Part shown: positions 1-64,000 of the stretch, piece after piece
Layout: the number at the start of each line of letters is the position of its first letter
Numbering within the stretch: the stretch's first letter is position 1
Assembly: GCF_002159735.1 (NCBI RefSeq)
Contig: NZ_NFJF01000001.1
Coordinates: 310,001-374,000 of the forward strand
Origin: Olsenella sp. An270
Lineage (GTDB): Bacteria > Actinomycetota > Coriobacteriia > Coriobacteriales > Atopobiaceae
Reading direction: 5' to 3'
DNA length: 64,000 nt
The notes under the pieces: generated by a model
Database searches by the model: none
The model's input: only the letters and a program-made list of their open reading frames with translations
What the model was told of the DNA's origin: nothing
Position numbers and translations under genes: made by a program

Positions 1-1
1 C

Positions 2-445
2 TTCTTCCTCGTGGTTCCGCAGTACGGCATCCAGATGCCCGCCTTCTGGATGCTCACGCTGCCGGTGGCGCTCGCCGCGTCGGGCGTGCTCGCCGAGGTC
101 TTCCGCGCCGGCGTCAACGCCGTTCCCAAGGGTCAGGTGGAGGCGGCGTACTCGATCGGGCTCAGCCGCTGGAAGACGATGGGGCTGATCGTGCTGCCCC
201 AGGCGATCCGCTACGTCATCCCCTCGCTCATCGCCCAGCTCGTCGTCGTGGTGAAGGACACGACGGTCGCCTACGTGGTGAGCTACCCCGACCTCATGCA
301 GAACGCGCGCGTGCTCATCACCAACTACGACGCGCTGCTCTCCATGTACCTGGTCGTCGCCGTGATCTACGTCCTCATCAACTTTGCCATCAACAAGGCG
401 TCCGTCTACGTCGCGCACCGCACGGGCGTCAAGATCATTCGCTAG
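2..445 (+). CDS. Amino-acid ABC transporter permease (3' part; 5' end outside window)
   Basis: Membrane subunit of a polar amino-acid ABC importer of the HisM/GluC-GluD type. The open frame enters from the window edge, so the N-terminus and first membrane spans are missing. About 147 residues remain. They include the conserved cytoplasmic coupling loop ([19 protein letters not shown] followed by EAAYSIGLS, then [15 protein letters not shown]), which docks on the ATPase, and the final transmembrane segment ([14 protein letters not shown]). The ATPase gene begins 13 bp downstream, so the two form one operon. The substrate cannot be told from this piece; the glutamate/glutamine/cystine class is an inference. 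Confidence 0.9.
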
Positions 446-458
446 GAACGGGATCGTC

Positions 459-1223
459 ATGAGCCAAGACAGCGCAGCCGAGAAGAACGTGCCGGTGATA
501 GAGCTTCGCCACGTGGACAAGCACTACGGCGACCTCCACGTCCTGCGTGACGTGAACCTGACCGTGAGCAGGGGAGAGGTGCTCGTCGTGATCGGCCCCT
601 CCGGGTCGGGCAAGTCGACCATGTGCCGGACCATCAACCGCCTGGAGACCATCGACTCGGGCGAGATCCTCATCGAGGGAGAGCCGCTGCCGCAGGAGGG
701 ACGCGACCTCGCACGCATGCGCTCGGAGCTCGGCATGGTGTTCCAGCAGTTCAACCTCTTCGCCCACAAGACGATTCTGGAGAACGTGACCCTCGGTCCC
801 CGCGAAGTGCTTGGTCAGAGCAAGGAAGAGGCCGAGAAGTACGCGATGGAGCTCCTGGAGCGCGTCGGCGTCGCCGAGCAGGCCCACAAGGTGCCCGCCC
901 AGCTCTCCGGGGGTCAGCAGCAGCGAGCCGCTATTGCGCGCTCGCTCGCCATGCGCCCCAAGGCGATGATGTTCGACGAGCCCACGAGCGCGCTCGATCC
1001 CGAGATGATCAACGAGGTCCTCGACGTCATGGTCGAGCTCGCCCGCGGCGGCATGACCATGGTCGTGGTCACGCACGAGATGAGCTTCGCGCGCCGCGTG
1101 GCCGACCGCGTGGTCTTCATGGCCGACGGCCAGATCGTGGAGGAGGGCTCGCCCGACGAGTTCTTCGACCATCCCAAGACTCAGCGCGCCCGCGAGTTCC
1201 TCGATTCGATCAAGGGGCACTAG
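459..1223 (+). CDS. Amino-acid ABC transporter ATP-binding protein (GlnQ-like)
   Basis: Cytoplasmic ATPase that drives the permease encoded immediately upstream. The 254 residues carry Walker [10 protein letters not shown] (about residues 46-54), a Q-loop (FQQFNLF), the ABC signature LSGGQQQR (about 149-156), Walker B ending in [11 protein letters not shown], and the H-loop VVVTHEM. Length and motifs match the polar amino-acid (GlnQ/GluA) class. The frame is open further upstream, but the ATG at 459 follows an AGGA within normal spacing and gives the family N-terminus, so it is preferred. The next gene starts 2 bp after the stop. Confidence 0.95.
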
Positions 1224-1225
1224 AC

Positions 1226-1966
1226 ATGGCGAGAAGACCGGTCGTTCTTGTCGCCCCTCGCTGGGAGGCGCCTGTCGTGGAGGGCTCGGAGACGATCGCC
1301 CCCCAGGAGGCCATCGCAGACTGCTTCGTGGACGCCATCACGGCGGCGGGAGGGCTGCCCCTCATGATGGCGCTCACCGAGGATAAGGACGTCATAGCCG
1401 ACTACGTTTCCCGCGCCGACGGCATCGCCGTGCCGGGGGGACCCGACGTCAACCCCGTGCTCTGGGGTGACGAGCGGCCGTACGACCCGACGCTCCTCTG
1501 CCCCCAGCGCGACGCCTTCGAGCTGCCGCTCTTGCGCGCCGCTGTCGCCGCCGACAAGCCCCTTCTCACCACCTGTCGCGGCACGCAGCTCCTGAATGTC
1601 GCGCTCGGCGGCACGCTCTGCATGGACGTACCGAGCCTCGGCGCCCGAGAGGGCATGGTCCAGTGGCGCCACACCGGCATCTTGAACACCGTCTGCCACC
1701 CCGTCGAGGTCGAGGAGGGCTCGCTGCTGTCCTGCGCGCTCGGCGGGGCAACGCTCGTGCAGACCAACTCTGCCCACCATTGCTGCGTGGACCGGCTGGG
1801 GGAGGACGTTCGTCTGGTCGCGCACGCCACCGACGGCGTCCCCGAGGGCATCGAGGTCTCCGGCAGGCGCTTCTGCATCGGCGTTCAGTGGCACCCCGAG
1901 TACACGTGGCGCACCGTTGAGACCGACTTCACGCTCTGGAAGAGCTTCGTCGACGCGTGCCGCTGA
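1226..1966 (+). CDS. Peptidase C26 / gamma-glutamyl-gamma-aminobutyrate hydrolase family protein
   Basis: Class I glutamine-amidotransferase-like hydrolase of the PuuD type (246 aa), expected to cleave gamma-glutamyl amides in the cytoplasm. Visible signatures are PGGPDVNP, the nucleophile elbow TTCRGTQLLNV (Cys117), and the C-terminal catalytic His of GVQWHPEY (His223). It starts 2 bp after the ABC ATPase stop, so the three genes look like one operon for uptake and breakdown of a glutamate-linked compound. The natural substrate is unknown. Its TGA stop lies inside the left arm of a long inverted repeat shared with the convergent acetyltransferase. Confidence 0.88.
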   Translation: MARRPVVLVAPRWEAPVVEGSETIAPQEAIADCFVDAITAAGGLPLMMALTEDKDVIADYVSRADGIAVPGGPDVNPVLWGDERPYDPTLLCPQRDAFELPLLRAAVAADKPLLTTCRGTQLLNVALGGTLCMDVPSLGAREGMVQWRHTGILNTVCHPVEVEEGSLLSCALGGATLVQTNSAHHCCVDRLGEDVRLVAHATDGVPEGIEVSGRRFCIGVQWHPEYTWRTVETDFTLWKSFVDACR

Positions 1967-2062
1967 CCGAGCGGCCACAGCCTGTTTCGACAGGCGATTT
2001 CGCGCAGCGAGCGAGCGAAGCGAGCGCTGAGCCTGTGAAACAGGCTGTGGCCGCTCGGTCAG
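1963..2062. terminator. 100-bp nested inverted repeat, probable bidirectional terminator
   Basis: Arms 1963-1987 and 2038-2062 are perfect reverse complements (25 bp) around a 50-bp centre. The centre holds a second short inverted pair (ACAGGC at 1990 with GCCTGT at 2031) and GAGCGAAGCGAGCG-type sequence. The left arm contains the TGA of the C26 peptidase gene, and the right arm contains the stop of the convergent acetyltransferase gene. It could end transcription from both sides. No clear T-run is present, so the terminator role is inferred from position. Confidence 0.6.
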
Positions 2063-2547
2063 CCCACGTAGTGGTACGCGATTCTCGGGGTGCCGTCCTC
2101 GACCCAGATCGTGCCGCGGCGGACGAAGCCGCACCTCTCGAGCGTTCGCTGCATGGGGACGTTGTCGGCGTGGGTGTCGGCGCGGAGGTTGTCATGCCGC
2201 GCGCAGAGCCACTCGAGCATGCGCGTGCCGGCGCCTCGACCGCTCTCGGCCACGGCGAGGCGGTGCATGACCCAGTAGGGGTCGTCGCTCAGCCAGGGCT
2301 CGCCCTCGATCGCGGCGTAGGTCGGATCTGGACCAGGCAGGACGCTCATGACGGCGATGGGGCCCGCCCCCTCGTCGAGCACCCAGAGGGCGCTGGCCTC
2401 GAGGTCCTTCTCGGCGTCAATGAGACCGGGGTAGTCACCAGGCCACTGGGTGGGGTTGCCGTTTGCGTGCATGAAGCGTCGCGCGGCGTCGTAGATTGAG
2501 CAGACGGCCTCGAGGTCGCCCGTGTTCGCAAGGCGAATCTGGCCCAT
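2059..2547 (-). CDS. GNAT family N-acetyltransferase
   Basis: A 162-aa single-domain acetyl-CoA-dependent acetyltransferase. The family acetyl-CoA loop is seen as VAESGRGAGTRMLEWLCA, preceded by a central beta strand and followed by the typical QRTLERCGFVRRGTIWVEDG end. The acceptor is not predictable. It starts 2 bp from the end of the upstream aldose-epimerase-like gene on the same strand, so the two are probably co-transcribed. The stop codon lies in the right arm of the 1963-2062 inverted repeat. Confidence 0.85.
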   Translation of the reverse strand: MGQIRLANTGDLEAVCSIYDAARRFMHANGNPTQWPGDYPGLIDAEKDLEASALWVLDEGAGPIAVMSVLPGPDPTYAAIEGEPWLSDDPYWVMHRLAVAESGRGAGTRMLEWLCARHDNLRADTHADNVPMQRTLERCGFVRRGTIWVEDGTPRIAYHYVG

Positions 2548-2549
2548 GG

Positions 2550-3434
2550 CTAGAACGGCCTGATCGAGAAGGACCGTTCGCAGGACTCGCCCGGCGCGAG
2601 CGTGATGGTGCCGCGCTTCCCCTCGAAGACGTCGGACTCGTCGTAGGCGGTGGCGCAGCCCACCCAGGGCTCGATCGCGACGAAGGGCGCGTCCGAGGTG
2701 GCCGTCCAGACGCCGAGATAGCCAAAGCCGTCAAAGTCGACCTCGACGCCGTGACCCTGGGGCCCGAGCAGCTTGACGGAGCGGCCGGGAACGTCGACGA
2801 AGACGACGGTCAGCAGACGGTCGATGAGCTCGTGCGTGAGCTGGATGCGGTCGGCGTCGCGGAAGAGCTCGTTCATGTGCGAGAAGTCATGCAGCCCCTG
2901 CTGGTCGATCGTGGGGACCTCAGCGGTCCACGCTTCGGGGAAGACGAGCTCGTAGTCCGAGAAGGACGCGCCCTCCTCGCCGGGCACGGGCACGTTGAAG
3001 GCGGGGTGGCCGCCGAGCGTGAAGGGAAGGTCAACGTCTCCGGTGTTGGTGACCTTGAACGTCTGGGTGAGGCGGCCGTCGGCGACGGCATAGGTCATGT
3101 TGAGGCAGAAGTCGAACGGGTAGGCGGCGCGCGTCTCGTCGCTGGAGCGGAGCTCGTAGGTCACGCTCGACGGGGTCTGGGCAACGACGGCGTGCTCGTA
3201 GAGGCGCGCGATACCGTGGCGCTTGAGGGAGACGTTGCCCTGAGCGGAGGTGGCGTGGTCGCCGCGAAGGCAGCCGACGATGGGGAAGAGCACCGGGGCG
3301 CGCCGCGCCCAGTAGCGCTCGTCGCCTTGCCAGAGGTACTCGCCACCCTCGCGCACGAGGCTCATGAGCTGGGCGCCCTGTGCGTCGATCGTGGCGGAGA
3401 GGTTGCCGTCGGAGATGCTCGTCAGCGTGGCCAT
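2550..3434 (-). CDS. Aldose 1-epimerase family protein (LacX/GalM-like)
   Basis: A 294-aa beta-sandwich sugar-binding protein of the aldose 1-epimerase superfamily, close to the LacX/YeaD-like branch. Evidence is the N-terminal SDGNLSATIDAQGAQLMSL, the YLWQGDERYWARRAPVLFPIVG segment (catalytic pocket strand), GGHPAFNVP with the conserved His, and a late conserved WTA/EPW region. It should interconvert anomers of a hexose or hexose phosphate in the cytoplasm. A longer start five codons upstream exists, but the ATG at 3434 has AAGGGG at correct spacing. It is the first gene of a two-gene minus-strand unit. Confidence 0.85.
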   Translation of the reverse strand: MATLTSISDGNLSATIDAQGAQLMSLVREGGEYLWQGDERYWARRAPVLFPIVGCLRGDHATSAQGNVSLKRHGIARLYEHAVVAQTPSSVTYELRSSDETRAAYPFDFCLNMTYAVADGRLTQTFKVTNTGDVDLPFTLGGHPAFNVPVPGEEGASFSDYELVFPEAWTAEVPTIDQQGLHDFSHMNELFRDADRIQLTHELIDRLLTVVFVDVPGRSVKLLGPQGHGVEVDFDGFGYLGVWTATSDAPFVAIEPWVGCATAYDESDVFEGKRGTITLAPGESCERSFSIRPF

Positions 3435-3633
3435 GCATGCCCCTTTCATCGTCCCTATCTCTCAAAACTCTAATTCCGACGCGGTCCTTATCGGCATCTT
3501 GGATGGCTGAATGGAGCCTATGGGCCCGCGAGCGGGGAGTTGTGGCATAATATCCAACCGGTGCCCTCGGAATTTGGGCATCTTCGATGCGTCTAAAGTC
3601 GGCGGCTCGTCCGCCCGCCATAAGGAGGCACGC

Positions 3634-5235
3634 ATGATCATCGAGGAACTCCAGCGCTACGGCATCGCACACACGGAGGAGAAGACCGTCATCGACGCGT
3701 CCCCGGCCGTGCTCATCGAGACCGCCGTCGAGCGCGGCGAGGGCGAGCTCACGAGCACCGGCTCGCTCTCCGTCATCACCGGCCAGTACACCGGCCGTTC
3801 GCCCAAGGACCGCTTCATCGTCGACACGCCCGACGTCCACGACAAGATCGCGTGGGGCAACGTCAACGTGCCGTTCTCCGAGGAGAACTACCAGAAGATC
3901 AAGAGCGAGGTCATCGGCCACCTCTCCGAGCGTCGCCTCTTCGTCGTGCACGGCCTCGCGGGCGCCGAGCGTCGCTACTCCCGCAAGATCTGCGCCATCT
4001 GCGAGCTCGCCAGCCAGGCGCTCTTCGTCCACCAGATGCTCGTCCGTCCCACCGAGGACGAGCTCCGCGACTTTGGCGAGGCCGACTTCGTCGTCATGGC
4101 CGCCCCCACGCTCAAGCTCGACCCCGAGGTCCACGGTACCCACTCCGAGGCCGCCGTCCTCATCAACTTCCAGGAGCGCATGATCCTCGTCGTGGGCACC
4201 CAGTACTCCGGTGAGATCAAGAAGTCGATCTTCTCGGTCATGAACTACCTGCTGCCCGTCGAGGACAACGTGCTCACCATGCACTGCTCCTGCAACATGA
4301 ACCCGCGCTCCCACGGCACCACGGTCTTCTTTGGCCTCTCCGGCACCGGCAAGACCACGCTCTCCGCCGCCGAGGACCGCCTCCTCATCGGCGACGACGA
4401 GCACGGCTGGGCCGAGGACCGCGTCTTCAACATCGAGGGCGGCTGCTACGCCAAGACCATCGACATCACGCCCGAGACCGAGCCGCAGATCTGGAACGCG
4501 ATCCGCTTTGGCTCCATGTGCGAGAACGTGATGGTTGACGACGAGACGCGCGTCGCCGACTACTTTGACACCTCGCTCACCGAGAACGGCCGCGTGGCCT
4601 ACCCGGTCGAGTTCGTGCCCGGCGCCGTGACCAAGGGCCGCGCCAAGCGCACCCCCGACGTCGTGATCTTCCTCACGGCCGACGCCTTCGGCGTGCTGCC
4701 GCCCGTCGCCAAGCTCGACCGCAACGCCGCGATGTACCACTTCATGACCGGCTTCACGTCCAAGGTCGCCGGCACCGAGCGCGGCATCAAGGAGCCGCAG
4801 CCCACGTTCTCCTCGCTCTTCGGCGAGCCGTTCATGCCGCTCGACCCCAACGTCTACGCCCAGATGCTCGGCGAGAAGATCGACAAGGGCGGCGTTCGCG
4901 TCTACCTCATCAACACCGGCTGGACCGGTGGCCCCTACGGCGTGGGCAAGCGCATGAAGCTCGCCTACACCCGCAAGATGGTCGAGGCTGCCCAGTCCGG
5001 CATCATCGACGACTCCGAGTTCGTCCACGACGAGCGCTTCAACCTCGACGTGCCCACCTCCTGCCCGGGCGTGCCCTCCGAGCTGCTCAACGCGCGCAAC
5101 ACCTGGGAGGACCGCGCCGCCTACGACGAGATGGCCGAGAAGCTCGCCCAGATGTTCGTCGACAACGCCGACAAGCGTCTCACCACGATGGCGCCCGAGG
5201 TCCGCGCCGCCGGCCCCAAGCCCATCGGCCGCTAG
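3634..5235 (+). CDS. pckA: Phosphoenolpyruvate carboxykinase (ATP)
   Basis: Interconverts oxaloacetate and phosphoenolpyruvate with ATP/ADP. In anaerobic fermenters it often runs toward oxaloacetate to gain ATP. The 533 residues match the family length. Visible motifs are GQYTGRSPKDRF (substrate loop), the kinase P-loop GLSGTGKTT (about residues 234-242), the metal-binding IGDDEHGW, and NTGWTGGPYGVGKR near the C-terminus. Start at 3634 is set by a perfect AGGAGG at 3623-3628. The gene stands alone between a promoter region and a strong terminator. It has very even high-GC codon use, consistent with strong expression. Confidence 0.98.
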   Translation: MIIEELQRYGIAHTEEKTVIDASPAVLIETAVERGEGELTSTGSLSVITGQYTGRSPKDRFIVDTPDVHDKIAWGNVNVPFSEENYQKIKSEVIGHLSERRLFVVHGLAGAERRYSRKICAICELASQALFVHQMLVRPTEDELRDFGEADFVVMAAPTLKLDPEVHGTHSEAAVLINFQERMILVVGTQYSGEIKKSIFSVMNYLLPVEDNVLTMHCSCNMNPRSHGTTVFFGLSGTGKTTLSAAEDRLLIGDDEHGWAEDRVFNIEGGCYAKTIDITPETEPQIWNAIRFGSMCENVMVDDETRVADYFDTSLTENGRVAYPVEFVPGAVTKGRAKRTPDVVIFLTADAFGVLPPVAKLDRNAAMYHFMTGFTSKVAGTERGIKEPQPTFSSLFGEPFMPLDPNVYAQMLGEKIDKGGVRVYLINTGWTGGPYGVGKRMKLAYTRKMVEAAQSGIIDDSEFVHDERFNLDVPTSCPGVPSELLNARNTWEDRAAYDEMAEKLAQMFVDNADKRLTTMAPEVRAAGPKPIGR

Positions 5236-5265
5236 GCTCCGACCCCGTCGTTCTTATCGCCTCGC

Positions 5266-5297
5266 AAAGCCCCGGGTCACAGACCCGGGGCTTTTTC
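5266..5297 (+). terminator. Rho-independent terminator of pckA
   Basis: A perfect 13-bp stem (5266-5278 with 5282-5294), a 3-nt loop and a run of T on the plus strand, about 30 bp after the pckA stop. The stem begins with A's, so it may work on both strands. Confidence 0.93.
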
Positions 5298-5320
5298 TGT
5301 TGACGGTTCCTCCGCACCCG

Positions 5321-5451
5321 TTTGCCGAGTGTACGAGTTTCCATCGGATTGTCTGAGCGTATGAGCACCCGCGCATGGGTCAACTGCGCAAACGTGCCGG
5401 TGCGAGGACAAGAAGATTCGCTTGTGCCGAGAAACTCGTACACTCGGCAAA
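5321..5451. repeat. 20-bp perfect inverted repeat in the pckA-pta gap
   Basis: TTTGCCGAGTGTACGAGTTT at 5321-5340 recurs as its exact reverse complement at 5432-5451, with a 91-bp spacer that holds smaller hairpins (GCGCA...TGCGC near 5373). It fills most of the 345-bp gap between pckA and pta. No open frame or RNA gene is recognised in that gap. Possible explanations are a small non-autonomous element or a processed hairpin. Confidence 0.7.
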
Positions 5452-5511
5452 GCGACGACCAAAACGACGTCCGACGCGCAGGGATGGCGGGTCCGCGCGG
5501 GCGCCGTCCAC

Positions 5512-5545
5512 AAAATGGCCCGGCAACCGTGGGGGCTGCCGGGCC
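5512..5545 (-). terminator. Probable terminator of pta
   Basis: On the minus strand, a 9-bp perfect stem (GGCCCGGCA pairing with TGCCGGGCC; 5517-5525 with 5537-5545) followed by ATTTTG. It lies about 35 bp beyond the pta stop. The T-run is short, so efficiency is uncertain. Confidence 0.6.
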
Positions 5546-5580
5546 GTCCGTGTAGGACCTTGAGCCAGGTGCGACCGGGC

Positions 5581-6579
5581 CTACTCCTCGTGCATCTCAG
5601 CCATCTGCGCCTGGACGGCGGTGATGGCCACGACGCCCACGATGTCGTCGGCGACGCAGCCGCGGGAGAGGTCGTTCACCGGCTTGGCGATGCCCTGCAG
5701 GATGGGGCCGTACGCCTCCGCCTGGCCAAAGCGCTGGACCAGCTTGTAGCCGATGTTGCCGGTCTCGAGGTTGGGGAAGACGAGTACGTTGGCGTGACCG
5801 GCCACCTTGCTGTCGGGCGCCTTGAGCGCCGCGACCTCGGGAACGATGGCGGCGTCGAGCTGCAGGTCGCCGTCGATGGCGAGCTCGGGGGCCTTCTCCT
5901 TGGCAAAGGCCGTGGCCTCCTGCACCTTCTTGGCGGTGTCGCCGCCGGCCGAGCCCATCGTGGAGTAGGAGAGCATGGCCACGCGCGGCTCCACGTCGTC
6001 CATGAAGGTGGCGAAGGAGTTGGCGGAGGCGATGGCGATCTCGGAGAGCTCGTCGGACGTGGGGTCGATGTTGAGGCCGCAGTCGGCGAAGACGAGCGTG
6101 CCGTCGTCGCCGAACTGCGGGGTCTTGGTGCACATGACCATGAAGGCGGAGACGAGCTTGGTGCCCGGGGCGGTCTTCAGGATCTGCAGCGCCGGGCGCA
6201 GGGTGTTGGCGGTGGAGTGGCAGGCGCCGGAGACCAGGCCGTCGGCGTCGCCCATCTTGACCATCATGGTGCCGTAGTAGGTGGCGTCCATCATCTGGGC
6301 GCGGGCCTGCTCGATGGTCACGCCCTTCTTGGCGCGCAGCTCGGCGAACTTCTGGGCGTAGGCCTCGTGCTTGGGGGCGGTGGGGGAGGTCGGGTCGATC
6401 ACGGTGACGCCCTCGACGTCGATCTGGGCCGGATCGCCCAGGATGACGAGGTTGGCGAGGTCCTCGGCCACGATCTTGCGCGCCGCCTCGATCGTGCGCG
6501 GGTCCTCGCCCTCGGGGAGGACGATCGTCTTCTTGTAGGCCTTAGCCGCAGCCTTCATGCGTCCGAGAAAATCGCTCAT
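5581..6579 (-). CDS. pta: Phosphate acetyltransferase
   Basis: Converts acetyl-CoA and phosphate to acetyl-phosphate and CoA, the entry to acetate formation with ATP gain. The 332-aa single-domain form shows the family signature KTIVLPEGEDPRTIEAA at the N-terminus. Conserved stretches DADGLVSGACHSTANTLRPALQ, VFADCGLNIDPT, MLSYSTMGSA and the terminal VNDLSRG also fit. The start at 6579 has AAGGAG seven bases upstream. The acetate kinase gene, which usually follows pta, is not adjacent; the gene is monocistronic here. Its promoter overlaps the divergent glf promoter. Confidence 0.95.
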   Translation of the reverse strand: MSDFLGRMKAAAKAYKKTIVLPEGEDPRTIEAARKIVAEDLANLVILGDPAQIDVEGVTVIDPTSPTAPKHEAYAQKFAELRAKKGVTIEQARAQMMDATYYGTMMVKMGDADGLVSGACHSTANTLRPALQILKTAPGTKLVSAFMVMCTKTPQFGDDGTLVFADCGLNIDPTSDELSEIAIASANSFATFMDDVEPRVAMLSYSTMGSAGGDTAKKVQEATAFAKEKAPELAIDGDLQLDAAIVPEVAALKAPDSKVAGHANVLVFPNLETGNIGYKLVQRFGQAEAYGPILQGIAKPVNDLSRGCVADDIVGVVAITAVQAQMAEMHEE

Positions 6580-6658
6580 CGAAGCTCCTTCACTTGTCGT
6601 GCGTCCTCGCGCGCCCCCGATTGTGTGCCTCTGCCGGGCATGCGCGCCGTCTTGGTCC

Positions 6659-6664
6659 ATTATA
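6659..6664 (-). promoter_or_regulatory. pta -10 box (TATAAT), divergent with glf promoter
   Basis: Perfect TATAAT on the minus strand about 80 bp before the pta start, leaving a leader of roughly 70 nt. No convincing -35 is seen. It lies 12 bp from the glf -10 box on the other strand, so the two promoters overlap. Confidence 0.6.
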
Positions 6665-6673
6665 GGTTCGAGG

Positions 6674-6682
6674 TGGTAGAAT
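6674..6682 (+). promoter_or_regulatory. glf extended -10 promoter
   Basis: TGGTAGAAT is an extended -10 (TGn followed by TAGAAT). TTGGTC at 6652-6657 could be a -35 but is 19 bp away, so recognition probably depends on the TGn element. Confidence 0.5.
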
Positions 6683-6740
6683 CGTGCGGACGAATGGGCG
6701 AGCGCACGTCGGCTCGTGACGGCGCACAGAGAGGATTTCC

Positions 6741-7943
6741 ATGAGCATCGAGAAGGGCCTTCCCGCCGGTTTCAACCCCGACTGCTATGACGCGATCGTC
6801 GTCGGAGCGGGCTACGCGGGAGCCACCTGCGCGCGCCGCCTCGCCGAGTCCTGCGGCTTCAAGGTCTGCATCCTCGAGCGTCGCGACCACATCGCCGGCA
6901 ACGCCTACGACTACGAGGACGAGGCCGGCATCCTCGTCCACAAGTACGGCCCGCACATCTACCACACCGTGAACGACCGCGTGAACGAGTTCCTCTCGCG
7001 CTTCACCGAGTGGACCGACTACCAGCACAAGGTCCTCGCCAACATCCACGGCACGCTCATGCCCGTGCCCTTCAACCACCGCTCTCTCAAGCTCGCCTTT
7101 GGCGACGAGAAGGGCGAGCGCCTCTACCAGAAGCTCGTGGACACCTTCGGGGAGAACAAGAAGGTCCCGATCATGGAGCTTCGCGAGAAGAACGACCCCG
7201 AGCTCGTGGAGGTCGCCGACTACGTCTACGAGAACGTCTTCCTTCACTACACGATGAAGCAGTGGGGCCAGACGCCCGACCAGATCGACCCCTCGATCAC
7301 CGGCCGCGTCCCCGTCTTCGTTGGTGACGACGAGCGCTACTTCCCGCAGGCTCCGCACCAGGGCATGCCCGCCGAGGGCTACACCGCCCTCTTCGAGCAC
7401 ATGCTCGAGCATGACCTCATCTCGGTCTTCCTCGACGTCGACGCCCGCGACATCCTCAAGGTCTCCGAGACCAGCGTGTCGGTCTGCGGCCGCCCCTACG
7501 GCGGGGAGATCATCTACACCGGCCCGCTCGACGAGCTCTTTGGCCTCGACCTCGGCGCGCTGCCCTACCGCACGCTCGACATGGTCTTCGAGACGCTCGA
7601 CTGCGACCAGTTCCAGCCCGTCGGCACCGTGAACTACACGACGAGCGAGGACTTCACGCGCATCACCGAGTTCAAGAACATGACCGGTCAGGTGGTGCCC
7701 GGCAAGACGACGATCATGAAGGAGTACTCCAAGTCCTATGAGCCGGGCAGCGGCCAGGACCCGTACTACGCGATTCTCGAGGACGCCAACCTCGAGCTCT
7801 ATCGTCGCTATCGCGCGCGCGTCGAGGACCTCGTGAACTTCCACTGCGTGGGTCGCCTCGCCGAGTACCGCTACTACGACATGGACGGTGTCGTGGCGTC
7901 CGCGCTCGACCTCTCCGACGAGATCATCTCCCAGCACAGCTAG
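6741..7943 (+). CDS. glf: UDP-galactopyranose mutase
   Basis: FAD-dependent ring contraction of UDP-galactopyranose to UDP-galactofuranose, the donor for galactofuranose in cell-surface glycans. The 400 residues carry the FAD-binding GAGYAG (22-27) and ERRDHIAGNAYD. The family YGPHIYHT, the active-site region YTGPLDELF and the C-terminal GRLAEYRYYDMD are also present. The next gene is a family 2 glycosyltransferase 43 bp downstream on the same strand, which suggests a small surface-polysaccharide unit, though no galactofuranosyltransferase is proven here. Confidence 0.96.
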   Translation: MSIEKGLPAGFNPDCYDAIVVGAGYAGATCARRLAESCGFKVCILERRDHIAGNAYDYEDEAGILVHKYGPHIYHTVNDRVNEFLSRFTEWTDYQHKVLANIHGTLMPVPFNHRSLKLAFGDEKGERLYQKLVDTFGENKKVPIMELREKNDPELVEVADYVYENVFLHYTMKQWGQTPDQIDPSITGRVPVFVGDDERYFPQAPHQGMPAEGYTALFEHMLEHDLISVFLDVDARDILKVSETSVSVCGRPYGGEIIYTGPLDELFGLDLGALPYRTLDMVFETLDCDQFQPVGTVNYTTSEDFTRITEFKNMTGQVVPGKTTIMKEYSKSYEPGSGQDPYYAILEDANLELYRRYRARVEDLVNFHCVGRLAEYRYYDMDGVVASALDLSDEIISQHS

Positions 7944-7986
7944 CGAGAAGCGCCCGCCCGCACGGCACGACGGCAAGAAGGACCCC

Positions 7987-9021
7987 ATGAAGAAGACCAT
8001 CACCTTTGGCATCCCGTGCTACAACTCGGCTGCCTATATGGACCACTGCATCGAGTCAATCCTCGAGGGCACCGAGTATGCCGAGGACGTCGAGATCGTC
8101 ATCGTCGACGACGGCTCGACCAAGGACGAGACGCCCGCCAAGGCCGACGCCTGGGCCGAGCGGCACCCCTCCATCATCAAGGCGGTCCATCAGCCCAACG
8201 GTGGTCACGGGGCTGCCGTCATGCAGGCGGTCCGCAACGCGAGCGGCACCTACTTCAAGAACGTCGACTCCGACGACTGGGTGGACGCTGCGGCCGTGAG
8301 CGCCCTTCTCGCCCAGCTGAGGCGCTTCGAGGAGCTCGGCGAGCACGTCGACCTCGTCATCACCAACTATGTCTACGAGCACGTGGAGGACGACACGCGC
8401 AACGTCGTCGACTATCGTCACGTGCTGCCCGTGGGACGCATCTTCACCTGGAACGACATGGGCCACTTCATGATGTGGCAGTACCTGCTCATGCACGCCC
8501 TCACCTATCGCGTGGACGTGCTGCGCGAGGTGGGGCTCGAGATGCCGCCCCATACCTTCTACGTGGACAACATCTACGCCTACGTGCCGTTCCCCGCGTG
8601 CCGCAGCATCTACTACCTCGACGAGGACGTCTACCGCTACTTCATCGGGCGCGAGGACCAGTCCGTCAACGACAGGGTCCTCACGAGTCGCGTGGACCAC
8701 TACTGGCGCGTGGCGCGCGTCATGATGCACGCCTACCACGTCTATGACGACATCTCCTCGGCCAAGCTGCGCAGCTACATGATGAACTACTTCACGATCA
8801 TCATGGCCATCTGCTCGGTCTTCTCCAAGAAGAGCGACCGCCCGGACGCGATGGACGAGCTGCAGAAGCTCTGGGACGAGCTCAAGGCCTACGACAAGCG
8901 GATGTACCGCCGCGCCCGTCACGGCGTGGTGGGACTTGCCACCAACCTCCCGGGCACCGTGGGCCGCGCGCTCACGCTCGCCGGCTACAAGGCCGCCCAG
9001 AAGCTCGTCAAGTTCAACTAG
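7987..9021 (+). CDS. Glycosyltransferase family 2
   Basis: A 344-aa GT-A fold transferase. It starts with TITFGIPCYNSAAYM, has the nucleotide-binding IVIVDDGSTKDE (Asp41, Asp42) and a metal-binding DSDDWVD (94-100). The gene follows glf, so transfer of a sugar onto a surface polymer or glycolipid is likely; donor and acceptor are unknown. The frame is open earlier, but the ATG at 7987 follows AAGAAGGA and gives the family N-terminus. No transmembrane segment is evident. The 3' end overlaps the convergent peptidase gene by 8 bp. Confidence 0.9.
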   Translation: MKKTITFGIPCYNSAAYMDHCIESILEGTEYAEDVEIVIVDDGSTKDETPAKADAWAERHPSIIKAVHQPNGGHGAAVMQAVRNASGTYFKNVDSDDWVDAAAVSALLAQLRRFEELGEHVDLVITNYVYEHVEDDTRNVVDYRHVLPVGRIFTWNDMGHFMMWQYLLMHALTYRVDVLREVGLEMPPHTFYVDNIYAYVPFPACRSIYYLDEDVYRYFIGREDQSVNDRVLTSRVDHYWRVARVMMHAYHVYDDISSAKLRSYMMNYFTIIMAICSVFSKKSDRPDAMDELQKLWDELKAYDKRMYRRARHGVVGLATNLPGTVGRALTLAGYKAAQKLVKFN

Positions 9022-9997
9022 ACCTCAGGTCGCGTGCGGCGACGTAGCCGTAGGCGCTCGTCGCGTTGCGCGCCCCGTCGGCGATGGCGCGACCGAGGGC
9101 CCGCGTTGCCAGGGCGCCCACCACGTCGACCGGGGCGTCAACAGCTCCCGTGGCCATGACAAAGACGGTGTCGCCGTCGTTGGTCGTGTGCGTGGGGCAG
9201 ATGGCGTGGGCGTAGGCGTCTGCTGCCATCTGGGCGACCTTGGTCGCCTGGGCCTTGGTGAGCCGTGCGTTGGTCACCACGCACGAGATCGTGGTGTTGG
9301 TGCGCGCGAGGGGCATCTTCGCATAGCCGCCGAGAAGGACCTCGGTGGTGTCGGCGAGCGAGCCGGCAGCGTCCAGCACCCCGGCGATCTTCTCGCCCGT
9401 GTCCGGGTCTCGAACGTCGCCGCAGGCGTTGACGGCGGCGACCGCGCCGCAGATGAGCTCGCCCGCACGCTCGACGTCCTCGCCGAGGCCGGACTTCATG
9501 GCCCTCTCGGGTCCGGCGAGCTTGCCGACCGTGCAGCCCGTCCCGGCGCCGACGTTGCCGCGGGGGAGGGGCGCGCTCTCGCCGTCGAGCGCGGCGGCGC
9601 AGGCGAGGCGACCGTCCTCCGCCGTCGGCCTCACGCACGGGTCGCCGCAGGCGAGGTCGAAGAGGCACGCTCCCGAGACGATCGGCACGCGGGCCACGCC
9701 CACGTCGAGCCCGAGCCCGCGTCGTTCGAGCTCCTCCGCGACACCGCATGAGGCGGCGAGGCCGAAGGCGCTCCCGCCCGAGAGCACGACGGCGTGCAGC
9801 ACCTCGACGGTCTCCTCCGGTCGCAGCAGGTCAGTCTCGCGCGTCGCGGGGGCCCCGCCGCGGACGTCGACGCCGCCGGTCGCGCCGCCAGGGCAGACGA
9901 TCACGGTGCACCCCGTGCCGGCTGCGGCGTTGGTCGCGTGGGCGGCGAACACGCCGGGGATCTGGGTGACGCTCTGGATGTCCTTATCGCTGGGCAT
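9014..9997 (-). CDS. P1 family peptidase (S58, DmpA/BapA-like)
   Basis: A 327-aa N-terminal-nucleophile hydrolase of the DmpA/beta-peptidyl aminopeptidase group, made as a precursor that self-cleaves. The family segments are TQIPGVFAAHATNAAAGTG near the N-terminus, LSGGSAFGLAASCGV, GNVGAGTGCTVGKLAG, and the likely cleavage/nucleophile strand TNTTISCVVTNA. The C-terminal TNDGDTVFVMATG is also typical. The physiological substrate is not predictable. Its start overlaps the end of the upstream maf gene by 14 bp, so translation is probably coupled. Confidence 0.88.
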   Translation of the reverse strand: MPSDKDIQSVTQIPGVFAAHATNAAAGTGCTVIVCPGGATGGVDVRGGAPATRETDLLRPEETVEVLHAVVLSGGSAFGLAASCGVAEELERRGLGLDVGVARVPIVSGACLFDLACGDPCVRPTAEDGRLACAAALDGESAPLPRGNVGAGTGCTVGKLAGPERAMKSGLGEDVERAGELICGAVAAVNACGDVRDPDTGEKIAGVLDAAGSLADTTEVLLGGYAKMPLARTNTTISCVVTNARLTKAQATKVAQMAADAYAHAICPTHTTNDGDTVFVMATGAVDAPVDVVGALATRALGRAIADGARNATSAYGYVAARDLRSS

Positions 9998-10622
9998 GTG
10001 ACGCTCCCTTCCTGATGGCGTCCGCGACCGCGTCGCGTCCGTCCTCGGACAGTGCCGAGATCTCGCGTATGAGACGGGAGACCGGGAGGCCGACGACGTT
10101 GGGGTAGTCCCCCCGGATGCCGCTCACGAGCATGCGCCCTGCGCCCTGGATGCCGTAGGCCCCGGCCTTGTCGAGCGGCTCCCCGGTCTCGACGTATGCC
10201 TCGATCTGTGCGTCCGTGAGCTGCCAGAAGCTCACCTCGGTGGTCTCGACGAAGCAGCTTTTGGCCGCAGGCGAGCCGTCGGGGGCGAGGCACATGACGC
10301 ACACGCCGGTCGAGACCTGGTGGGTCCGCCCGGAGAGCTCTCGCAGCATGCGGGCGGCGTCGGAGGCGTCGGCGGGCTTCCCGAGCGCCTCGTCTCCCAT
10401 CCAGACGATCGTGTCGGCCGCGAGGAGCAGTCCGTCGCCGGGGGCGCTCGTCAGCGAGGACCTGACGGCCTCCGCCTTCTCCTCGGCGAGGCGTGCGACG
10501 AGCTCGACGGGCGTCTCGCCGGGACGGCGCGTCTCGTCGATGTCGGCGGGGACGACGTCGAGGTTAAAGCCGGCGGCCAAGAGCAGCTCGCGCCGACGGG
10601 GGGACTGGGAAGCCAGGATCAA
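9984..10622 (-). CDS. maf: Maf family nucleotide pyrophosphatase
   Basis: Hydrolyses non-canonical or specific nucleoside triphosphates (dTTP/UTP in the Maf branch) to monophosphates. The 212 residues begin MILASQSPRRRELLLAAGF, the diagnostic start, and contain the catalytic-pocket segments VVPADIDETRRPGE, LLAADTIVWMGDEALGKP, SGRTHQVSTGV and YVETGEPLDKAGAYGIQG. Full length. It is followed by the P1 peptidase gene with a 14-bp overlap. Confidence 0.93.
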   Translation of the reverse strand: MILASQSPRRRELLLAAGFNLDVVPADIDETRRPGETPVELVARLAEEKAEAVRSSLTSAPGDGLLLAADTIVWMGDEALGKPADASDAARMLRELSGRTHQVSTGVCVMCLAPDGSPAAKSCFVETTEVSFWQLTDAQIEAYVETGEPLDKAGAYGIQGAGRMLVSGIRGDYPNVVGLPVSRLIREISALSEDGRDAVADAIRKGASHAQR

Positions 10623-10636
10623 GGTACCTCCATACG

Positions 10637-10664
10637 AAAAGCGGGGACCGCACGCGGCCCCCGC
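10637..10664 (-). terminator. Terminator of the ferredoxin gene
   Basis: On the minus strand an 11-bp GC stem (10654-10664 with 10641-10651, one G-U pair) with a 2-nt loop runs into TTTT at 10637-10640. It lies between the ferredoxin stop and the maf start and overlaps the maf leader. Confidence 0.85.
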
Positions 10665-10688
10665 AGGACGTCAAAGTGACGTGTCGAG

Positions 10689-10874
10689 TTACTCGACGAC
10701 GATCGCGGAGACGGGGCAGTTGTCAGCAGCCTCCTGAGCGGCGTCCTCGGCGTCCTCGGGAACGTCCTCCTCGATGGCGACGGCGACGCCGTCGTCGGAG
10801 ATGGAGAAGACGTCAGGGCAGGTGCCCTCGCACAGACCGCAGCCGATGCACTCCTCGTTGACAGTAGCCTTCAT
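10689..10874 (-). CDS. 4Fe-4S ferredoxin
   Basis: A 61-aa acidic electron carrier. The cluster ligands are CIGCGLCEGTCP near the N-terminus and a lone CP (DNCPVSAIVVE) at the C-terminus. This fits a single [4Fe-4S] cluster held by C-x2-C-x2-C plus a distal Cys. The middle is Glu/Asp/Ala-rich. The gene is monocistronic: it has its own promoter and terminator. Redox partners are not indicated by the neighbours. Confidence 0.93.
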   Translation of the reverse strand: MKATVNEECIGCGLCEGTCPDVFSISDDGVAVAIEEDVPEDAEDAAQEAADNCPVSAIVVE

Positions 10875-10893
10875 GGTGGGATCCTCTCTCTTG

Positions 10894-10912
10894 CCTGGGC
10901 CCCCTGCCCAGG
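10894..10912 (-). promoter_or_regulatory. Ferredoxin 5' UTR hairpin
   Basis: CCTGGGC and GCCCAGG form a 7-bp stem with a 5-nt loop in the ferredoxin leader, roughly 20-40 nt before the start codon. It may stabilise the mRNA; no riboswitch class is recognised. Confidence 0.4.
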
Positions 10913-10921
10913 TTCCCTCTT

Positions 10922-10950
10922 TTTGTACACGTTTCCGCGCGGTCGCGCAA
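10922..10950 (-). promoter_or_regulatory. Ferredoxin promoter
   Basis: On the minus strand TTGCGC (10945-10950), a 17-bp spacer and TACAAA (10922-10927) give a plausible housekeeping promoter about 48 bp before the ferredoxin start. Further upstream is the 13-bp palindrome ATTGACGGTCAAT (10973-10985), which could be an operator. Confidence 0.5.
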
Positions 10951-11019
10951 CCGTTACCCGCGTATAGCTCAAATTGACGGTCAATGGTCGTGAGCTGCTC
11001 GTTTATTCCTAGTGAACGC

Positions 11020-11394
11020 TGGGAATTAGTCCGTGTCCGTCGCCGCTGCGTCTAGGAATCGCCGCCCTTGTCCGTCCCCCATCTAAGAATCAGCGCCCTT
11101 GTCTGTGCTCCATCTAGGAATCGACGCGTTTGTCCTGATGCGCTCTAGAAACCCACGCTCTTGTCACGGTTCCTTCTAAGAATCGAGGCCCTTGTTGCCA
11201 GGGTTGGGCCCCGCCCATGCCAAGGGAGCGGATTACTAGAAGCTCCCATGACAAGGGCGACGATTACTAGAAGATCTATTGCCCAGGGCGCTGATTCTTG
11301 GGGAACGCGCGGACAAGGGCCGCAATTCCTGGAGGAAATGCGTACAAGGACGGCATTTCCTGGAGCGACCCCGAACAGGGGCGGCTCGACCCGG
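11020..11394. repeat. 31-bp-period inverted tandem array (array 1)
   Basis: Fills most of the 537-bp gap between the ferredoxin and RNA methyltransferase genes. Five clear 22-bp plus-orientation units start at 11051, 11082, 11113, 11144 and 11175, exactly 31 bp apart; consensus TCTAGGAATCG then CCGCCCTTGTC. After a 22-bp centre (11197-11218) the reverse complement occurs at 11219, 11250, 11281, 11312 and 11343, again every 31 bp. Degenerate units flank both ends (about 11020 and 11373). Units are separated by 9 variable bases. No coding frame is supported. Confidence 0.92.
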
Positions 11395-11411
11395 AACAGC
11401 GCTCGCGGGGC

Positions 11412-12743
11412 CTAGCGGCGCTCGAGCAGGGTCACCGTCTCGACGTGGTAGGTCTGCGGGAACAGGTCGACCGGGGTGACGCGGACGGGCGAGAAGACCC
11501 CGGCCTCCTCGAAGCGCGCGAGGTCGCGCGCGAGCGTCGCCGGGTCGCAGGAGACGTAGGCGATTGCGCGCGCGGGTTGCTCGGAGAGGCGGACAACCAC
11601 GTCGGCGGCGAGCCCGGCACGGGGCGGGTCGACGACGATGACGTCGGCGTCGGTGTCGGGGAACTCTCGGCCGGCGTCGCCGCCGATGGGGTCGACGTTG
11701 TCCAGTCCGGCGGCGTCGAGGTTGCGCCTGAGGTCGCGGACGGCGGGCCCGTATGACTCGACGGCGGAGACGAAGCCCGCCCGCCGGGCGAGCGGGAGCG
11801 TGAAGGTGCCGGCGCCGCAGTAGAGGTCCATCGCCTCCTCGTCGGCGGAGGGGGAGAGCGCCTCCATGACGAGCTCCACGAGCTTCTCGGCCCCCGCGGT
11901 GTTGACCTGGAAGAACGACGGGGCCGAGACGCGCATGCGCTCGGAGCCCACGACCTCCGACCAGGAGCCGACGCCCGAGAGGCACTCCACCCCGGCGATC
12001 CTGCGGGCCTTTGTCGGCCCCTTCTGCATGACGCGGACGACCGACGTGGGCTTCAGCGCGTCGGAGAGCACCTTGGCCGCCTGCGCACGGGGGAAGGGTC
12101 CTGGCCTGCCCCAGAGCGCCACCTCAACGTCCCCGGTGCGGCGGGACACGCGGATGCCCACGCGCTCGAGGTCGACGTCGTGACGGCCGGCGAGGTAGGA
12201 GAGCGCCCCGGCGACGGACTTGACCGCTCCGGAGTGCGCCTTGTCGAGCAGCATGCAGCCCTTCACGCGCACGACCCCGTCACCTCCGGCTGCGTGCATG
12301 CCCAGGGCGGTCCTGCCGCCCTCGCGGACGGCGGCGAGCTCGACCTTGTTCCGGTATCCCCAGGGCTTGCCCGGGGACACGAGCGGGGCGACAAGAACCT
12401 CCGCCCGGTCGTTGCCCATGTGCGCGATGCGCGAGAGGGCGTCGACGACCGACCCCCGCTTCGCGCGGGACTGCGCCTCATAGGAGAGCGCCCCCCAGGG
12501 ACAGCCGCCGCAGACGCCGACGTGGGGGCAGGCGGGACGGACGCGGTCCGGGGATAGCTCGAGCACCTCGGTCGCCCGTGCGTGCGCCCATCTGGGCTCC
12601 TCGCGGTCGACGACGGCACGGACCCGGTCGCCCGCGACGGCCCCCGAGACGAAGACGGCGCGCCCCTCGCCGTCGTGGGCGACGGCGTCGGGGCCGTAGG
12701 TCATCCCCTCGCAGGTGAGCTCGAGCTCTCGCGTCTCGCTCAC
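11412..12743 (-). CDS. TrmA/RumA-family class I RNA m5U methyltransferase
   Basis: SAM-dependent 5-methylation of a uridine in rRNA or tRNA. The 443 residues show, in order, a TRAM domain (about 1-60; TYGPDAVAHDGEGRAVFVSG) and an Fe-S cysteine cluster CPHVGVCGGCPWG. A SAM-binding core follows (DLYCGAGTFTLPLA), then the motif DPPRAGL and the catalytic-Cys region YVSCDPATLARDL. It starts at GTG 12743, overlapping the polyphosphate kinase stop as GTGA, so translation is coupled. RlmCD-like versus TrmA-like specificity cannot be separated by eye. Confidence 0.93.
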   Translation of the reverse strand: MSETRELELTCEGMTYGPDAVAHDGEGRAVFVSGAVAGDRVRAVVDREEPRWAHARATEVLELSPDRVRPACPHVGVCGGCPWGALSYEAQSRAKRGSVVDALSRIAHMGNDRAEVLVAPLVSPGKPWGYRNKVELAAVREGGRTALGMHAAGGDGVVRVKGCMLLDKAHSGAVKSVAGALSYLAGRHDVDLERVGIRVSRRTGDVEVALWGRPGPFPRAQAAKVLSDALKPTSVVRVMQKGPTKARRIAGVECLSGVGSWSEVVGSERMRVSAPSFFQVNTAGAEKLVELVMEALSPSADEEAMDLYCGAGTFTLPLARRAGFVSAVESYGPAVRDLRRNLDAAGLDNVDPIGGDAGREFPDTDADVIVVDPPRAGLAADVVVRLSEQPARAIAYVSCDPATLARDLARFEEAGVFSPVRVTPVDLFPQTYHVETVTLLERR

Positions 12744-15151
12744 TCGTCGCCCCCGCCGAAGAGGGTGCCGAAGGCTTGGCCGAAGAGGGACATCGCGCGC
12801 GAGAAGCGCCCGCGCCTCGGCGTCGCGGCTGCCCGCGCGGGCGCGGGCTCGGGCGTCGCGACGGGGGCTGCCTCCTCGGCCTCGGTCCTCTCGGCACCGG
12901 ACGGCTCGACCGACGCGAGCGCGGGGGCGGCGTCCTCCTCGGGCTCGATCTTCTCGGCCTTGCGCGCGGCTGCGCGCTCTTCCACGGCCGCGCGAGCGCG
13001 CTCGTACGCCTCCCGTATCAGGACGTCCTGGCACACGATGCGCGGCTCGTCCTCGCCGGAATCGATGCGCGCCCAGGTCCCCTCGGACGTGAGCTGGCGC
13101 GCCTTGACGTTGTCCGAGAGCTGGAGCCTGACGAAGTGACGGACGATCTCGCTGCACTCGGGGTCGCGGACCGGGTAGGCGATCTCAACGCGACGCTCGG
13201 TGTTTCTCGTCATCATGTCGGCGCTGGAGAGGTAGATCGTGTCCATGTCCTCGCCAAAGGCGTAGATGCGGGCGTGCTCGAGGAAGCGGCCCGCGATCTG
13301 GCGAACGACGAGCCCGTCGGTCTTGCCGGGGACGCCGGCCTTGATGCAGCAGATGCCGCGGACGATCATGATGACGCGGACGCCCGCCTCGCAGGCCTCC
13401 GAGATCTTGTCGATGACGTCGCGGTCGGTGAGCGAGTTCATCTTGAGGAAGACCTTGGCGCTCTCGCCGGCGCGTGCGCGCGCGATCTCCCGGTCGAGCC
13501 CGCGCATGACGAGCGGCTTCAGGCCCACCGGGGCGACGCCGAGGTGCTTGTAGGAGCCGCGGAGGTTGCCGAGGGAGAGGTTGCGGAAGAAGGTGTTGCC
13601 GTCGGCGCCGATGCCCTCGTCGGCGGTGAGGAGCATGAAGTCGGAGTAGAGGGTCGCGGTCTTCTCGTTGAAGTTGCCGGTGCCGAGGCAGGTGATGCGG
13701 CTGATGCCCTCGCGGTCGTGGTAGGTGATCTGGCAGATCTTGGAGTGGCACTTGAAGCCCTCGGAGCCGTAGATGACGGTGCAGCCGGCGTCCTCGAGGC
13801 GCTCGGCCCAGGCGATGTTGTTGGCCTCGTCGAAGCGGGCGCGCAGCTCCATGAGGACGGTCACGTCCTTGCCTGCCTCGGCGGCGCTGATGAGACTCTC
13901 GCAGAGGTGGCTGGACTTGGCCACGCGGTAGAGCGTGATCTTGATGGAGATGCACGCGTCGTCGGCGGAGGCCTCGCGGACGAGGCGCAGAAGCGGCGTC
14001 ATGGACTCGTAGGGGTAGGTGAGCAGGACGTCGTGGTCCTCGACCTGGCCGCGCATGGGCAGCGACAGGTCGACCATGGGGGAGACCTGCGGCTCGAACG
14101 GGCGGTACACGCAGGCGACGTGCTCGTGGTCGGGGATGTGGGACTCGAGCCCGTAGACGTAGCCGAGGTCGATGGGTCGCTCGAGGTGGAAGATGCGGCG
14201 CGGCTCGAGCGCGAGCTCGTCGGCGATGAGGTCCTCGAGCTTCTTGCCGAGCTTGCCGCGGATCTCGAGGCGGACCGGCTGGAGGCGCTGGCGGAGCTTG
14301 AGGACCTTCTTCATGTGCTGGCGGTAGTCCTCCTCCTCCTCGACGCCCTCGCCGTCCGGGTCGATGTCGGCGTTGCGCGTGACGCGGATGACGGCGGAGC
14401 GCTTGGGAACGTAGTCACCGAAGCACTGGTCGAGGCAGGTTTCGAGGACGTCCTCGAGCAGCGTGTAGCGATAGGCCTTGGGCGATGAGGGCAGCGCCAC
14501 GACGCGCTGCTCGGTCGCCGGGACCTCGATGATGCCGAGAAGCCCGCTCTCCTCTGCGCCGTCGAGCGAGCAGGCGACGAAGAGGCGTCCGTTGCGCAAG
14601 TTGGGGAAGGGGTGGCGCGGGTCGACGATGAGCGGGGAGATGATGGGCGCGAGCCTGCGGTCGAAGTGGCGCTCGACGGCGGCGCGGTCGGCCTCGGTGT
14701 ACTCAGACGGGGAGACGCGCACGAGGCCCCTCTCCGCCAGCGCCGCCTCGACCTCGGCGAGGCCGCGCTGGTGGCGGCTCACGAGCGACGGGAGTGCGTC
14801 GAAGATGGCGTCCAGCTGCTCGCCGGGCGTCATGTTGGACTTGTTGTCCTTGGGCTGGTTCTTGAGAGAGGCGAGGTCGGAGAGGCCGCCAACGCGGATC
14901 ATGAACCACTCGTCGAGGTTGGACTCGACGATCTCGCAGAACTTGAGCCGCTCGAAGACGGGGACGGTCTCGTCGTAGGCCTCGTCCAGGATGCGGTCGT
15001 CGAAGCGCAGCCAGCTGATCTCTCGGTTCTGGGTGTAGGAGAAGTCTCGGTCGTGGCCCTTCTCGGACTTTGCGGACTTCTCCGCCTTCTCGTTCTTCTC
15101 GGCCTTCTCGGCCTTTGCCTTCTCGACCTTCTCGCCAGCGTCCTTGCCCAT
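12740..15151 (-). CDS. ppk: Polyphosphate kinase 1
   Basis: Makes long-chain polyphosphate from ATP (803 aa). The core begins with the N-terminal domain REISWLRFDDRILDEA and includes the ATP-binding and autophosphorylation region with FKCHSKIC and GTGNFNEKTATLYSDF, then NSLTDRDVIDKI and RGICC near the C-terminal domain. Two extensions are unusual. About 35 Lys/Glu-rich residues precede the core, and about 80 Ala/Glu/Pro-rich residues follow it, ending in a short basic/hydrophobic tail (GRFSRAMSLFGQAFGTLF). The start at 15151 has AGAGGT upstream. The stop overlaps the RNA methyltransferase start. Confidence 0.96.
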   Translation of the reverse strand: MGKDAGEKVEKAKAEKAEKNEKAEKSAKSEKGHDRDFSYTQNREISWLRFDDRILDEAYDETVPVFERLKFCEIVESNLDEWFMIRVGGLSDLASLKNQPKDNKSNMTPGEQLDAIFDALPSLVSRHQRGLAEVEAALAERGLVRVSPSEYTEADRAAVERHFDRRLAPIISPLIVDPRHPFPNLRNGRLFVACSLDGAEESGLLGIIEVPATEQRVVALPSSPKAYRYTLLEDVLETCLDQCFGDYVPKRSAVIRVTRNADIDPDGEGVEEEEDYRQHMKKVLKLRQRLQPVRLEIRGKLGKKLEDLIADELALEPRRIFHLERPIDLGYVYGLESHIPDHEHVACVYRPFEPQVSPMVDLSLPMRGQVEDHDVLLTYPYESMTPLLRLVREASADDACISIKITLYRVAKSSHLCESLISAAEAGKDVTVLMELRARFDEANNIAWAERLEDAGCTVIYGSEGFKCHSKICQITYHDREGISRITCLGTGNFNEKTATLYSDFMLLTADEGIGADGNTFFRNLSLGNLRGSYKHLGVAPVGLKPLVMRGLDREIARARAGESAKVFLKMNSLTDRDVIDKISEACEAGVRVIMIVRGICCIKAGVPGKTDGLVVRQIAGRFLEHARIYAFGEDMDTIYLSSADMMTRNTERRVEIAYPVRDPECSEIVRHFVRLQLSDNVKARQLTSEGTWARIDSGEDEPRIVCQDVLIREAYERARAAVEERAAARKAEKIEPEEDAAPALASVEPSGAERTEAEEAAPVATPEPAPARAAATPRRGRFSRAMSLFGQAFGTLFGGGDE

Positions 15152-15230
15152 GTGATTCGCACCTCTCGCTCGTCGGCGCCCACGCACCGAAATATTTCTC
15201 TCTCGATGATAGCAGCCGCGGGCGTCACCT

Positions 15231-15246
15231 ACGCACCGAGGTGCGT
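15231..15246. promoter_or_regulatory. Palindrome between divergent ppk and arcA
   Basis: ACGCACC-GA-GGTGCGT is a 7-bp-arm palindrome 32 bp before the arcA start. A half copy (ACGCACCGA) lies at 15182-15190, close to a minus-strand TATCAT that may be the ppk -10 box. The arrangement suggests an operator shared by both genes; the regulator is unknown. Confidence 0.4.
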
Positions 15247-15278
15247 TATGGTTGTGAAAGGAAGTCGAAGGGAGTGCC

Positions 15279-16529
15279 ATGTACGAGGGTCTCAACATCC
15301 GCTCTGAGATCGGGCGGCTGCGCAAGGTGATGCTCTACCGTCCCGGAGGGGAGCTGCTGAACCTGTCGCCCGACACGCTCGGCCCGCTGCTCTTCGATGA
15401 CATCCCCTTCCTCGAGGAGGCGCAGCGCGAGCACGACTGCTTCGCGCGCCTGCTTGCCGACGAGGGCGTGGAGGTGCTCTACCTCGACCAGCTCGTGGCC
15501 GAGGCGCTCGACGCCGCCCCCGGCGCCCGCCGGGAGTTCTGCAAGCGGTGGCTCGACGAGTCCGGGCTCGACGGACATGCGGCCCGCAGGGCCGTGCGCG
15601 AGCTGCTCGACTCCATCGAGGACACGCGGGCGATGGTCGACAAGTGCATCGAGGGCGTGCGTGCCGACGAGCTCGACCTGTCCCCCGAGCGCGCTGCGTC
15701 GCTCGCCGACCTCATGCTCACCGACAAAAACGCTGGCTCCCCGCTCGTCATCGACCCCATCCCCAACATCTACTTCACGCGCGACACCTTCACCGTCATC
15801 GGCTCGGGCGTCTCGCTCAACAGCATGCTCTCGCGCACGCGTCGCCGCGAGGGCGTGTTCGGCGAGTTCGTGATGAGGTACCACCCCGAGTACGCCGGCA
15901 CGCCGACCTGGTATACGAGCGACCTGCCCCACAACGTCGAGGGTGGCGACATCCTCGTGCTCGGCCCCGACGTGATCGCCGTCGGCATCTCCGAGCGCAC
16001 CTCCTCTGCGGCGATCGACGAGCTCGCCCACAGGCTGCTCTGGGGAGAGCCGTCGTCCGGCATCTCCCGGGTCTTTGCCTTCTCCATCCCGCACAAGCGC
16101 TCGTTCATGCACCTCGACACCGTCTTCACGCAGGTCGACGTCGACACCTTCACCGTCCACCCGGGCATCCTGGGCACGCTCGTCGTCTTCGAGCTCACAC
16201 GCGGGAGCCACATGGGGGAGGTCAGCATCCGCCGTCTCGACGACACGCTCGACGTCATTCTCGCCCGTGCGCTCGGCCTCGACGCCGTGAGGCTCATCAA
16301 GTGCGGCGGCGAGGACCCCATTGCGAGCGTCCGGGAGCAGTGGAACGACGGCTCCAACACCCTTGCCGTCGCGCCCGGGCGCGTCCTCGTCTATCAGCGC
16401 AACGCAGTCACCAACGACATCCTCGACCGCGAGGGCATCGAGCTTCTGGAGATTCCCTCGGCGGAGCTGTCGCGCGGCCGCGGCGGCCCCCACTGCATGT
16501 CGATGGCCTTCTGGCGCGACGCGGTCTGA
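15279..16529 (+). CDS. arcA: Arginine deiminase
   Basis: Hydrolyses L-arginine to citrulline and ammonia, the first step of the ATP-yielding arginine deiminase route. The 416-aa protein has the family blocks [59 protein letters not shown] and the catalytic Cys in GGPHCMSM near the C-terminus. AAGGGAG precedes the ATG at 15279. The ornithine carbamoyltransferase gene follows 70 bp later on the same strand with its own likely -10 (TACAAT at 16557). Carbamate kinase and the arginine/ornithine antiporter are not in the window. Confidence 0.97.
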
Positions 16530-16599
16530 TTCCCGCCGCCGCGGGGCGGCATCGGCTACAATCTTGGGCGGACCAGACGCCCCGCGAAGGGAGAAGAAC

Positions 16600-17598
16600 A
16601 TGGCCGTGAGCCTCACCGGACGTCACTTCCTCAAGCTCCTCGACTTCACGCCCGAGGAGATCCGTTACCTGCTCGACCTCTCGGCGGACCTCAAGGCGAA
16701 GAAGCACGCCGGGGAGCCGCATCGCTACCTCGAGGGCAAGAACGTCGCCCTCATCTTTGAGAAGACCTCCACGCGCACGCGCTGCGCGTTCGAGGTCGGT
16801 GCCGCCGACCTCGGCATGCACGCCGTCTATCTTGATCCCTCCGCGAGCCAGATCGGCAAGAAGGAGTCCATCGCCGACACCGCCCGCGTCCTCGGCCGCA
16901 TGTTCGACGGCATCGAGTACCGCGGCTACGGGCAGGAGCGCGTCGAGGAGCTCGCCGAGTACGCCGGCGTGCCGGTCTGGAACGGCCTCACCACCGAGTT
17001 CCACCCCACGCAGATGATCGCCGACGTCCTCACGATGGAGGAGGAGTTTGGTCGCGACGGCATGAGGGGCCGCAAGGTGACCTTCATGGGAGACGCCGGC
17101 AACAATGTTGGCAACTCCCTCATGGTCGTGTGCGCCAAGCTCGGCATCGACTTCTGCGCCTGCGGCCCTGCCGAGCAGATGCCCGACGCCCAGCTCGTCG
17201 AGACGTGCCGCGAGGTCGCTGCGCAGACGGGCGCCACGATCACGCTCACGCCCGACGTCGACGAGGGCGTGGGCGGCGCAAGCGTCGTCTACACCGACAT
17301 CTGGGTCTCGATGGGGGAGAGTGCCGACCTCTGGGGCGAGCGCATCCGCCTGCTCTCCCCGTACCAGGTCACGACCGAGCTCATGGCCAAGGCCGCTCCC
17401 GACGCCATCTTCATGCACTGCCTGCCGAGCTTCCACGACCGCAAGACCACGATCGGCGAGGAGGTCTTCCAGAAGTTCGGCCTGCCCGAGCTCGAGGTGA
17501 CCGACGAGGTCTTTGAGGGCCCGCGCAGCCGCGTCTTCGACGAGGCTGAGAACCGCCTGCACTCCATCAAGGCCGTGATGCTCGCGACGCTGCGGTAG
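16600..17598 (+). CDS. arcB: Ornithine carbamoyltransferase
   Basis: Catalyses ornithine + carbamoyl-phosphate to citrulline, or the reverse phosphorolysis. Next to arcA the catabolic direction is likely. The 332 residues carry the carbamoyl-phosphate loop [14 protein letters not shown], the lid region [12 protein letters not shown], and the ornithine site HCLPSFHD. The trimeric family is normally 310-340 aa, so the gene is intact. Start at ATG 16600 follows AAGGGAGAA. An anabolic ArgF role cannot be excluded, since no other arg gene is visible. Confidence 0.95.
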
Positions 17599-17620
17599 CT
17601 TTGAGCTTGTGATTCGTACG

Positions 17621-17761
17621 TGCGGGTTCCGGACGGTTTAGCGCTTCAAACCGACCGGAGCCCGCACGTTTCATTTGTGCATGCGTGTTTTGGACGAAAT
17701 TTGCCGAGAAACCGTCCGGAACCTGCACGCAGTGCCAAGAGGTGCGGATTCCGGACGGTTT
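17621..17761. repeat. Four-copy 20-bp repeat in alternating orientation
   Basis: The motif GTGCGGGTTCCGGACGGTTT occurs at about 17620-17639 (+), 17648-17668 (-, two mismatches), 17709-17729 (-) and 17742-17761 (+). A strongly degenerate copy lies near 17680-17702. The first pair makes a hairpin with an 8-nt loop. The block fills the 193-bp gap between the convergent arcB and trpS genes, so it may stop transcription from both sides; T-runs are weak. Confidence 0.75.
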
Positions 17762-17791
17762 AGTTTCGGGATAGACGCTTTGAACGTTGGT

Positions 17792-18841
17792 TTAGTACAC
17801 CATGCCCATGGCCTCGCGGACCTCGTCGAGGGTCGCGGCGGCGATCTCACGGGCGCGACGGTTGCCCTCGTGGAGGACGTCGGCGACGTAGTCCATGTCC
17901 TTCGCAATCTCCTCGCGGCGCTCGCGGATGGGGGCGAAGTAGCCGTTGACCGCCTCGGTGACCACGCGCTTGAGCTGGCCCGCGCCGCCCATGCCGATCT
18001 CCTCGGCGATCTCGCGCGGGTTGCGGCCGCTGCAGATGCCGGCCGTGGTGAGAAGGCCAGAGACCTCGGGGCGGTTCTCGGGGTCAAAGGTGATCATGCG
18101 CTCGGAGTCGCTCCGTGACTTCTTGATGAGCCTGGCGGTCTCCTCCGCGGTCATGGAGATGGAGATCGCGTTGCCGTAGGACTTGCTCATCTTGCGACCG
18201 TCAAGGCCCGGGAGCAACGGCGTCGAGGTGAGAAGCCCCGTGACGTCGGGGAAGACCCTTCCGTAGCGCTCGTTGAAGCGACGGGCGATCTTGGAGGTGA
18301 TCTCGATGTGGGGGAGCTGGTCGCGGCCCACGGGCACGATGTTGCCCTTGCAGAAGAGGATGTCGCAGGCCTGGTGCACGGGATAGGTGAGGAGCAGCCC
18401 CGTGAGCGCGTGGCCCGAGGCCTCCTGCTCGGCCTTGACCGTGGGGTTGCGCTCCATCTCGGCCTCGGTCACGAGGGAGAGGAAGGGGAGCATGAGCTGG
18501 TTGAGCTCGGGGACGGCAGAGTGCGTGAAGATCATCGTCTTGGCCGGGTCGATGCCGCACGCCAGGTAGTCGATGACCATGTTGTAGACGTTGTCGCGGA
18601 TGTGCTCGGTCGTGTCGCGGTCGGTGATGACCTGGTAGTCCGCGATGATGACGTTGGTGCGCACGCCCATGTCCTGCAGGCGAACGCGGTCGACGAGCGT
18701 GCCAAAGTAGTGACCCAGGTGCAGGCGCCCCGTCGGGCGGTCGCCCGTGAGCATCGTGTACTTCTCGGGGTGGACGAGAAGGTCGGCGTGGACCTCGTCG
18801 CTCTTGCGCTTTGCTGCCTCGTAGCTACCCTCGTTGGGCAT
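17792..18841 (-). CDS. trpS: Tryptophanyl-tRNA synthetase
   Basis: Charges tRNA-Trp with tryptophan. Class I synthetase with the HIGH-like motif in TGRLHLGHYFG and the KMSKS loop in GRKMSKSYGN. Further family blocks are ADYQVITDRD and YPVHQACDILF. The 349-aa length is normal. A clean GGAGGA sits five bases before the ATG. It is monocistronic, with no room for a T-box leader: the divergent gene is only 139 bp away. Confidence 0.97.
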   Translation of the reverse strand: MPNEGSYEAAKRKSDEVHADLLVHPEKYTMLTGDRPTGRLHLGHYFGTLVDRVRLQDMGVRTNVIIADYQVITDRDTTEHIRDNVYNMVIDYLACGIDPAKTMIFTHSAVPELNQLMLPFLSLVTEAEMERNPTVKAEQEASGHALTGLLLTYPVHQACDILFCKGNIVPVGRDQLPHIEITSKIARRFNERYGRVFPDVTGLLTSTPLLPGLDGRKMSKSYGNAISISMTAEETARLIKKSRSDSERMITFDPENRPEVSGLLTTAGICSGRNPREIAEEIGMGGAGQLKRVVTEAVNGYFAPIRERREEIAKDMDYVADVLHEGNRRAREIAAATLDEVREAMGMVY

Positions 18842-18939
18842 GTGCTCCTCCGTTCCTCGCGCTCGCGCGCGGATGATTCAACCAGTCACCCATGGTACGG
18901 CAAAGACGTTCGAGTTGCGAATGGTCGACCGACAAACAC

Positions 18940-18948
18940 TGTTAGAAT
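18940..18948 (+). promoter_or_regulatory. Extended -10 promoter of the cyclo-ligase gene
   Basis: TGTTAGAAT (TGn plus TAGAAT), about 33 bp before the start. This is the same extended -10 form as upstream of glf and the peptidylprolyl isomerase gene. No convincing -35. Confidence 0.5.
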
Positions 18949-18980
18949 GATGGGGCCAGCGACAGACGGGAGGGGGCGCC

Positions 18981-19583
18981 TTGGCTAGCTCATACGGAAC
19001 GGATGCCGACAAGAGCTCTCTGAGGAGCAACTACCTCGCCGTGCGCAGGAACATCCCCGAGAGGACCCGCTTCGAGAGCGACTCTTCCATCGAGAGCGCG
19101 CTCATGGCCTTCCCGCTCTTTGCCTGTGCCCCTCTTGTGCTCACCTACGTGTCGCTGGGCGCCGAGGTGGGCACCCACGCCCTTATCGACCGCCTGCTCG
19201 CCGCGGGACGTCGCGTGGCCGTGCCGCGCGTCGACCTCGCCTCGAAGGACATGACCTTCCATGAGATCGGCTCCCTCGACGAGCTCTCCCCGGGGGTCAT
19301 GGGCATCCTCGAGCCGGGCGAGGACGCGCCCGCCCTCGTCGAGCCTGCGCAGCTCGTGGGCTCCGTATGTCTCGTTCCGGGACTCGTTTTCGACGGGGCT
19401 GGGCATCGCGTGGGCTATGGCGGGGGTTACTACGACCGGTTCCTCGCCTTCTACCCCGGCGACAAGATCGGTCTCGCGCGCACCACGATGATCTCCTCGA
19501 ACCCGCTCCCGGTCGACGGGCATGACGTTCCCGTCGACTTCATCGCCACAGAGAGTGCGGTCTGGAACTGTCGCGGGCTCTAG
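18981..19583 (+). CDS. 5-formyltetrahydrofolate cyclo-ligase
   Basis: ATP-dependent conversion of 5-formyl-THF to 5,10-methenyl-THF, recycling a storage folate. The 200-aa protein has the family Lys/Arg-rich N-terminus (SLRSNYLAVRRNIP), the central strands of VLTYVSLGAEVGT, and the diagnostic C-terminal GYGGGYYDRFLAFYPG. Translation starts at TTG 18981, set by the strong GGGAGGGGG just upstream; there is no in-frame ATG at a suitable place. It ends 16 bp from the convergent dehydroquinase gene. Confidence 0.92.
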   Translation: MASSYGTDADKSSLRSNYLAVRRNIPERTRFESDSSIESALMAFPLFACAPLVLTYVSLGAEVGTHALIDRLLAAGRRVAVPRVDLASKDMTFHEIGSLDELSPGVMGILEPGEDAPALVEPAQLVGSVCLVPGLVFDGAGHRVGYGGGYYDRFLAFYPGDKIGLARTTMISSNPLPVDGHDVPVDFIATESAVWNCRGL

Positions 19584-19599
19584 CCTTCCGGCGGGGCGG

Positions 19600-20553
19600 C
19601 TACAGCCCGACGTGGGCGGCGAGGTCGAGGATGGCCTTGCGGTAGCCCTCGATTCCCATTCCCGACACGGTCTCGAAGCATGCGGCGCGGATGTAGGAGA
19701 TCCTGCGGAACTCCTCGCGCTCGTCGACGTTCGAGATGTGGACCTCGACCATCGGGAGCCCCACGGCGCGCGCGGCGTCGAGGATCGCGATCGAGGTGTG
19801 CGTGTAGGCGCCGGGGTTGATGACGATGCCGGCATAGCTCCCGTACGCGTCCTGGATGGCGTCGATGAGGTCACCCTCGTGGTTTGACTGGAAGCAGGTG
19901 CACTCGGCGAAGCCCGCCTCCTCGGCGGCGTCGTGGCATAGCTTGAGCATGGACCGGTAGGAGTCGTGGCCGTAGATCTCGGGCTCGCGGATGCCGAGCA
20001 TGTTGATGTTGGGGCCGTTGATGACGAGCACGCGCGCCGGCGCGTCCGGGGACGGCGCCGAGGATTCCTCGGTGTCCGCGTCTGGGTCGACGACTTCGGC
20101 CGCGTCAGCGCCCGCCGCGGCGGGGCCCATCATGTCGAGGAGGCTGACGAGGTCGTCGACCGACTCGTCGGGAGCTCCGACGCCCTCGTCGACCTCGCTC
20201 TGGACGATTGCGGCGTCGCGGAGCGGGTTCTGGGAGATGTGCACGTGCAGGGGGGAGGCCACGGCACCGACGGGGCCGACGAAGGCCTCTCCCGTCCCCT
20301 CGACGCCCGTGAGCCGCGAGAGCGCCTCGTGGACCGCCTCGACCTTTCCGGGGCCGAACACGACCTCGATCCCGTTCTCGCCCCGGCGGAAGAAGCCGAG
20401 CACGCCGCGCGCCGCGGAGAGCTGGTCGGTGTCCACCAAGGACGGGTCCTGCGTGAGAATCCTCAGACGGGTCATGCAGATGTCATTGGCAGTGACGTTG
20501 CCCTTGCCGCCGACGGCGGCGAGGACCTCCTCTGCTATCTGCTCTCTGTCCAC
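19600..20553 (-). CDS. aroQ: PTS EIIB domain fused to type II 3-dehydroquinate dehydratase
   Basis: The C-terminal ~150 residues are a complete type II dehydroquinase (3-dehydroquinate to 3-dehydroshikimate): VLVINGPNINMLGIREPEIYG with catalytic Tyr, QSNHEGDLIDAIQ, INPGAYTHTS, VEVHISNVDEREEFR. The N-terminal ~85 residues match a glucose-family PTS EIIB domain: NDICMTRLRI, with the phosphorylatable Cys at residue 26, then GVLGFFRRGENGIEVVFGPGKVEAV. An Asp/Ala-rich linker of about 80 residues joins them. The domain is normally membrane-transporter-linked, and no EIIC or EIIA is nearby. Start GTG 20553 follows AAGGGG; a longer start at 20610 is possible. Last gene of the aro cluster. Confidence 0.9.
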   Translation of the reverse strand: MDREQIAEEVLAAVGGKGNVTANDICMTRLRILTQDPSLVDTDQLSAARGVLGFFRRGENGIEVVFGPGKVEAVHEALSRLTGVEGTGEAFVGPVGAVASPLHVHISQNPLRDAAIVQSEVDEGVGAPDESVDDLVSLLDMMGPAAAGADAAEVVDPDADTEESSAPSPDAPARVLVINGPNINMLGIREPEIYGHDSYRSMLKLCHDAAEEAGFAECTCFQSNHEGDLIDAIQDAYGSYAGIVINPGAYTHTSIAILDAARAVGLPMVEVHISNVDEREEFRRISYIRAACFETVSGMGIEGYRKAILDLAAHVGL

Positions 20554-20731
20554 GTCGCGACCCCTTCGTCGTCGAATCGCAAGTGGGAGCCCCGTCTCCT
20601 CACTCAGCACGTCCTGCAGTCATATCGCGTGAGAGTATACGGGCCGCCCGCTCACGGGCACGCCACTCCGCCGAGTGGTGTCGCAGACGGCGAGAAATGC
20701 GTCGGAGTTGTGACGCAAACGGGACGCGAGC

Positions 20732-22024
20732 CTAGAGGCCCAGAAGCTCGCGGACGGCTGCGGCGTCGCCGGCGGCGCTTCCCGTGCACCGCAGCGTCAC
20801 GTCGGCCCACGCGCGATAGAGCCCCATCCGCTCCGCTGCGAGCCGCTCCACGCCGCGTGCGCGCGACATGGGCCTGCCGTCCGAGCTGAGCTCGTCCAGC
20901 GGCCGGTCGAGAAGGACGATCCTGCCGTTCTGGCGCAGGAGGTCGTGGTTCTCGGGCCGTGTGACCACGCCCCCGCCGCAGGCGATGACGAGGCCCGAGC
21001 GGGCTCCGTAGCGTCGGACGACCTCGGTCTCGAGCGTGCGGAAGCTCGCCTCGCCGTCCTGCTCGATGATCTGTGCGGGGCTGCGCCCAAACTCGATCTT
21101 TAGCGCGTCGTCGAGGTCGACGAGGGGGCGGCCGAGGAGACGGGCCAGCTCGCGTCCGCAGCTCGTCTTGCCCGCCCCGGGCATCCCGATCAAGACGACG
21201 TTCTCCGCCTGACCGGCGATCTGTCGCTCGACCTCGGTGACGAGGGAGTCGTCGAGGTCGCGTCCCTGAAAGAGCTCGCTTGCGTAGAGCGCCTGGGCGA
21301 CGAGCATCGCGAGGCCGCTCTCGGCGGGCAGGCCGAGGCGCTCGGCGGCGAGGACGAGGCCGGTACGCGTGGGGTTGTAGACGACGTCGAGGACGCCCCT
21401 GAGGCCCCCGAGCGCGGCGAGGTCCCCCTCGGGGACGGGGGACGCCGGGCACTCGGGAAACATGCCGACCGGGGTCGTGTTGACGAGAAGGACCGCGTCG
21501 GCGTGACGCTCGACGAGCGTGTCGTAGGTCTCGGTTCCGGAGCGGGAGATGACGACGGATTCCGCCCCCACCGTGTTGGAGAGAGCGTCGACGACGGCCT
21601 GGCTCGCTCCGCCGCTTCCGAGGACGATGACCTTCTCGCCCTCGAGCAGCTCGCGCGGCGACGCCCCGATACGCTCGCGACAGAAGCGGGAGAGCATCCA
21701 TGCGAAGCCGAGCACGTCGGTGTTCTCGGCGACGATGGAGCCGTCCTCGGCGCGCACCAGGGTGTTTGCGGCACCGAGGCGCTCGACGGCGGCGGAGCGA
21801 ACGTCGGCCAGGCGCGCCGCCTCGCGCTTGTAGGGGATGGTCACGTTGAGGCCGCGCCACGAGCCCTGCCGGACGAAGGGAGCCAGCTCGTCGGGCTCGA
21901 GCTCGACGAGCCGATAGGGGGCCGATCCCAGGCGCTCGTGGATCTGCGCCGACCAGCTGTGGCCGAGCCTGCGTCCGACGAGGCCGTACGGTGCGTCGCC
22001 GAGGCCCTTCTCGGCCGCGCCCAC
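20732..22024 (-). CDS. aroE/aroK: Bifunctional shikimate dehydrogenase / shikimate kinase fusion
   Basis: Two consecutive shikimate-pathway enzymes in one 430-aa chain. Residues ~1-260 are AroE: RRLGHSWSAQIHERLG, NVTIPYKREA (catalytic Lys), GAANTLV, NTDVLGF (catalytic Asp region) and the NADP loop VLGSGGASQAVV. Residues ~262-430 are AroK: P-loop GMPGAGKTSCGREL, the shikimate and Mg site LVDLDDALK, GEASFRTLE, ACGGGVVT. The fusion would channel 3-dehydroshikimate to shikimate-3-phosphate. GTG start at 22024 lies one base after the pheA stop, so the two are coupled. No stop or frameshift interrupts the junction. Confidence 0.94.
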   Translation of the reverse strand: MGAAEKGLGDAPYGLVGRRLGHSWSAQIHERLGSAPYRLVELEPDELAPFVRQGSWRGLNVTIPYKREAARLADVRSAAVERLGAANTLVRAEDGSIVAENTDVLGFAWMLSRFCRERIGASPRELLEGEKVIVLGSGGASQAVVDALSNTVGAESVVISRSGTETYDTLVERHADAVLLVNTTPVGMFPECPASPVPEGDLAALGGLRGVLDVVYNPTRTGLVLAAERLGLPAESGLAMLVAQALYASELFQGRDLDDSLVTEVERQIAGQAENVVLIGMPGAGKTSCGRELARLLGRPLVDLDDALKIEFGRSPAQIIEQDGEASFRTLETEVVRRYGARSGLVIACGGGVVTRPENHDLLRQNGRIVLLDRPLDELSSDGRPMSRARGVERLAAERMGLYRAWADVTLRCTGSAAGDAAAVRELLGL

Positions 22025-22025
22025 G

Positions 22026-23177
22026 CTAGAGCACCTCCGCGTAGCTGCCGAGGTAGCGGCACTCCTGGCAGAGCCCGCCGATCGTCGCCATGAGGGAGGA
22101 AAACTCCGGGGCGGCGACGGGGCAGTCGAGCTCGAAGTAGAACATGAACTCGAAGTCACGCTCGGGGATGGGGCGGCTCTCGAGCTTGAGCAGGTTGATG
22201 TCGAGCGCGTAGAACTTGGCGAGCAGCTTGTAGAGCGAGCCGGGCTCGTGGGGGAGCACGATCATGAGCGAGGTGCGGTCAGCCCCGGGATAGATCTCCA
22301 GGTCGCGGGAGATGCACGCGAAGCGCGTGTAGTTGTTGTCGCGGTCCTGGACGCTCGAGGAGAGCACGTCGAGGCCGTAGAGGTCCGCGCACGGCAAGGA
22401 CGACAGCGCCGCCACGTCCGTCCGGCCCGACTCGGCGACGCGCTCGGCGGCGACGGCGGTGTTCTCGCAGACGTGCACCCGAACGTCCGGCAGGCCGGAG
22501 AGGAACTCCGCGCACTGGCCGATCGCCTGCTCGTGGCTGTAGATGTCCCGGATTTCGGAGAGGCGTGCTCCCGGGTTGGCGAGGAGGTTGTGGTCGACCT
22601 TCACGCGGGTGGTGCGGACGATGTGGAACGAGTTCTCCATCATGAGGTCGAACACCTGGCGGACGGAGCCGGCCGTGGAGTTCTCGAACGGGATGACGCC
22701 GTAGCGCGCGAGGCCCTGTCCCACGGCGCGGAAGACGCCGTCGAAGGTCGGTGCGTAGGAGATGGTGGGCCGGCGGAAGATCTTCTCGGCCGCGATCTGG
22801 GAGTAGGCGCCCTCCACACCCTGGCAGGAGACGCGAGCCGACGGCGGGAAGAGCTCGGGAGTCCGCTGGCGTGCGGCGGCGATGGCTCGCAGCGCGGCGT
22901 CGTCGGCGGTGTCGTCGAGAAGCTCGTGCTGCCGCGCCCGAGATGCCTCCATGAGGAGCTCCATCATGACCTGGGCGTAGGTGGCCAGGTCCTCGGGCAC
23001 GCGCTCGGCGGCGTCGGCGACCTTGGCGCGCTCGCGAGCTGGGTCGAAGATCCGCATCCCGCTCTCGCGCTTGTAGGCCGCGACCTCCTCCGCGACCGTC
23101 GTACGCTCCGCGAAGAGCTCGAAGATCCGGGAGTCTATCTCGTCGATTCGCCGTCTGAGGTCAGAGAGCTCTGCCAT
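22026..23177 (-). CDS. pheA: Bifunctional chorismate mutase / prephenate dehydratase
   Basis: Chorismate to prephenate, then to phenylpyruvate (383 aa). Residues 1-~90 are an AroQ-class chorismate mutase (ELSDLRRRIDEIDSRIFELFAER). Residues ~105-290 are the dehydratase (CQGVEGAYSQIAAEKIF, VIPFENSTAGSVRQVFDLM, IGQCAEFL). Residues ~300-380 are an ACT domain with the phenylalanine-binding GSLYKLL and LESRPIP, so feedback inhibition by Phe is expected. The ATG at 23177 follows AAGG. The 139-bp gap upstream, to aroC, holds a long hairpin. Confidence 0.96.
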   Translation of the reverse strand: MAELSDLRRRIDEIDSRIFELFAERTTVAEEVAAYKRESGMRIFDPARERAKVADAAERVPEDLATYAQVMMELLMEASRARQHELLDDTADDAALRAIAAARQRTPELFPPSARVSCQGVEGAYSQIAAEKIFRRPTISYAPTFDGVFRAVGQGLARYGVIPFENSTAGSVRQVFDLMMENSFHIVRTTRVKVDHNLLANPGARLSEIRDIYSHEQAIGQCAEFLSGLPDVRVHVCENTAVAAERVAESGRTDVAALSSLPCADLYGLDVLSSSVQDRDNNYTRFACISRDLEIYPGADRTSLMIVLPHEPGSLYKLLAKFYALDINLLKLESRPIPERDFEFMFYFELDCPVAAPEFSSLMATIGGLCQECRYLGSYAEVL

Positions 23178-23206
23178 GTGCTGCCTTTCGTACGTACCGG
23201 TAACGT

Positions 23207-23308
23207 GCCGCGTCGGACCGGCCGACCGGGTCCGGCGCTCAAACAGCTTGCCGAGAAGGACGCTCGGCAAGAACTCGCGGCGGACCCGGTCGGCCGGTCC
23301 GACGCGGC
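23207..23308. repeat. 102-bp nested inverted repeat between aroC and pheA
   Basis: Outer arms 23207-23234 and 23281-23308 are perfect 28-bp reverse complements. The loop contains a second perfect hairpin (CTTGCCGAG at 23247-23255 with CTCGGCAAG at 23263-23271). It occupies most of the aroC-pheA gap, 30 bp before the pheA start. It could attenuate or process the aro transcript. There is no T-run on the minus strand. Confidence 0.85.
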
Positions 23309-23316
23309 GTGCAAGC

Positions 23317-24435
23317 CTACTCAGCCGGCCAGGTGAGCAGGATGTCTGCCAGGCCGAGCGCGCAGACCGCCTCGACGACGGGAACCGCCCGCAGGACGGC
23401 GGTGGTGTCGTGACGACCGTGGACGCGCAGGGTCGCGGGCTCCATCGTCTGGAGGTCAACGGAGTCCTGGTCGACCATCACGCTCGAGATGGGCTTGAAC
23501 GCGCACCGCACGAGCACGGGCGCGCCGGTCGTGATGCCGCCGAGGATGCCGCCGGCGTTGTTGGTCCGTGGCGCGCACGTACCGTCGCGTACCTCGTAGG
23601 GGTCGTTGTTCTCGGTCCCGCGCATCCGCGCTGCGCCGAACCCGCGCCCAAACTCGACGCCCTTGACCGAGGGGATGCCAAAGAGGCCTCGCGCGAGGAC
23701 GTTCTCGACGCCGTCGAACATCGGGGAGCCGGAGCCGGCGGGCAGCCCCGTGGCGACGCACTCGACGACGCCGCCCACGGTGTCGCGCGCCGCGCGGGCG
23801 GCGAGCACGGCCTCGACCATGCGAGCCCCCGCGTCGGCGTCGATCGTGGGGATGCGTCGCCCGTCCGCCAGGGCCGCCATCTGCTCCGCGAGCTCGGCGT
23901 TTGCCGCGGGAGAGTTGTCAAGCGCCGAGAAGGGCGCGTCCTCGATTCCCGCGAGCTCCGCCACGTGCGCGCGCACGCTGACGCCCTGGCTCTCGAGCCA
24001 CTGGAGCGCGATGCCTCCGGCGACGCACAGCGGGGCGGTGAGCCTGCCCGAGAAGTGTCCGCCGCCGGGGACGTCCTGAGCCCCGTGCCACTTGGCCCAG
24101 GCGGCGAAGTCGGCGTGGCCCGGTCGCGGGACGGCGAGGATGTTGTCGTAGTCCCCAGAGCGGGTGTTCGTGTTCTCGATGATCGCCGCGAGCGGGGCCC
24201 CGCAGGTCTCGCCGTTCGGGTTGAGCCCGGACACGATCCTGGGCGCGTCCGGCTCCTTGCGCGGGGTGCCCCAGGGGTCCGACCCGGGCGCGCGGCGGGC
24301 GACGAAGGCGGCGAGCGCGCCGAGGTCGACCTTCATGCCGGAGGGAAGCCCCTCGACGACGCAGCCGACGGCGGGGGAGTGCGACTGCCCGAAGACGGTG
24401 ACGCGCAGCGTGGTTCCAAGCGTGGATGGCATCAT
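23317..24435 (-). CDS. aroC: Chorismate synthase
   Basis: Forms chorismate from EPSP using reduced FMN (372 aa). Family blocks are FGQSHSPAVGCVVEGLPSG (catalytic His), ARRAPGSDPWGTPRKE, NTNTRSGDYDN, RPGHADFAAWAKWHG, GGHFSGRLTAP, EGYG-type RARMRGTENND and GGILGGITTGAPV. The start ATG at 24435 overlaps the aroA stop (ATGA) and has GGGAGG directly upstream; the second ATG at 24432 is almost equally placed. Translational coupling to aroA is likely. Confidence 0.96.
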   Translation of the reverse strand: MMPSTLGTTLRVTVFGQSHSPAVGCVVEGLPSGMKVDLGALAAFVARRAPGSDPWGTPRKEPDAPRIVSGLNPNGETCGAPLAAIIENTNTRSGDYDNILAVPRPGHADFAAWAKWHGAQDVPGGGHFSGRLTAPLCVAGGIALQWLESQGVSVRAHVAELAGIEDAPFSALDNSPAANAELAEQMAALADGRRIPTIDADAGARMVEAVLAARAARDTVGGVVECVATGLPAGSGSPMFDGVENVLARGLFGIPSVKGVEFGRGFGAARMRGTENNDPYEVRDGTCAPRTNNAGGILGGITTGAPVLVRCAFKPISSVMVDQDSVDLQTMEPATLRVHGRHDTTAVLRAVPVVEAVCALGLADILLTWPAE

Positions 24436-25751
24436 GCCTCCCTTTCGACCCTGCCTCCAAGCGAGGCCAGGTCATCGAAGAAGCGCGGGTAGGACTTCTC
24501 GACGCACTCGGCGCCGAGGATGGTGGTCGGGGCGTCGCAGCGCGTGGCGAGAATCGCGGCCATCATCGCGATGCGATGGTCGTTCGCGGAGTCGACGGTG
24601 CCGCCGCGCAGCGTCCGGGAACCCGTTATGACGAGACCGTCCTCGGTCGTCTCGACGCTCGCACCGAGGGCGCGCAGCGCCGCGGACACGGTCTCGATGC
24701 GGTCCGACTCCTTGAGCCGCAGGCGCGCCGCGCCAACGAGGCGCGTCGTCCCCTCCGCGAGGGCCGCCGCGGCGGCGAGCGGCGGCACGAGGTCGGGGCA
24801 GTCGCTGACGTCGAGCGTCGCCCCCTTGAGCTCAGTTGGCCGGACGGCGGCGCCGGAGGGGGTGCGTAGGACGTGGGCGCCGAGAAGGGAGAGCGCGGCG
24901 AGGATGGCGCGGTCCCCCTGGGCGCTCGAGGCGTCGAGTCCCCGAACGGCCACGCCGCGGTCGCTCAGGGCACCGGCGACGAGCCAGAACGCGGCGTTGG
25001 ACCAGTCCCCGCCGACGACGAGCGAACCGGGGGACGCCAGCCCGTCCGACGCGGACACGTCGTAGACGAGGGCTGGCGCGCCGGACTCGCTCACGCCGCG
25101 CGTGCGGGAGACGCCAACGCCAAACGCGCGCAGGACGGAGACCGTGAGGTCGATGTAGGGCCTCGACTCGACCGGCTCGGTGACGACGACCTCGACCGGG
25201 GCGCGCAGCAGCGGAGCCGCGAGCATGAGGCCGCTCACGTACTGCGAGGAGACGTTGCCGGCGAGCTCGTAGCGTCCGGCGCGGATGCGCCCGCGCACCT
25301 CGAGCGGGAGGCTGCCCTGGGGGGAGAGCTCGGCGCCGTGCTCGACGAGCTGCTCGTAGAGCGGGGAGAGCGGGCGCTCGGGAAGCCTGCCGCGCCCCGT
25401 CAGCGAGGCGTCGCAGCCGAGCGAGCAGACGACCGGAAGCATGAAGCGCAGCGTGGAGCCGGACTCGCCGCAGTCGAGCGTCGCGGCCCGGCGGGGCTCG
25501 GGAAGGTTGTCCGTGGCCGAGGTCCCGGGGACGGGCCTCACGCGGAACCCGTCCCTCGTTCTGGCGACGCGGGCCCCGAGCGCCTCGAGGCACGAGACGG
25601 TGGCGTCGATGTCTGCGGAGCTGGTCGTGCACGTGACGTCGGTCACGCCCGGGGCGAACGCGGCGCATATGAGGACGCGGTGCGCCTCCGACTTCGATGA
25701 GGGCGCGACGATCTCCCCGGAGAGGGCGCCCGGATGAATGGTGATGTTCAA
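24432..25751 (-). CDS. aroA: 3-phosphoshikimate 1-carboxyvinyltransferase (EPSP synthase)
   Basis: Joins shikimate-3-phosphate with PEP. The 439 aa include APSSKSEAHRVLICAA (PEP/S3P-binding), LDCGESGSTLRFMLPV, GRGRLPERPLSPL, SSQYVSGLMLAAPLL, DCPDLVPPLAAAAALAEGTT and SANDHRIAMMAAI. The best start is TTG 25751, giving the family N-terminus LNITIHPG; the Shine-Dalgarno there is weak. Upstream in-frame ATGs would start inside the intergenic repeat and are not supported. Its 5' flank is repeat copy 1 of the endonuclease element, so its expression may depend on read-through or a local promoter. Confidence 0.94.
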   Translation of the reverse strand: MNITIHPGALSGEIVAPSSKSEAHRVLICAAFAPGVTDVTCTTSSADIDATVSCLEALGARVARTRDGFRVRPVPGTSATDNLPEPRRAATLDCGESGSTLRFMLPVVCSLGCDASLTGRGRLPERPLSPLYEQLVEHGAELSPQGSLPLEVRGRIRAGRYELAGNVSSQYVSGLMLAAPLLRAPVEVVVTEPVESRPYIDLTVSVLRAFGVGVSRTRGVSESGAPALVYDVSASDGLASPGSLVVGGDWSNAAFWLVAGALSDRGVAVRGLDASSAQGDRAILAALSLLGAHVLRTPSGAAVRPTELKGATLDVSDCPDLVPPLAAAAALAEGTTRLVGAARLRLKESDRIETVSAALRALGASVETTEDGLVITGSRTLRGGTVDSANDHRIAMMAAILATRCDAPTTILGAECVEKSYPRFFDDLASLGGRVEREA

Positions 25752-25832
25752 GGTTCCCGCCGATCTCGTCTGGTCTGCCGCAACAATGCTACCGCACAAC
25801 CCTTTCGAGTACGTTTCCTCTTGGCCGCTTCC

Positions 25833-25983
25833 GAGGTTATGCGACATGCCCCCAGTGGCAGGTTCTTGTCGCCAGCCTATATAGCTGCGGCTTTGTTGTG
25901 CTTGCGGCCCCGCATAACCTCGACGATGCCGCATAACCTCGACAATGCCGCATAACCTCACGGTGGGCGATAAGGACGGGCGA
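25833..25983. repeat. Flanking direct repeat, copy 1 (151 bp)
   Basis: Same length as copy 2 at 27221-27371, ungapped, with 4 mismatches. It opens with GAGGTTATGCGACAT (25833-25847). It then has a ~63-bp centre and three inverted units CGCATAACCTC at 25911, 25930 and 25949, 19 bp apart. It ends in GATAAGGACGGGC-type repeats that continue to the endonuclease stop codon. It lies in the 254-bp aroA-endonuclease gap. Confidence 0.93.
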
Positions 25984-26005
25984 TAAGGACGGGCGACAAG
26001 GACCC

Positions 26006-26956
26006 CTAGCAGCGCAGCAGCTCCTGGATGAGGTCGTGCTGGCGGCGGTCGAACTCGGGGTCGTTGGGCAGCTTGATGCCAAAGCGCCCGGTCACCTTGG
26101 AGACGAGATGGCGGCGCATCGCGTCGTTGGCCAGCATGCCTGCGGTCACGGAGCGGACCATCCACCCCTCGTCGCGCAGGCCTTCGTTTCTGGTGCTGTC
26201 GGAGTCGACGGCAAGGGCGCTCGAGTGCCAGAGGTAGCTGTCATACTCGAGGATGATCAGCTGGTCAGGCCAGCACAGGTCGACGACCACGTATGGCTTT
26301 CCGATCGCACGCTGCAGCTCGGGTGGAATTTCTACGCGCACGTTAAGCAAGGGGCTGGGGAGCCCGCAGCCGCCAAGCTCCACGGGGAGGGTGAAGACGA
26401 GAACGACGATCGTCTCCATTGGGGAGCGCGACCCAGCGACCACGTGGCCGAGCGCCTCTCGCACGCGCCTCGCGCCGTAGCTGTGGTTCTGACGGAAGTG
26501 TGCCCGGAGGTCTTCCGGGCGGGCGAGGGCGGGGCGAGCGACGAAGCCGTCCCTGGCGTTGGGCGTGCGACCGTAGTCGCCGCAGACCTCCATGGCGCTG
26601 ACGATCGCTCTGACGAGGCTTTGTCCCGCCGAGAGACTCTGCAGGCAGAAGCTTGGCGACGCAATGAGTACCTGGGGCATCAGCTGGTAGAGCGCTCCGT
26701 GGGGCAGCGGCGTTGACCAGACGTGGGATACGATCCGACGCGAGTTGATTCTCTCGCCGGGATGCGAGACGAGAACGTGAAGCGGCCGTTCGACCGTCGC
26801 CTCGAGCCGCGCCGCCCGGAGGATGGAGTCGTCGAGCGCGCATGAGGACGTGGTGGCCCATTCGCGGGCGGAAACCTCAACGGGAGGGCCAATCCTGCGA
26901 AGAAGCCCCGGTTCCGCCCAGCGCGCGAGTGCCGATGTGCCGTCAACGGTAAGCAT
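26006..26956 (-). CDS. DUF559-like (Vsr/PD-(D/E)XK fold) endonuclease-domain protein, repeat-flanked
   Basis: A 316-aa protein. The N-terminal ~120 residues resemble the AbiEi-like/HTH-associated part of coriobacterial proteins (SHVWSTPLPHGALY, LIASPSFCLQSLS, MEVCGDYG). A helical GARRVREALGHVVAGSRSPMET segment follows, then a nuclease core VVVDLCWPDQLIILEYDSYLWH. The core's Asp226, Glu237, Asp239 and His244 fit the DUF559/Vsr PD-(D/E)XK pattern. Start ATG 26956 is preferred: a minus-strand TATAGT ends seven bases before it, as for leaderless mRNAs, and no Shine-Dalgarno marks the longer options (ATG 26989 or 27136). It interrupts the aro operon between two 151-bp direct repeats. GC content looks lower than its neighbours. 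Function (defence, homing or selfish) is unknown. Confidence 0.8.
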   Translation of the reverse strand: MLTVDGTSALARWAEPGLLRRIGPPVEVSAREWATTSSCALDDSILRAARLEATVERPLHVLVSHPGERINSRRIVSHVWSTPLPHGALYQLMPQVLIASPSFCLQSLSAGQSLVRAIVSAMEVCGDYGRTPNARDGFVARPALARPEDLRAHFRQNHSYGARRVREALGHVVAGSRSPMETIVVLVFTLPVELGGCGLPSPLLNVRVEIPPELQRAIGKPYVVVDLCWPDQLIILEYDSYLWHSSALAVDSDSTRNEGLRDEGWMVRSVTAGMLANDAMRRHLVSKVTGRFGIKLPNDPEFDRRQHDLIQELLRC

Positions 26957-27201
26957 GCGGACGACTATACGCAGACATGCTCCCACCATTCTCCCGATGG
27001 CGGACACCAAGCTGACACGACCGCTCTGCCTCGGCTTCCTCGGGTGGGTCCCGGTGCGCGGCCCGGGAAGAAAACGGTAACCGGTCAAGGGCACGGTGCG
27101 GACGGTAGGGGAGGGCGCTCGCGGGAGGAACCTCATGGCTCAATGTGGCGCGCGATGGTCTCTCGCGTCGACCCATCCGGGGAAGGCTGCCCCGCCCTTC
27201 C
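26957..27201. other. Intergenic stretch upstream of the endonuclease
   Basis: The 423-bp gap from 26957 to 27379 holds the probable endonuclease -10 (TATAGT, minus strand, 26964-26969), this stretch without a recognisable gene or repeat, and then repeat copy 2 with one extra unit. An in-frame extension of the endonuclease runs to 27136 but has no start signal. Confidence 0.5.
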
Positions 27202-27371
27202 GAGGTAATGCGACATCCCTGAGGTTATGCGACATGCCCCCAGTGGCAGGTTCTTGTCGCCAGCCTATCTAGCTGCGGCTTTGTTGTACTTGCGACCCCG
27301 CATAACCTCGACGATGCCGCATAACCTCGACAATGCCGCATAACCTCACGGCGGGCGATAAGGACGGGCGA
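27202..27371. repeat. Flanking direct repeat, copy 2, with one extra 19-bp unit
   Basis: Positions 27221-27371 match copy 1 (25833-25983) with 4 differences in 151 bp. A further plus unit GAGGTAATGCGACAT at 27202-27216 lies exactly 19 bp before the first shared unit. Three inverted CGCATAACCTC units are at 27299, 27318 and 27337. The end abuts the aroB stop codon. Confidence 0.93.
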
Positions 27372-27379
27372 GAAGGGCG

Positions 27380-28453
27380 CTAGCGGCCGAGGTCGATAAG
27401 GCGGCGCAGGTCGTCGAGGCCGACGCAGCGGACCTCGCAGCGCCCGACCTCACGGGGAACGACGACGTTGACTGCGGCGCCGTGCCGCTTCTTGTCGTGC
27501 GCGGCGTAGCGCATGAGCAGGTCGGTGGGCAGCTCGGTCGAGGTGGGGAGCCCGTGGGCGGCGACGCAGCGCTCGATGCGACCGGCGGTCTGCACGCTGC
27601 ACCAGCCCAGGGCAGCGGAGCCCCGCGCAATCACGCACAGACCCGCGGCGACGCAGGAGCCGTGCCCGAGCGAGAAGTCGCTCGCCGACTCGATGGCATG
27701 GCCGACGGTGTGACCGAGGTTGAGCGTCTGGCGAAGGCCCCCCTCGCGCTCGTCGGCGACCACGACGTCGCGCTTGATGCGGACGTTGCGCGCGACGACG
27801 TCGACGAGCGTGGCTGCGCCGCGGCTCTCCGTGAGGGGGTGCGCGGTGAGCGTGTCGAGCAGGTCGGCGTCGGCGAGGACGGCGTGCTTGACGACCTCGC
27901 CGCACGAATCCCGGAAGAGCTCAGGGGGGACCGTGGCGAGCGCGTCGACGTCTGCGACGACGAGGCTCGGCTGCCAGAAGGCGCCGACCAGGTTCTTTCC
28001 CGCCGTGAGGTCGACCGCGGTCTTGCCGCCTACGGAGGAGTCCACCATTGCGAGCAGCGAGGTCGGAACCTGCACGACCTTGATCCCACGCAGGTAGAGG
28101 GCGGCCGCGAGACCGCCCATGTCGCCGGTCACCCCGCCGCCGAGCGCGACCACGACGTCGTCGCGCGTGAGCTCCCGCTCGGCGAGGTCCTCGAGGATTC
28201 CCCCGAGCGTGGCGAGCGTCTTGCTGGCCTCCCCGGCGGGGAAGGTGATTCTCCCCACAACGTCGAGACCGGCCGCCCCGAGCGCCGCCTCGACGCGGTC
28301 GGCGTAGAGCGGCCCGACGTTGGTCTCGGTCACGACGCAGCAGCGCCCGAGCTTCGTGACGTCGCGGACGAGCTCGCCGATATGGTCGAGAAGCCCCGCT
28401 CCGACGAGCACGTCGTAGGGGCGCGACGAGGTGGCGACGTGGATCTGCTCCAT
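27380..28453 (-). CDS. aroB: 3-dehydroquinate synthase
   Basis: NAD-dependent cyclisation of DAHP to 3-dehydroquinate (357 aa). The protein shows the NAD/metal-site blocks FPAGEASKTL, VVALGGGVTGDMGGLAAA, QVPTSLLAMVDSSVGGKTAVD, GKNLVGAFWQP, and the zinc-ligand region GEVVKHA with later LNLGHTVGHAIE and HG. The start at 28453 lies one base after the tyrA stop, preceded by GAGGG within the tyrA end. Downstream the operon is broken by the repeat-flanked endonuclease before aroA. Confidence 0.96.
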   Translation of the reverse strand: MEQIHVATSSRPYDVLVGAGLLDHIGELVRDVTKLGRCCVVTETNVGPLYADRVEAALGAAGLDVVGRITFPAGEASKTLATLGGILEDLAERELTRDDVVVALGGGVTGDMGGLAAALYLRGIKVVQVPTSLLAMVDSSVGGKTAVDLTAGKNLVGAFWQPSLVVADVDALATVPPELFRDSCGEVVKHAVLADADLLDTLTAHPLTESRGAATLVDVVARNVRIKRDVVVADEREGGLRQTLNLGHTVGHAIESASDFSLGHGSCVAAGLCVIARGSAALGWCSVQTAGRIERCVAAHGLPTSTELPTDLLMRYAAHDKKRHGAAVNVVVPREVGRCEVRCVGLDDLRRLIDLGR

Positions 28454-28454
28454 G

Positions 28455-29339
28455 CTATCTGCCCTCGATCTCTCGCTTGATGCGGTCTCCCTCGGCGAGC
28501 AGGGCCTCGAGGCGCTCGGCGTCACCCGCCGCGAGCGCGTCGCGATAGGCCGAGAGGCTCTCGATGATGACGTCGAGCTCGCGTCCGAGGTGGTCAGCGT
28601 TGTCCAGGAAGAGCTCGGTCCACATGGGGGCGTTCAGGCGCGCGACGCGCGTGAGGTCGCGGTAGGAGCCCGCGGAGAACCCGCGGTGGTCGCGCGCGGT
28701 CGGGCTCTTCACGTAGGCGTTCGACACCACGTGGGCGAGCTGCGAGGTGAACGCGATGTTGCGATCGTGCTCGTCGGCGGTGGCCAGCGTGAAGCTGCCA
28801 AACTCGCAGGGGGCGAGAAGGGCCTTCAGGCGCTCGAGCACCGTCGCTCGCTCGAGGTCGTCCATCTCGGGCGGCACGACCACCATGGGCGCGCCCTTGA
28901 ACATGGTGGCGCGGGCGCGGGCGAAGCCGGAGTACTGCGTCCCCGCCATGGGGTGACACCCGACGAAGGTGAAGGGGTAGGGCTCGCAGATCTTCTCGCA
29001 GCGCTCGCAGATGACGCGCTTCACGCCCACGGTGTCGATCACGATGGCGCCGGGCGAGACGAGCGCGGCGTAGCGCTCCAGCCACTCGACCGCGGAGGCC
29101 GGGTAGCCGGCGAGCACGATGAGCTCGCAGGTGGGGATCGTCTCCTCGTCGAGCTCTCCGTCCACGGTCTCGATCATGGCGAGCTCGAGCGTCGAGCGCG
29201 TGCGGTTCCAGGCGAAGACCTCGACGCCCGCGGCGGCGAACGCCTTGGCGAACGAGCCCCCCATGAGGCCGAGGCTCACCACGCCGCAGCGGCCGGGTAC
29301 GTAGGTCGGGGCCTGTGCCCCGTCCTTCTCGGCCCCCAT
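28455..29339 (-). CDS. tyrA: Prephenate dehydrogenase
   Basis: NAD(P)-dependent oxidative decarboxylation of prephenate to 4-hydroxyphenylpyruvate (294 aa). A Rossmann start (GVVSLGLMGGSFAKAF) is followed by VIDTVGVKR, the catalytic-His segment GCHPMAGTQYSG, and an all-helical dimerisation domain with TSQLAHVVSNAY and SAGSYRDLTRVA. No C-terminal ACT domain is present, so tyrosine feedback would need another route. Its first base directly follows the aroF stop, with an adjacent, coupled start. Confidence 0.94.
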   Translation of the reverse strand: MGAEKDGAQAPTYVPGRCGVVSLGLMGGSFAKAFAAAGVEVFAWNRTRSTLELAMIETVDGELDEETIPTCELIVLAGYPASAVEWLERYAALVSPGAIVIDTVGVKRVICERCEKICEPYPFTFVGCHPMAGTQYSGFARARATMFKGAPMVVVPPEMDDLERATVLERLKALLAPCEFGSFTLATADEHDRNIAFTSQLAHVVSNAYVKSPTARDHRGFSAGSYRDLTRVARLNAPMWTELFLDNADHLGRELDVIIESLSAYRDALAAGDAERLEALLAEGDRIKREIEGR

Positions 29340-30365
29340 CTAGGCCTCCTCGACGGGCGCCGTGACGGCGTCGCGGATGAGCGCGATCCGGCGCATGGCG
29401 TCGGAGAACTGCTCGGGCGTGAGCGCCTGGGCGCCGTCCGACCAGGCGCGGCTCGGGCAGTCGTGGACCTCGATCTCGAGCGCGTCTGCACCGGCGGCCA
29501 CGGCCGCGTAGGCGGCGCTGCGCACGTAGCGCGTGTAGCCGGTGGCGTGGCTCGGGTCGCCCACGACGGGCAGGTGCGTGAGGTGATGCAGCACCGGGAT
29601 GGCGTTGACGTCGAAGGTGTTCCTGGTGCGCGTCTCAAAGGTGCGGATGCCGCGCTCGCAGAGCATGACGTTGGCGTTGCCCTCGCTCATGACGTACTCG
29701 GCGCCCATGAGCAGCTCGTCGATCGTCTCGGACATGCCACGCTTGAGCAGCACCGGAATCCCCGAGCGACCCACCTCGCGCAGCAGCGGGAAGTTCTGGG
29801 CGTTGCGCGCGCCCACCTGGAGCACGTTCACGCCCCTGTCGAGGAAGAGCTGGACGTCGCGCGGGTCCATCACCTCGGTCACGACGGGCATCCCCAGCTC
29901 GCCGCCGGCCTCCATCAGCAGGTCCAGGCCCCGTGCGCCCATGCCCTGCGAGGTGTAGGGCGACGTGCGGGGCTTGAAGGCGCCGCCGCGCAGCATCGTC
30001 GCGCCGGCCGCGCGCACGGCCCGCGCGATCTCCATGAGGTTGTCGCCCTCCACGGAGCACGGGCCGGCGATGACCTGGAAGTGCCCCCCTCCCACGAGCA
30101 CGCCGTGGCCGCAGTCCACGACGGTGTCCTCGGGGTGGAACTTGCGGTTGGCGAGCTTGTAGGGCTCCGAGACGCGCTGGACCCGCTCGACGATGTCCAT
30201 GCTCTCGAGGATGAACGGGTCGATGCGGGTGGTGTCTCCGATGATTCCGATGATGGTCTCGTCGTCGCCCTGGGAGACGTTGGTCCTGAAGCCGCGGTCC
30301 TCGATCCAGCTGACGAGGTGGTCTATCTGCTCGGTTGTTGCCGTGTCCTTGACGACAGCGATCAT
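29340..30365 (-). CDS. aroF: 3-deoxy-7-phosphoheptulonate (DAHP) synthase, type I-beta
   Basis: First committed step: PEP + erythrose-4-phosphate to DAHP. The 341-aa chain has an N-terminal ferredoxin-like regulatory domain (~1-70; MIAVVKDTATTEQIDHLV, TIIGIIGDT) typical of the Thermotoga-type I-beta enzymes, then a TIM barrel. Barrel motifs are QVIAGPCSVEG, RGGAFKPRTSPYTSQG, LQVGARNAQNF, LLKRGMS, and GDPSHATG with DALEIEVHDCP. The start at 30365 has AAGGAGGG, the best Shine-Dalgarno in the cluster. It is the first gene of the aromatic operon, so control probably acts here through the N-terminal domain. Confidence 0.96.
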   Translation of the reverse strand: MIAVVKDTATTEQIDHLVSWIEDRGFRTNVSQGDDETIIGIIGDTTRIDPFILESMDIVERVQRVSEPYKLANRKFHPEDTVVDCGHGVLVGGGHFQVIAGPCSVEGDNLMEIARAVRAAGATMLRGGAFKPRTSPYTSQGMGARGLDLLMEAGGELGMPVVTEVMDPRDVQLFLDRGVNVLQVGARNAQNFPLLREVGRSGIPVLLKRGMSETIDELLMGAEYVMSEGNANVMLCERGIRTFETRTRNTFDVNAIPVLHHLTHLPVVGDPSHATGYTRYVRSAAYAAVAAGADALEIEVHDCPSRAWSDGAQALTPEQFSDAMRRIALIRDAVTAPVEEA

Positions 30366-30451
30366 GGGCCCTCCTTGGGTCGCGTGAGGTGCGGCGTGAT
30401 GGTACCACGCCGATGTGACCGACACGTTACGCAGCGCGGCGCGAAGTCCGC

Positions 30452-30457
30452 TATACT
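30452..30457 (+). promoter_or_regulatory. -10 box of tRNA-Arg
   Basis: TATACT 12 bases before the tRNA 5' end. No clear -35 at 17 bp; weak matches are near 30427. Confidence 0.5.
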
Positions 30458-30468
30458 GTCGTACGCAC

Positions 30469-30545
30469 GCGCCCATAGCTCAGTGGATGAGAGCGTCTGC
30501 CTCCGGAGCAGAAGGTCGTGGGTTCGAATCCCCCTGGGCGCACCA
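30469..30545 (+). tRNA. tRNA-Arg (anticodon CCG), CCA encoded
   Basis: A 77-nt cloverleaf. The acceptor stem is GCGCCCA with TGGGCGC, the D-arm stem GCTC with GAGC, and the anticodon arm TCTGC-CTCCGGA-GCAGA, so the anticodon is CCG, reading CGG. The T loop is TTCGAAT. One T-stem pair (T-C) is mismatched. The 3' CCA is encoded in the DNA. A promoter -10 lies upstream and a strong terminator 10 bp downstream, so it is transcribed alone. Confidence 0.95.
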
Positions 30546-30554
30546 CGCACGCAC

Positions 30555-30598
30555 TGGCGGCCTTTCACCCGGGTGAAAGGCCGCCATTCTCTCTTTTT
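30555..30598 (+). terminator. Rho-independent terminator after tRNA-Arg
   Basis: A 16-bp perfect palindromic stem (30555-30570 with 30571-30586, so the loop forms by fraying the centre) is followed by TTCTCTCTTTTT. Confidence 0.92.
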
Positions 30599-30660
30599 CG
30601 TAAGTTTTCCCGGTCGTTCCCGCCCCCGTGGCACAATGGACGCCGCGAGAGAGGGGAGAG

Positions 30661-33040
30661 ATGACGCAGGACGACAAGGACCTCCAGCTCAAGGGCCTCA
30701 CCGACGAAGAGGTCGCCGAGCGCGTGGAACAGGGCCGCACCAACGCCAACACCGACGTCAAGACCAAGTCGGTCCGCCAGATCGTGGCGGAGCACGCACT
30801 CACGCTCTTCAACGGCGTCAACCTCGCCCTTGCCCTGCTGGTGCTCGCCACCGGGCAGTACCGCAACATGCTCTTCATGTGCGTCGTGGGCGCGAACCTC
30901 CTCATTGGCGTGACGCAGGAGATCCGTGCCAAGCGCATGGTCGACAAGCTCACCATCCTCACGCAGAAGGAGGTCACGGTCATCCGTGCGGCGGGGGAGC
31001 GTGCCATCGCACCCTCGGAGCTCGTTGTCGACGACCTCATGCGCCTCGCCCACGGCGACCAGGTGCCGGCGGACGCCGTCATCGTCGACGGCTTCGTCTC
31101 GATGAACGAGAGCCTGCTCACGGGCGAGGCGAAGCCCGTCTCCAAGGGTCCCGGGGACGAGCTGCTCTCCGGCAGCTTCGTCGACGCCGGCAGCCTCGTC
31201 GCCCGGGTCACGCGCGTGGGCGCGGAGGGCTACGCCGCCCGCATCAACGCCGAGGCGAAGTACGTCAAGGCGGTTCACTCCGAGATCCAGTACACGCTGC
31301 GCGCCATCATCAAGCTGGGCACCGTGGTCCTCGTGCCGCTGGGCTTCGGGCTCTTCCTGCGCTCGTGGCTCATGGACGGGGGGAGCCTCACTGACGCGGT
31401 CCTCACCTCGGTCGCCGCCGTCATCGGGATGATCCCGCAGGGGCTCGTCCTGCTCACCTCCTCGGTCCTTGCGATCGCGACCTTCCGCCTGGGCAGGCGC
31501 ATGGTGCTCGTCCAGCAGGCGTACTGCGTGGAGACGCTCGCGCGCGTCGACACGCTCTGCCTGGACAAGACCGGCACCATCACCACCGGCGAGATGGAGG
31601 TCTCGACCGTCGCGGCCGCTTTGGGCGTCGAGGAGGCCGAGGTCGCAACGGCCCTGGCGACGATCGTCTCGGCGAACGAGGCCGACGCCAACGAGACGGC
31701 GCGCGCCATCCTCAGATACGCCGGCGAGAAGGACCTTCCGGCGGAGCGATCCGCGCGCGCCGTGCCCTTCTCGTCCGCCCGCAAGTACTCCGGCTGCGTC
31801 ACCGAGGGCGGGCGCGCCCTCGTGATGGGCGCGGCGGCGTTCGTGCTGGGCGCGGACCGCGCGCAGGAGGCCGACGCCCTCGCCCGCGCCTTCGACGCGA
31901 CCGAGCGCGTGCTCGTCGTGGGCGAGTGTGCGTCCTTCTCGGCCGACGACGCCATAGAGGGCGAGGTGCGCCTCCTGGGCTGCGTCGCCATCCGCGACGA
32001 GATCCGCTCGACCGCGCCGCAAACGATGGGCTACTTCCTCGAGCAGGGCGTCGAGCTGCGCGTCATCTCCGGTGACGACCCGCGCACGGTCTCGGCCATC
32101 GCCGCGCGCGCCGGCGTGCCGCATGCCGAGCGCTACGTCGACGCCTCCACGCTCGACACCAGCGAGAAGCTCGACGCCGCCGTCGACGAGGCGCGCGTCT
32201 TCGGGCGCGTGACGCCGCAGCAGAAGCGGGAGCTCGTGCGCGCGCTCCACCGCCGCGGTCGTACCGTCGCCATGACCGGCGACGGGGTGAACGACGTGCT
32301 CGCCCTGCGCGAGGCGGACTGTTCGGTCGCCATGGCGTCCGGGTCCGCCGCGGCGCGCAACGTCTCTGAGATCGTCCTCGCCGACAACGACTTCTCCCAC
32401 ATGCCGGAGGTCGTCGCGGAGGGCCGCCGATCTATCAACAACCTGCAGCGCTCGGCGTCGCTCTTTCTCGTGAAGACCGTGTTCACCGCGGTGCTCGCCC
32501 TCGTCTGCATCGTGATGCCCCCGTACCCGTTCATCCCGATCCAGATGTCGCTGCTCTCGACCGCCGTCATCGGGATCCCGTCCTTCGTGCTCGCGCTCGA
32601 GCCCAACCACGAGCTCGTGCGCGGGAACTTCCTCGCCAACGTGCTCGCCCGTTCGCTCCCGGCGTCGGTGGCCATCGTGTGCGCCCTGCTCGCCGAGCTC
32701 GTCGCCGGGCGGGCGCTGGGCCACTCGTTCGGCGAGATCTCGTCGGTGTGCACCGTGCTCGTCGCCTGCGTGGGCGTCGCGCTCATCTGGCGGATCTCCC
32801 AGCCGCTCACCCCGCTGCGCGCGGCGCTTTTGGCCGTCATCATCGCCATTGTTGCGCTTGGGTGTACGGTCGCCGCGCCCTTCTTCGAGATCGTCACCTT
32901 TACGGGTAGCATGGGTGTCGTGATCGCCGCCGCCGGCGTCGCGGCTGTGGCGTTCTTCAACTGGATGTATAACCGCTCGATCTCGGGCCTCGCCACAGAC
33001 GCTCGGCTCCTGGAGATCGTGAGAAGGGTGGAGGGCAGAG

Positions 33041-33057
<17 letters not shown>
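30661..33057 (+). CDS. HAD-IC family P-type cation-transporting ATPase (CtpE/Exp7-like)
   Basis: A 798-aa P-type ATPase. It has the actuator motif LTGEAKP, the phosphorylation motif DKTGTIT (Asp302), the hinge TGDGVNDVLALREADCSVAMASG, and about 8-10 membrane segments, including a C-terminal bundle. The short N-terminus has no heavy-metal domain. The sequence pattern is closest to the CtpE/Exp7 group, for which Ca2+ transport is reported in mycobacteria; the ion here is inferred. Start ATG 30661 follows AGGGGAG; an upstream GTG (30628) is less likely. The 3' end overlaps aconitase by 17 bp. Confidence 0.93.
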
Positions 33058-35719
<2,662 letters not shown>

Positions 35720-35720
35720 C

Positions 35721-36692
35721 GTGGCGCAGGTCTGCCATAGGTGCGGCGCCCTGGTGCCCGACGGCGCCGCGTCCTGTCCCCACTGCCATGCGGTGACGGA
35801 GGTGACCCAGAAGATCGCCGTCGGCGACCTCACCTGGTGCCCCTCCTGCGGGGCGCTCGTCCCTCCGACGGACGCGACCTGCCCCAAGTGCGGCACCCTC
35901 GTTCGCCCCGCGGCCGCCCCGCGACCCGTGAGGGACCTCGACCTCCCCGAGATCGACGACGAGGGCGAGCCGGACTCCTCGCGAACGGGGGTCATGACGC
36001 GCATCGAGAGCGCCATCCCGCCCGCGGCGGACGCCTCCTCGCCCGCCGCGTCGCGCGACCGCATGCCCCGACCTCGGGCGTTCGCCTTCGCCGCGATATT
36101 CGCGGTGGCGATCGTCGGCGGGGCGGCGCTGCTCATCACGCACCCCTGGGACCCGACCGCCTCCATCACCAGGGCGAGCGAGCCCGCGGACACCTCCATG
36201 TCCGGCTATCCCGGGTCGGTCGACGCGCTGAGCGGCCAGGACCGGGAGCGCGACAAGGACCAGCCCGTCTCTGCCGACGCGTTCGACCTCATCGAGTCGG
36301 CCTACGAGCGGCTCTCCGAGCTCGAGGGTGCGGTGGGGGAGAGCGAGACCCTGCTCCGCGAGACGTGCGGCGAGGGTGACGCCGAGGCGCTCGCGGACGG
36401 CCTCGAGGACGCACGGGCCGTCTCGCTGGACGTCTCGAACCTCATCTCGGACATCGAGAGGCTCGGTGACGACGACGGGACCTACGCCGAGGACGTCGAG
36501 CACCTCCTGACCCTCGGGAACTGGCTGCGAAACCGCTGCGACGTTCTGACCGAGGCATGGCGGCTCGCCGCCGAGCCGGACGACCCCTCTTCGGTCTCGT
36601 CGCAGGTCGTCTCGACGCTCACGGGCGGCCGTGACTACGCGAGGCTCTTCGACCAGAACTACGACGACTGGCGGCCCGAGCGCGCCGGGTAG
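35721..36692 (+). CDS. Double zinc-ribbon membrane protein
   Basis: A 323-aa protein of unknown function. Two zinc ribbons lie at the N-terminus: Cys5/Cys8 with Cys19/Cys22, and Cys40/Cys43 with Cys54/Cys57. An acidic linker, one transmembrane helix (~119-141, FAFAAIFAVAIVGGAALLI) and an extracytoplasmic, acidic, mostly helical C-terminal half follow. The topology suggests a cytoplasmic zinc-ribbon sensor with an outside helical domain. The GTG start at 35721 is one base after the aconitase stop, with GGGAG at good spacing. It is probably co-transcribed with aconitase. Confidence 0.75.
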   Translation: MAQVCHRCGALVPDGAASCPHCHAVTEVTQKIAVGDLTWCPSCGALVPPTDATCPKCGTLVRPAAAPRPVRDLDLPEIDDEGEPDSSRTGVMTRIESAIPPAADASSPAASRDRMPRPRAFAFAAIFAVAIVGGAALLITHPWDPTASITRASEPADTSMSGYPGSVDALSGQDRERDKDQPVSADAFDLIESAYERLSELEGAVGESETLLRETCGEGDAEALADGLEDARAVSLDVSNLISDIERLGDDDGTYAEDVEHLLTLGNWLRNRCDVLTEAWRLAAEPDDPSSVSSQVVSTLTGGRDYARLFDQNYDDWRPERAG

Positions 36693-36797
36693 GGTGCGGT
36701 CGCACCCCACGGGCGCGCCGTTCGGGGTGAGCGCTTCGCTGGGGCAAACTCAATGTGGAACCTCGCGTCTGCCGAATATGTGAAACCTAACGCATAC

Positions 36798-36806
36798 TGA
36801 TAGAAT
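36798..36806 (+). promoter_or_regulatory. Extended -10 promoter of the PPIase/mre unit
   Basis: TGATAGAAT (TGn plus TAGAAT), about 55 bp before the peptidylprolyl isomerase start. No strong -35. It probably drives at least the isomerase-TPR-mre run. Confidence 0.5.
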
Positions 36807-36860
36807 CATGGAGTTGAACAATCGGGCTCCGCTACCCGCGGCCCATGATTTGGAGGCGAC

Positions 36861-37409
36861 ATGGGTTTCATACAGGATCCGCTCTACACGCCGGAGTATT
36901 CGGTCGTCGGCGACGAGGTCGCGGTCTTTGACACCTCCAAGGGTGTCATCCGTGTCCAGCTCGACGGCGCCGGCGCCCCCGTGCACGTCGCAAACTTCTG
37001 CGAGCTCGCCTCGAGCGGCTTCTATGACGACCTCAAGTTCCACCGCTACGTCCCGGGCTTCGTTATCCAGGGCGGCTGCCCCAACACCCGCGACATGACC
37101 CCCGAGCAGGTCGCTCGCGGCGAGGTCGGCCCGCACGGCCACCCCGGCACCGGCGGTCCCGGCTACCGCATCCGCCAGGAGTTCACCACCAACCCGCGCA
37201 ACTCCCACGAGGACGCCGCGCTCGCCATGGCTCGCTCCAACGACCCCGACTCGGCGGGCTCGCAGTTCTACTTCTGCCTCGGCCCGCAGCACGGTCTCGA
37301 CTCCGGCTACACGGTCTTCGGGAGGACGCTGGAGGGCTTCGACGTCATCGCGTCCCTGAGGGCGGGGGACGTCATCAATTCGATTCGCATCGAGCACGCC
37401 GGCGCATAG
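36861..37409 (+). CDS. Cyclophilin-type peptidylprolyl isomerase
   Basis: Cis-trans isomerisation of peptidyl-proline bonds. The 182-aa single domain has the catalytic-site segments KFHRYVPGFVIQGGCPN (Arg/Phe site), SAGSQFYFCLGP and YTVFGRTLEG. No signal peptide is seen, so it acts in the cytoplasm. TTGGAGG precedes the ATG at 36861. It is the first gene of a run into the TPR and mre genes. Confidence 0.94.
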   Translation: MGFIQDPLYTPEYSVVGDEVAVFDTSKGVIRVQLDGAGAPVHVANFCELASSGFYDDLKFHRYVPGFVIQGGCPNTRDMTPEQVARGEVGPHGHPGTGGPGYRIRQEFTTNPRNSHEDAALAMARSNDPDSAGSQFYFCLGPQHGLDSGYTVFGRTLEGFDVIASLRAGDVINSIRIEHAGA

Positions 37410-37436
37410 GTGCCGCGAGCAACTCAGGAGGTCAAC

Positions 37437-38882
37437 GTGAATCAGCAGGCTTTCGAATCCGGCAAGCGCGCGTATCAGGAGGGTGACTGGCTCGGTGCCG
37501 TCACGCTCCTCGACGGCGCCCGTCAGGGCGACGAGCCCTCGGGCGAGGTCGACCATCTCCGCGGCAACGCCTACATGAAGCTCGGCCAGTTCGACTCCGC
37601 CGCGGCCGCCTACGAGGACGCGCTCTCCGACGCCGCCTATGGCAAGCGCGGGGCCCTCAGCTGCAACCGCGGCCGCGCCCTGCTCGCCGCCGGTCGTCCC
37701 CAGGAGGCCGTCGTCGCGCTCACCGACGCCGTGGCCGACTCGAGCTACGCGACGCCCTACAAGGCGTACATGGCGCTCGGCGCCGCCTACGAGCAGCTCG
37801 GCGACGTCAGGAACGCCGGCATCTCCTACCGGAGCGCCGCCATCGACGAGTCCAACCCCGCTCCCGCGGTCGCCCTCTCCGACCTCGGCAGCTGCTTCAT
37901 GCGCCTCGGACGCGCCGTCGACGCCGTCGAGGCCTACCGCACCGCGCTCGACTTCACGACGCCGCTCGAGGACCAGAACAGGATCTGGTGCGACCTCGCG
38001 CTCGCGTACGTCGCGGCGAACCGCATGAACGAGGCCGTCGACGCCTTCGCGCACGCGACGGCCGACGGCACCCTGGAGCTCTCCCCGGACGCCCAGGCGG
38101 CCTACGACGCCGCCCGCAAGGCGGTCGCCTCGATCGGCTCCCGCCGTCCCTCCGAGACCGACGCCCTGCTCGCGGCTGCCGGCTACGGCTCCACCTCCTA
38201 TGACCCGCTCGACCCCACCGGCGCGTCCGGCGAGCTCATGCCCTCCCCGGAGGACACCGGGTTCTTCTCCGTCAGCGAGGAGGACCTCGTCCAGCAGGAC
38301 CGTCTGGACCGCAAGGTGAGGCGCAAGCACCGTCACACCGGCCTCAAGGTCTTCCTGGTGATCCTCTTCCTGCTCGCCCTCGTCGGAGGCGGCGGCGCCT
38401 TCGCCTACATCAACGGCTACGGCTGGCCCACCCAGCAGTCCGTCGCCGAGCAGCTCTTTGGTGCCAAGACCCAGGGCTCCGACCTCGCGCCCTACGTCGT
38501 GAGCAGCCTCTCCACCGCTCAGATCCAGGAGATCTCCGACGTCATCCCCTCCGGCGCCGAGGTGAGCGTCACCGGCGTCGACCGCTCCATGACGCAGTCC
38601 ACGGTCTATCTCACCGCCTCTCTCTCCAGCGGCGGCGAGCAGGACTACACCGTCGAGATGGTCCGTGACGGCATCGGCTGGAAGGTCGAGTCCGTCACCC
38701 CGGTCTATCTCTCCCAGGATGCCGACGAGTCCGACGACTCCGTCGCCCCCGACTCGAGCGACGAGTCCCAGGACGTCGACTCCACCTCCGACGCCGCCGA
38801 TGACCCCGCGTCCGCGGACGACGCCACCTCTGCCGAACCCACCGGCGACGACGCCGGTGACGCCGCTGCCTCGACCGAGTAG
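37437..38882 (+). CDS. TPR-repeat membrane protein, upstream of mreB
   Basis: A 481-aa protein. The N-terminal ~220 residues carry about five tetratricopeptide repeats (AFESGKRAYQEGDWLGAV, NAYMKLGQFDSAAAAYEDAL, ALGAAYEQLGDVRNAGISY, DLGSCFMRLGRAVDAVEAYRTAL and AYVAANRMNEAVDAFAHA). A basic stretch precedes one transmembrane helix (~304-324, VFLVILFLLALVGGGGAFAY). A ~100-residue outside domain and a ~45-residue Asp/Ser/Ala-rich tail follow. Start GTG 37437 has AGGAGG five bases upstream; GTG 37410 is an alternative. It sits 9 bp before mreB, so a scaffold role in cell elongation is possible but unproven. Confidence 0.8.
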   Translation: MNQQAFESGKRAYQEGDWLGAVTLLDGARQGDEPSGEVDHLRGNAYMKLGQFDSAAAAYEDALSDAAYGKRGALSCNRGRALLAAGRPQEAVVALTDAVADSSYATPYKAYMALGAAYEQLGDVRNAGISYRSAAIDESNPAPAVALSDLGSCFMRLGRAVDAVEAYRTALDFTTPLEDQNRIWCDLALAYVAANRMNEAVDAFAHATADGTLELSPDAQAAYDAARKAVASIGSRRPSETDALLAAAGYGSTSYDPLDPTGASGELMPSPEDTGFFSVSEEDLVQQDRLDRKVRRKHRHTGLKVFLVILFLLALVGGGGAFAYINGYGWPTQQSVAEQLFGAKTQGSDLAPYVVSSLSTAQIQEISDVIPSGAEVSVTGVDRSMTQSTVYLTASLSSGGEQDYTVEMVRDGIGWKVESVTPVYLSQDADESDDSVAPDSSDESQDVDSTSDAADDPASADDATSAEPTGDDAGDAAASTE

Positions 38883-38891
38883 GAAGCCCAC

Positions 38892-39947
38892 ATGTCTCTC
38901 ATCGACACTCTGTTTTCGAACCTGTTCGGCGAGTACGGGGGAGACCTCGCGATCGACCTCGGCACCGCCAACACGCTCGTCGCCGTCCGCGGCCAGGGCA
39001 TCGTCATCAACGAGCCCTCGGTCGTCGCCATCGACAAGAGCGAGAGCAGGGTCCTCGCCGTCGGTGCCGATGCCAAGCGCATGATCGGCCGCACGCCGGG
39101 CTCCATCATCGCCGAGCGCCCGCTCAAGGACGGCGTCATCGCCGACTTCGACGTCACCGAGGTCATGCTCCGCTACTTCATCGAGAAGGCCCGCGAGCGC
39201 CGCTACCCCTGGTCGCCGCGGCCCCGCGTCGTGGTTTGCGTCCCCTCCGGCGTCACCTCCGTCGAGAAGCGCGCCGTCTTCGAGGCGACCATCCAGGCGC
39301 GCGCGCGCCAGGCATACCTGATCGAGGAGCCCATGGCCGCCGCCATCGGCGCCGACCTCCCAATCGAGGACCCCACCGGCTCCATGGTCGTCGACATCGG
39401 CGGCGGCACCACCGAGGTCGCCGTCATCTCGATGGGCGGCATCGTCGTCTCGCAGTCCATCCGCACGGCGGGCGACGAGTTTGACCAGACCATCCTCCAG
39501 CACGTCCGCGATGCCTACAACCTGTCCATCGGAGAGCGCACCGCCGAGGACATCAAGATCAAGGTCGGCTCCGCCGCGCCGCTCGCCGAGGAGCTCGACG
39601 TCGAGGTCAACGGTCGTGACGTGATGAGCGGTCTTCCCAAGACCGTGCGCATCGAGAGCGAGGAGATCCGCCGCGCCCTCGACCGTCCGTTGGACGAGGT
39701 CACCAAGGCCGTCAAGGACGCGCTCGACGTGACCCCGCCGGACCTCGCCTCCGACCTCATGTACTACGGCATCCTCCTGACGGGTGGCGGCGGGCTGCTC
39801 CGCGGCCTCGACCAGCGCCTCCGTGAGGAGACGGGCGTCCCCGTCAACGTGAGCCCGACCGCCCTCGAGAACGTCGTCAACGGCTGCGCCAAGGTCCTCG
39901 AGGCCAACGCGCTCTCCGGCGGCTTCGTCCAGAGTACGGGTCAGTAG
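38892..39947 (+). CDS. mreB: Rod-shape-determining protein MreB
   Basis: Bacterial actin that guides the lateral cell-wall machinery. The 351-aa protein has phosphate-1 DLGTANTLV, the connecting segments PSVVAIDKS and RPLKDGVIADFDVTE, phosphate-2 VVDIGGGTTEVAVIS, adenosine LLTGGGGLL, and GEYGGDLAIDLGT near the N-terminal amphipathic membrane helix (SLIDTLFSNLFG). It is followed 1 bp later by mreC. AGGAAG sits eight bases before the ATG. Confidence 0.98.
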   Translation: MSLIDTLFSNLFGEYGGDLAIDLGTANTLVAVRGQGIVINEPSVVAIDKSESRVLAVGADAKRMIGRTPGSIIAERPLKDGVIADFDVTEVMLRYFIEKARERRYPWSPRPRVVVCVPSGVTSVEKRAVFEATIQARARQAYLIEEPMAAAIGADLPIEDPTGSMVVDIGGGTTEVAVISMGGIVVSQSIRTAGDEFDQTILQHVRDAYNLSIGERTAEDIKIKVGSAAPLAEELDVEVNGRDVMSGLPKTVRIESEEIRRALDRPLDEVTKAVKDALDVTPPDLASDLMYYGILLTGGGGLLRGLDQRLREETGVPVNVSPTALENVVNGCAKVLEANALSGGFVQSTGQ

Positions 39948-39948
39948 C

Positions 39949-40941
39949 GTGCCGCTCTCCTCGAAGGGTCGGGGAGCGGCGCCGACCTTGGGAACCAAGA
40001 ACAACCGATCCGGTGGCACGCGCGGGCTCGTCGTCTGCGCGGTGCTCTCCGTCGTGCTCTTCACGCTGAGCTGCCAGTCGGGCGGCGAGGGGCCGCTCGA
40101 GGCGGCGCGCGGCGCCTTCCAGACCGTCACCTCGCCCATCCGCGTGTTCGGCTCGGTCATCACCGCCCCGGTGAGGGGTCTCGGCAACGTGTTCGCCAAC
40201 CTCACCGCCGACCAGGCGACCCTCACCGAGCTCCAGGCCGAGGTGGACGAGCTGCGCGCGAGAAACGCCGAGCTGGAGGAGGACGCCGGCTCCGCTCAGC
40301 GCCTCCAGGACCTCCTCGACCTGCGCGACAACAACGACCTGCAGTCGGTCGCCGCGAGGATCATCTCCGGGTCGACCGACTCCTGGAGCTCGACGGTCAC
40401 GCTCGACAAGGGCTCCTCCTCGGGGCTCTCCGCCGGCATGCCCGTGACGACGTCGAGCGGCGTCATCGGCCAGATCGTCTCCTGCAGTGCGACCACCTCG
40501 ACGGTGAGGCTGCTATCGGACGAGAGCTCCTCGATATCCGCCATGGTCCAGTCGAGCCGCGCCCAGGGGATGCTGCAGGGCTCCGCATCCGGCGAGGTCC
40601 GCCTCGAGCTCGTCTCGACCGGTCAGGAGGTCTCCGTCGGCGATGTCGTCGTCACGAGCGGCCTGGGCGGCGTCTTCCCCAAGGGCCTCCCGGTCGGCGA
40701 GGTCGCGAGCGTCACCAGCAACCCCGGCGACCTCTACCTCGACATCGTCGTCGAGCTCTACGCCGACACGACGCGCTCCGAGGAGGTGCTCGTCATCACC
40801 TCCATCACCGAGAGCCAACGCGCGAGCTCCGAGGACATCGCCGAGGCCGACGCCCAGGAGCACGGATCGAGCGACGACGAGGACGAGACCACGGACGGCG
40901 ACGCGACGAACGACCAGGCTGACGGCGGACAGGCTCAGTAG
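39949..40941 (+). CDS. mreC: Rod-shape-determining protein MreC
   Basis: Bitopic elongasome protein (330 aa). It has a short basic cytoplasmic N-terminus, one membrane helix (~27-42, LVVCAVLSVVLFTLSC), a coiled coil (~85-125, TELQAEVDELRARNAELEED), and the paired beta-barrel outside domain (VTLDKGSSSGLSAGMPVTT, VGDVVVTSGLGGVFPKGLPVGEVASV). An acidic tail ends the protein. Start GTG 39949 lies one base after the mreB stop; the Shine-Dalgarno is weak, so coupled translation is likely. Confidence 0.94.
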   Translation: MPLSSKGRGAAPTLGTKNNRSGGTRGLVVCAVLSVVLFTLSCQSGGEGPLEAARGAFQTVTSPIRVFGSVITAPVRGLGNVFANLTADQATLTELQAEVDELRARNAELEEDAGSAQRLQDLLDLRDNNDLQSVAARIISGSTDSWSSTVTLDKGSSSGLSAGMPVTTSSGVIGQIVSCSATTSTVRLLSDESSSISAMVQSSRAQGMLQGSASGEVRLELVSTGQEVSVGDVVVTSGLGGVFPKGLPVGEVASVTSNPGDLYLDIVVELYADTTRSEEVLVITSITESQRASSEDIAEADAQEHGSSDDEDETTDGDATNDQADGGQAQ

Positions 40942-40953
40942 GAAGGGGGAGCG

Positions 40954-41505
40954 ATGCAGGTGACCGACAGGAACAGGGAGGCGCGCACCACGGTGGTCCT
41001 CGCCGTGCTCTGCTTCGTGCTCCAGCTCACGCTCGCGCCCAACGTGGGACTCGGCAACGGTCGGGCCAACTTCGCCCTCGTCTTCACCGCCTGCCTCGCA
41101 CTCTTCTCGGGCGGGAGGTCACCTGCCGTGGCGGGCTTCGTCGCGGGGCTGCTGTTCGACCTCTCCTCCACGGGCCCCATCGGCCTCATGGCGTTCTGTC
41201 TCACGCTCGTCGGGTTCGCGCTCGGCCTGGGCGCACGCGAGCGTGTCGTCGGCGACCTCGCCACCTCCGTCGTCTATGCCTCCGCGGCCTCCCTGGCCGT
41301 CTCGGTCGTCTATCACGTCGCCATGCTGCTCGTCGGCCAGTCGAGCTCGCTCATCGACGCCCTGTTCCTGCGCGCCCTCCCGACGGCGCTGCTCACCATC
41401 GTCGCCTTCCTCCCGTTCGCCTACTACTTCTCCCGCGTGCGGACGCATGGCATGGGCCTCTCCGGGAGGCATGCCTCCGGCGGCCTCGGTCGGCCTCTCC
41501 TGTAG
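40954..41505 (+). CDS. mreD: Rod-shape-determining protein MreD
   Basis: A 183-aa polytopic membrane protein with about five hydrophobic segments (VVLAVLCFVLQLTLAPNV, FALVFTACLALFSGG, VAGFVAGLLFDLSS with the family Asp, LMAFCLTLVGFALGLG, and a C-terminal helix). AGGAAGGGGGA precedes the ATG at 40954. Position between mreC and the PBP2 gene is canonical. Confidence 0.92.
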   Translation: MQVTDRNREARTTVVLAVLCFVLQLTLAPNVGLGNGRANFALVFTACLALFSGGRSPAVAGFVAGLLFDLSSTGPIGLMAFCLTLVGFALGLGARERVVGDLATSVVYASAASLAVSVVYHVAMLLVGQSSSLIDALFLRALPTALLTIVAFLPFAYYFSRVRTHGMGLSGRHASGGLGRPLL

Positions 41506-41514
41506 GTGCCCTCC

Positions 41515-43554
41515 ATGGACCTCTCCCTGGTCATAGTCATCGTCTGCGTCGTGCTGGCGGTCGCCCTCGTGGCCGTCTTCCTCGTCTTCGGGCGGGCGGA
41601 GGCCAACTTCACCTTCGACATCGGCGGGTCCGCGCCCCGCGCGTCCGGCGGCTCCGACTCCTCCGCGGAGAAGACCACGTCGTCTCGCCTGGTCGGGCTC
41701 GCCGTGGTCGTCGGCGGCGTCTTCACCGCGCTCGTCGCGCGCCTGTGGTCCATGCAGCTCGTCTCGAGCGAGGAGTATGCCGAGCAGGCCGAGCGGAACC
41801 GGCGCAGCACCATCTACACGCAGGCGCCCCGTGGCAGGATCCTCGACAGAAACGGACGCGAGCTCGTCGGCAACCGCGCGAGTCTCACGGTCGTCGCCGA
41901 GGGGGCGGTCCTGGACGACCCCGTCGAGGTGCAGCTCCTCGGCAACCTCATCGGAATGCCTGCCCAGGCGGTCCGGCGCAAGCTCCAGGACACGACCGAG
42001 GGGCACCAGAGCCCGAGGACCGTCTCGGTGGACGTCTCCCGGCGCGTCGTCGCCTTCATCGGCGAGCATCCCGAGGCATTTCCCGGCGTCTCCGTCCAGC
42101 AGCGCACGCAGCGCTCCTATCCCAACGGCTCGCTGGCCGCCCATGTCGTCGGCTACGTGAGCACCGTCACGGAGGATCAGCTCAAGGACAGCGAGAACGC
42201 CGAGAGCGGCTCGGTCACCTATCGGTCCGGCGACGTCGTCGGACAGTCGGGCGTCGAGCTCAGCTACGAGAGCGTGCTCGCGGGAACGCGCGGGGAGCAG
42301 GTCGTCTTCGTCGATGCCGGCGGCAACGTGCTCGGCTACTCGACGAGCATCGAGCCGGAGAGCGGCTCGGACATCGTGCTCACCATAGACTCCGACATCC
42401 AGCGCGCCGCCGAGGAGTCCCTGGAGCGCGTCATCACGAACCAGCAGGACACTGGACTGGAGGCGAGCGGCGGCTGCGTCGTCGTGCTCGACTGCACCAA
42501 CGGCGAGGTCCTCGCCATGGCGAGCTACCCCACGTTCTCCCCGAACGTTTTCACCGGCGGCATCTCGCAGGCGGACTGGGACGTGCTCTCCGCCGAGGAC
42601 GCGCACTACCCCCTGATGAACCGCGCCATATCGGGCCAGTATCCCTCCGGCTCCGTGATCAAGCCGCTCACCTCCTTCGCCGCGCTCAGCTACGGGGTGG
42701 CCACCTCGGAGAGCTCGTGGTACTGCTCGGGCTGGTGGTCTTGGTCGGGGAGCCGTGACGACGGCACGATCATGATGTGCTACAACCACTCCGGACACGG
42801 TGCGATGAACCTCGTGTCGGGCATCACGTTCTCGTGTGACGTCGTGTTCTACGAGATTGGCAAGGGGTTCTACTACTCCGACAACCCTGACGGCATGCAG
42901 GACACCTTCCGCGCCTACGGGCTCGGCTCCCTGACCGGTATCGACCTCAACGGTGAGATCGCCGGTCGCGTGCCGGACGCCGACTGGAAGCAGAAGTACT
43001 ACAAGGACCTCGGCTATTCGGACGAGGACAGCGCGTGGAAGCCCGGTGACAACTGCAACATCGCGATCGGGCAGGGAGACGTGCTCGTCACGTGTCTGCA
43101 GATGGCCGTCTCCTACTGCAGCATCGCCAACCGAGGCCCCGCCTGGAGGCCGCACGTCCTCAAGGGCGTGAGGTCCAAGGTGGGGGAGGGGTTCGTCTCG
43201 GAGTACAAGCCCGAGAAGATACTCGACGTCGAGGAGAGGTCCGACTTCCGCGAGCTCGTCGAACGCGGCATGTGGGGCGTCATATACGAGGAGTCCCCGT
43301 CTCAGACCGAGCACTGGACCTCCCTGTCCGTCTCCGTCGCCGGAAAGACGGGAACGGCCGAGCAGCCCGCTCCCGGCAACGCATGCTGGTTCGGCTGCTA
43401 CGCCCCCTCCGACGATCCAAAGTACGTCGTCTTCGCGACGGTCGACGGAGGGGACTGGGGCTCCACCACCGCCATGCTCGTCGCCCGTGACACGATCGGC
43501 GCCATCTACGGAGAACCGGACACCTCGAGCGCCGTCTATGCGGTGGGGGACTAG
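41515..43554 (+). CDS. mrdA: Penicillin-binding protein 2 (peptidoglycan transpeptidase)
   Basis: Class B PBP that cross-links lateral-wall peptidoglycan (679 aa). An N-terminal membrane anchor (DLSLVIVIVCVVLAVALV) is followed by a second hydrophobic stretch. The dimerisation domain has RGRILDRNGRELVGN and VVGQSGVELSYESVLAG. The transpeptidase domain has SxxK at Ser380 (SGSVIKP), SCD (FSCDVVFYEIG) and KTG at Lys611 (VAGKTGTAEQ). An ~20-residue insertion with many Trp/Ser (YCSGWWSWSGS) follows the SxxK region. ATG 41515 is chosen; GTG 41506, abutting the mreD stop, is an alternative. Confidence 0.96.
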   Translation: MDLSLVIVIVCVVLAVALVAVFLVFGRAEANFTFDIGGSAPRASGGSDSSAEKTTSSRLVGLAVVVGGVFTALVARLWSMQLVSSEEYAEQAERNRRSTIYTQAPRGRILDRNGRELVGNRASLTVVAEGAVLDDPVEVQLLGNLIGMPAQAVRRKLQDTTEGHQSPRTVSVDVSRRVVAFIGEHPEAFPGVSVQQRTQRSYPNGSLAAHVVGYVSTVTEDQLKDSENAESGSVTYRSGDVVGQSGVELSYESVLAGTRGEQVVFVDAGGNVLGYSTSIEPESGSDIVLTIDSDIQRAAEESLERVITNQQDTGLEASGGCVVVLDCTNGEVLAMASYPTFSPNVFTGGISQADWDVLSAEDAHYPLMNRAISGQYPSGSVIKPLTSFAALSYGVATSESSWYCSGWWSWSGSRDDGTIMMCYNHSGHGAMNLVSGITFSCDVVFYEIGKGFYYSDNPDGMQDTFRAYGLGSLTGIDLNGEIAGRVPDADWKQKYYKDLGYSDEDSAWKPGDNCNIAIGQGDVLVTCLQMAVSYCSIANRGPAWRPHVLKGVRSKVGEGFVSEYKPEKILDVEERSDFRELVERGMWGVIYEESPSQTEHWTSLSVSVAGKTGTAEQPAPGNACWFGCYAPSDDPKYVVFATVDGGDWGSTTAMLVARDTIGAIYGEPDTSSAVYAVGD

Positions 43555-43562
43555 GGGGTGAC

Positions 43563-44759
43563 ATGGCTTTCGGCATTCGTGACAAGGTCTCGACGGGCGG
43601 GGTTCCCGCCTCCGGACAGCGCGCCGGGGCACGGGTCGCGAGCGGTCGCGGTCGTCTCGACAACCTGTACCTCTCGCAGCTCATCCCGGCGCTGCTGATC
43701 GTCATCATCGGCATCGTCACGGTCTGGTCCGCCTCACTGTCCATTCCCGAGGCGAACTTCACCAGCCACGTCGCCGGCGTCGCGCTCGGTCTCGTCGCCG
43801 CCGTCTGCGTCTGGCGCTACGACTGCCGCGCGCTCTCCAACATGACGACGGCCCTCTTCGTGCTCGCCTGCGTCCTCATGGTGCTCCCGCGCATACCGGG
43901 CCTCGGGTACGAGGGCGGCCTCGGCATGGTCGGATGGGTCAAGATCGGACCGCTCCGCTTCCAGCCGTCCGAGCCCGGCAAGATCGTCACCATCTTCCTC
44001 ATGGCATCGGCATGCGCGCAGTACAACGGAAAGATCGAGACGTTTCGCGACTACGCCAAGCTCTGCGGCACGCTGCTCGTCCCGCTCCTGCTGATACTCT
44101 CCCTGGACCTGGGAACCGGCCTCATCATCTTCGTCATCGGCGCGACGATCATCATCGCGAGCGGCGCGCCGCGCACCTGGGTCCTCCTCACCGTTGCTCT
44201 CATCATCGGCGCGGCGGCGCTCGTGGTCGTGACGTCGATGATCGACGGGCTGCCCCATATCCTGAAGGAGTACCAGCTCAAGCGCCTCACTGTCTTCATC
44301 GACCCGAGCGTGGACCCCACCGGTGACGGTTACAACCTGCAGCAGGCGATGATCGCCGTGGGCTCCGGCGGCCTCTTCGGCAAGGGGCTGGGCAACGCCA
44401 CGCAGGCCCTGAGCGGCTTCGTTCCCGAGGCGCAGACGGACTTCGTCTTCTCGCTCTTCGCTGAGCAGTTCGGCTTCGTGGGCTCGCTCGTCCTGCTCGG
44501 GCTGTATGCTTGGATGATACTCTCCACGATCCTGCTCGCCATGAGGAGCGAGTCGCACTTCACGAGGCTCGCCCTCGTCGGGTGCGTTGCCATGTGGACG
44601 TTCCAGGTGCTCGAGAACGTGGGCATGTGCCTCGGGGTCATGCCCATCACGGGCATCCCGCTGCCGTTCGTCTCGTACGGCTCCTCCTCTATGGTCGTGC
44701 AGCTGGTCTCGGTGGGAATCGTGCAGTCGTTCTGGAGGCATCGACAGAAGGCGGCCTAG
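43563..44759 (+). CDS. rodA: RodA (SEDS-family peptidoglycan glycosyltransferase)
   Basis: Polymerises glycan strands with PBP2 during elongation. The 398 residues make about 10 membrane helices. SEDS signatures are GWVKIGPLRFQPSEPGKI, DLGTGLIIFVIG, the KRLTVFIDPSVDPTGDGYNLQQAMIAVGSGGLFGKGLG region and MPITGIPLPFVSYGSSSM. The ~40-residue N-terminus is basic. It starts 8 bp after the mrdA stop, completing an mreB-mreC-mreD-mrdA-rodA operon. Confidence 0.96.
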   Translation: MAFGIRDKVSTGGVPASGQRAGARVASGRGRLDNLYLSQLIPALLIVIIGIVTVWSASLSIPEANFTSHVAGVALGLVAAVCVWRYDCRALSNMTTALFVLACVLMVLPRIPGLGYEGGLGMVGWVKIGPLRFQPSEPGKIVTIFLMASACAQYNGKIETFRDYAKLCGTLLVPLLLILSLDLGTGLIIFVIGATIIIASGAPRTWVLLTVALIIGAAALVVVTSMIDGLPHILKEYQLKRLTVFIDPSVDPTGDGYNLQQAMIAVGSGGLFGKGLGNATQALSGFVPEAQTDFVFSLFAEQFGFVGSLVLLGLYAWMILSTILLAMRSESHFTRLALVGCVAMWTFQVLENVGMCLGVMPITGIPLPFVSYGSSSMVVQLVSVGIVQSFWRHRQKAA

Positions 44760-44785
44760 ACCGCCCTCCATGATGGGAGATTGAC

Positions 44786-45721
44786 GTGTCGGGTAAGGGA
44801 TGGTCCGTCGGAAGGGTCGCGGAGGTCGCCGGGTTCGCCCGCGCGGCAACGCGGGGTCGGGACGAGCGCATCTCCGCGCACGTCCTCGTCGACCCGGAGG
44901 CCCCTCGCCAGCTCGTCCTCGCCGTTCGCGAGGCGCTGATGCCGGTCAGGCCGACCTCGGAGGTCGTGGTCTGCCCGCTCGAGGGCGCCGTGCCCGGCGC
45001 CGAGCTGCCCGACGTCGCGATCGCGCTCGTCACGTCGCGTTCGGACACGGTCGCGATCTGTGCCTACGCCCGTGCCGGCGTGCCCGTCGCCCTCGTCGTA
45101 GAGGGCGCTCTCGAGGCCCCCGCCCTGAGCCTGGAGGAGGGTCCCGCCGCCCTCGTGGGCGTCGTTGCCGCCTCGAGCCCCGAGGCACTCCCCGACAAGC
45201 TCGCCGCGTGGCTCGCCGCCTCGACCGACAAGGAGCTCGCGCTCGCCGCGAACTTCCCCTTCTGCCGTCGCGCCGTCGTGGACCGCCTCGTCGCCCGGTG
45301 CGCCGTGGAGAACGCCGTCGTCGGCGCGATTCATCTCATACCGGGCTCGGACCTCCCCGTCATGACGGCCAAGCAGGTGAAGCTCGCGCTCGACGTCGCC
45401 GCCGCCTACGGGCGGCCGATCGAGCCCTCCCGCGCGGCCGAGGTCCTCGGCGTGGTGGGTGCCGGCCTCGGCTGGCGCGCCGTGGCCCGCGCGCTTCTCG
45501 GCGCCGTCCCCGGGCTGGGGACGGTACTTCGCGCCGGCGTCGCCTACGCGGGCACCATGATGACCGGAAGCGCGCTCAGGCTGCGCTTCGAGGCCCCCGG
45601 CGCGCCCGCGTCCCCCGACGTCGACGGCCGCGTCGCCCCGGCGGCCCCCGTGCTGGCCGGCGCGCCGCGCGCGGACGCCCCCGACGACGGCTACGTCACC
45701 GTTGGCGGTGGGTGCCGATGA
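44786..45721 (+). CDS. DUF697-domain protein
   Basis: A 311-aa protein. Residues ~190-255 match the DUF697 pattern (TAKQVKLALDVAAAYGRPIEP, AEVLGVVGAGLGWRAVARALLGAVPGLGTVLRAGVAYAGT), a membrane-associated domain often attached to Era-like GTPases. No G-domain motifs (P-loop, NKxD) are visible. The N-terminal half has a short Rossmann-like stretch (VAICAYARAGVPVALVVEG). Start GTG 44786 follows GGGAGA. The stop overlaps the radical-SAM start (ATGA), so the product probably works with, or is coupled in dose to, that enzyme. Function unknown. Confidence 0.75.
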   Translation: MSGKGWSVGRVAEVAGFARAATRGRDERISAHVLVDPEAPRQLVLAVREALMPVRPTSEVVVCPLEGAVPGAELPDVAIALVTSRSDTVAICAYARAGVPVALVVEGALEAPALSLEEGPAALVGVVAASSPEALPDKLAAWLAASTDKELALAANFPFCRRAVVDRLVARCAVENAVVGAIHLIPGSDLPVMTAKQVKLALDVAAAYGRPIEPSRAAEVLGVVGAGLGWRAVARALLGAVPGLGTVLRAGVAYAGTMMTGSALRLRFEAPGAPASPDVDGRVAPAAPVLAGAPRADAPDDGYVTVGGGCR

Positions 45722-47595
45722 GGGTCGAGCGGGAGAACCTCTTTCACCTGGTCGAGCCTCTCCTGTCCCGCGTCGAGCACCCCGCGCGCTACCTCGACCA
45801 CGAATGGGGCGCGTGCGAGGAGCAGGACGGGCCGTTCCACCTGTGCATGGTCTATGCCGACGTCTACGAGATCGGGCAGCCCAACCTCGGCGTCGCGATC
45901 CTCTACAACCAGGTGAACGCCCAGGAGGGCATGAGCTGCGAGCGGTGCTACCTCCCCTGGAAGGACGTGTCCGAGCTCATGCGCGAGAAGGGCGTGCCGC
46001 TGCTCTCGCTCGAGGGCGCGGCTCCGCTCGCCTCGTTCGACGCCGTCGGGTTCACCCTCGCTCACGAGCTCATCGCCACCAACGTCCTCGAGGCGCTCGA
46101 CCTCGCGGGGATTCCCCTCACCTCCTCGGAGCGGGACGAGGACGACCCGGTCATCCTCGGCGGCGGACCCTCCGCGTGGAACTGCGAGCCCCTGGCCGAG
46201 GTCTTCGACGCCGTGCTGCTCGGCGACGGCGAGGAGTCCATCGTCGAGGTGTGCTCCTGCATCCGTGACGCGCGTGCCGAGGGCGTCTCGCGCGCCGAGC
46301 TGCTCCGACGGCTCGTCGGAGTCCCCGGCACCTACGTTCCCTCCCTCTACGAGGTCGTCGTCGACGAGTCCTCGACGCGCTGGGGCTACGCGGTCCCCAG
46401 GGCGGGGGAGGGAGCGCCCGAGGTCGTGCACAAGCGCTGCGTGCCCGACTTCGCCGCGACCCCCGCGCTCGCCCAGAAGATCGTGCCCTACGCTGGCATC
46501 GTCCAGGACCGCATGTCGATCGAGGTGCTGCGCGGCTGCGCCCGCGGATGCCGCTTCTGCCAGGCGGGCATGACCTACCGCCCCGTCCGCGAGCGCCCCG
46601 CCGAGCAGGTGGTCTCCTGCGGGGTGGAGGGGCTCCTCGCCAGCGGGCACAACGAGATCTCCCTCTCGTCCCTCTCCACGACCGACCACTCTCAGTGCGA
46701 GCAGATCCTGCACGGCCTCAACTCCGCCCTCGAGGGGAGGGGCGTGCGCGTCTCGATCCCCTCGCAGCGTCTCGACTCGTTCGGGGTCGACATGGCGGCC
46801 GCCGTCGCCGGCGCGCGGCGCGGTGGCCTCACCTTCGCGCCCGAGGCCGGCAGCCAGCGGCTGCGCGACGTCATCAACAAGAACGTCTCCGAGGAGGACG
46901 TCGAGTGGGCGGCGAGAAACGCCTTCGAGGCCGGCTGGCGCAGGATGAAGCTCTACTTCATGATGGGCCTCCCGACCGAGACCGACGAGGACGTCATCGG
47001 GATCGCGAGGCTGGCCGAGCGCGTGCTGGAGATCGGTCGCGAGGTGGTGGGCCGCGGCGTCAAGAGCGGCGTGTCGGTCTCCATCTCGGTCGCCGTGCTC
47101 GTGCCCAAGGCGTACACGCCGTTCCAGTGGTGCGGGCAGCTCGAGCCCGACGAGGTCCGCAGGCGCCAGCAGCTCCTGCTGCATGAGGTCCGCGACCGCG
47201 CCATCAGGGTCTCGTACCACGACGCCGACGTCTCGCTGGTCGAGGGCGCGCTCTCGAGGATGGGTCGCGCGGGCTTCTCGCTCGTGCGCCGTGCCTGGGA
47301 GCTCGGCTGCAGGTTCGATGCGTGGTCCAGCGAGTTCAGGTTCGACCTCTGGCTCCGGGCCGCGGGCGAGTGTGGGTTCGACCTCGCCGACGTGGCCTGC
47401 GAGGAGCTCCCGCTCTCAGCGCGCCTGCCCTGGGACCACACCTCGCCCGGCGTGGGGAAGGGGTTCCTCCAGCGCGAGTGGCTCAGGGCCGTGGAGGGCG
47501 TCACCACGCCCGACTGCACTCGCACGAGCTGCACCGGCTGCGGCGTCTGTCCGACGCTCGGCGTCTCCAACGTCATCTGGGGGGAGCGCTCATGA
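45718..47595 (+). CDS. TIGR03960-family B12-binding-like radical SAM protein
   Basis: A 625-aa radical SAM enzyme of the family encoded beside DUF2344 proteins. The N-terminal ~230 residues form a B12-binding-like fold (CMVYADVYEIGQPNLGVAILY, DPVILGGGPSAWNCEPLAEVFDAVLLGDGEE). The SAM domain has the CxxxCxxC cluster at Cys274, Cys278 and Cys281 (RGCARGCRFCQAG) and TFAPEAGSQRLRDVINKN. The C-terminus adds CTRTSCTGCGVC, likely a further Fe-S site. It overlaps DUF2344 (ATGA). The substrate is unknown. Confidence 0.9.
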   Translation: MRVERENLFHLVEPLLSRVEHPARYLDHEWGACEEQDGPFHLCMVYADVYEIGQPNLGVAILYNQVNAQEGMSCERCYLPWKDVSELMREKGVPLLSLEGAAPLASFDAVGFTLAHELIATNVLEALDLAGIPLTSSERDEDDPVILGGGPSAWNCEPLAEVFDAVLLGDGEESIVEVCSCIRDARAEGVSRAELLRRLVGVPGTYVPSLYEVVVDESSTRWGYAVPRAGEGAPEVVHKRCVPDFAATPALAQKIVPYAGIVQDRMSIEVLRGCARGCRFCQAGMTYRPVRERPAEQVVSCGVEGLLASGHNEISLSSLSTTDHSQCEQILHGLNSALEGRGVRVSIPSQRLDSFGVDMAAAVAGARRGGLTFAPEAGSQRLRDVINKNVSEEDVEWAARNAFEAGWRRMKLYFMMGLPTETDEDVIGIARLAERVLEIGREVVGRGVKSGVSVSISVAVLVPKAYTPFQWCGQLEPDEVRRRQQLLLHEVRDRAIRVSYHDADVSLVEGALSRMGRAGFSLVRRAWELGCRFDAWSSEFRFDLWLRAAGECGFDLADVACEELPLSARLPWDHTSPGVGKGFLQREWLRAVEGVTTPDCTRTSCTGCGVCPTLGVSNVIWGERS

Positions 47596-48359
47596 ACCAG
47601 CCCTTTGACGCTCGGCCGCAGGACCTGCCCGTCAAGGCCGAGCTCGCCCGCCTGAGGGTCCGCTACCACAAGGACAGCAGGCTCGCCTACCTCGGTCATC
47701 TCGACCTCATCTCAACCATCGAGCGCTGCGTCCGTCGCTCCGGCCTGCCCTTCTCGATTGGCAACGGCTTCGCGCGGAGGATGCGCGTCCAGTTCTCTGG
47801 TGCGCTCCCCACCGGCACGAGCTCCTCCTGCGAGCTCTTCGACCTGCGGCTGACCGAGGAGGTGGATCCGCGCGAGGCGCTCGAGCGGCTTCGCCGGGCG
47901 ACCCCCGCGGCGCTTGCGCCCCGCGAGGCGGCCTACGTCCCCGGCCGGCTCCCCGCGCTCGAGGCGTGGCTCGACCGCTCCTCGTGGGAGGTCACGCTCG
48001 AGGGAGACGGCATCGACGCCGCCTCCGTCCTCTCGGGGATCGAGCTCGTCAGGGCCGAGGGCGTCATCACCTTCCTCCGAGGCGACAAGGAGAAGCACGT
48101 CGACGTCGCGTCCACCCTCGTGGGCGCCTCCGCCGCGAGCGGGGAGGGGAGCGGCGCGCACCTGGTCGTCGAGACGCGCTCGGGCTCCGGTGGGTCGCTG
48201 CGCCCCCAGGTCCTTCTCGACGCCGCCGTCCGGCGTGCGGGGCTGCCCTCGCCCGACGTCGTCCGCGTGCGGCGCACCGGGCAGTGGCACGAGGAAGATG
48301 GGCGTCTTGTGGAGCCTTTTGGCCCCTTTTGCACACCGGGTCCCACACCTTTATCCTGA
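47592..48359 (+). CDS. TIGR03936/DUF2344 family protein
   Basis: A 255-aa partner of the upstream radical SAM protein. The N-terminus has the family start LRVRYHKDSRLAYLGHLDLISTIERCVRRSGLPFSIGNGF. The middle and C-terminal parts are typical of DUF2344 (LFDLRLTE, SGIELVRAEGV). The start at 47592 overlaps the radical SAM stop as ATGA. In many bacteria an RNase E/G gene lies between this gene and rplU; here the next feature is the rplU promoter. The C-terminal end is variable, so its exact extent is less certain. Confidence 0.85.
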   Translation: MNQPFDARPQDLPVKAELARLRVRYHKDSRLAYLGHLDLISTIERCVRRSGLPFSIGNGFARRMRVQFSGALPTGTSSSCELFDLRLTEEVDPREALERLRRATPAALAPREAAYVPGRLPALEAWLDRSSWEVTLEGDGIDAASVLSGIELVRAEGVITFLRGDKEKHVDVASTLVGASAASGEGSGAHLVVETRSGSGGSLRPQVLLDAAVRRAGLPSPDVVRVRRTGQWHEEDGRLVEPFGPFCTPGPTPLS

Positions 48360-48438
48360 GCAAGGTCGCATGGTCCCGGCGCGGCCGGCGCCACCGTCTT
48401 TTCCCTTACGGTAAGCGCAGGTCACGGCAACTTTTGCG

Positions 48439-48467
48439 TTGACGAGCCGAGGCGGTGCTAGTAATAT
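48439..48467 (+). promoter_or_regulatory. rplU-rpmA promoter
   Basis: TTGACG (48439-48444), a 17-bp spacer and TAATAT (48462-48467) form a near-consensus housekeeping promoter, 42 bp before the rplU start. Confidence 0.85.
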
Positions 48468-48508
48468 AAGCAACTGTTGCATTCAGCCAGCAATGAAGGG
48501 TTTCGCAC

Positions 48509-48817
48509 ATGTACGCAATCGTAGCAACTGGTGGCAAGCAGTATAAGGTTGCCAAGGGCGACGTCATCGACGTCGAGAAGCTCGACGCGCAGCCTGGCGA
48601 GAAGGTCGAGCTCCCGGTCCTTCTCGTGAACGACGGCACCAAGACCATCGTTGGTTCCACCCCCCTCGAGGGCAAGACCGTCACCGCGGAGGTCGTCGAG
48701 CAGTTCAAGGGCGAGAAGGTCCTCGTCTTTAAGCTCAAGAAGCGCAAGCGCTATCACCGCGCCAACGGCCACCGTCAGAACCTGACGAAGCTCAAGGTCG
48801 TTGAGATTCCCGCGTAA
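48509..48817 (+). CDS. rplU: 50S ribosomal protein L21
   Basis: A 102-aa ribosomal protein. MYAIVATGGKQYKVAKGDVIDVEKL is the family N-terminus and KVLVFKLKKRKRYHRANGHRQNLT its rRNA-binding end. It has its own strong promoter, GAAGGG before the ATG, and rpmA 36 bp later. Confidence 0.98.
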   Translation: MYAIVATGGKQYKVAKGDVIDVEKLDAQPGEKVELPVLLVNDGTKTIVGSTPLEGKTVTAEVVEQFKGEKVLVFKLKKRKRYHRANGHRQNLTKLKVVEIPA

Positions 48818-48853
48818 CACACGTTCCTTGCTCTAGAGAAGGCAGGTCATACC

Positions 48854-49102
48854 ATGGCTCACAAGAAAGGTCTCGGCTCGTCCCGCAACGGCCGTGATTC
48901 CCAGGCCCAGCGCCTCGGCACCAAGCGTTACGGCGGCCAGTTCGTGAAGGCCGGCGAGATTCTCGTCCGTCAGCGCGGCACCCACATCCACCCGGGTGAC
49001 AACGTCGGCATCGGCAAGGACGACACGCTGTTCGCCCTCACCGCCGGCACCGTCGAGTTCACCAAGGGCGTCAAGCACCGCGTTCACGTCCGCGAGGCGT
49101 AA
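48854..49102 (+). CDS. rpmA: 50S ribosomal protein L27
   Basis: An 82-aa protein starting [22 protein letters not shown], followed by [23 protein letters not shown]. The N-terminus begins directly with AHKKG and lacks the extra leader that Firmicutes L27 remove by protease. A terminator follows 25 bp after the stop. Confidence 0.98.
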
Positions 49103-49127
49103 GTCTCGACTGACATTTGCACCCGAG

Positions 49128-49159
49128 CGGCCCCGGCTCTTTGACCGGGGCCGTTTCTT
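49128..49159 (+). terminator. Terminator of rplU-rpmA
   Basis: A perfect 9-bp stem CGGCCCCGG with CCGGGGCCG (49128-49136, 49145-49153), an 8-nt loop, then TTTCTT. Confidence 0.9.
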
Positions 49160-49211
49160 GTGTCGCGCCGGCGCGTCCGTTGGACGCGTTGTCGCAGTTG
49201 CCGTACCATGA

Positions 49212-50639
<1,428 letters not shown>

Positions 50640-51752
50640 GTGTCCACCGTCAGCCTCGTCGTCGTCAAGATCGGCTCATCGACGCTGGTCGACGCCGACG
50701 GCAGCCTCGACCGCGACTTCATCCGCTCGCTCTGCGACCAGGTCTCCCGCCTCGTCTCGGAGGGCACCCGCGTCGTCATCGTATCGTCCGGTGCGGCGGC
50801 GGCCGGCAGGGACGTGCTCGGCTTCTCCGGGCGCCCCACCGACATGCCCACGCTCCAGGCCTGCGCCTCGGCAGGCCAGGCCCGCCTCACCCAGGCCTAT
50901 GCCGACGTCCTCGCCGAGCGCGGGATACCGTGCGGGCAGGTCCTTCTCACCAGGCGTGACGTCATGGACCGCGATGCCTTCCTCAACGCGCGGACCACGC
51001 TTGGCCGCCTCATCGACCTTGGCGCGGTCCCCGTCGTGAACGAGAACGACACCGTGTCGACCGCCGAGTTCGCCTTTGGCGACAACGACATGCTCGGCGC
51101 CCTCGTCTCGGCGCTCGTGGGTGCCGACCTCTACGTCATCTGCTCGGACGTCGACGGGCTCTACACCGCAAACCCGCAGGAGGACCCCAAGGCGACGCTC
51201 ATCGAGCGCGTCGAGGAGGTCGACCAGCGGCTCACCGCGCTCGCCGGCGGCGCCGGGACGTCCTTCGGGACCGGCGGCATGTCCTCGAAGCTCCGCGCCG
51301 CCCGCGCGATGCTCGCGGCCGGCATCCCGACGGTCATCTGCCGCGGTCGCCGGCCTGACGTCCTTCTCGACGTGGTGGCGGGCAAGGGGATTGGCACGCG
51401 GTTCGAGGCCCCGAAGGGTGCCCCGCACGAGGGCGGCCGCAAGCTCTGGATAGGCCTCGCCGAGGTCCCGCGCGGCACGATCTCGCTCGACGAGGGGGCG
51501 ACCAGCGCCGTGCTCGAGAGGGGCGCATCCATCCTCCCCGTCGGCGTCGTTGCGGTGAGCGGCTCCTTCGCCCCCGGCGACGTCGTCAACGTGCGGGCGA
51601 GCTCCGGTGACGTGGTCGGTCGCGGCGTCGTCCGCTACTCGTCCGAGGACATGAGCAGGGTTCGCGGCATCAAGCTCGACGTGATCGCGCGCTTCCTCGG
51701 CCCGGACCGGGCGCAGCCCGCGGTGCACAGGGACGACCTTCTCGTCTTCTAG
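50640..51752 (+). CDS. proB: Glutamate 5-kinase
   Basis: First step of proline synthesis, ATP-dependent phosphorylation of glutamate. The 370-aa protein has the amino-acid-kinase domain (VVVKIGSSTLVDADG, VIVSSGAAAAGR, NENDTVSTAEFAFGDNDMLGALVSALVGADLYVICSDVDGLYT, GTGGMSSKLRAARAM) and a C-terminal PUA domain (~270-350). GTG 50640 abuts the obg stop, with AGGAG inside the obg end. proA follows 74 bp downstream. Proline feedback is expected from the family. Confidence 0.96.
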   Translation: MSTVSLVVVKIGSSTLVDADGSLDRDFIRSLCDQVSRLVSEGTRVVIVSSGAAAAGRDVLGFSGRPTDMPTLQACASAGQARLTQAYADVLAERGIPCGQVLLTRRDVMDRDAFLNARTTLGRLIDLGAVPVVNENDTVSTAEFAFGDNDMLGALVSALVGADLYVICSDVDGLYTANPQEDPKATLIERVEEVDQRLTALAGGAGTSFGTGGMSSKLRAARAMLAAGIPTVICRGRRPDVLLDVVAGKGIGTRFEAPKGAPHEGGRKLWIGLAEVPRGTISLDEGATSAVLERGASILPVGVVAVSGSFAPGDVVNVRASSGDVVGRGVVRYSSEDMSRVRGIKLDVIARFLGPDRAQPAVHRDDLLVF

Positions 51753-51826
51753 CGCCTGCCGGCGTCCCGAGCCGTCCCGGGCGTTTCTCGGTTATCCTCT
51801 TAGTACGCCCGAGGAAGGAGAGACCC

Positions 51827-53095
51827 ATGTCTGAGGCAAGGGACAAGGCGACGCTGGCCCGTGCGGCCGCGCCCTCGCTCGCGCGAGCTCCGCGGTCGGT
51901 CCGCGACGAGGCCCTGCGGCGAGCGGCGGAGCGCATACGCTCCTCCGTCGACGACATCGTCGCCGCCAACGCGCTCGACCTCGAGAGGGCCCGCGTCGCG
52001 GGCATGAGCCTCCCTCTGCAGGACCGTCTCATGCTCGACGCCGGCCGCATCGGCCAGATCGCGGACTCCCTCGACGACATCGCGAGGCAGGAGGACCCGC
52101 TCGGCCGCGTCCTCGGCGGCTCTACGCTCTCGAACGGCCTGCGCATCGAGCGCCTCAGCGTCCCGCTCGGCGTGGTCGCCATGATCTACGAGGCCCGTCC
52201 CAACGTCACCGCCGATGCGTTCGGGCTCTGCGTCCGCTCCGGAAACGCCTGCGTCCTCAAGGGCGGCTCCGCCGCGCGCGAGTCGTGCCTGGCCATCGCC
52301 GGGCTCTGCCGCCTCGCCCTCTCCGACGCCGGCCTGCCCGCCGACGCGCTCCAGTACGTCGACGACGACGCCGCGCACACGCAGACGACCGAGCTCCTCG
52401 AGGCGACCGGTCTCGTTGACGTTCTCATCCCGCGGGGAGGGGCGGCTCTCATCCGCGCCTGCGTCGAGGGGGCCAAGGTTCCCGTCATCGAGACCGGGAC
52501 CGGCAACTGTCACGTCTACGTCCACGAGAGCGCCGACTTCGAGAAGGCCCGCTCCATCGTCATGAACGCCAAGACGCAGCGCGTGGGCGTGTGCAACGCG
52601 TGCGAGTCGCTGCTCGTCGACCGTGCGATCGCCCCCTCCTTCCTGCCGCAGATGATCTCCGAGCTCGTCGGTGCCGGGGTCGTCGTCCACGCCGACGAGG
52701 AGACGCGCGCGGCCCTCGCCGGACAGGCGGAGCTCCTCTCGCGCCTCGTTGACGCGACCGACGACGACTGGGGGCGAGAGTACCTCGCGCTCGAGATCAG
52801 CTGCCGCGTTGTCTCGGGCGTCGACGAGGCGATCCAACACATCAACACCTACGGCACGGGTCACTCAGAGGCGATCGTCGCCGACTCCTACGCCGCATGC
52901 GAGGCCTTCCTCGCCGGCGTCGACGCGGCCGTGGTCTACGCAAACGCCTCGACTCGGTTCACCGACGGGGGCGTGTTCGGGCTCGGGGCAGAGATCGGCA
53001 TCTCCACGCAGAAGCTCCACGCCCGCGGGCCGATGGGGGCGGCCGCGCTCACCACCACCAAGTGGGTCGCGCGCGGGGAGGGGCAGGTCCGATGA
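51827..53095 (+). CDS. proA: Glutamate-5-semialdehyde dehydrogenase (gamma-glutamyl phosphate reductase)
   Basis: Second proline step: NADPH-dependent reduction of gamma-glutamyl phosphate. The 422 residues show the ALDH fold with PLGVVAMIYEARPNVTADAFGLC, the nucleotide-binding LKGGSAARES, the catalytic Cys in QRVGVCNACESLLV, and RFTDGGVFGLGAEIGISTQKLHARGP. AAGGAGAG precedes the ATG. The stop overlaps nadD (ATGA). Confidence 0.96.
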   Translation: MSEARDKATLARAAAPSLARAPRSVRDEALRRAAERIRSSVDDIVAANALDLERARVAGMSLPLQDRLMLDAGRIGQIADSLDDIARQEDPLGRVLGGSTLSNGLRIERLSVPLGVVAMIYEARPNVTADAFGLCVRSGNACVLKGGSAARESCLAIAGLCRLALSDAGLPADALQYVDDDAAHTQTTELLEATGLVDVLIPRGGAALIRACVEGAKVPVIETGTGNCHVYVHESADFEKARSIVMNAKTQRVGVCNACESLLVDRAIAPSFLPQMISELVGAGVVVHADEETRAALAGQAELLSRLVDATDDDWGREYLALEISCRVVSGVDEAIQHINTYGTGHSEAIVADSYAACEAFLAGVDAAVVYANASTRFTDGGVFGLGAEIGISTQKLHARGPMGAAALTTTKWVARGEGQVR

Positions 53096-53799
53096 CGGTC
53101 GACGTCGCCCGCCTGCGCGAGAGGGACCTGCCGGTCCTCGGCTCCGACGAGGGTCGCACGTACCGCCTCGGCATCATGGGCGGCACCTTCGACCCCATCC
53201 ACAACGGCCATCTCGTCGCCGCCGAGCAGGCGTTCGACGACCTCAAGCTCGACCTCGTGGTCTTCATGCCCGCCGGGCGGCCCGCCTTCAAGCAGGACCA
53301 GCGCGTCACCTCGGGCGAGGAGCGCTTCGCCATGACGCTCCTCGCGACCGCCGACAACCCGCACTTCGTCGCCTCGCGGTTCGAGATCGACCGCGAGGGC
53401 GTCACCTACACCGCCGACACGCTGAGGCTCCTGCGCGAGCTCTATCCCGACAACGTCGAGTTCTACTTCATCACCGGCGCCGACGCCATCACAGAGATCG
53501 TCTCCTGGCGCGACGCCGCCGACATCGCCCGTCTCGCCCATCTCGTCGCGGCGACGCGACCCGGCTACGACCTCGACCGCGCCTGGGACGCGATCGCGGC
53601 GTCCGGGCTCGACTTCGACGTGACCTACCTCTCCGTCCCCGCGCTCGCCATCTCCTCGAGCTACCTGAGGGAGCGCGTCGAGGCGGGCCAGAGCCTTCGC
53701 TACCTCACGCCCGACCAGGTGACCGGCTATCTTCACAAGCACGGCCTCTACGGGGCCTCCCGCAGTCGATACGGGCACACCGGCGAGGTGGTCGCCTGA
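53092..53799 (+). CDS. nadD: Nicotinate-nucleotide adenylyltransferase
   Basis: Adenylates nicotinate mononucleotide in NAD synthesis. The 235-aa protein has the nucleotidyltransferase motif GIMGGTFDPIHNGHLVAAEQA and PAGRPAFKQ. FYFITGADAITEIVSWRD and the second motif ISSSYLRERVEAGQSLRYLTP complete it. The N-terminal ~25 residues before the first strand are longer than usual. ATG 53092 overlaps the proA stop; the stop shares a base with yqeK. Confidence 0.95.
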   Translation: MTVDVARLRERDLPVLGSDEGRTYRLGIMGGTFDPIHNGHLVAAEQAFDDLKLDLVVFMPAGRPAFKQDQRVTSGEERFAMTLLATADNPHFVASRFEIDREGVTYTADTLRLLRELYPDNVEFYFITGADAITEIVSWRDAADIARLAHLVAATRPGYDLDRAWDAIAASGLDFDVTYLSVPALAISSSYLRERVEAGQSLRYLTPDQVTGYLHKHGLYGASRSRYGHTGEVVA

Positions 53800-54467
53800 T
53801 GGCGAAGAAGAAGGGGAAGGCGCGCGAGAAGGCCAAGGCTCGCCTCAAGGTGAGCTACTCGCCCGAGCAGCAGGTCATTCTCGCCCGACTCACGTCTGAC
53901 GTGACGGAGCATCTCGCCGACAAGCCCCGTCGTCTCGCGCACTCCCTCTCCGTCGCCAAGACGGCCGAGCGTCTCGCCCTGATGTACGGCGTGGACCCCT
54001 TCCTGGCTCGCGCCGCGGGCCTGCTGCACGACTGGGAGAAGGCCTGCTCTGCATCCGAGCAGCTCGCCCATGCGCGGGAGCTGGGCATCGACCTCGGCGT
54101 CGAGCTCGAGCTCGTGCACTCGGTCCTCCACGGGATGATTGCCGCCCGCGTCCTGCCGAGCCGCTATCCCGAGCTTCCGCCGTCGGTGTGGCACGCCGTG
54201 GCGGTGCACACGTCCGCCGCCGCCGACATGGGGCCGCTCGACGAGGTCATATTCGTCGCCGACGGCATCGAGCCGCTCCGACCCGACACGCCCGGCATCG
54301 AGCGGCTGCGCTCGCTCGTGGGCGAGGTCTCGCTCGACGACCTCTTCTGGGAGTCGTTCGTCGGCGGGATCATATACGTTCTCGAAGGGGGAAGATACCT
54401 CTACCCCGGGACCATCGACGTCTACAACTCCCTCGCGGCGCGGCGCGCCGAGAGGGCACGCGACTAA
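53799..54467 (+). CDS. yqeK: YqeK-family HD-domain Ap4A hydrolase
   Basis: HD-domain enzyme. The family hydrolyses diadenosine tetraphosphate symmetrically to two ADP. The 222-aa protein begins with a Lys/Ala-rich tail (~25 residues). It then has the HD core: RLAHSLSVAKTAERLA (first His), AGLLHDWEKA (HD), VLHGMIAARVLP, HAVAVHTSAAADM and FVADGIEPLRPDTPG. It overlaps the nadD stop by one base (TGATG), and rsfS follows 10 bp later. The nadD-yqeK-rsfS order is the common one. Confidence 0.9.
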   Translation: MAKKKGKAREKAKARLKVSYSPEQQVILARLTSDVTEHLADKPRRLAHSLSVAKTAERLALMYGVDPFLARAAGLLHDWEKACSASEQLAHARELGIDLGVELELVHSVLHGMIAARVLPSRYPELPPSVWHAVAVHTSAAADMGPLDEVIFVADGIEPLRPDTPGIERLRSLVGEVSLDDLFWESFVGGIIYVLEGGRYLYPGTIDVYNSLAARRAERARD

Positions 54468-54477
54468 GGAGACTTGC

Positions 54478-54837
54478 ATGACCGTAACCCCGCTCGAGCT
54501 GGCCAAGGTCGCTGCGCTCGCCGCCGACTCGAAGAAGGCCGCCGACATCGCGCTTCTCGACCTCTCGCCGATGACCGACGTCTGCGACTACTTCCTCATC
54601 TGCTCGGGTGAGAACGCGCGACAGGTCGACGCCATCGTGGACGAGGTTCGCGAGAAGGTGAGCGCCAACTGCGGCATCTCGCCGATCTCCTGCGAGGGCC
54701 GCGAGGGCCTCTCGTGGGTCCTCGTGGACTACGGCTCGGTCGTCGTCCACGTGTTCCGCCGCGAGACCAGGGAGTTCTACCGACTCGAGGCCCTCTGGGC
54801 GGACGCGCCGCGCGTCGAGCTCGGGCTCGAGGGCTGA
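54478..54837 (+). CDS. rsfS: Ribosome silencing factor RsfS
   Basis: A 119-aa DUF143-family protein that binds L14 and blocks subunit joining in starvation. ALLDLSPMTDVCDYFLICSGENARQVDAI and the C-terminal WVLVDYGSVVVHVFRRETREFYRLEALWADA are diagnostic. AAGGAG sits eight bases upstream. Last gene of the obg-proB-proA-nadD-yqeK-rsfS run. Confidence 0.95.
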   Translation: MTVTPLELAKVAALAADSKKAADIALLDLSPMTDVCDYFLICSGENARQVDAIVDEVREKVSANCGISPISCEGREGLSWVLVDYGSVVVHVFRRETREFYRLEALWADAPRVELGLEG

Positions 54838-54860
54838 GGCGGGGCACGACCCGCTCGAAC

Positions 54861-54866
54861 TATACT
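54861..54866 (+). promoter_or_regulatory. dinB -10 box, leaderless start
   Basis: TATACT ends six bases before the dinB ATG at 54873, so transcription should begin at or next to the start codon. CGAAC (54856-54860) directly before it matches one half of the Gram-positive LexA box; the second half (CTGGTC) is poor. No Shine-Dalgarno precedes dinB. Confidence 0.55.
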
Positions 54867-54872
54867 GGTCCC

Positions 54873-56129
54873 ATGACGGCTCCGGTCGACATACTTGACT
54901 GGCAGGGACCTGCGGTGGGGCTGCTCGACCTCGACGCGTTCTTCGCCTCCGTCGAGCAGCTCGATCATCCCGAGTGGCGCGGCAAGCCGCTGATCGTGGG
55001 CGGCTCGGCGGACAGGCGCGGCGTGGTCTCCACGGCCTCCTACGAGGCACGGCGCTTTGGCGTGCACTCAGCCATGCCTGCTGCCACCGCGCGTCGCCTC
55101 TGTCCCCAGGCGGTGTGGACCCAGGGTCACTATGACCGCTATCGCGAGATGAGCGCCGCCGTGATGTCGATCCTCGTGGACGAGACGCCCCTCGTCGAGC
55201 AGGTGTCGATCGACGAGGCGTTCTTCGACGTCACGCCCGGGCGCTTCTCGCGCGAGAGCCCGGTGGCCATCTGCCGCCGCATACAGGGGCGCGTCGCGGA
55301 GCTGGGCGTGACCTGCTCCATCGGCATCGGCGTCAACAAGACCGTCGCAAAGATCGCGTCCGAGCGGGAGAAGCCCCGCGGCCTCACCGTCGTCCTTCCG
55401 GGGACCGAGGCGGCGTTTCTCGCCCCGCTGCCGGTCGGCGCGATGAGCGGCGTGGGTCCCGCGACGGAGTCGAGGCTCAAGGAGATGGGCGTCCGCACGC
55501 TCGGCGAGCTCGCCCGCACGGACCCGACGGTCCTCGAGCGCGCGTTTGGCGTCACCGGGCCGCGGATGGCCCGACGCGCCGCCGGCCTCGAGCGGAGCGA
55601 GGTGGGGGAGGCGGCCGCCCCGGAGCATGTGAAGTCGGTCTCGAACGAGCGGACGTTCGCCCGCGACCTCACGAGCCGCGACGACGTGGAGGCAGCCGTC
55701 AGGCACGTCTCCGACGTCGTCGCCAGAAGGCTCAGGAGGAAGGGGCTCAGGGGGAGGACCGTGACCCTGAAGCTCAAGTTCGACGTGACCCATGCCAGGA
55801 CCGCGCAACGCGCCCTCTCTCGCGAGAGCGACGACGGGCATGAGATCGGCGAGCTCGCCGTGGAACTCCTCCAGGGGCTCTGGCACGAGGGGCAGGGCGT
55901 CAGGCTCGTGGGGGTCGGGGTCTCCGGTTTTGACGGTGGCGCCACGCAGCTCACGCTCGGTGACGGGGCGCCGTCCGCCGACGAGGCGCGCCGCGACCGG
56001 TCAGCGCTCGGGCGCGTCACGGACGTGCTGCGCGAGCGCTACGGCGAGGATGCCGTCGGCTTTGGGCGGGACCTGAGGTTCAAGGGGCTGACCTCGGACA
56101 CTGCCCCGATGAACAAGTCGGACTTCTAG
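54873..56129 (+). CDS. dinB: DNA polymerase IV (Y family)
   Basis: Translesion polymerase (418 aa). Palm signatures are VGLLDLDAFFASVEQ and VEQVSIDEAFFDVT (catalytic Asp residues). GVVSTASYEARRFGVHSAMP, the helix-hairpin CSIGIGVNKTVAKIASEREKPRG and the little-finger domain (SVSNERTFARDLT onward) complete it. The C-terminus lacks a clear beta-clamp QLxLF motif; QLTLGDG (near residue 351) is the closest. The start is ATG 54873. The TAG stop lies inside the first unit of repeat array 2. Confidence 0.95.
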   Translation: MTAPVDILDWQGPAVGLLDLDAFFASVEQLDHPEWRGKPLIVGGSADRRGVVSTASYEARRFGVHSAMPAATARRLCPQAVWTQGHYDRYREMSAAVMSILVDETPLVEQVSIDEAFFDVTPGRFSRESPVAICRRIQGRVAELGVTCSIGIGVNKTVAKIASEREKPRGLTVVLPGTEAAFLAPLPVGAMSGVGPATESRLKEMGVRTLGELARTDPTVLERAFGVTGPRMARRAAGLERSEVGEAAAPEHVKSVSNERTFARDLTSRDDVEAAVRHVSDVVARRLRRKGLRGRTVTLKLKFDVTHARTAQRALSRESDDGHEIGELAVELLQGLWHEGQGVRLVGVGVSGFDGGATQLTLGDGAPSADEARRDRSALGRVTDVLRERYGEDAVGFGRDLRFKGLTSDTAPMNKSDF

Positions 56130-56407
56130 GATTCGTCGTTCTTGTCGCCAGAGCCTCCAGGAATCGCCGCCCCTGTCACGGTGCCTTCTAAAAAATCCCG
56201 GGCTTGTCCTTGCGTTTTCTGCAAATCGCCGCTCTTGTCACGGTGCCTTCTAAGAAATCCCGGGCTTGTCCTGATGGGTTCTAAGAATCGGGAGGTTTGT
56301 CTGTCCGAAGCCCCGTCTTGACGTACAAGGGCGGCGATTTCTGGATCGGCCTCGGACAAGGGCGCCGGTTCCTAGAGGCGCGGGCGACAAGGACGGCGAT
56401 TCTCGGA
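56125..56407. repeat. 31-bp-period inverted tandem array (array 2)
   Basis: Same repeat family as array 1, filling the 306-bp gap between the convergent dinB and histidine-kinase genes. Plus units (22 bp) start at 56125, 56156, 56187, 56218, 56249 and 56280, every 31 bp exactly. A 22-bp centre spans 56302-56323. Minus units start at 56324, 56355 and 56386. Units at 56187 and 56249 are nearly identical, and both follow the 9-bp spacer ACGGTGCCT, pointing to a 62-bp internal duplication. The dinB stop codon is in the first unit. No gene is supported here. Confidence 0.93.
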
Positions 56408-56435
56408 CGGCTCGCGCTGCGACGAGTGCAACCCG

Positions 56436-57659
56436 CTAGATCGTGACGGTGAAGGTGGTGCCGTCTCGCTCGGTCGAGGTCGCCGCGATCGAGCCGCCCT
56501 GTGCCTCGACGAGGCTCTTGGCGATCGCGAGGCCGAGGCCGAAGCCGCCCTCGCCGCGGCGCTCGCGCGCCCGGTCCGTCCGATAGAAGCGGTCGAAGAG
56601 ATGGTCGATGTCCTCCGGGGAGATGACCTCGCCGTGGTTGGTGACCGCCAGGACCGACCTCCTGCCGGCGCGCTCGAGCCTCACCTGGACGGAGGTCTCG
56701 CTCGACGCGTACTTGGTCGCGTTGTCGAGCAGCGTCCTCAGCACGCGCTCGTAGTCCGCCGGGCGGACGCGTGCCGTGACGCCGGGGGAGAGCGCAGGGT
56801 CGATCGAGCACCCGCGCTCGTAGGCGACGGCGTCGAACTCGAGGCAGCAGGCAGAGACGAGCGCGGTCAGGTCGGTCTCCACGGGCTCGGGGCGCGCGTC
56901 CGGCGAACCGTCGCTCGCCTCGTCTGCGCGCGCGAGGGTGAGGAGGTCCTCGACCAGGTCCCTCATGTGCTTCGCCTCCTCGCCCGTGCTGCGCACCCAG
57001 CGACCGGTCTCCTCGTCGAGGTCCTCGCGCTCGAGGATCTGCGTGTTGGCGAGGATGACGGCCAGGGGAGTCTTGAGCTCGTGGGAGGCGTCGGACACGA
57101 ACCGGCGCTGCTGCTCCCACGCCCTGACGACGGGCTTGAGCGCCCACCCGGAGAGCACGTAGGAGATGACGAAGAGGGCGCCCATCGACACGGCGAGGAT
57201 GCCGAGCCCGTTGAGCGCCTGGGAGCGCAGGGCAGCGTCGCTCGAGTAGGTGTCGACCAGGGCGACCCTCCATCCCCAGGGCGCCCGAGCCCGCTTCCAG
57301 GAGATCGGGTACTCCTCGCACTCGCCCTCGTTGGACTGTGCGGAGATTATCTCCAGGGCGATGTCGTCGAGGGTGTTGACCGGGATCTCGACGGGGGAGC
57401 CGCCGAGCCCGAGGAGCGACCCGTCGTCCGACAGCTCGATGACGACGGCAAGCATGATCTCTGCGCTCTGCTCGCCGGTCGTGTCCCCGATCTGGGCCGA
57501 GGTTATGTCGCCCTCGAGGGCGCGGTCGAGGATGCGGGAGGTGACCGAGCGCAGCGTGAGGGCGTTGGTGACGAAGGTCATGCCGAGCACGCCCACCAGC
57601 ACGAGGCCCACGAGCAGCATCGTGATCGCGATGAACTCCCTGCGCAGCCGGGCGAGCAT
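56436..57659 (-). CDS. Two-component sensor histidine kinase
   Basis: A 407-aa membrane kinase. Transmembrane helix 1 (~10-32, AITMLLVGLVLVGVLGMTFVT), an outside sensor region (~35-148), transmembrane helix 2 (~150-172), then HisKA with FVSDASHELKTPLA (phospho-acceptor His193) and HATPase with LLDNATKYA (N box) and GGFGLGLAIAKSLV (G boxes). No HAMP domain is obvious. The gene starts 4 bp after the response-regulator stop, so the two form an operon. The signal is not predictable. Confidence 0.93.
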   Translation of the reverse strand: MLARLRREFIAITMLLVGLVLVGVLGMTFVTNALTLRSVTSRILDRALEGDITSAQIGDTTGEQSAEIMLAVVIELSDDGSLLGLGGSPVEIPVNTLDDIALEIISAQSNEGECEEYPISWKRARAPWGWRVALVDTYSSDAALRSQALNGLGILAVSMGALFVISYVLSGWALKPVVRAWEQQRRFVSDASHELKTPLAVILANTQILEREDLDEETGRWVRSTGEEAKHMRDLVEDLLTLARADEASDGSPDARPEPVETDLTALVSACCLEFDAVAYERGCSIDPALSPGVTARVRPADYERVLRTLLDNATKYASSETSVQVRLERAGRRSVLAVTNHGEVISPEDIDHLFDRFYRTDRARERRGEGGFGLGLAIAKSLVEAQGGSIAATSTERDGTTFTVTI

Positions 57660-57663
57660 GGCC

Positions 57664-58338
57664 CTACTCCTCGAGCACCTCGAGGCGGTACCCGAGCATC
57701 CTGAGGGTGGTTATCTGTACGGAGGAGCCGATGTGCGCGAGCTTCTTGCGAAGGAACGAGACGTACGCCTCGACAGAGTTCTCGGAGGCGTCGACGTCGC
57801 CCCACACGCGTGCGAGCAGGTCCTGCTTGGAGACGACGCGCGGGCTGGACCCCATGAGTATGCGCATGACCTCGAACTCCTTGCCCGACAGGTGCACCGT
57901 CCGCTCCCCGCGGGACAGGTCGTGCGTGGCGAGGTCGAGCGTGACGTCGGCGAAGGTCACGTCATCGAGCATGACGTCGCCCTTGCGCCTCGTGAGGGCC
58001 CTCAGTCGGGCGAGAAGCTCGTCGGCCTCGAAGGGCTTGGTCATGTAGTCGTCAGCCCCGGCGTCGAGGCCGTCGACCTTGTCGGCGGTCGTGGTCCGGG
58101 CGGTGAGCATGAGGACGGGCGTGGCCACTCCCTGGCGGCGCATCTCGTGGACCACCTCGCGACCGTCGAGGCCGGGCAGCATCACGTCGAGCACGACGGC
58201 GTCGTAGCGGCCCGAGCAGGCGGCGCGCAGTCCCGCCCTCCCGTCGTACACGGCATCGGCGGTGTCGCCACCGTCCGAGACGATGCGCACGATGGCGTCG
58301 GCAAGGTTTCTCTCGTCCTCAACGACAAGAACGTTCAT
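57664..58338 (-). CDS. OmpR-family response regulator
   Basis: DNA-binding partner of the downstream kinase (224 aa). The receiver domain has VVEDE (acidic pocket), phospho-acceptor Asp51 (VVLDVMLPG), and DYMTKPFE (conserved Lys). The C-terminal winged helix has HLSGKEFEVMRILM, SKQDLLARVWG and VEAYVSFLRKKL. It is the first gene of the minus-strand pair, 236 bp from the divergent rpsP operon. Confidence 0.95.
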   Translation of the reverse strand: MNVLVVEDERNLADAIVRIVSDGGDTADAVYDGRAGLRAACSGRYDAVVLDVMLPGLDGREVVHEMRRQGVATPVLMLTARTTTADKVDGLDAGADDYMTKPFEADELLARLRALTRRKGDVMLDDVTFADVTLDLATHDLSRGERTVHLSGKEFEVMRILMGSSPRVVSKQDLLARVWGDVDASENSVEAYVSFLRKKLAHIGSSVQITTLRMLGYRLEVLEE

Positions 58339-58471
58339 GTGTCATTCCTTCCCACTGGGTCCGCACGCGGCGCGGCGGCTCACGTGGGCTATCCTACCCA
58401 GCGGGGCTGAATTTCTGCTGAAGGGTCGCCCCGGTCGACCGCTCCCGGAGGCGTTTCACAAAAACTGCACC

Positions 58472-58499
58472 TTGCGGCTCTTCCAAAGAGTCGTAAGAT
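58472..58499 (+). promoter_or_regulatory. rpsP operon promoter
   Basis: TTGCGG (58472-58477), a 16-bp spacer and TAAGAT (58494-58499), about 75 bp before the rpsP start; fits a housekeeping promoter for the ribosomal-protein/trmD unit. Confidence 0.6.
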
Positions 58500-58574
58500 G
58501 ATAAGTCGTTTTGTGGCCACGCGGTGCGGCCACCCCCTGTGTCCACGCGCACCGCATGTATGGAGGAGTGTTCA

Positions 58575-58916
58575 TTGGCAGTCAAGATTCGCCTGGCCCG
58601 TCACGGTGCCAAGAAGCGTCCGTACTACCGCGTCGTCGTCGCTGACGGCCGCATGCCGAGGGACGGCCGCTACATCGAGGAGGTCGGCCGCTACAACCCG
58701 CTGACCAACCCCAAGGTCATCGACATCAACCTCGAGAAGGTCGACGAGTGGGTCTCCAAGGGCGCCCAGCCCACCAACGCCGTCGCTCACCTCATCGAGA
58801 TCGCTCGCAACGGCCAGCCCGTCGTCGAGAAGAAGGCGAAGATCTCCAAGAAGGCCGCTGCCAAGGCTGCCGCTGCGGCCGAGGCCGCTGCCGAGGCCGA
58901 GTCGGACGCCGAGTAG
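58575..58916 (+). CDS. rpsP: 30S ribosomal protein S16
   Basis: A 113-aa ribosomal protein: [40 protein letters not shown]. The last ~30 residues are Lys/Ala/Glu-rich, longer than the ~80-aa core common in the family. The start codon is TTG at 58575, with GGAGGAG seven bases upstream. First gene of the rpsP-khpA-rimM-trmD-lepB run. Confidence 0.97.
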
Positions 58917-58925
58917 GTGCTCGTC

Positions 58926-59216
58926 ATGGGAACCGCTGAGGGATCCCGTGCCGAGGCAGTCGAGCAGGAGCTCCCGTCCGATCGCGTGGCGGATCTCGTC
59001 GAGTACATCGTGTGCGGCCTCGTCGACGACGAGGACTCCGTCTCGCTCGACGTCACCGACCGCGAGGAGGGCGCTCTCATCGAGGTGAGCTGCTCCGAGG
59101 AGGACGCCGGGAGGGTCATCGGCCGCAAGGGTCGGACCATCAAGGCGATTCGCACCCTCGCCCGTGCGCTCGGCCAGCGTGTCGGCACGGCCGTCGAGGT
59201 CGAGGTCGTGGGCTAG
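58926..59216 (+). CDS. khpA: KH-domain RNA-binding protein KhpA
   Basis: A 96-aa single-KH-domain RNA-binding protein. The core has the family start VADLVEYIVCGLVDDEDSVSL, the RNA-binding GRKG loop (GRVIGRKGRTIKAIRTLARAL) and the ending VEVEVVG. The N-terminal ~20 residues are extra. ATG 58926 is chosen; GTG 58917, abutting the rpsP stop, gives three more residues. Position between rpsP and rimM is canonical. Confidence 0.93.
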   Translation: MGTAEGSRAEAVEQELPSDRVADLVEYIVCGLVDDEDSVSLDVTDREEGALIEVSCSEEDAGRVIGRKGRTIKAIRTLARALGQRVGTAVEVEVVG

Positions 59217-59222
59217 GGGCTC

Positions 59223-59747
59223 ATGCGCGACCGCTATAGGTGCATAGCCCGTGTGGAGAAGACGCACGGGAGAAGAGGGGAGGTCGTGACGGTTCCCGTT
59301 CACGGCCTTCCCTCACTTGTCCGGGAGGGACTCGACGTCGCCGTCGTGCCGCCCGAGCTCAGGGGCTCGAGGTGGCACACGGTCGTGTCCTGCTCCTCCG
59401 ACGGTCGGTCGGGCTCGCTCGTGGCGCTCGACGGCGTGGGCGACCTCGCGGCCGCCGAGCGCCTCGTCGGACGCCACCTCCTCGCCCGCCTGTCCGACCT
59501 CCCGGAGGACCTCGCGCTCCATGACGCGGGGCGCCTCGTCGGCCGCGAGGTCGTCGACGAGCGCAGCGGCGACACGGCCACGATCGCCGAGGTCATGGTC
59601 GGTCCCGCGAACGACGTCTGGGTCCTGCGCGGATCGCGCGGAGAGCTTCTGCTCCCCGTGATCGACGACGTCGTCTCCGAGGTCCCCGAGAACGGTCCGG
59701 TCGTCGTCCGCATACCCGCGGGCCTCGAATGGGAGGCGACCCGATGA
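59223..59747 (+). CDS. rimM: Ribosome maturation factor RimM
   Basis: Assists 30S head assembly and binds S19 (174 aa). N-terminal beta-barrel: ARVEKTHGRRGEVVTVPVHGLPSLV. C-terminal PRC-barrel: GRLVGREVVDERSGDTATIAEVMVG, LLPVIDDVVSEV. The end is followed by trmD overlapping as ATGA. Confidence 0.93.
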   Translation: MRDRYRCIARVEKTHGRRGEVVTVPVHGLPSLVREGLDVAVVPPELRGSRWHTVVSCSSDGRSGSLVALDGVGDLAAAERLVGRHLLARLSDLPEDLALHDAGRLVGREVVDERSGDTATIAEVMVGPANDVWVLRGSRGELLLPVIDDVVSEVPENGPVVVRIPAGLEWEATR

Positions 59748-60490
59748 GGATCGAGGCGCTCACGGTCATACCCGAGGTGTTCGACCCGTACCTCGACGCG
59801 TCGATCATGGGCAGGGCCCGGCGTGCCGGCGTCTTCGAGTTCGTGGCCCACGACCTGCGGAAGTGGACCCACGACCGCCACCACACCGTCGACGACGCCC
59901 CGTTCGGGGGCGGCCAGGGTATGCTCATGAAGCCCGCGCCCGTGTTCGAGGCGGTCGACGACCTCTCCTCGGACGGGCCGCGCCCGCACGTGGTGTTCTT
60001 CTCGCCCTGCGGCCGCCCCTACGACCAGCGCTGCGCGGAGCGCCTCTCCCGCGAGGAGCGGCTGCTGCTCGTCTGCGGTCGCTACGAGGGGATGGACGAG
60101 CGCGTCTACACCCTCGCCGACGACGTCTTCTCGCTTGGCGACTACGTCCTCACCGGGGGCGAGCTCGCGGCCCTCGCCGTCGTTGACTCCGTCGTGAGGC
60201 TGCTCCCCGGGGCCCTTGGTGACGAGATGAGCGCCGTCGACGAGTCGTTCTCCCCGCAGACGGGCCTGCTGGAGTACGCGCAGTACACCAGGCCCGCGAG
60301 CTACCGCGGCATGGACGTGCCCGACGTGCTGCTGAGCGGCGACCATGCCCGCGTCGACCGGTGGCGTCGCCTGAGCTCGGTGGAGCGCACCGCGCGCTGG
60401 AGGCCCGACCTCATCGACGAGGGTGCGCTCGACGAGGAGGAGCTCGCCATCGTCAGGTCGGTCGGCTACGAGGCCTCGAGAGGGGAGTGA
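59744..60490 (+). CDS. trmD: tRNA (guanine-37-N1) methyltransferase
   Basis: SPOUT methyltransferase modifying G37 (248 aa). TVIPEVFDPYLDASIMGRARR, DAPFGGGQGMLMKPAPVF, the SAM-binding trefoil knot (VFFSPCGRP, LVCGRYEGMDERV, SLGDYVLTGGELAALAVVD) and EYAQYTRP are all conserved. GGGAGG precedes ATG 59744, which overlaps the rimM stop. The usual next gene, rplS (L19), is not here; lepB follows 2 bp later. Confidence 0.97.
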   Translation: MRIEALTVIPEVFDPYLDASIMGRARRAGVFEFVAHDLRKWTHDRHHTVDDAPFGGGQGMLMKPAPVFEAVDDLSSDGPRPHVVFFSPCGRPYDQRCAERLSREERLLLVCGRYEGMDERVYTLADDVFSLGDYVLTGGELAALAVVDSVVRLLPGALGDEMSAVDESFSPQTGLLEYAQYTRPASYRGMDVPDVLLSGDHARVDRWRRLSSVERTARWRPDLIDEGALDEEELAIVRSVGYEASRGE

Positions 60491-60492
60491 GG

Positions 60493-61071
60493 ATGCCGCG
60501 TCACTTCAGCGAGGCCGACGAGGGCCAGGAGGAGGGCCGCGGGGGCGGCGTCGCGTGGTTTGTGGGGACCCTGCTCTGCGCCGTGGCGGTGGCCGTGCTG
60601 CTCCGCGTCTTCGTCGTCGGCGTCTACTACGTCCCCTCCGGCTCCATGCTGGAGACCATCCAGGTGGGCGACCTATTGCTCGGCGAGAAGGTCTCCCTCG
60701 CGCTCGGCGGCTCCGAGCAGGGTGACATCGTTACCTTTGACAGCCCGCTCCAGGAGGGGGAGACGCTCGTCAAGCGCGTCGTCGCCGTCGGCGGGCAGAC
60801 CGTCGACCTCGTGGACGGCAAAGTCGTCGTGGACGGGGCGACCCTCGACGAGCCCTACGTCAACGGCGCGCCCACGTACTCCGAGAGCGACTACGAGGGC
60901 TCGGCCGGCATAAGCTATCCTTACACCGTCCCCGAGGGTACGGTCTGGGTCATGGGTGACAACAGGACCAACTCTAAGGACTCGCGTTTCTTTGGCCCCG
61001 TGAGCGTCGATGACGTAACATCGAGGGCGATTCTGATCTACTGGCCACTCTCCGACGTGGGTCTGCTCTAG
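60493..61071 (+). CDS. lepB: Signal peptidase I
   Basis: Membrane protease that removes signal peptides (192 aa). One N-terminal membrane helix (~20-42), then the catalytic Ser51 in [13 protein letters not shown], a catalytic Lys in [11 protein letters not shown], and [16 protein letters not shown] near the end. GGGGAG precedes ATG 60493. It is 2 bp after trmD. glyQ follows 29 bp later, so the transcript may continue into the synthetase genes. Confidence 0.95.
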
Positions 61072-61100
61072 GGCCGCGCGGGGACGAGAGAAGGACGATC

Positions 61101-62012
61101 ATGGGCAAGACTACCCTTACCTTCCAGGACATGATCCTGGAGCTCGAGCGCTACTGGGCGGCCCAGGGCTGCACCGTCATGCAGCCCTACGACTCCGAGG
61201 TCGGCGCGGGCACGTTCCACACGGCGACCACGCTGCGCTCGCTCGGCCCCAAGCCGTGGCGTACCTGCTACCCGCAGCCCTGTCGTCGTCCGGCCGACGG
61301 CCGCTACGGCGAGAACCCCAACCGCATGCAGCACTACTACCAGTTCCAGGTGATCCTCAAGCCCTGCCCCACCAACTCGCAGGAGCTCTACCTCGGCTCC
61401 CTCGCCGCCATCGGTCTCGACCCGGCGGAGCACGACGTCCGCTTCGTCGAGGACGACTGGGAGAGCCCCACGCTGGGCGCCTGGGGCCTGGGCTGGGAGG
61501 TGTGGATGGACGGCATGGAGGTCACCCAGTACACCTACTTCCAGCAGGTGGGCGGTATCGAGGTCGACCCGGTCCCCGTCGAGATCACCTACGGCCTGGA
61601 GCGCATCGCCATGTACGCGCAGGGCGTCGACTCCGTCTACGACGTCATCTGGTCCTACCTCCCCGACGGCACGCCCATGACCTACGGCGACGTGTTCCAG
61701 GAGAACGAGCGCGAGTTCTCCGCCTACAACTTCGAGGTCGCCAACGTCGAGATGATGCGCCAGAAGTTCGACGACTATGAGGCCGAGTGCCACTCCTGCC
61801 TCGACAGGAAGCTTCCGCTTCCCGCCTACGACTGCGTCATGAAGTGCTCCCACGCCTTCAACCTGCTCGATGCCCGCGGTGCCATCTCGGCCACCGAGCG
61901 CGCCAACTACATTCTCCGCGTCCGTACGATCGCCAAGCTCTGCTGCGAGTCCTACCTCGCCGAGGTTGCCGGCAAGACGGATGAGACTGCCAAGAAGGGG
62001 GAGGTGGCCTAG
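61101..62012 (+). CDS. glyQ: Glycyl-tRNA synthetase alpha subunit
   Basis: Catalytic class II subunit of the tetrameric enzyme (303 aa). [74 protein letters not shown] and DYCxK-type end are standard. glyS starts on the base after the stop. No T-box can fit in the 29-bp leader. This is the bacterial alpha2beta2 type, unlike the single-chain enzyme of many other actinobacteria. Confidence 0.98.
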
Positions 62013-64000
62013 ATGGCCGAGACCCGTGATTTCCTGCTCGAGATCGGCACGGAGGAGATGCCCTCCGCGCCTCTCATGAACGCCGCGCAGCAGCTCGGCA
62101 CCCTCGTCGAGAGGGGCCTCGACGCCGCCGGCCTCGCCCACGGGGACGTCCGCGTCATCTCCACGCCCCGCCGCCTCGCCGCGCTGGTCTCCGACGTCGC
62201 GGTCGCGACCGACGAGATCCACGAGGTCAAGCGCGGCCCCAAGGCCGCCATCGCCTTCGACGAGGCCGGCTCTCCCACCAAGGCGGCCCTCGGCTTCGCG
62301 CGCAAGTGCGGCGCCGACGCGTCCGAGCTCGTCCGCAGGGTCGACGACGACGGCTGCGAGTACGTCTTCGCCGAGAGGAGCGTGCCCTCCAGGCCCGCCG
62401 CCCCGATCCTGTCCGAGCTCTCCGCCGGCGTCATCGGCAGCCTGCAGTGGCCCAACTACCGCAGCCAGCGCTGGGGGTCGGAGCACGCCACGTTCGTCCG
62501 CCCCATCCGCTGGATCTGCTCGCTTCTCGGCGACGAGGTCGTTCCGGTCACCTATGCCGACGTGACGTCCTCCAACACCACCCGCGGCCACCGCGTCCTT
62601 GCCCCCGGCGAGCACGTCGTGGAGAGCGCGAGCGCCTACGAGGCCACGCTCGAGCGCGCCTACGTCCTCTCCGCCGAGCGTCGTGCCGAGGTGATCAGGG
62701 ACGGCATCGCGCGCATCGAGTCCGAGCGCGGCGGCGCGCACGTTGACACCCCCAAGCGCATCTTCGACGAGGTCGTCAACCTCTGCGAGTGGCCCACGGT
62801 GCTCGTGGGGACCTTCGACGAGGCGTTCCTCGACGTCCCGCACGAGATCATCTGCGAGTCGATGCTCTCCAACCAGCGCTACTTCCCGGTCTACGACGCC
62901 TCCGGCAACCTCACGCGCGAGTTCGTGGTCGTCTCCAACGCCGACCCCCGCGTCTCCGAGACCGTCGTGTCCGGCAACGAGCGCGTTGTCCGCGCTCGCC
63001 TCGACGACGCGAAGTTCTTCTACGAGGAGGACCTGAAGCGCCCGATGGAGGAGTTCGTCCAGCGCCTCGGGACGGTCACGTTCCAGGAGCGCCTGGGCAC
63101 CATGCTCCAGAAGGTCGAGCGGACGGAGGGGCTCGCGGCGGCCGTCGCCTCACAGGCCGGCGAGGATGACTCCGTCGTCGAGCTGGCGGCGCGCGCCGCG
63201 CACCTCGCCAAGGCCGACCTCGTCTCCCAGACGGTCGTCGAGTTCACCAACCAGCAGGGTGTCATGGGCGGCTACTACGCCGCGGCCGCCGGCGAGCCGT
63301 CCGAGGTCTGCAGCGCCGTCCGCGAGCACTATCGTCCCCGCTTCGCGGGCGACGAGCTCCCCTCGGGCGTCTGCGGGCGCTGCGTCGCCATCGCCGACAA
63401 GCTCGACACCGTCTGCGGCATCTTCGCCATCGACGAGCCGCCCACCGGCTCCTCCGACCCCTACGCCGTGCGCCGCGCGGCGATCGGCATCATCGCCATG
63501 CTGCGCACGCTGCCCTCCTGTGACCTCAGGCAGCTCATCGGCCTCTCGCTCGGGGCCTATCTCGCCCAGGGGCTCGAGTTCGACCTGGAGTCGGTGTCCT
63601 CCGCGGTCATCCGCTTCTTCTCCGGTCGCCTGGTCGCCATCGCGCGCGACGAGGGCATCCGCCCCGACACGATCGAGGCGGTCACCGCCGTCGGCGTCGT
63701 CAACCCCGTCGAGTTCATGGCCCGCGCGCACGCCCTCGAGGACGCGCGCTCACAGCGCCCCGAGCTCTTCGACGACCTCGCGACCGCCTACGCGCGCGCC
63801 GCTCACCTCGGCGACGCCTCCCTGGGCGACTCCGTCGACGCCTCCCTGCTCGGCGACGCCGAGAAGGCACTTCTCGACGCCTGCGAGCAGGGGTCCGTCA
63901 ACGTCGGCGACGCACTCTCGCGTGACGACTACGCCGGCTCCCTCGCCGCCCTTGCCGAACTCAAGGCGCCCATCGACCGATTCTTCGATGACGTCCTTGT
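62013..64000 (+). CDS. glyS: Glycyl-tRNA synthetase beta subunit (3' end outside window)
   Basis: tRNA-binding subunit of the same enzyme. The frame begins MAETRDFLLEIGTEEMPSAPL at 62013, directly after the glyQ stop, and is open for 662 codons to the window edge. Typical blocks are TPRRLAALV, KRGPKAAIAFDEAG, FVRPIRWICSLLGDEVV, GHRVL and ESMLSNQRYFPVYD. GSSDPYAVRRAAIGI, in the late catalytic-fold-like region, is also present. The family is about 690 residues, so only a few tens of residues are missing. Confidence 0.96.
   Translation, partial: MAETRDFLLEIGTEEMPSAPLMNAAQQLGTLVERGLDAAGLAHGDVRVISTPRRLAALVSDVAVATDEIHEVKRGPKAAIAFDEAGSPTKAALGFARKCGADASELVRRVDDDGCEYVFAERSVPSRPAAPILSELSAGVIGSLQWPNYRSQRWGSEHATFVRPIRWICSLLGDEVVPVTYADVTSSNTTRGHRVLAPGEHVVESASAYEATLERAYVLSAERRAEVIRDGIARIESERGGAHVDTPKRIFDEVVNLCEWPTVLVGTFDEAFLDVPHEIICESMLSNQRYFPVYDASGNLTREFVVVSNADPRVSETVVSGNERVVRARLDDAKFFYEEDLKRPMEEFVQRLGTVTFQERLGTMLQKVERTEGLAAAVASQAGEDDSVVELAARAAHLAKADLVSQTVVEFTNQQGVMGGYYAAAAGEPSEVCSAVREHYRPRFAGDELPSGVCGRCVAIADKLDTVCGIFAIDEPPTGSSDPYAVRRAAIGIIAMLRTLPSCDLRQLIGLSLGAYLAQGLEFDLESVSSAVIRFFSGRLVAIARDEGIRPDTIEAVTAVGVVNPVEFMARAHALEDARSQRPELFDDLATAYARAAHLGDASLGDSVDASLLGDAEKALLDACEQGSVNVGDALSRDDYAGSLAALAELKAPIDRFFDDVL

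Follow-up and report, generated by a model that had tools for sequence, protein, structure and literature searches.

A nuclease-like gene lying between aroB and aroA in the gut bacterium Olsenella sp. An270, together with the repeat elements on either side of it, is best explained as one unit of a multi-family nuclease-repeat system, a reading that is given a probability of a little under 60%. Such a unit would consist of an element, a nuclease gene, and a second element, with each nuclease lineage having its own iteron 'code' and with gene-free copies of its elements scattered between host genes. The architecture, the gene-specific iterons, the co-occurrence of genes and iterons, three sites that alternate between relatives, and the purifying selection on homologues can all be read from the sequences compared; binding, cutting, and mobility of the unit are postulated from them. 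The window, i.e., the whole stretch of DNA that was analyzed, spans 64,000 nucleotides of contig NZ_NFJF01000001.1.

The Unit at the aroB-aroA Junction

The open reading frame of the nuclease-like gene (26,006–26,956, minus strand) encodes 316 amino acids. Its upstream neighbor is aroB (27,380–28,453, minus strand; Pfam DHQ_synthase, E 2.1e-43) and its downstream neighbor aroA (24,432–25,751, minus strand; Pfam EPSP_synthase, E 8.7e-92). A preliminary description of the window had placed a 316-residue gene between aroB and aroA and between direct repeats, with no transposase; the reading frame and the Pfam matches confirm the placement, and no transposase occurs among the direct neighbors, which are aroB and aroA. 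The two repeats (25,833–25,983 and 27,221–27,371, spaced by 1,388 bp) were described as ungapped with 4 differences in 151 positions, and an exact recount agrees (mismatches at 25,881, 25,900, 25,907, and 25,964). Stretched to 159 nt, the pair has 6 mismatches, and BLAST within the genome matches one repeat to the other with an E-value of 2e-70.

Each repeat holds an iteron element, made of one or two inward copies of GAGGTTATGCG (one of them with an A), a core (GTTCTTGTCGCC-AGCCTAT-CTAGCTGCGG), and three inverted copies, all on a 19-bp grid, so that paired iterons begin 19 bp apart. The upstream element, on the aroB side (27,202–27,347), has GAGGTWATGCG iterons at 27,202 and 27,221, the core at 27,250–27,278 (plus strand), and inverted iterons at 27,299, 27,318, and 27,337; this right-hand element starts one iteron ahead of the 151-bp repeat. 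The downstream element, on the aroA side (25,833–25,959), retains one intact iteron at 25,833, a core at 25,862–25,890 (plus strand) that differs from the upstream one by one base, and inverted iterons at 25,911, 25,930, and 25,949.

A -10-like box, TATAGT (26,964–26,969, minus strand), lies 7 nt ahead of the ATG. Its position suggests that the mRNA is leaderless and that the promoter lies some 230 bp away from the upstream element. The same box is found 7–9 nt ahead of the ATG in all six genomes carrying the gene at the aro locus, and also in another genome, G011.

The Nuclease-Like Protein

The AlphaFold2 model of the 316-residue protein has a pLDDT of 91.8 and a pTM of 0.89, with residues 241–244 below 50. 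Residues 178–293 match the homing-endonuclease domain of I-Bth0305I (3r3p; Z 9.9, 2.5 Å over 94 residues), as well as Vsr (Z 7.9) and TnsA (Z 6.5), and the nuclease reading of the preliminary description is therefore supported by the matches of the modeled catalytic domain to Vsr-type nucleases (Z 9.9 and 7.9). Residues 1–174, modeled alone (pLDDT 93.0), have as their best match among those listed residues 68–195 of AbiEi (6y8q; Z 7.2 over 112 residues), a score in the range of chance matches, followed by Rv2827c (Z 4.8) and then MenT1. These statements on folds rest on a second-look aligner (VIA), Foldseek having given no match at E ≤ 0.001 for the full-length and N-terminal models. The protein thus models as an AbiEi-C-terminal-like domain (a weak match, approximately residues 1–174) joined to a Vsr/EDxHD-type nuclease domain (approximately 178–293).

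Among the residues named beforehand as catalytic, D226, E237, and H244 show no variation in either of two 31-protein sets, but D239 varies (90% in one set, less in the other); S240 is also invariant, together with these three, in 31 proteins. Nine pairs of homologues from other genomes have dN/dS values of 0.13–0.21, indicating purifying selection and, with the invariant catalytic positions, making these look like working genes.

Profile searches at E ≤ 0.1 matched 28 of 31 homologues to MTES_1575 (PF18741; best 1e-6) and 15 of 31 to DUF559 (PF04480; best 4.4e-5), the other Pfam matches of the family being two one-offs. The 316-residue protein itself matches MTES_1575 with an E-value of 0.043 and 14.3 bits, below the gathering cut-off of 38.2, and gives no DUF559 match. 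For 10 family proteins searched against NCBIfam, only one chance-like match was returned. Judged by its modeled fold and via its better-scoring homologues, the protein is related to DUF559 and MTES_1575.

A Family of Genes with Their Own Flanking Repeats

A protein search of the genome yielded about 13 paralogues of the 316-residue protein. Across the genus, homologues at 54–68% identity occupy about nine chromosomal places and are usually flanked by elements, with iterons that differ. The gene tree mostly groups homologues by place (support 82/74 for the aro group and 47/11 for the rpmB group), so that the insertions look old and subsequently inherited.

Upstream and downstream flanks match each other at 35 bits or more in 10 of the 14 family members of the genome, compared with 1 of 83 control genes, and a member's own downstream flank is the best of the 14 in 11 of 14 cases. 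In this test, L043/L047 and L045/L049 were counted once each, and the start of L039 was set by hand. For 30 homologue loci of the genus, 26 showed a flank-to-flank match at E ≤ 1e-3, a count made without controls (three gave none, and one was unusable at a contig end). A set of named loci from Olsenella, Thermophilibacter, and other Atopobiaceae gave matching flanks in 24 of 30 cases, versus 0 of 29 neighboring genes; it excludes 4 of 34 loci for incomplete flanks, does not use L165, and comes partly from the same genomes as the preceding set (e.g., L134 is on a G030 contig). Four of the 14 own members and six of the 30 named loci fall below the threshold. Of the 24 positive named loci, 10 have their best flank match in inverted orientation, an arrangement not accounted for by simple deletion between direct repeats.

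What had been described as a small unit is, therefore, indeed a gene plus repeats, but not a lone one: it is one of about 14 family members in the genome, most with their own repeat type. Repeats scattered with no tie to this protein family would have spoken against such a unit; they are instead linked to it, by the gene-specific flanks (10 of 14) and by the co-distribution of three iteron types described below.

The core pattern was found in 34 of 88 flanks, mostly of one subfamily, and recurs beside homologues with other iterons. As a universal mark of the family, the core motif was rejected on this count.

Dispersed Elements in the Genome

The genome holds 15 copies of the window-family element, two at aro and 13 at other places, which were found by searching the genome with the right-hand element and then inspecting the iteron architecture. 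The repeats, first reported as one pair, do form a real pair, but they are also members of a dispersed iteron family with 13 further places. One more place, L034, has only the core, with another iteron; at about 3900–4030 of this locus lies an orphan element with the iteron GTGTGTACGAAGTTGC, which flanks the 'com' units of G004 and G015, and no gene lineage carrying this iteron was noticed in the An270 genome.

Each of the 13 solo elements is found at predicted genes or between them, and the gaps concerned include codirectional, divergent, and convergent ones. There is one overlap with a weakly scored short ORF call and one contact with a short gene call, all calls coming from a simple codon-usage script and not from a standard gene finder. 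Their neighbors, presumably including ftsH, guaB-leuS, dnaE, and uvrC (names read off translations), have unrelated functions, and a regulatory site for one pathway was discarded on that ground.

Of the 15 copies in the An270 genome (G000), 12 have an element center of 67 bp, while all 20 copies measured in G030 and G027 have one of 66 bp. Lengths were corrected by 19 or 38 bp for unrecognized inner iterons, and one G000 copy was assigned from its total length. Iterons and center length vary between species as a set. Within the genome, the dispersed copies are only 68–75% identical to the window copies over long matches. Taken with the species-wise change, this low identity would mean that every site has long been under selection or, alternatively, that elements turn over where they are.

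The repeats had been called structured, a claim that the spacers do not bear out. Within-element complementarity between left and right halves was not clearly above that of shuffles and between-element pairs (p 0.06, 0.58, 0.07, and 0.98 for sets of 19, 13, 11, and 9 elements, those with unequal spacer lengths being excluded), so that double-stranded binding sites fit better. A long RNA or single-stranded DNA hairpin as the functional form is, thus, disfavored, although two of the four sets lean that way. A known RNA was also discarded, as Rfam gave one gathering match in 8 sources, a tRNA.

Solo elements are not limited to one family. Copies of five paralogue repeat types (L036, L040, L043, L044, and L045) were found without a gene in 230 kb, a count made without a shuffled control, and three such elements lie inside the window. 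Two of these (11,056–11,328 and 56,161–56,402) belong to a second family, whose iteron, GACAAGGGCGGCGATTC, flanks the paralogue L044, and consist of degenerate copies; the remaining one (5,326–5,446) belongs to a third family, with the iteron CGAGTGTACGAGTTT that flanks the paralogue L045. The 17-bp L044 iteron has 36 exact copies in the genome, and its control has 0.

A further motif, GGCGANAAGRNC, occurs 27 times in the window against 0.45 expected (e.g., at 1228–1255, 25,966–26,003, 48,596–48,721, and 56,138–56,394). Its density is 2.6 per kb between genes versus 0.25 per kb inside them, about a tenfold difference, and it is also present in element cores and just outside many elements. On its distribution, it could be an insertion target.

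Gene Lineage and Iterons across the Genus

Co-distribution was scored over 31 genomes of the genus, the carriers of each gene lineage being set by a mechanical iteron count in gene flanks. For the TATGCG type, at least six tandem matches were found in all 6 carriers and in 2 of the 25 other genomes (G019 and G027, which lack the gene); elsewhere there were single unrelated-looking matches in G001 and G018 and none in the other 21. The GGGTATGTACACC type passed the threshold in 4 of 5 carriers versus 0 of 26 others, with 18–43 matches in these four and none in the fifth, G024, whose elements hold GGGTATGTACACC singly; 1–4 matches were found in G001, G013, G015, and G018, and none in the rest. 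For the GGGTACGTACAC type, the threshold was passed by 4 of 6 carriers (48, 12, 9, and 8 matches in G007, G014, G020, and G008, with 4 and 1 in the carriers G013 and G005) versus 1 of 25 others, this being G029, with 7 matches and no gene; G015 has 2. Fisher p-values are 4e-5, 2e-4, and 2e-3 for TATGCG, GGGTATGTACACC, and GGGTACGTACAC, respectively, and serve only as a guide, being uncorrected for kinship. Iterons without the gene thus occur in G019, G027, and G029, the first two being assemblies that are 76% and 89% complete. For three iteron types, the genomes with dispersed copies can largely be told from the iteron found next to the gene.

Occupied, Single-Element, and Empty Sites

For 30 of the 31 genomes (An270 included, G028 left out), the aroB-aroA junctions were set side by side. 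Six junctions (G000, G030, G026, G015, G004, and G023) have the gene with an iteron element on either side; two (G027 and G019) have a single element and no gene; and 22 have neither, five with a gap of about 80–125 bp and 17 tight. Seven of these 22 were read letter by letter, the remaining gaps being too short for an element. The 22 junctions without gene and element agree with the proposal that the unit was inserted in the aro operon. The gene is not fixed among relatives, being present at this place in 6 of 30 only, and the single-element junctions that the preliminary description proposed to look for in related genomes exist in 2 of 30. Beyond the downstream element of G023 comes a run of further degenerate inverted iterons (L103, after about position 2640).

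In the aroB tree, a single clade of 10 (ultrafast bootstrap 99) comprises the carriers, the single-element genomes, and two genomes that have neither. Each single-element genome is sister to a gene carrier (G027 to G030 and G019 to G026), as expected if gene loss leaves one element. Such loss is the simplest reading of the single-element state at aro; alternatively, these sequences may reflect repeated gain into a resident element.

An alternation between one element and a unit is found at three sites, the aro junction and two others. At the second, G014 has a unit and G029 a single element that matches the left one of G014; the flanking DNA is 93–95% identical, and the stretch to the right of the G029 element differs, which is not what a clean crossover would give. 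At the third, G024 has a unit between genes (92% and 62% identical) that flank a solo element in G027.

The G027 assembly calls for some care. One of its contigs is 98% identical to G026 over 5.6 kb (L201, G026:C43, and L202, G027:C159), a stretch with two solo CGGTTATGCGCA elements 3.5 kb apart, and its aro junction is clearly unlike those of G026 and G030. Recent exchange or a mixed assembly of G027 could account for this likeness. Likewise, a G030 element and a G027 element (L053 and L066) are 99% identical over their full length, far above other same-place pairs, which points to recent transfer or assembly mixing. From these comparisons, the G027 assembly appears to be mixed in part, so that the cases depending on it are weaker but still stand. 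For elements at the same place, vertical inheritance is borne out between G030 and G027 but did not emerge between G000 and G030, whose same-place cores are no more alike than random pairs.

In G004 and G015 (L135 and L136), the aro unit is bordered on either outer side by a direct repeat of 20–29 bp that contains GCGTTTCTCGCCTG and resembles a target duplication. Such repeats were not outstanding in 21 of 23 units tested, only these two related aro units exceeding all mismatched pairs (mean score of flank pairs 9.3 for matched versus 8.2 for mismatched pairs), and target-site duplication was rejected as a general mark.

Proposed Mechanism and Alternative Explanations

In the proposed mechanism, the protein would bind double-stranded DNA at its own iterons, and the Vsr/EDxHD domain would nick or cut at or near the element core. 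The break could let the element, or the whole unit, be repair-copied into places with a resident element, in a homing-like manner. Recombination between the two flanking elements would delete the gene and leave one element. By analogy, the system would work like REP-RAYT, with the nuclease spreading and keeping up its own repeats, using an unrelated enzyme. Several observations speak against this reading: iterons in G019, G027, and G029 in the absence of the gene; few or no dispersed tandem copies in the carriers G024, G005, and G013; duplication-like repeats at a single locus; own members and named loci below the flank threshold; inverted best matches at 10 positive named loci; the scarcity of flanked loci in other families of the order; and the same-place cores of G000 and G030, which resemble each other no more than random pairs do. 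Of the earlier suggestion of a mobile or selfish unit, possibly homing or defensive, the homing-like part is possible, while the defensive part found no PADLOC match for 6 family proteins.

The alternative that survives best, although unlikely, takes the protein to be an AbiEi-type, repressor-like factor with the flanking iterons as its operators and the solo elements as recombination remnants, perhaps kept as a regulon. The resemblance of the N-terminal domain to the AbiEi C-terminal domain (Z 7.2) and the one-element junctions beside gene carriers are in keeping with this, and AbiEi and Rv2827c are described as binding inverted repeats in their own promoters (PMC7319586). Distances divide the family: in a 38–41% identical subfamily, the upstream repeat is nearer, ending 83–126 bp before the start at positive loci, as an operator might, whereas the window's upstream element stops about 245 bp short of the nuclease start, beyond the TATAGT box, and is therefore not a classical promoter operator; moreover, there is a second element on the downstream side. 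Gaps of all three kinds (divergent, convergent, and codirectional) hold solo elements next to unrelated genes, the structural match covers AbiEi residues 68–195 and not the AbiEi N-terminal DNA-binding domain, and a nuclease domain with conserved catalytic residues would be left unexplained.

A clearly less probable alternative is that independent, MITE-like repeats are moved by an unrelated factor, the nuclease genes being passengers caught between copies. Solo elements do outnumber genes, and G019, G027, and G029 have iterons but not the gene (with assemblies 76% and 89% complete for the first two), but passengers would not be expected to have, in most family members, their own repeat type, nor does this explanation predict that the iteron at the gene's side tells which genomes hold dispersed copies; control genes of the same genomes are, besides, almost never flanked.

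Defense or addiction, in which the nuclease attacks phage or rival DNA and dispersed elements mark or protect the chromosome, is very unlikely. Vsr-type domains are reported in conflict systems (e.g., a Vsr fusion, PMC3710099), and there are up to 14 matches per genome in the order, but PADLOC gave no match for the 6 family proteins searched, and the flanking genes change from place to place, so there is no fixed partner. Phage or plasmid cargo was likewise rejected, with no match in the phage records searched; the plasmid and viral search gave a match of 25% identity to a 900-kb Collinsella record labeled a plasmid, and one weak viral contig. Absence from phage records neither helps nor hurts the defense reading.

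Least credible is that the elements are host chromosome-organizing or regulatory sites colonized by the nuclease family. Species do share some positions and a strict geometry (12 of 15 G000 copies have a 67-bp center, and all 20 measured copies of G030 and G027 one of 66 bp), but any one iteron type is missing from most genomes of the genus, so that no single type can be a general host need.

Occurrence beyond the Genus and Significance

Of 149 genomes sampled across the order, 10 of them belonging to this genus, 119 have homologues. In other families of the order, flanking repeats are present at 3 of 19 loci, counted without control genes and after exclusion of 2 of 21 loci without a clear ORF. 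At the one such locus followed up (in G120), the repeat is at the two flanks only, with no dispersed copies. Flanking may, on this comparison, be older or more general than dispersal, or dispersal may have been lost.

If the nuclease makes or keeps the repeats, it would be a second, unrelated maker of dispersed bacterial repeats besides tyrosine transposases, and repeats around uncharacterized DUF559-type genes would gain a cause. A broader claim, held tentatively and at slightly less than even odds, is that of a new repeat-making class, in which AbiEi/Vsr-type nucleases, in about ten or more parallel lineages in one genome and with private iteron codes, spread and maintain their own dispersed elements and home between resident ones. 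On that view, unrelated enzymes would have given rise to REP-like landscapes on at least two occasions. The natural protein-iteron pairs of one genus (about 65% identical proteins with different iterons) provide a set for reading a DNA-recognition code, and also a test of how selfish genes keep multi-copy sites. Among the best matches listed in a search of open-access titles and abstracts, no description of repeats linked to this protein family was found, and these gene-plus-repeat systems seem to form a selfish family not described before.

Comparison with Known Systems

Relative to DUF559 and MTES_1575 proteins, the 316-residue protein differs in scoring below the Pfam gathering threshold (14.3 versus 38.2 bits). 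Compared with insertion sequences and MITEs, the unit has no transposase among its direct neighbors, and a duplication-like repeat of 20–29 bp at one locus only. AbiEi and Rv2827c may share the fold of the N-terminal domain (Z 7.2 and 4.8), but no N-terminal DNA-binding domain is matched here and a nuclease domain is added. In contrast to type IV toxin-antitoxin loci, no AbiEii (DUF1814) toxin gene lies beside the gene, its neighbors being aroB and aroA by Pfam (relatives were judged by eye).

The target of a homing endonuclease is one site, interrupted by its gene. Here, by contrast, the putative target is dispersed, multi-copy, and kept on both sides of the gene, and the gene is chromosomal, with no match in the phage records searched. 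The likeness to EDxHD homing endonucleases lies in the free-standing gene and in I-Bth0305I being the closest solved fold of the catalytic domain; with a Z of 9.9 and D226, E237, and H244 conserved, but D239 varying, the EDxHD motif is a candidate assignment. The I-Bth0305I target is given as nearly 60 bp in a review (PMC3943268).

The closest parallel is REP-RAYT, in which, as reported in PMC2817692, the gene is flanked by its own repeats, repeats and gene co-vary, the gene lineage goes with repeat abundance, and the repeats are extragenic. Here, too, the gene lies between two copies of its own repeat (in 10 of 14 own members and 24 of 30 named loci), and the gene lineage tracks dispersed cognate repeats for three iteron types, with G024, G005, G013, G019, G027, and G029 as exceptions. 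The enzyme, however, models as a Vsr/EDxHD fold, whereas RAYT is a tyrosine transposase related to IS200/IS605. The repeats are iteron arrays around a core, whereas REPs are described as palindromes of 20–40 bp (PMC3733652); flanking copies are direct or inverted and not always inverted; and there are 15 window-family copies versus usually more than 100 REPs per genome. The only close parallel found, REP-RAYT, is thus not homologous, the likeness lying in the way of working.
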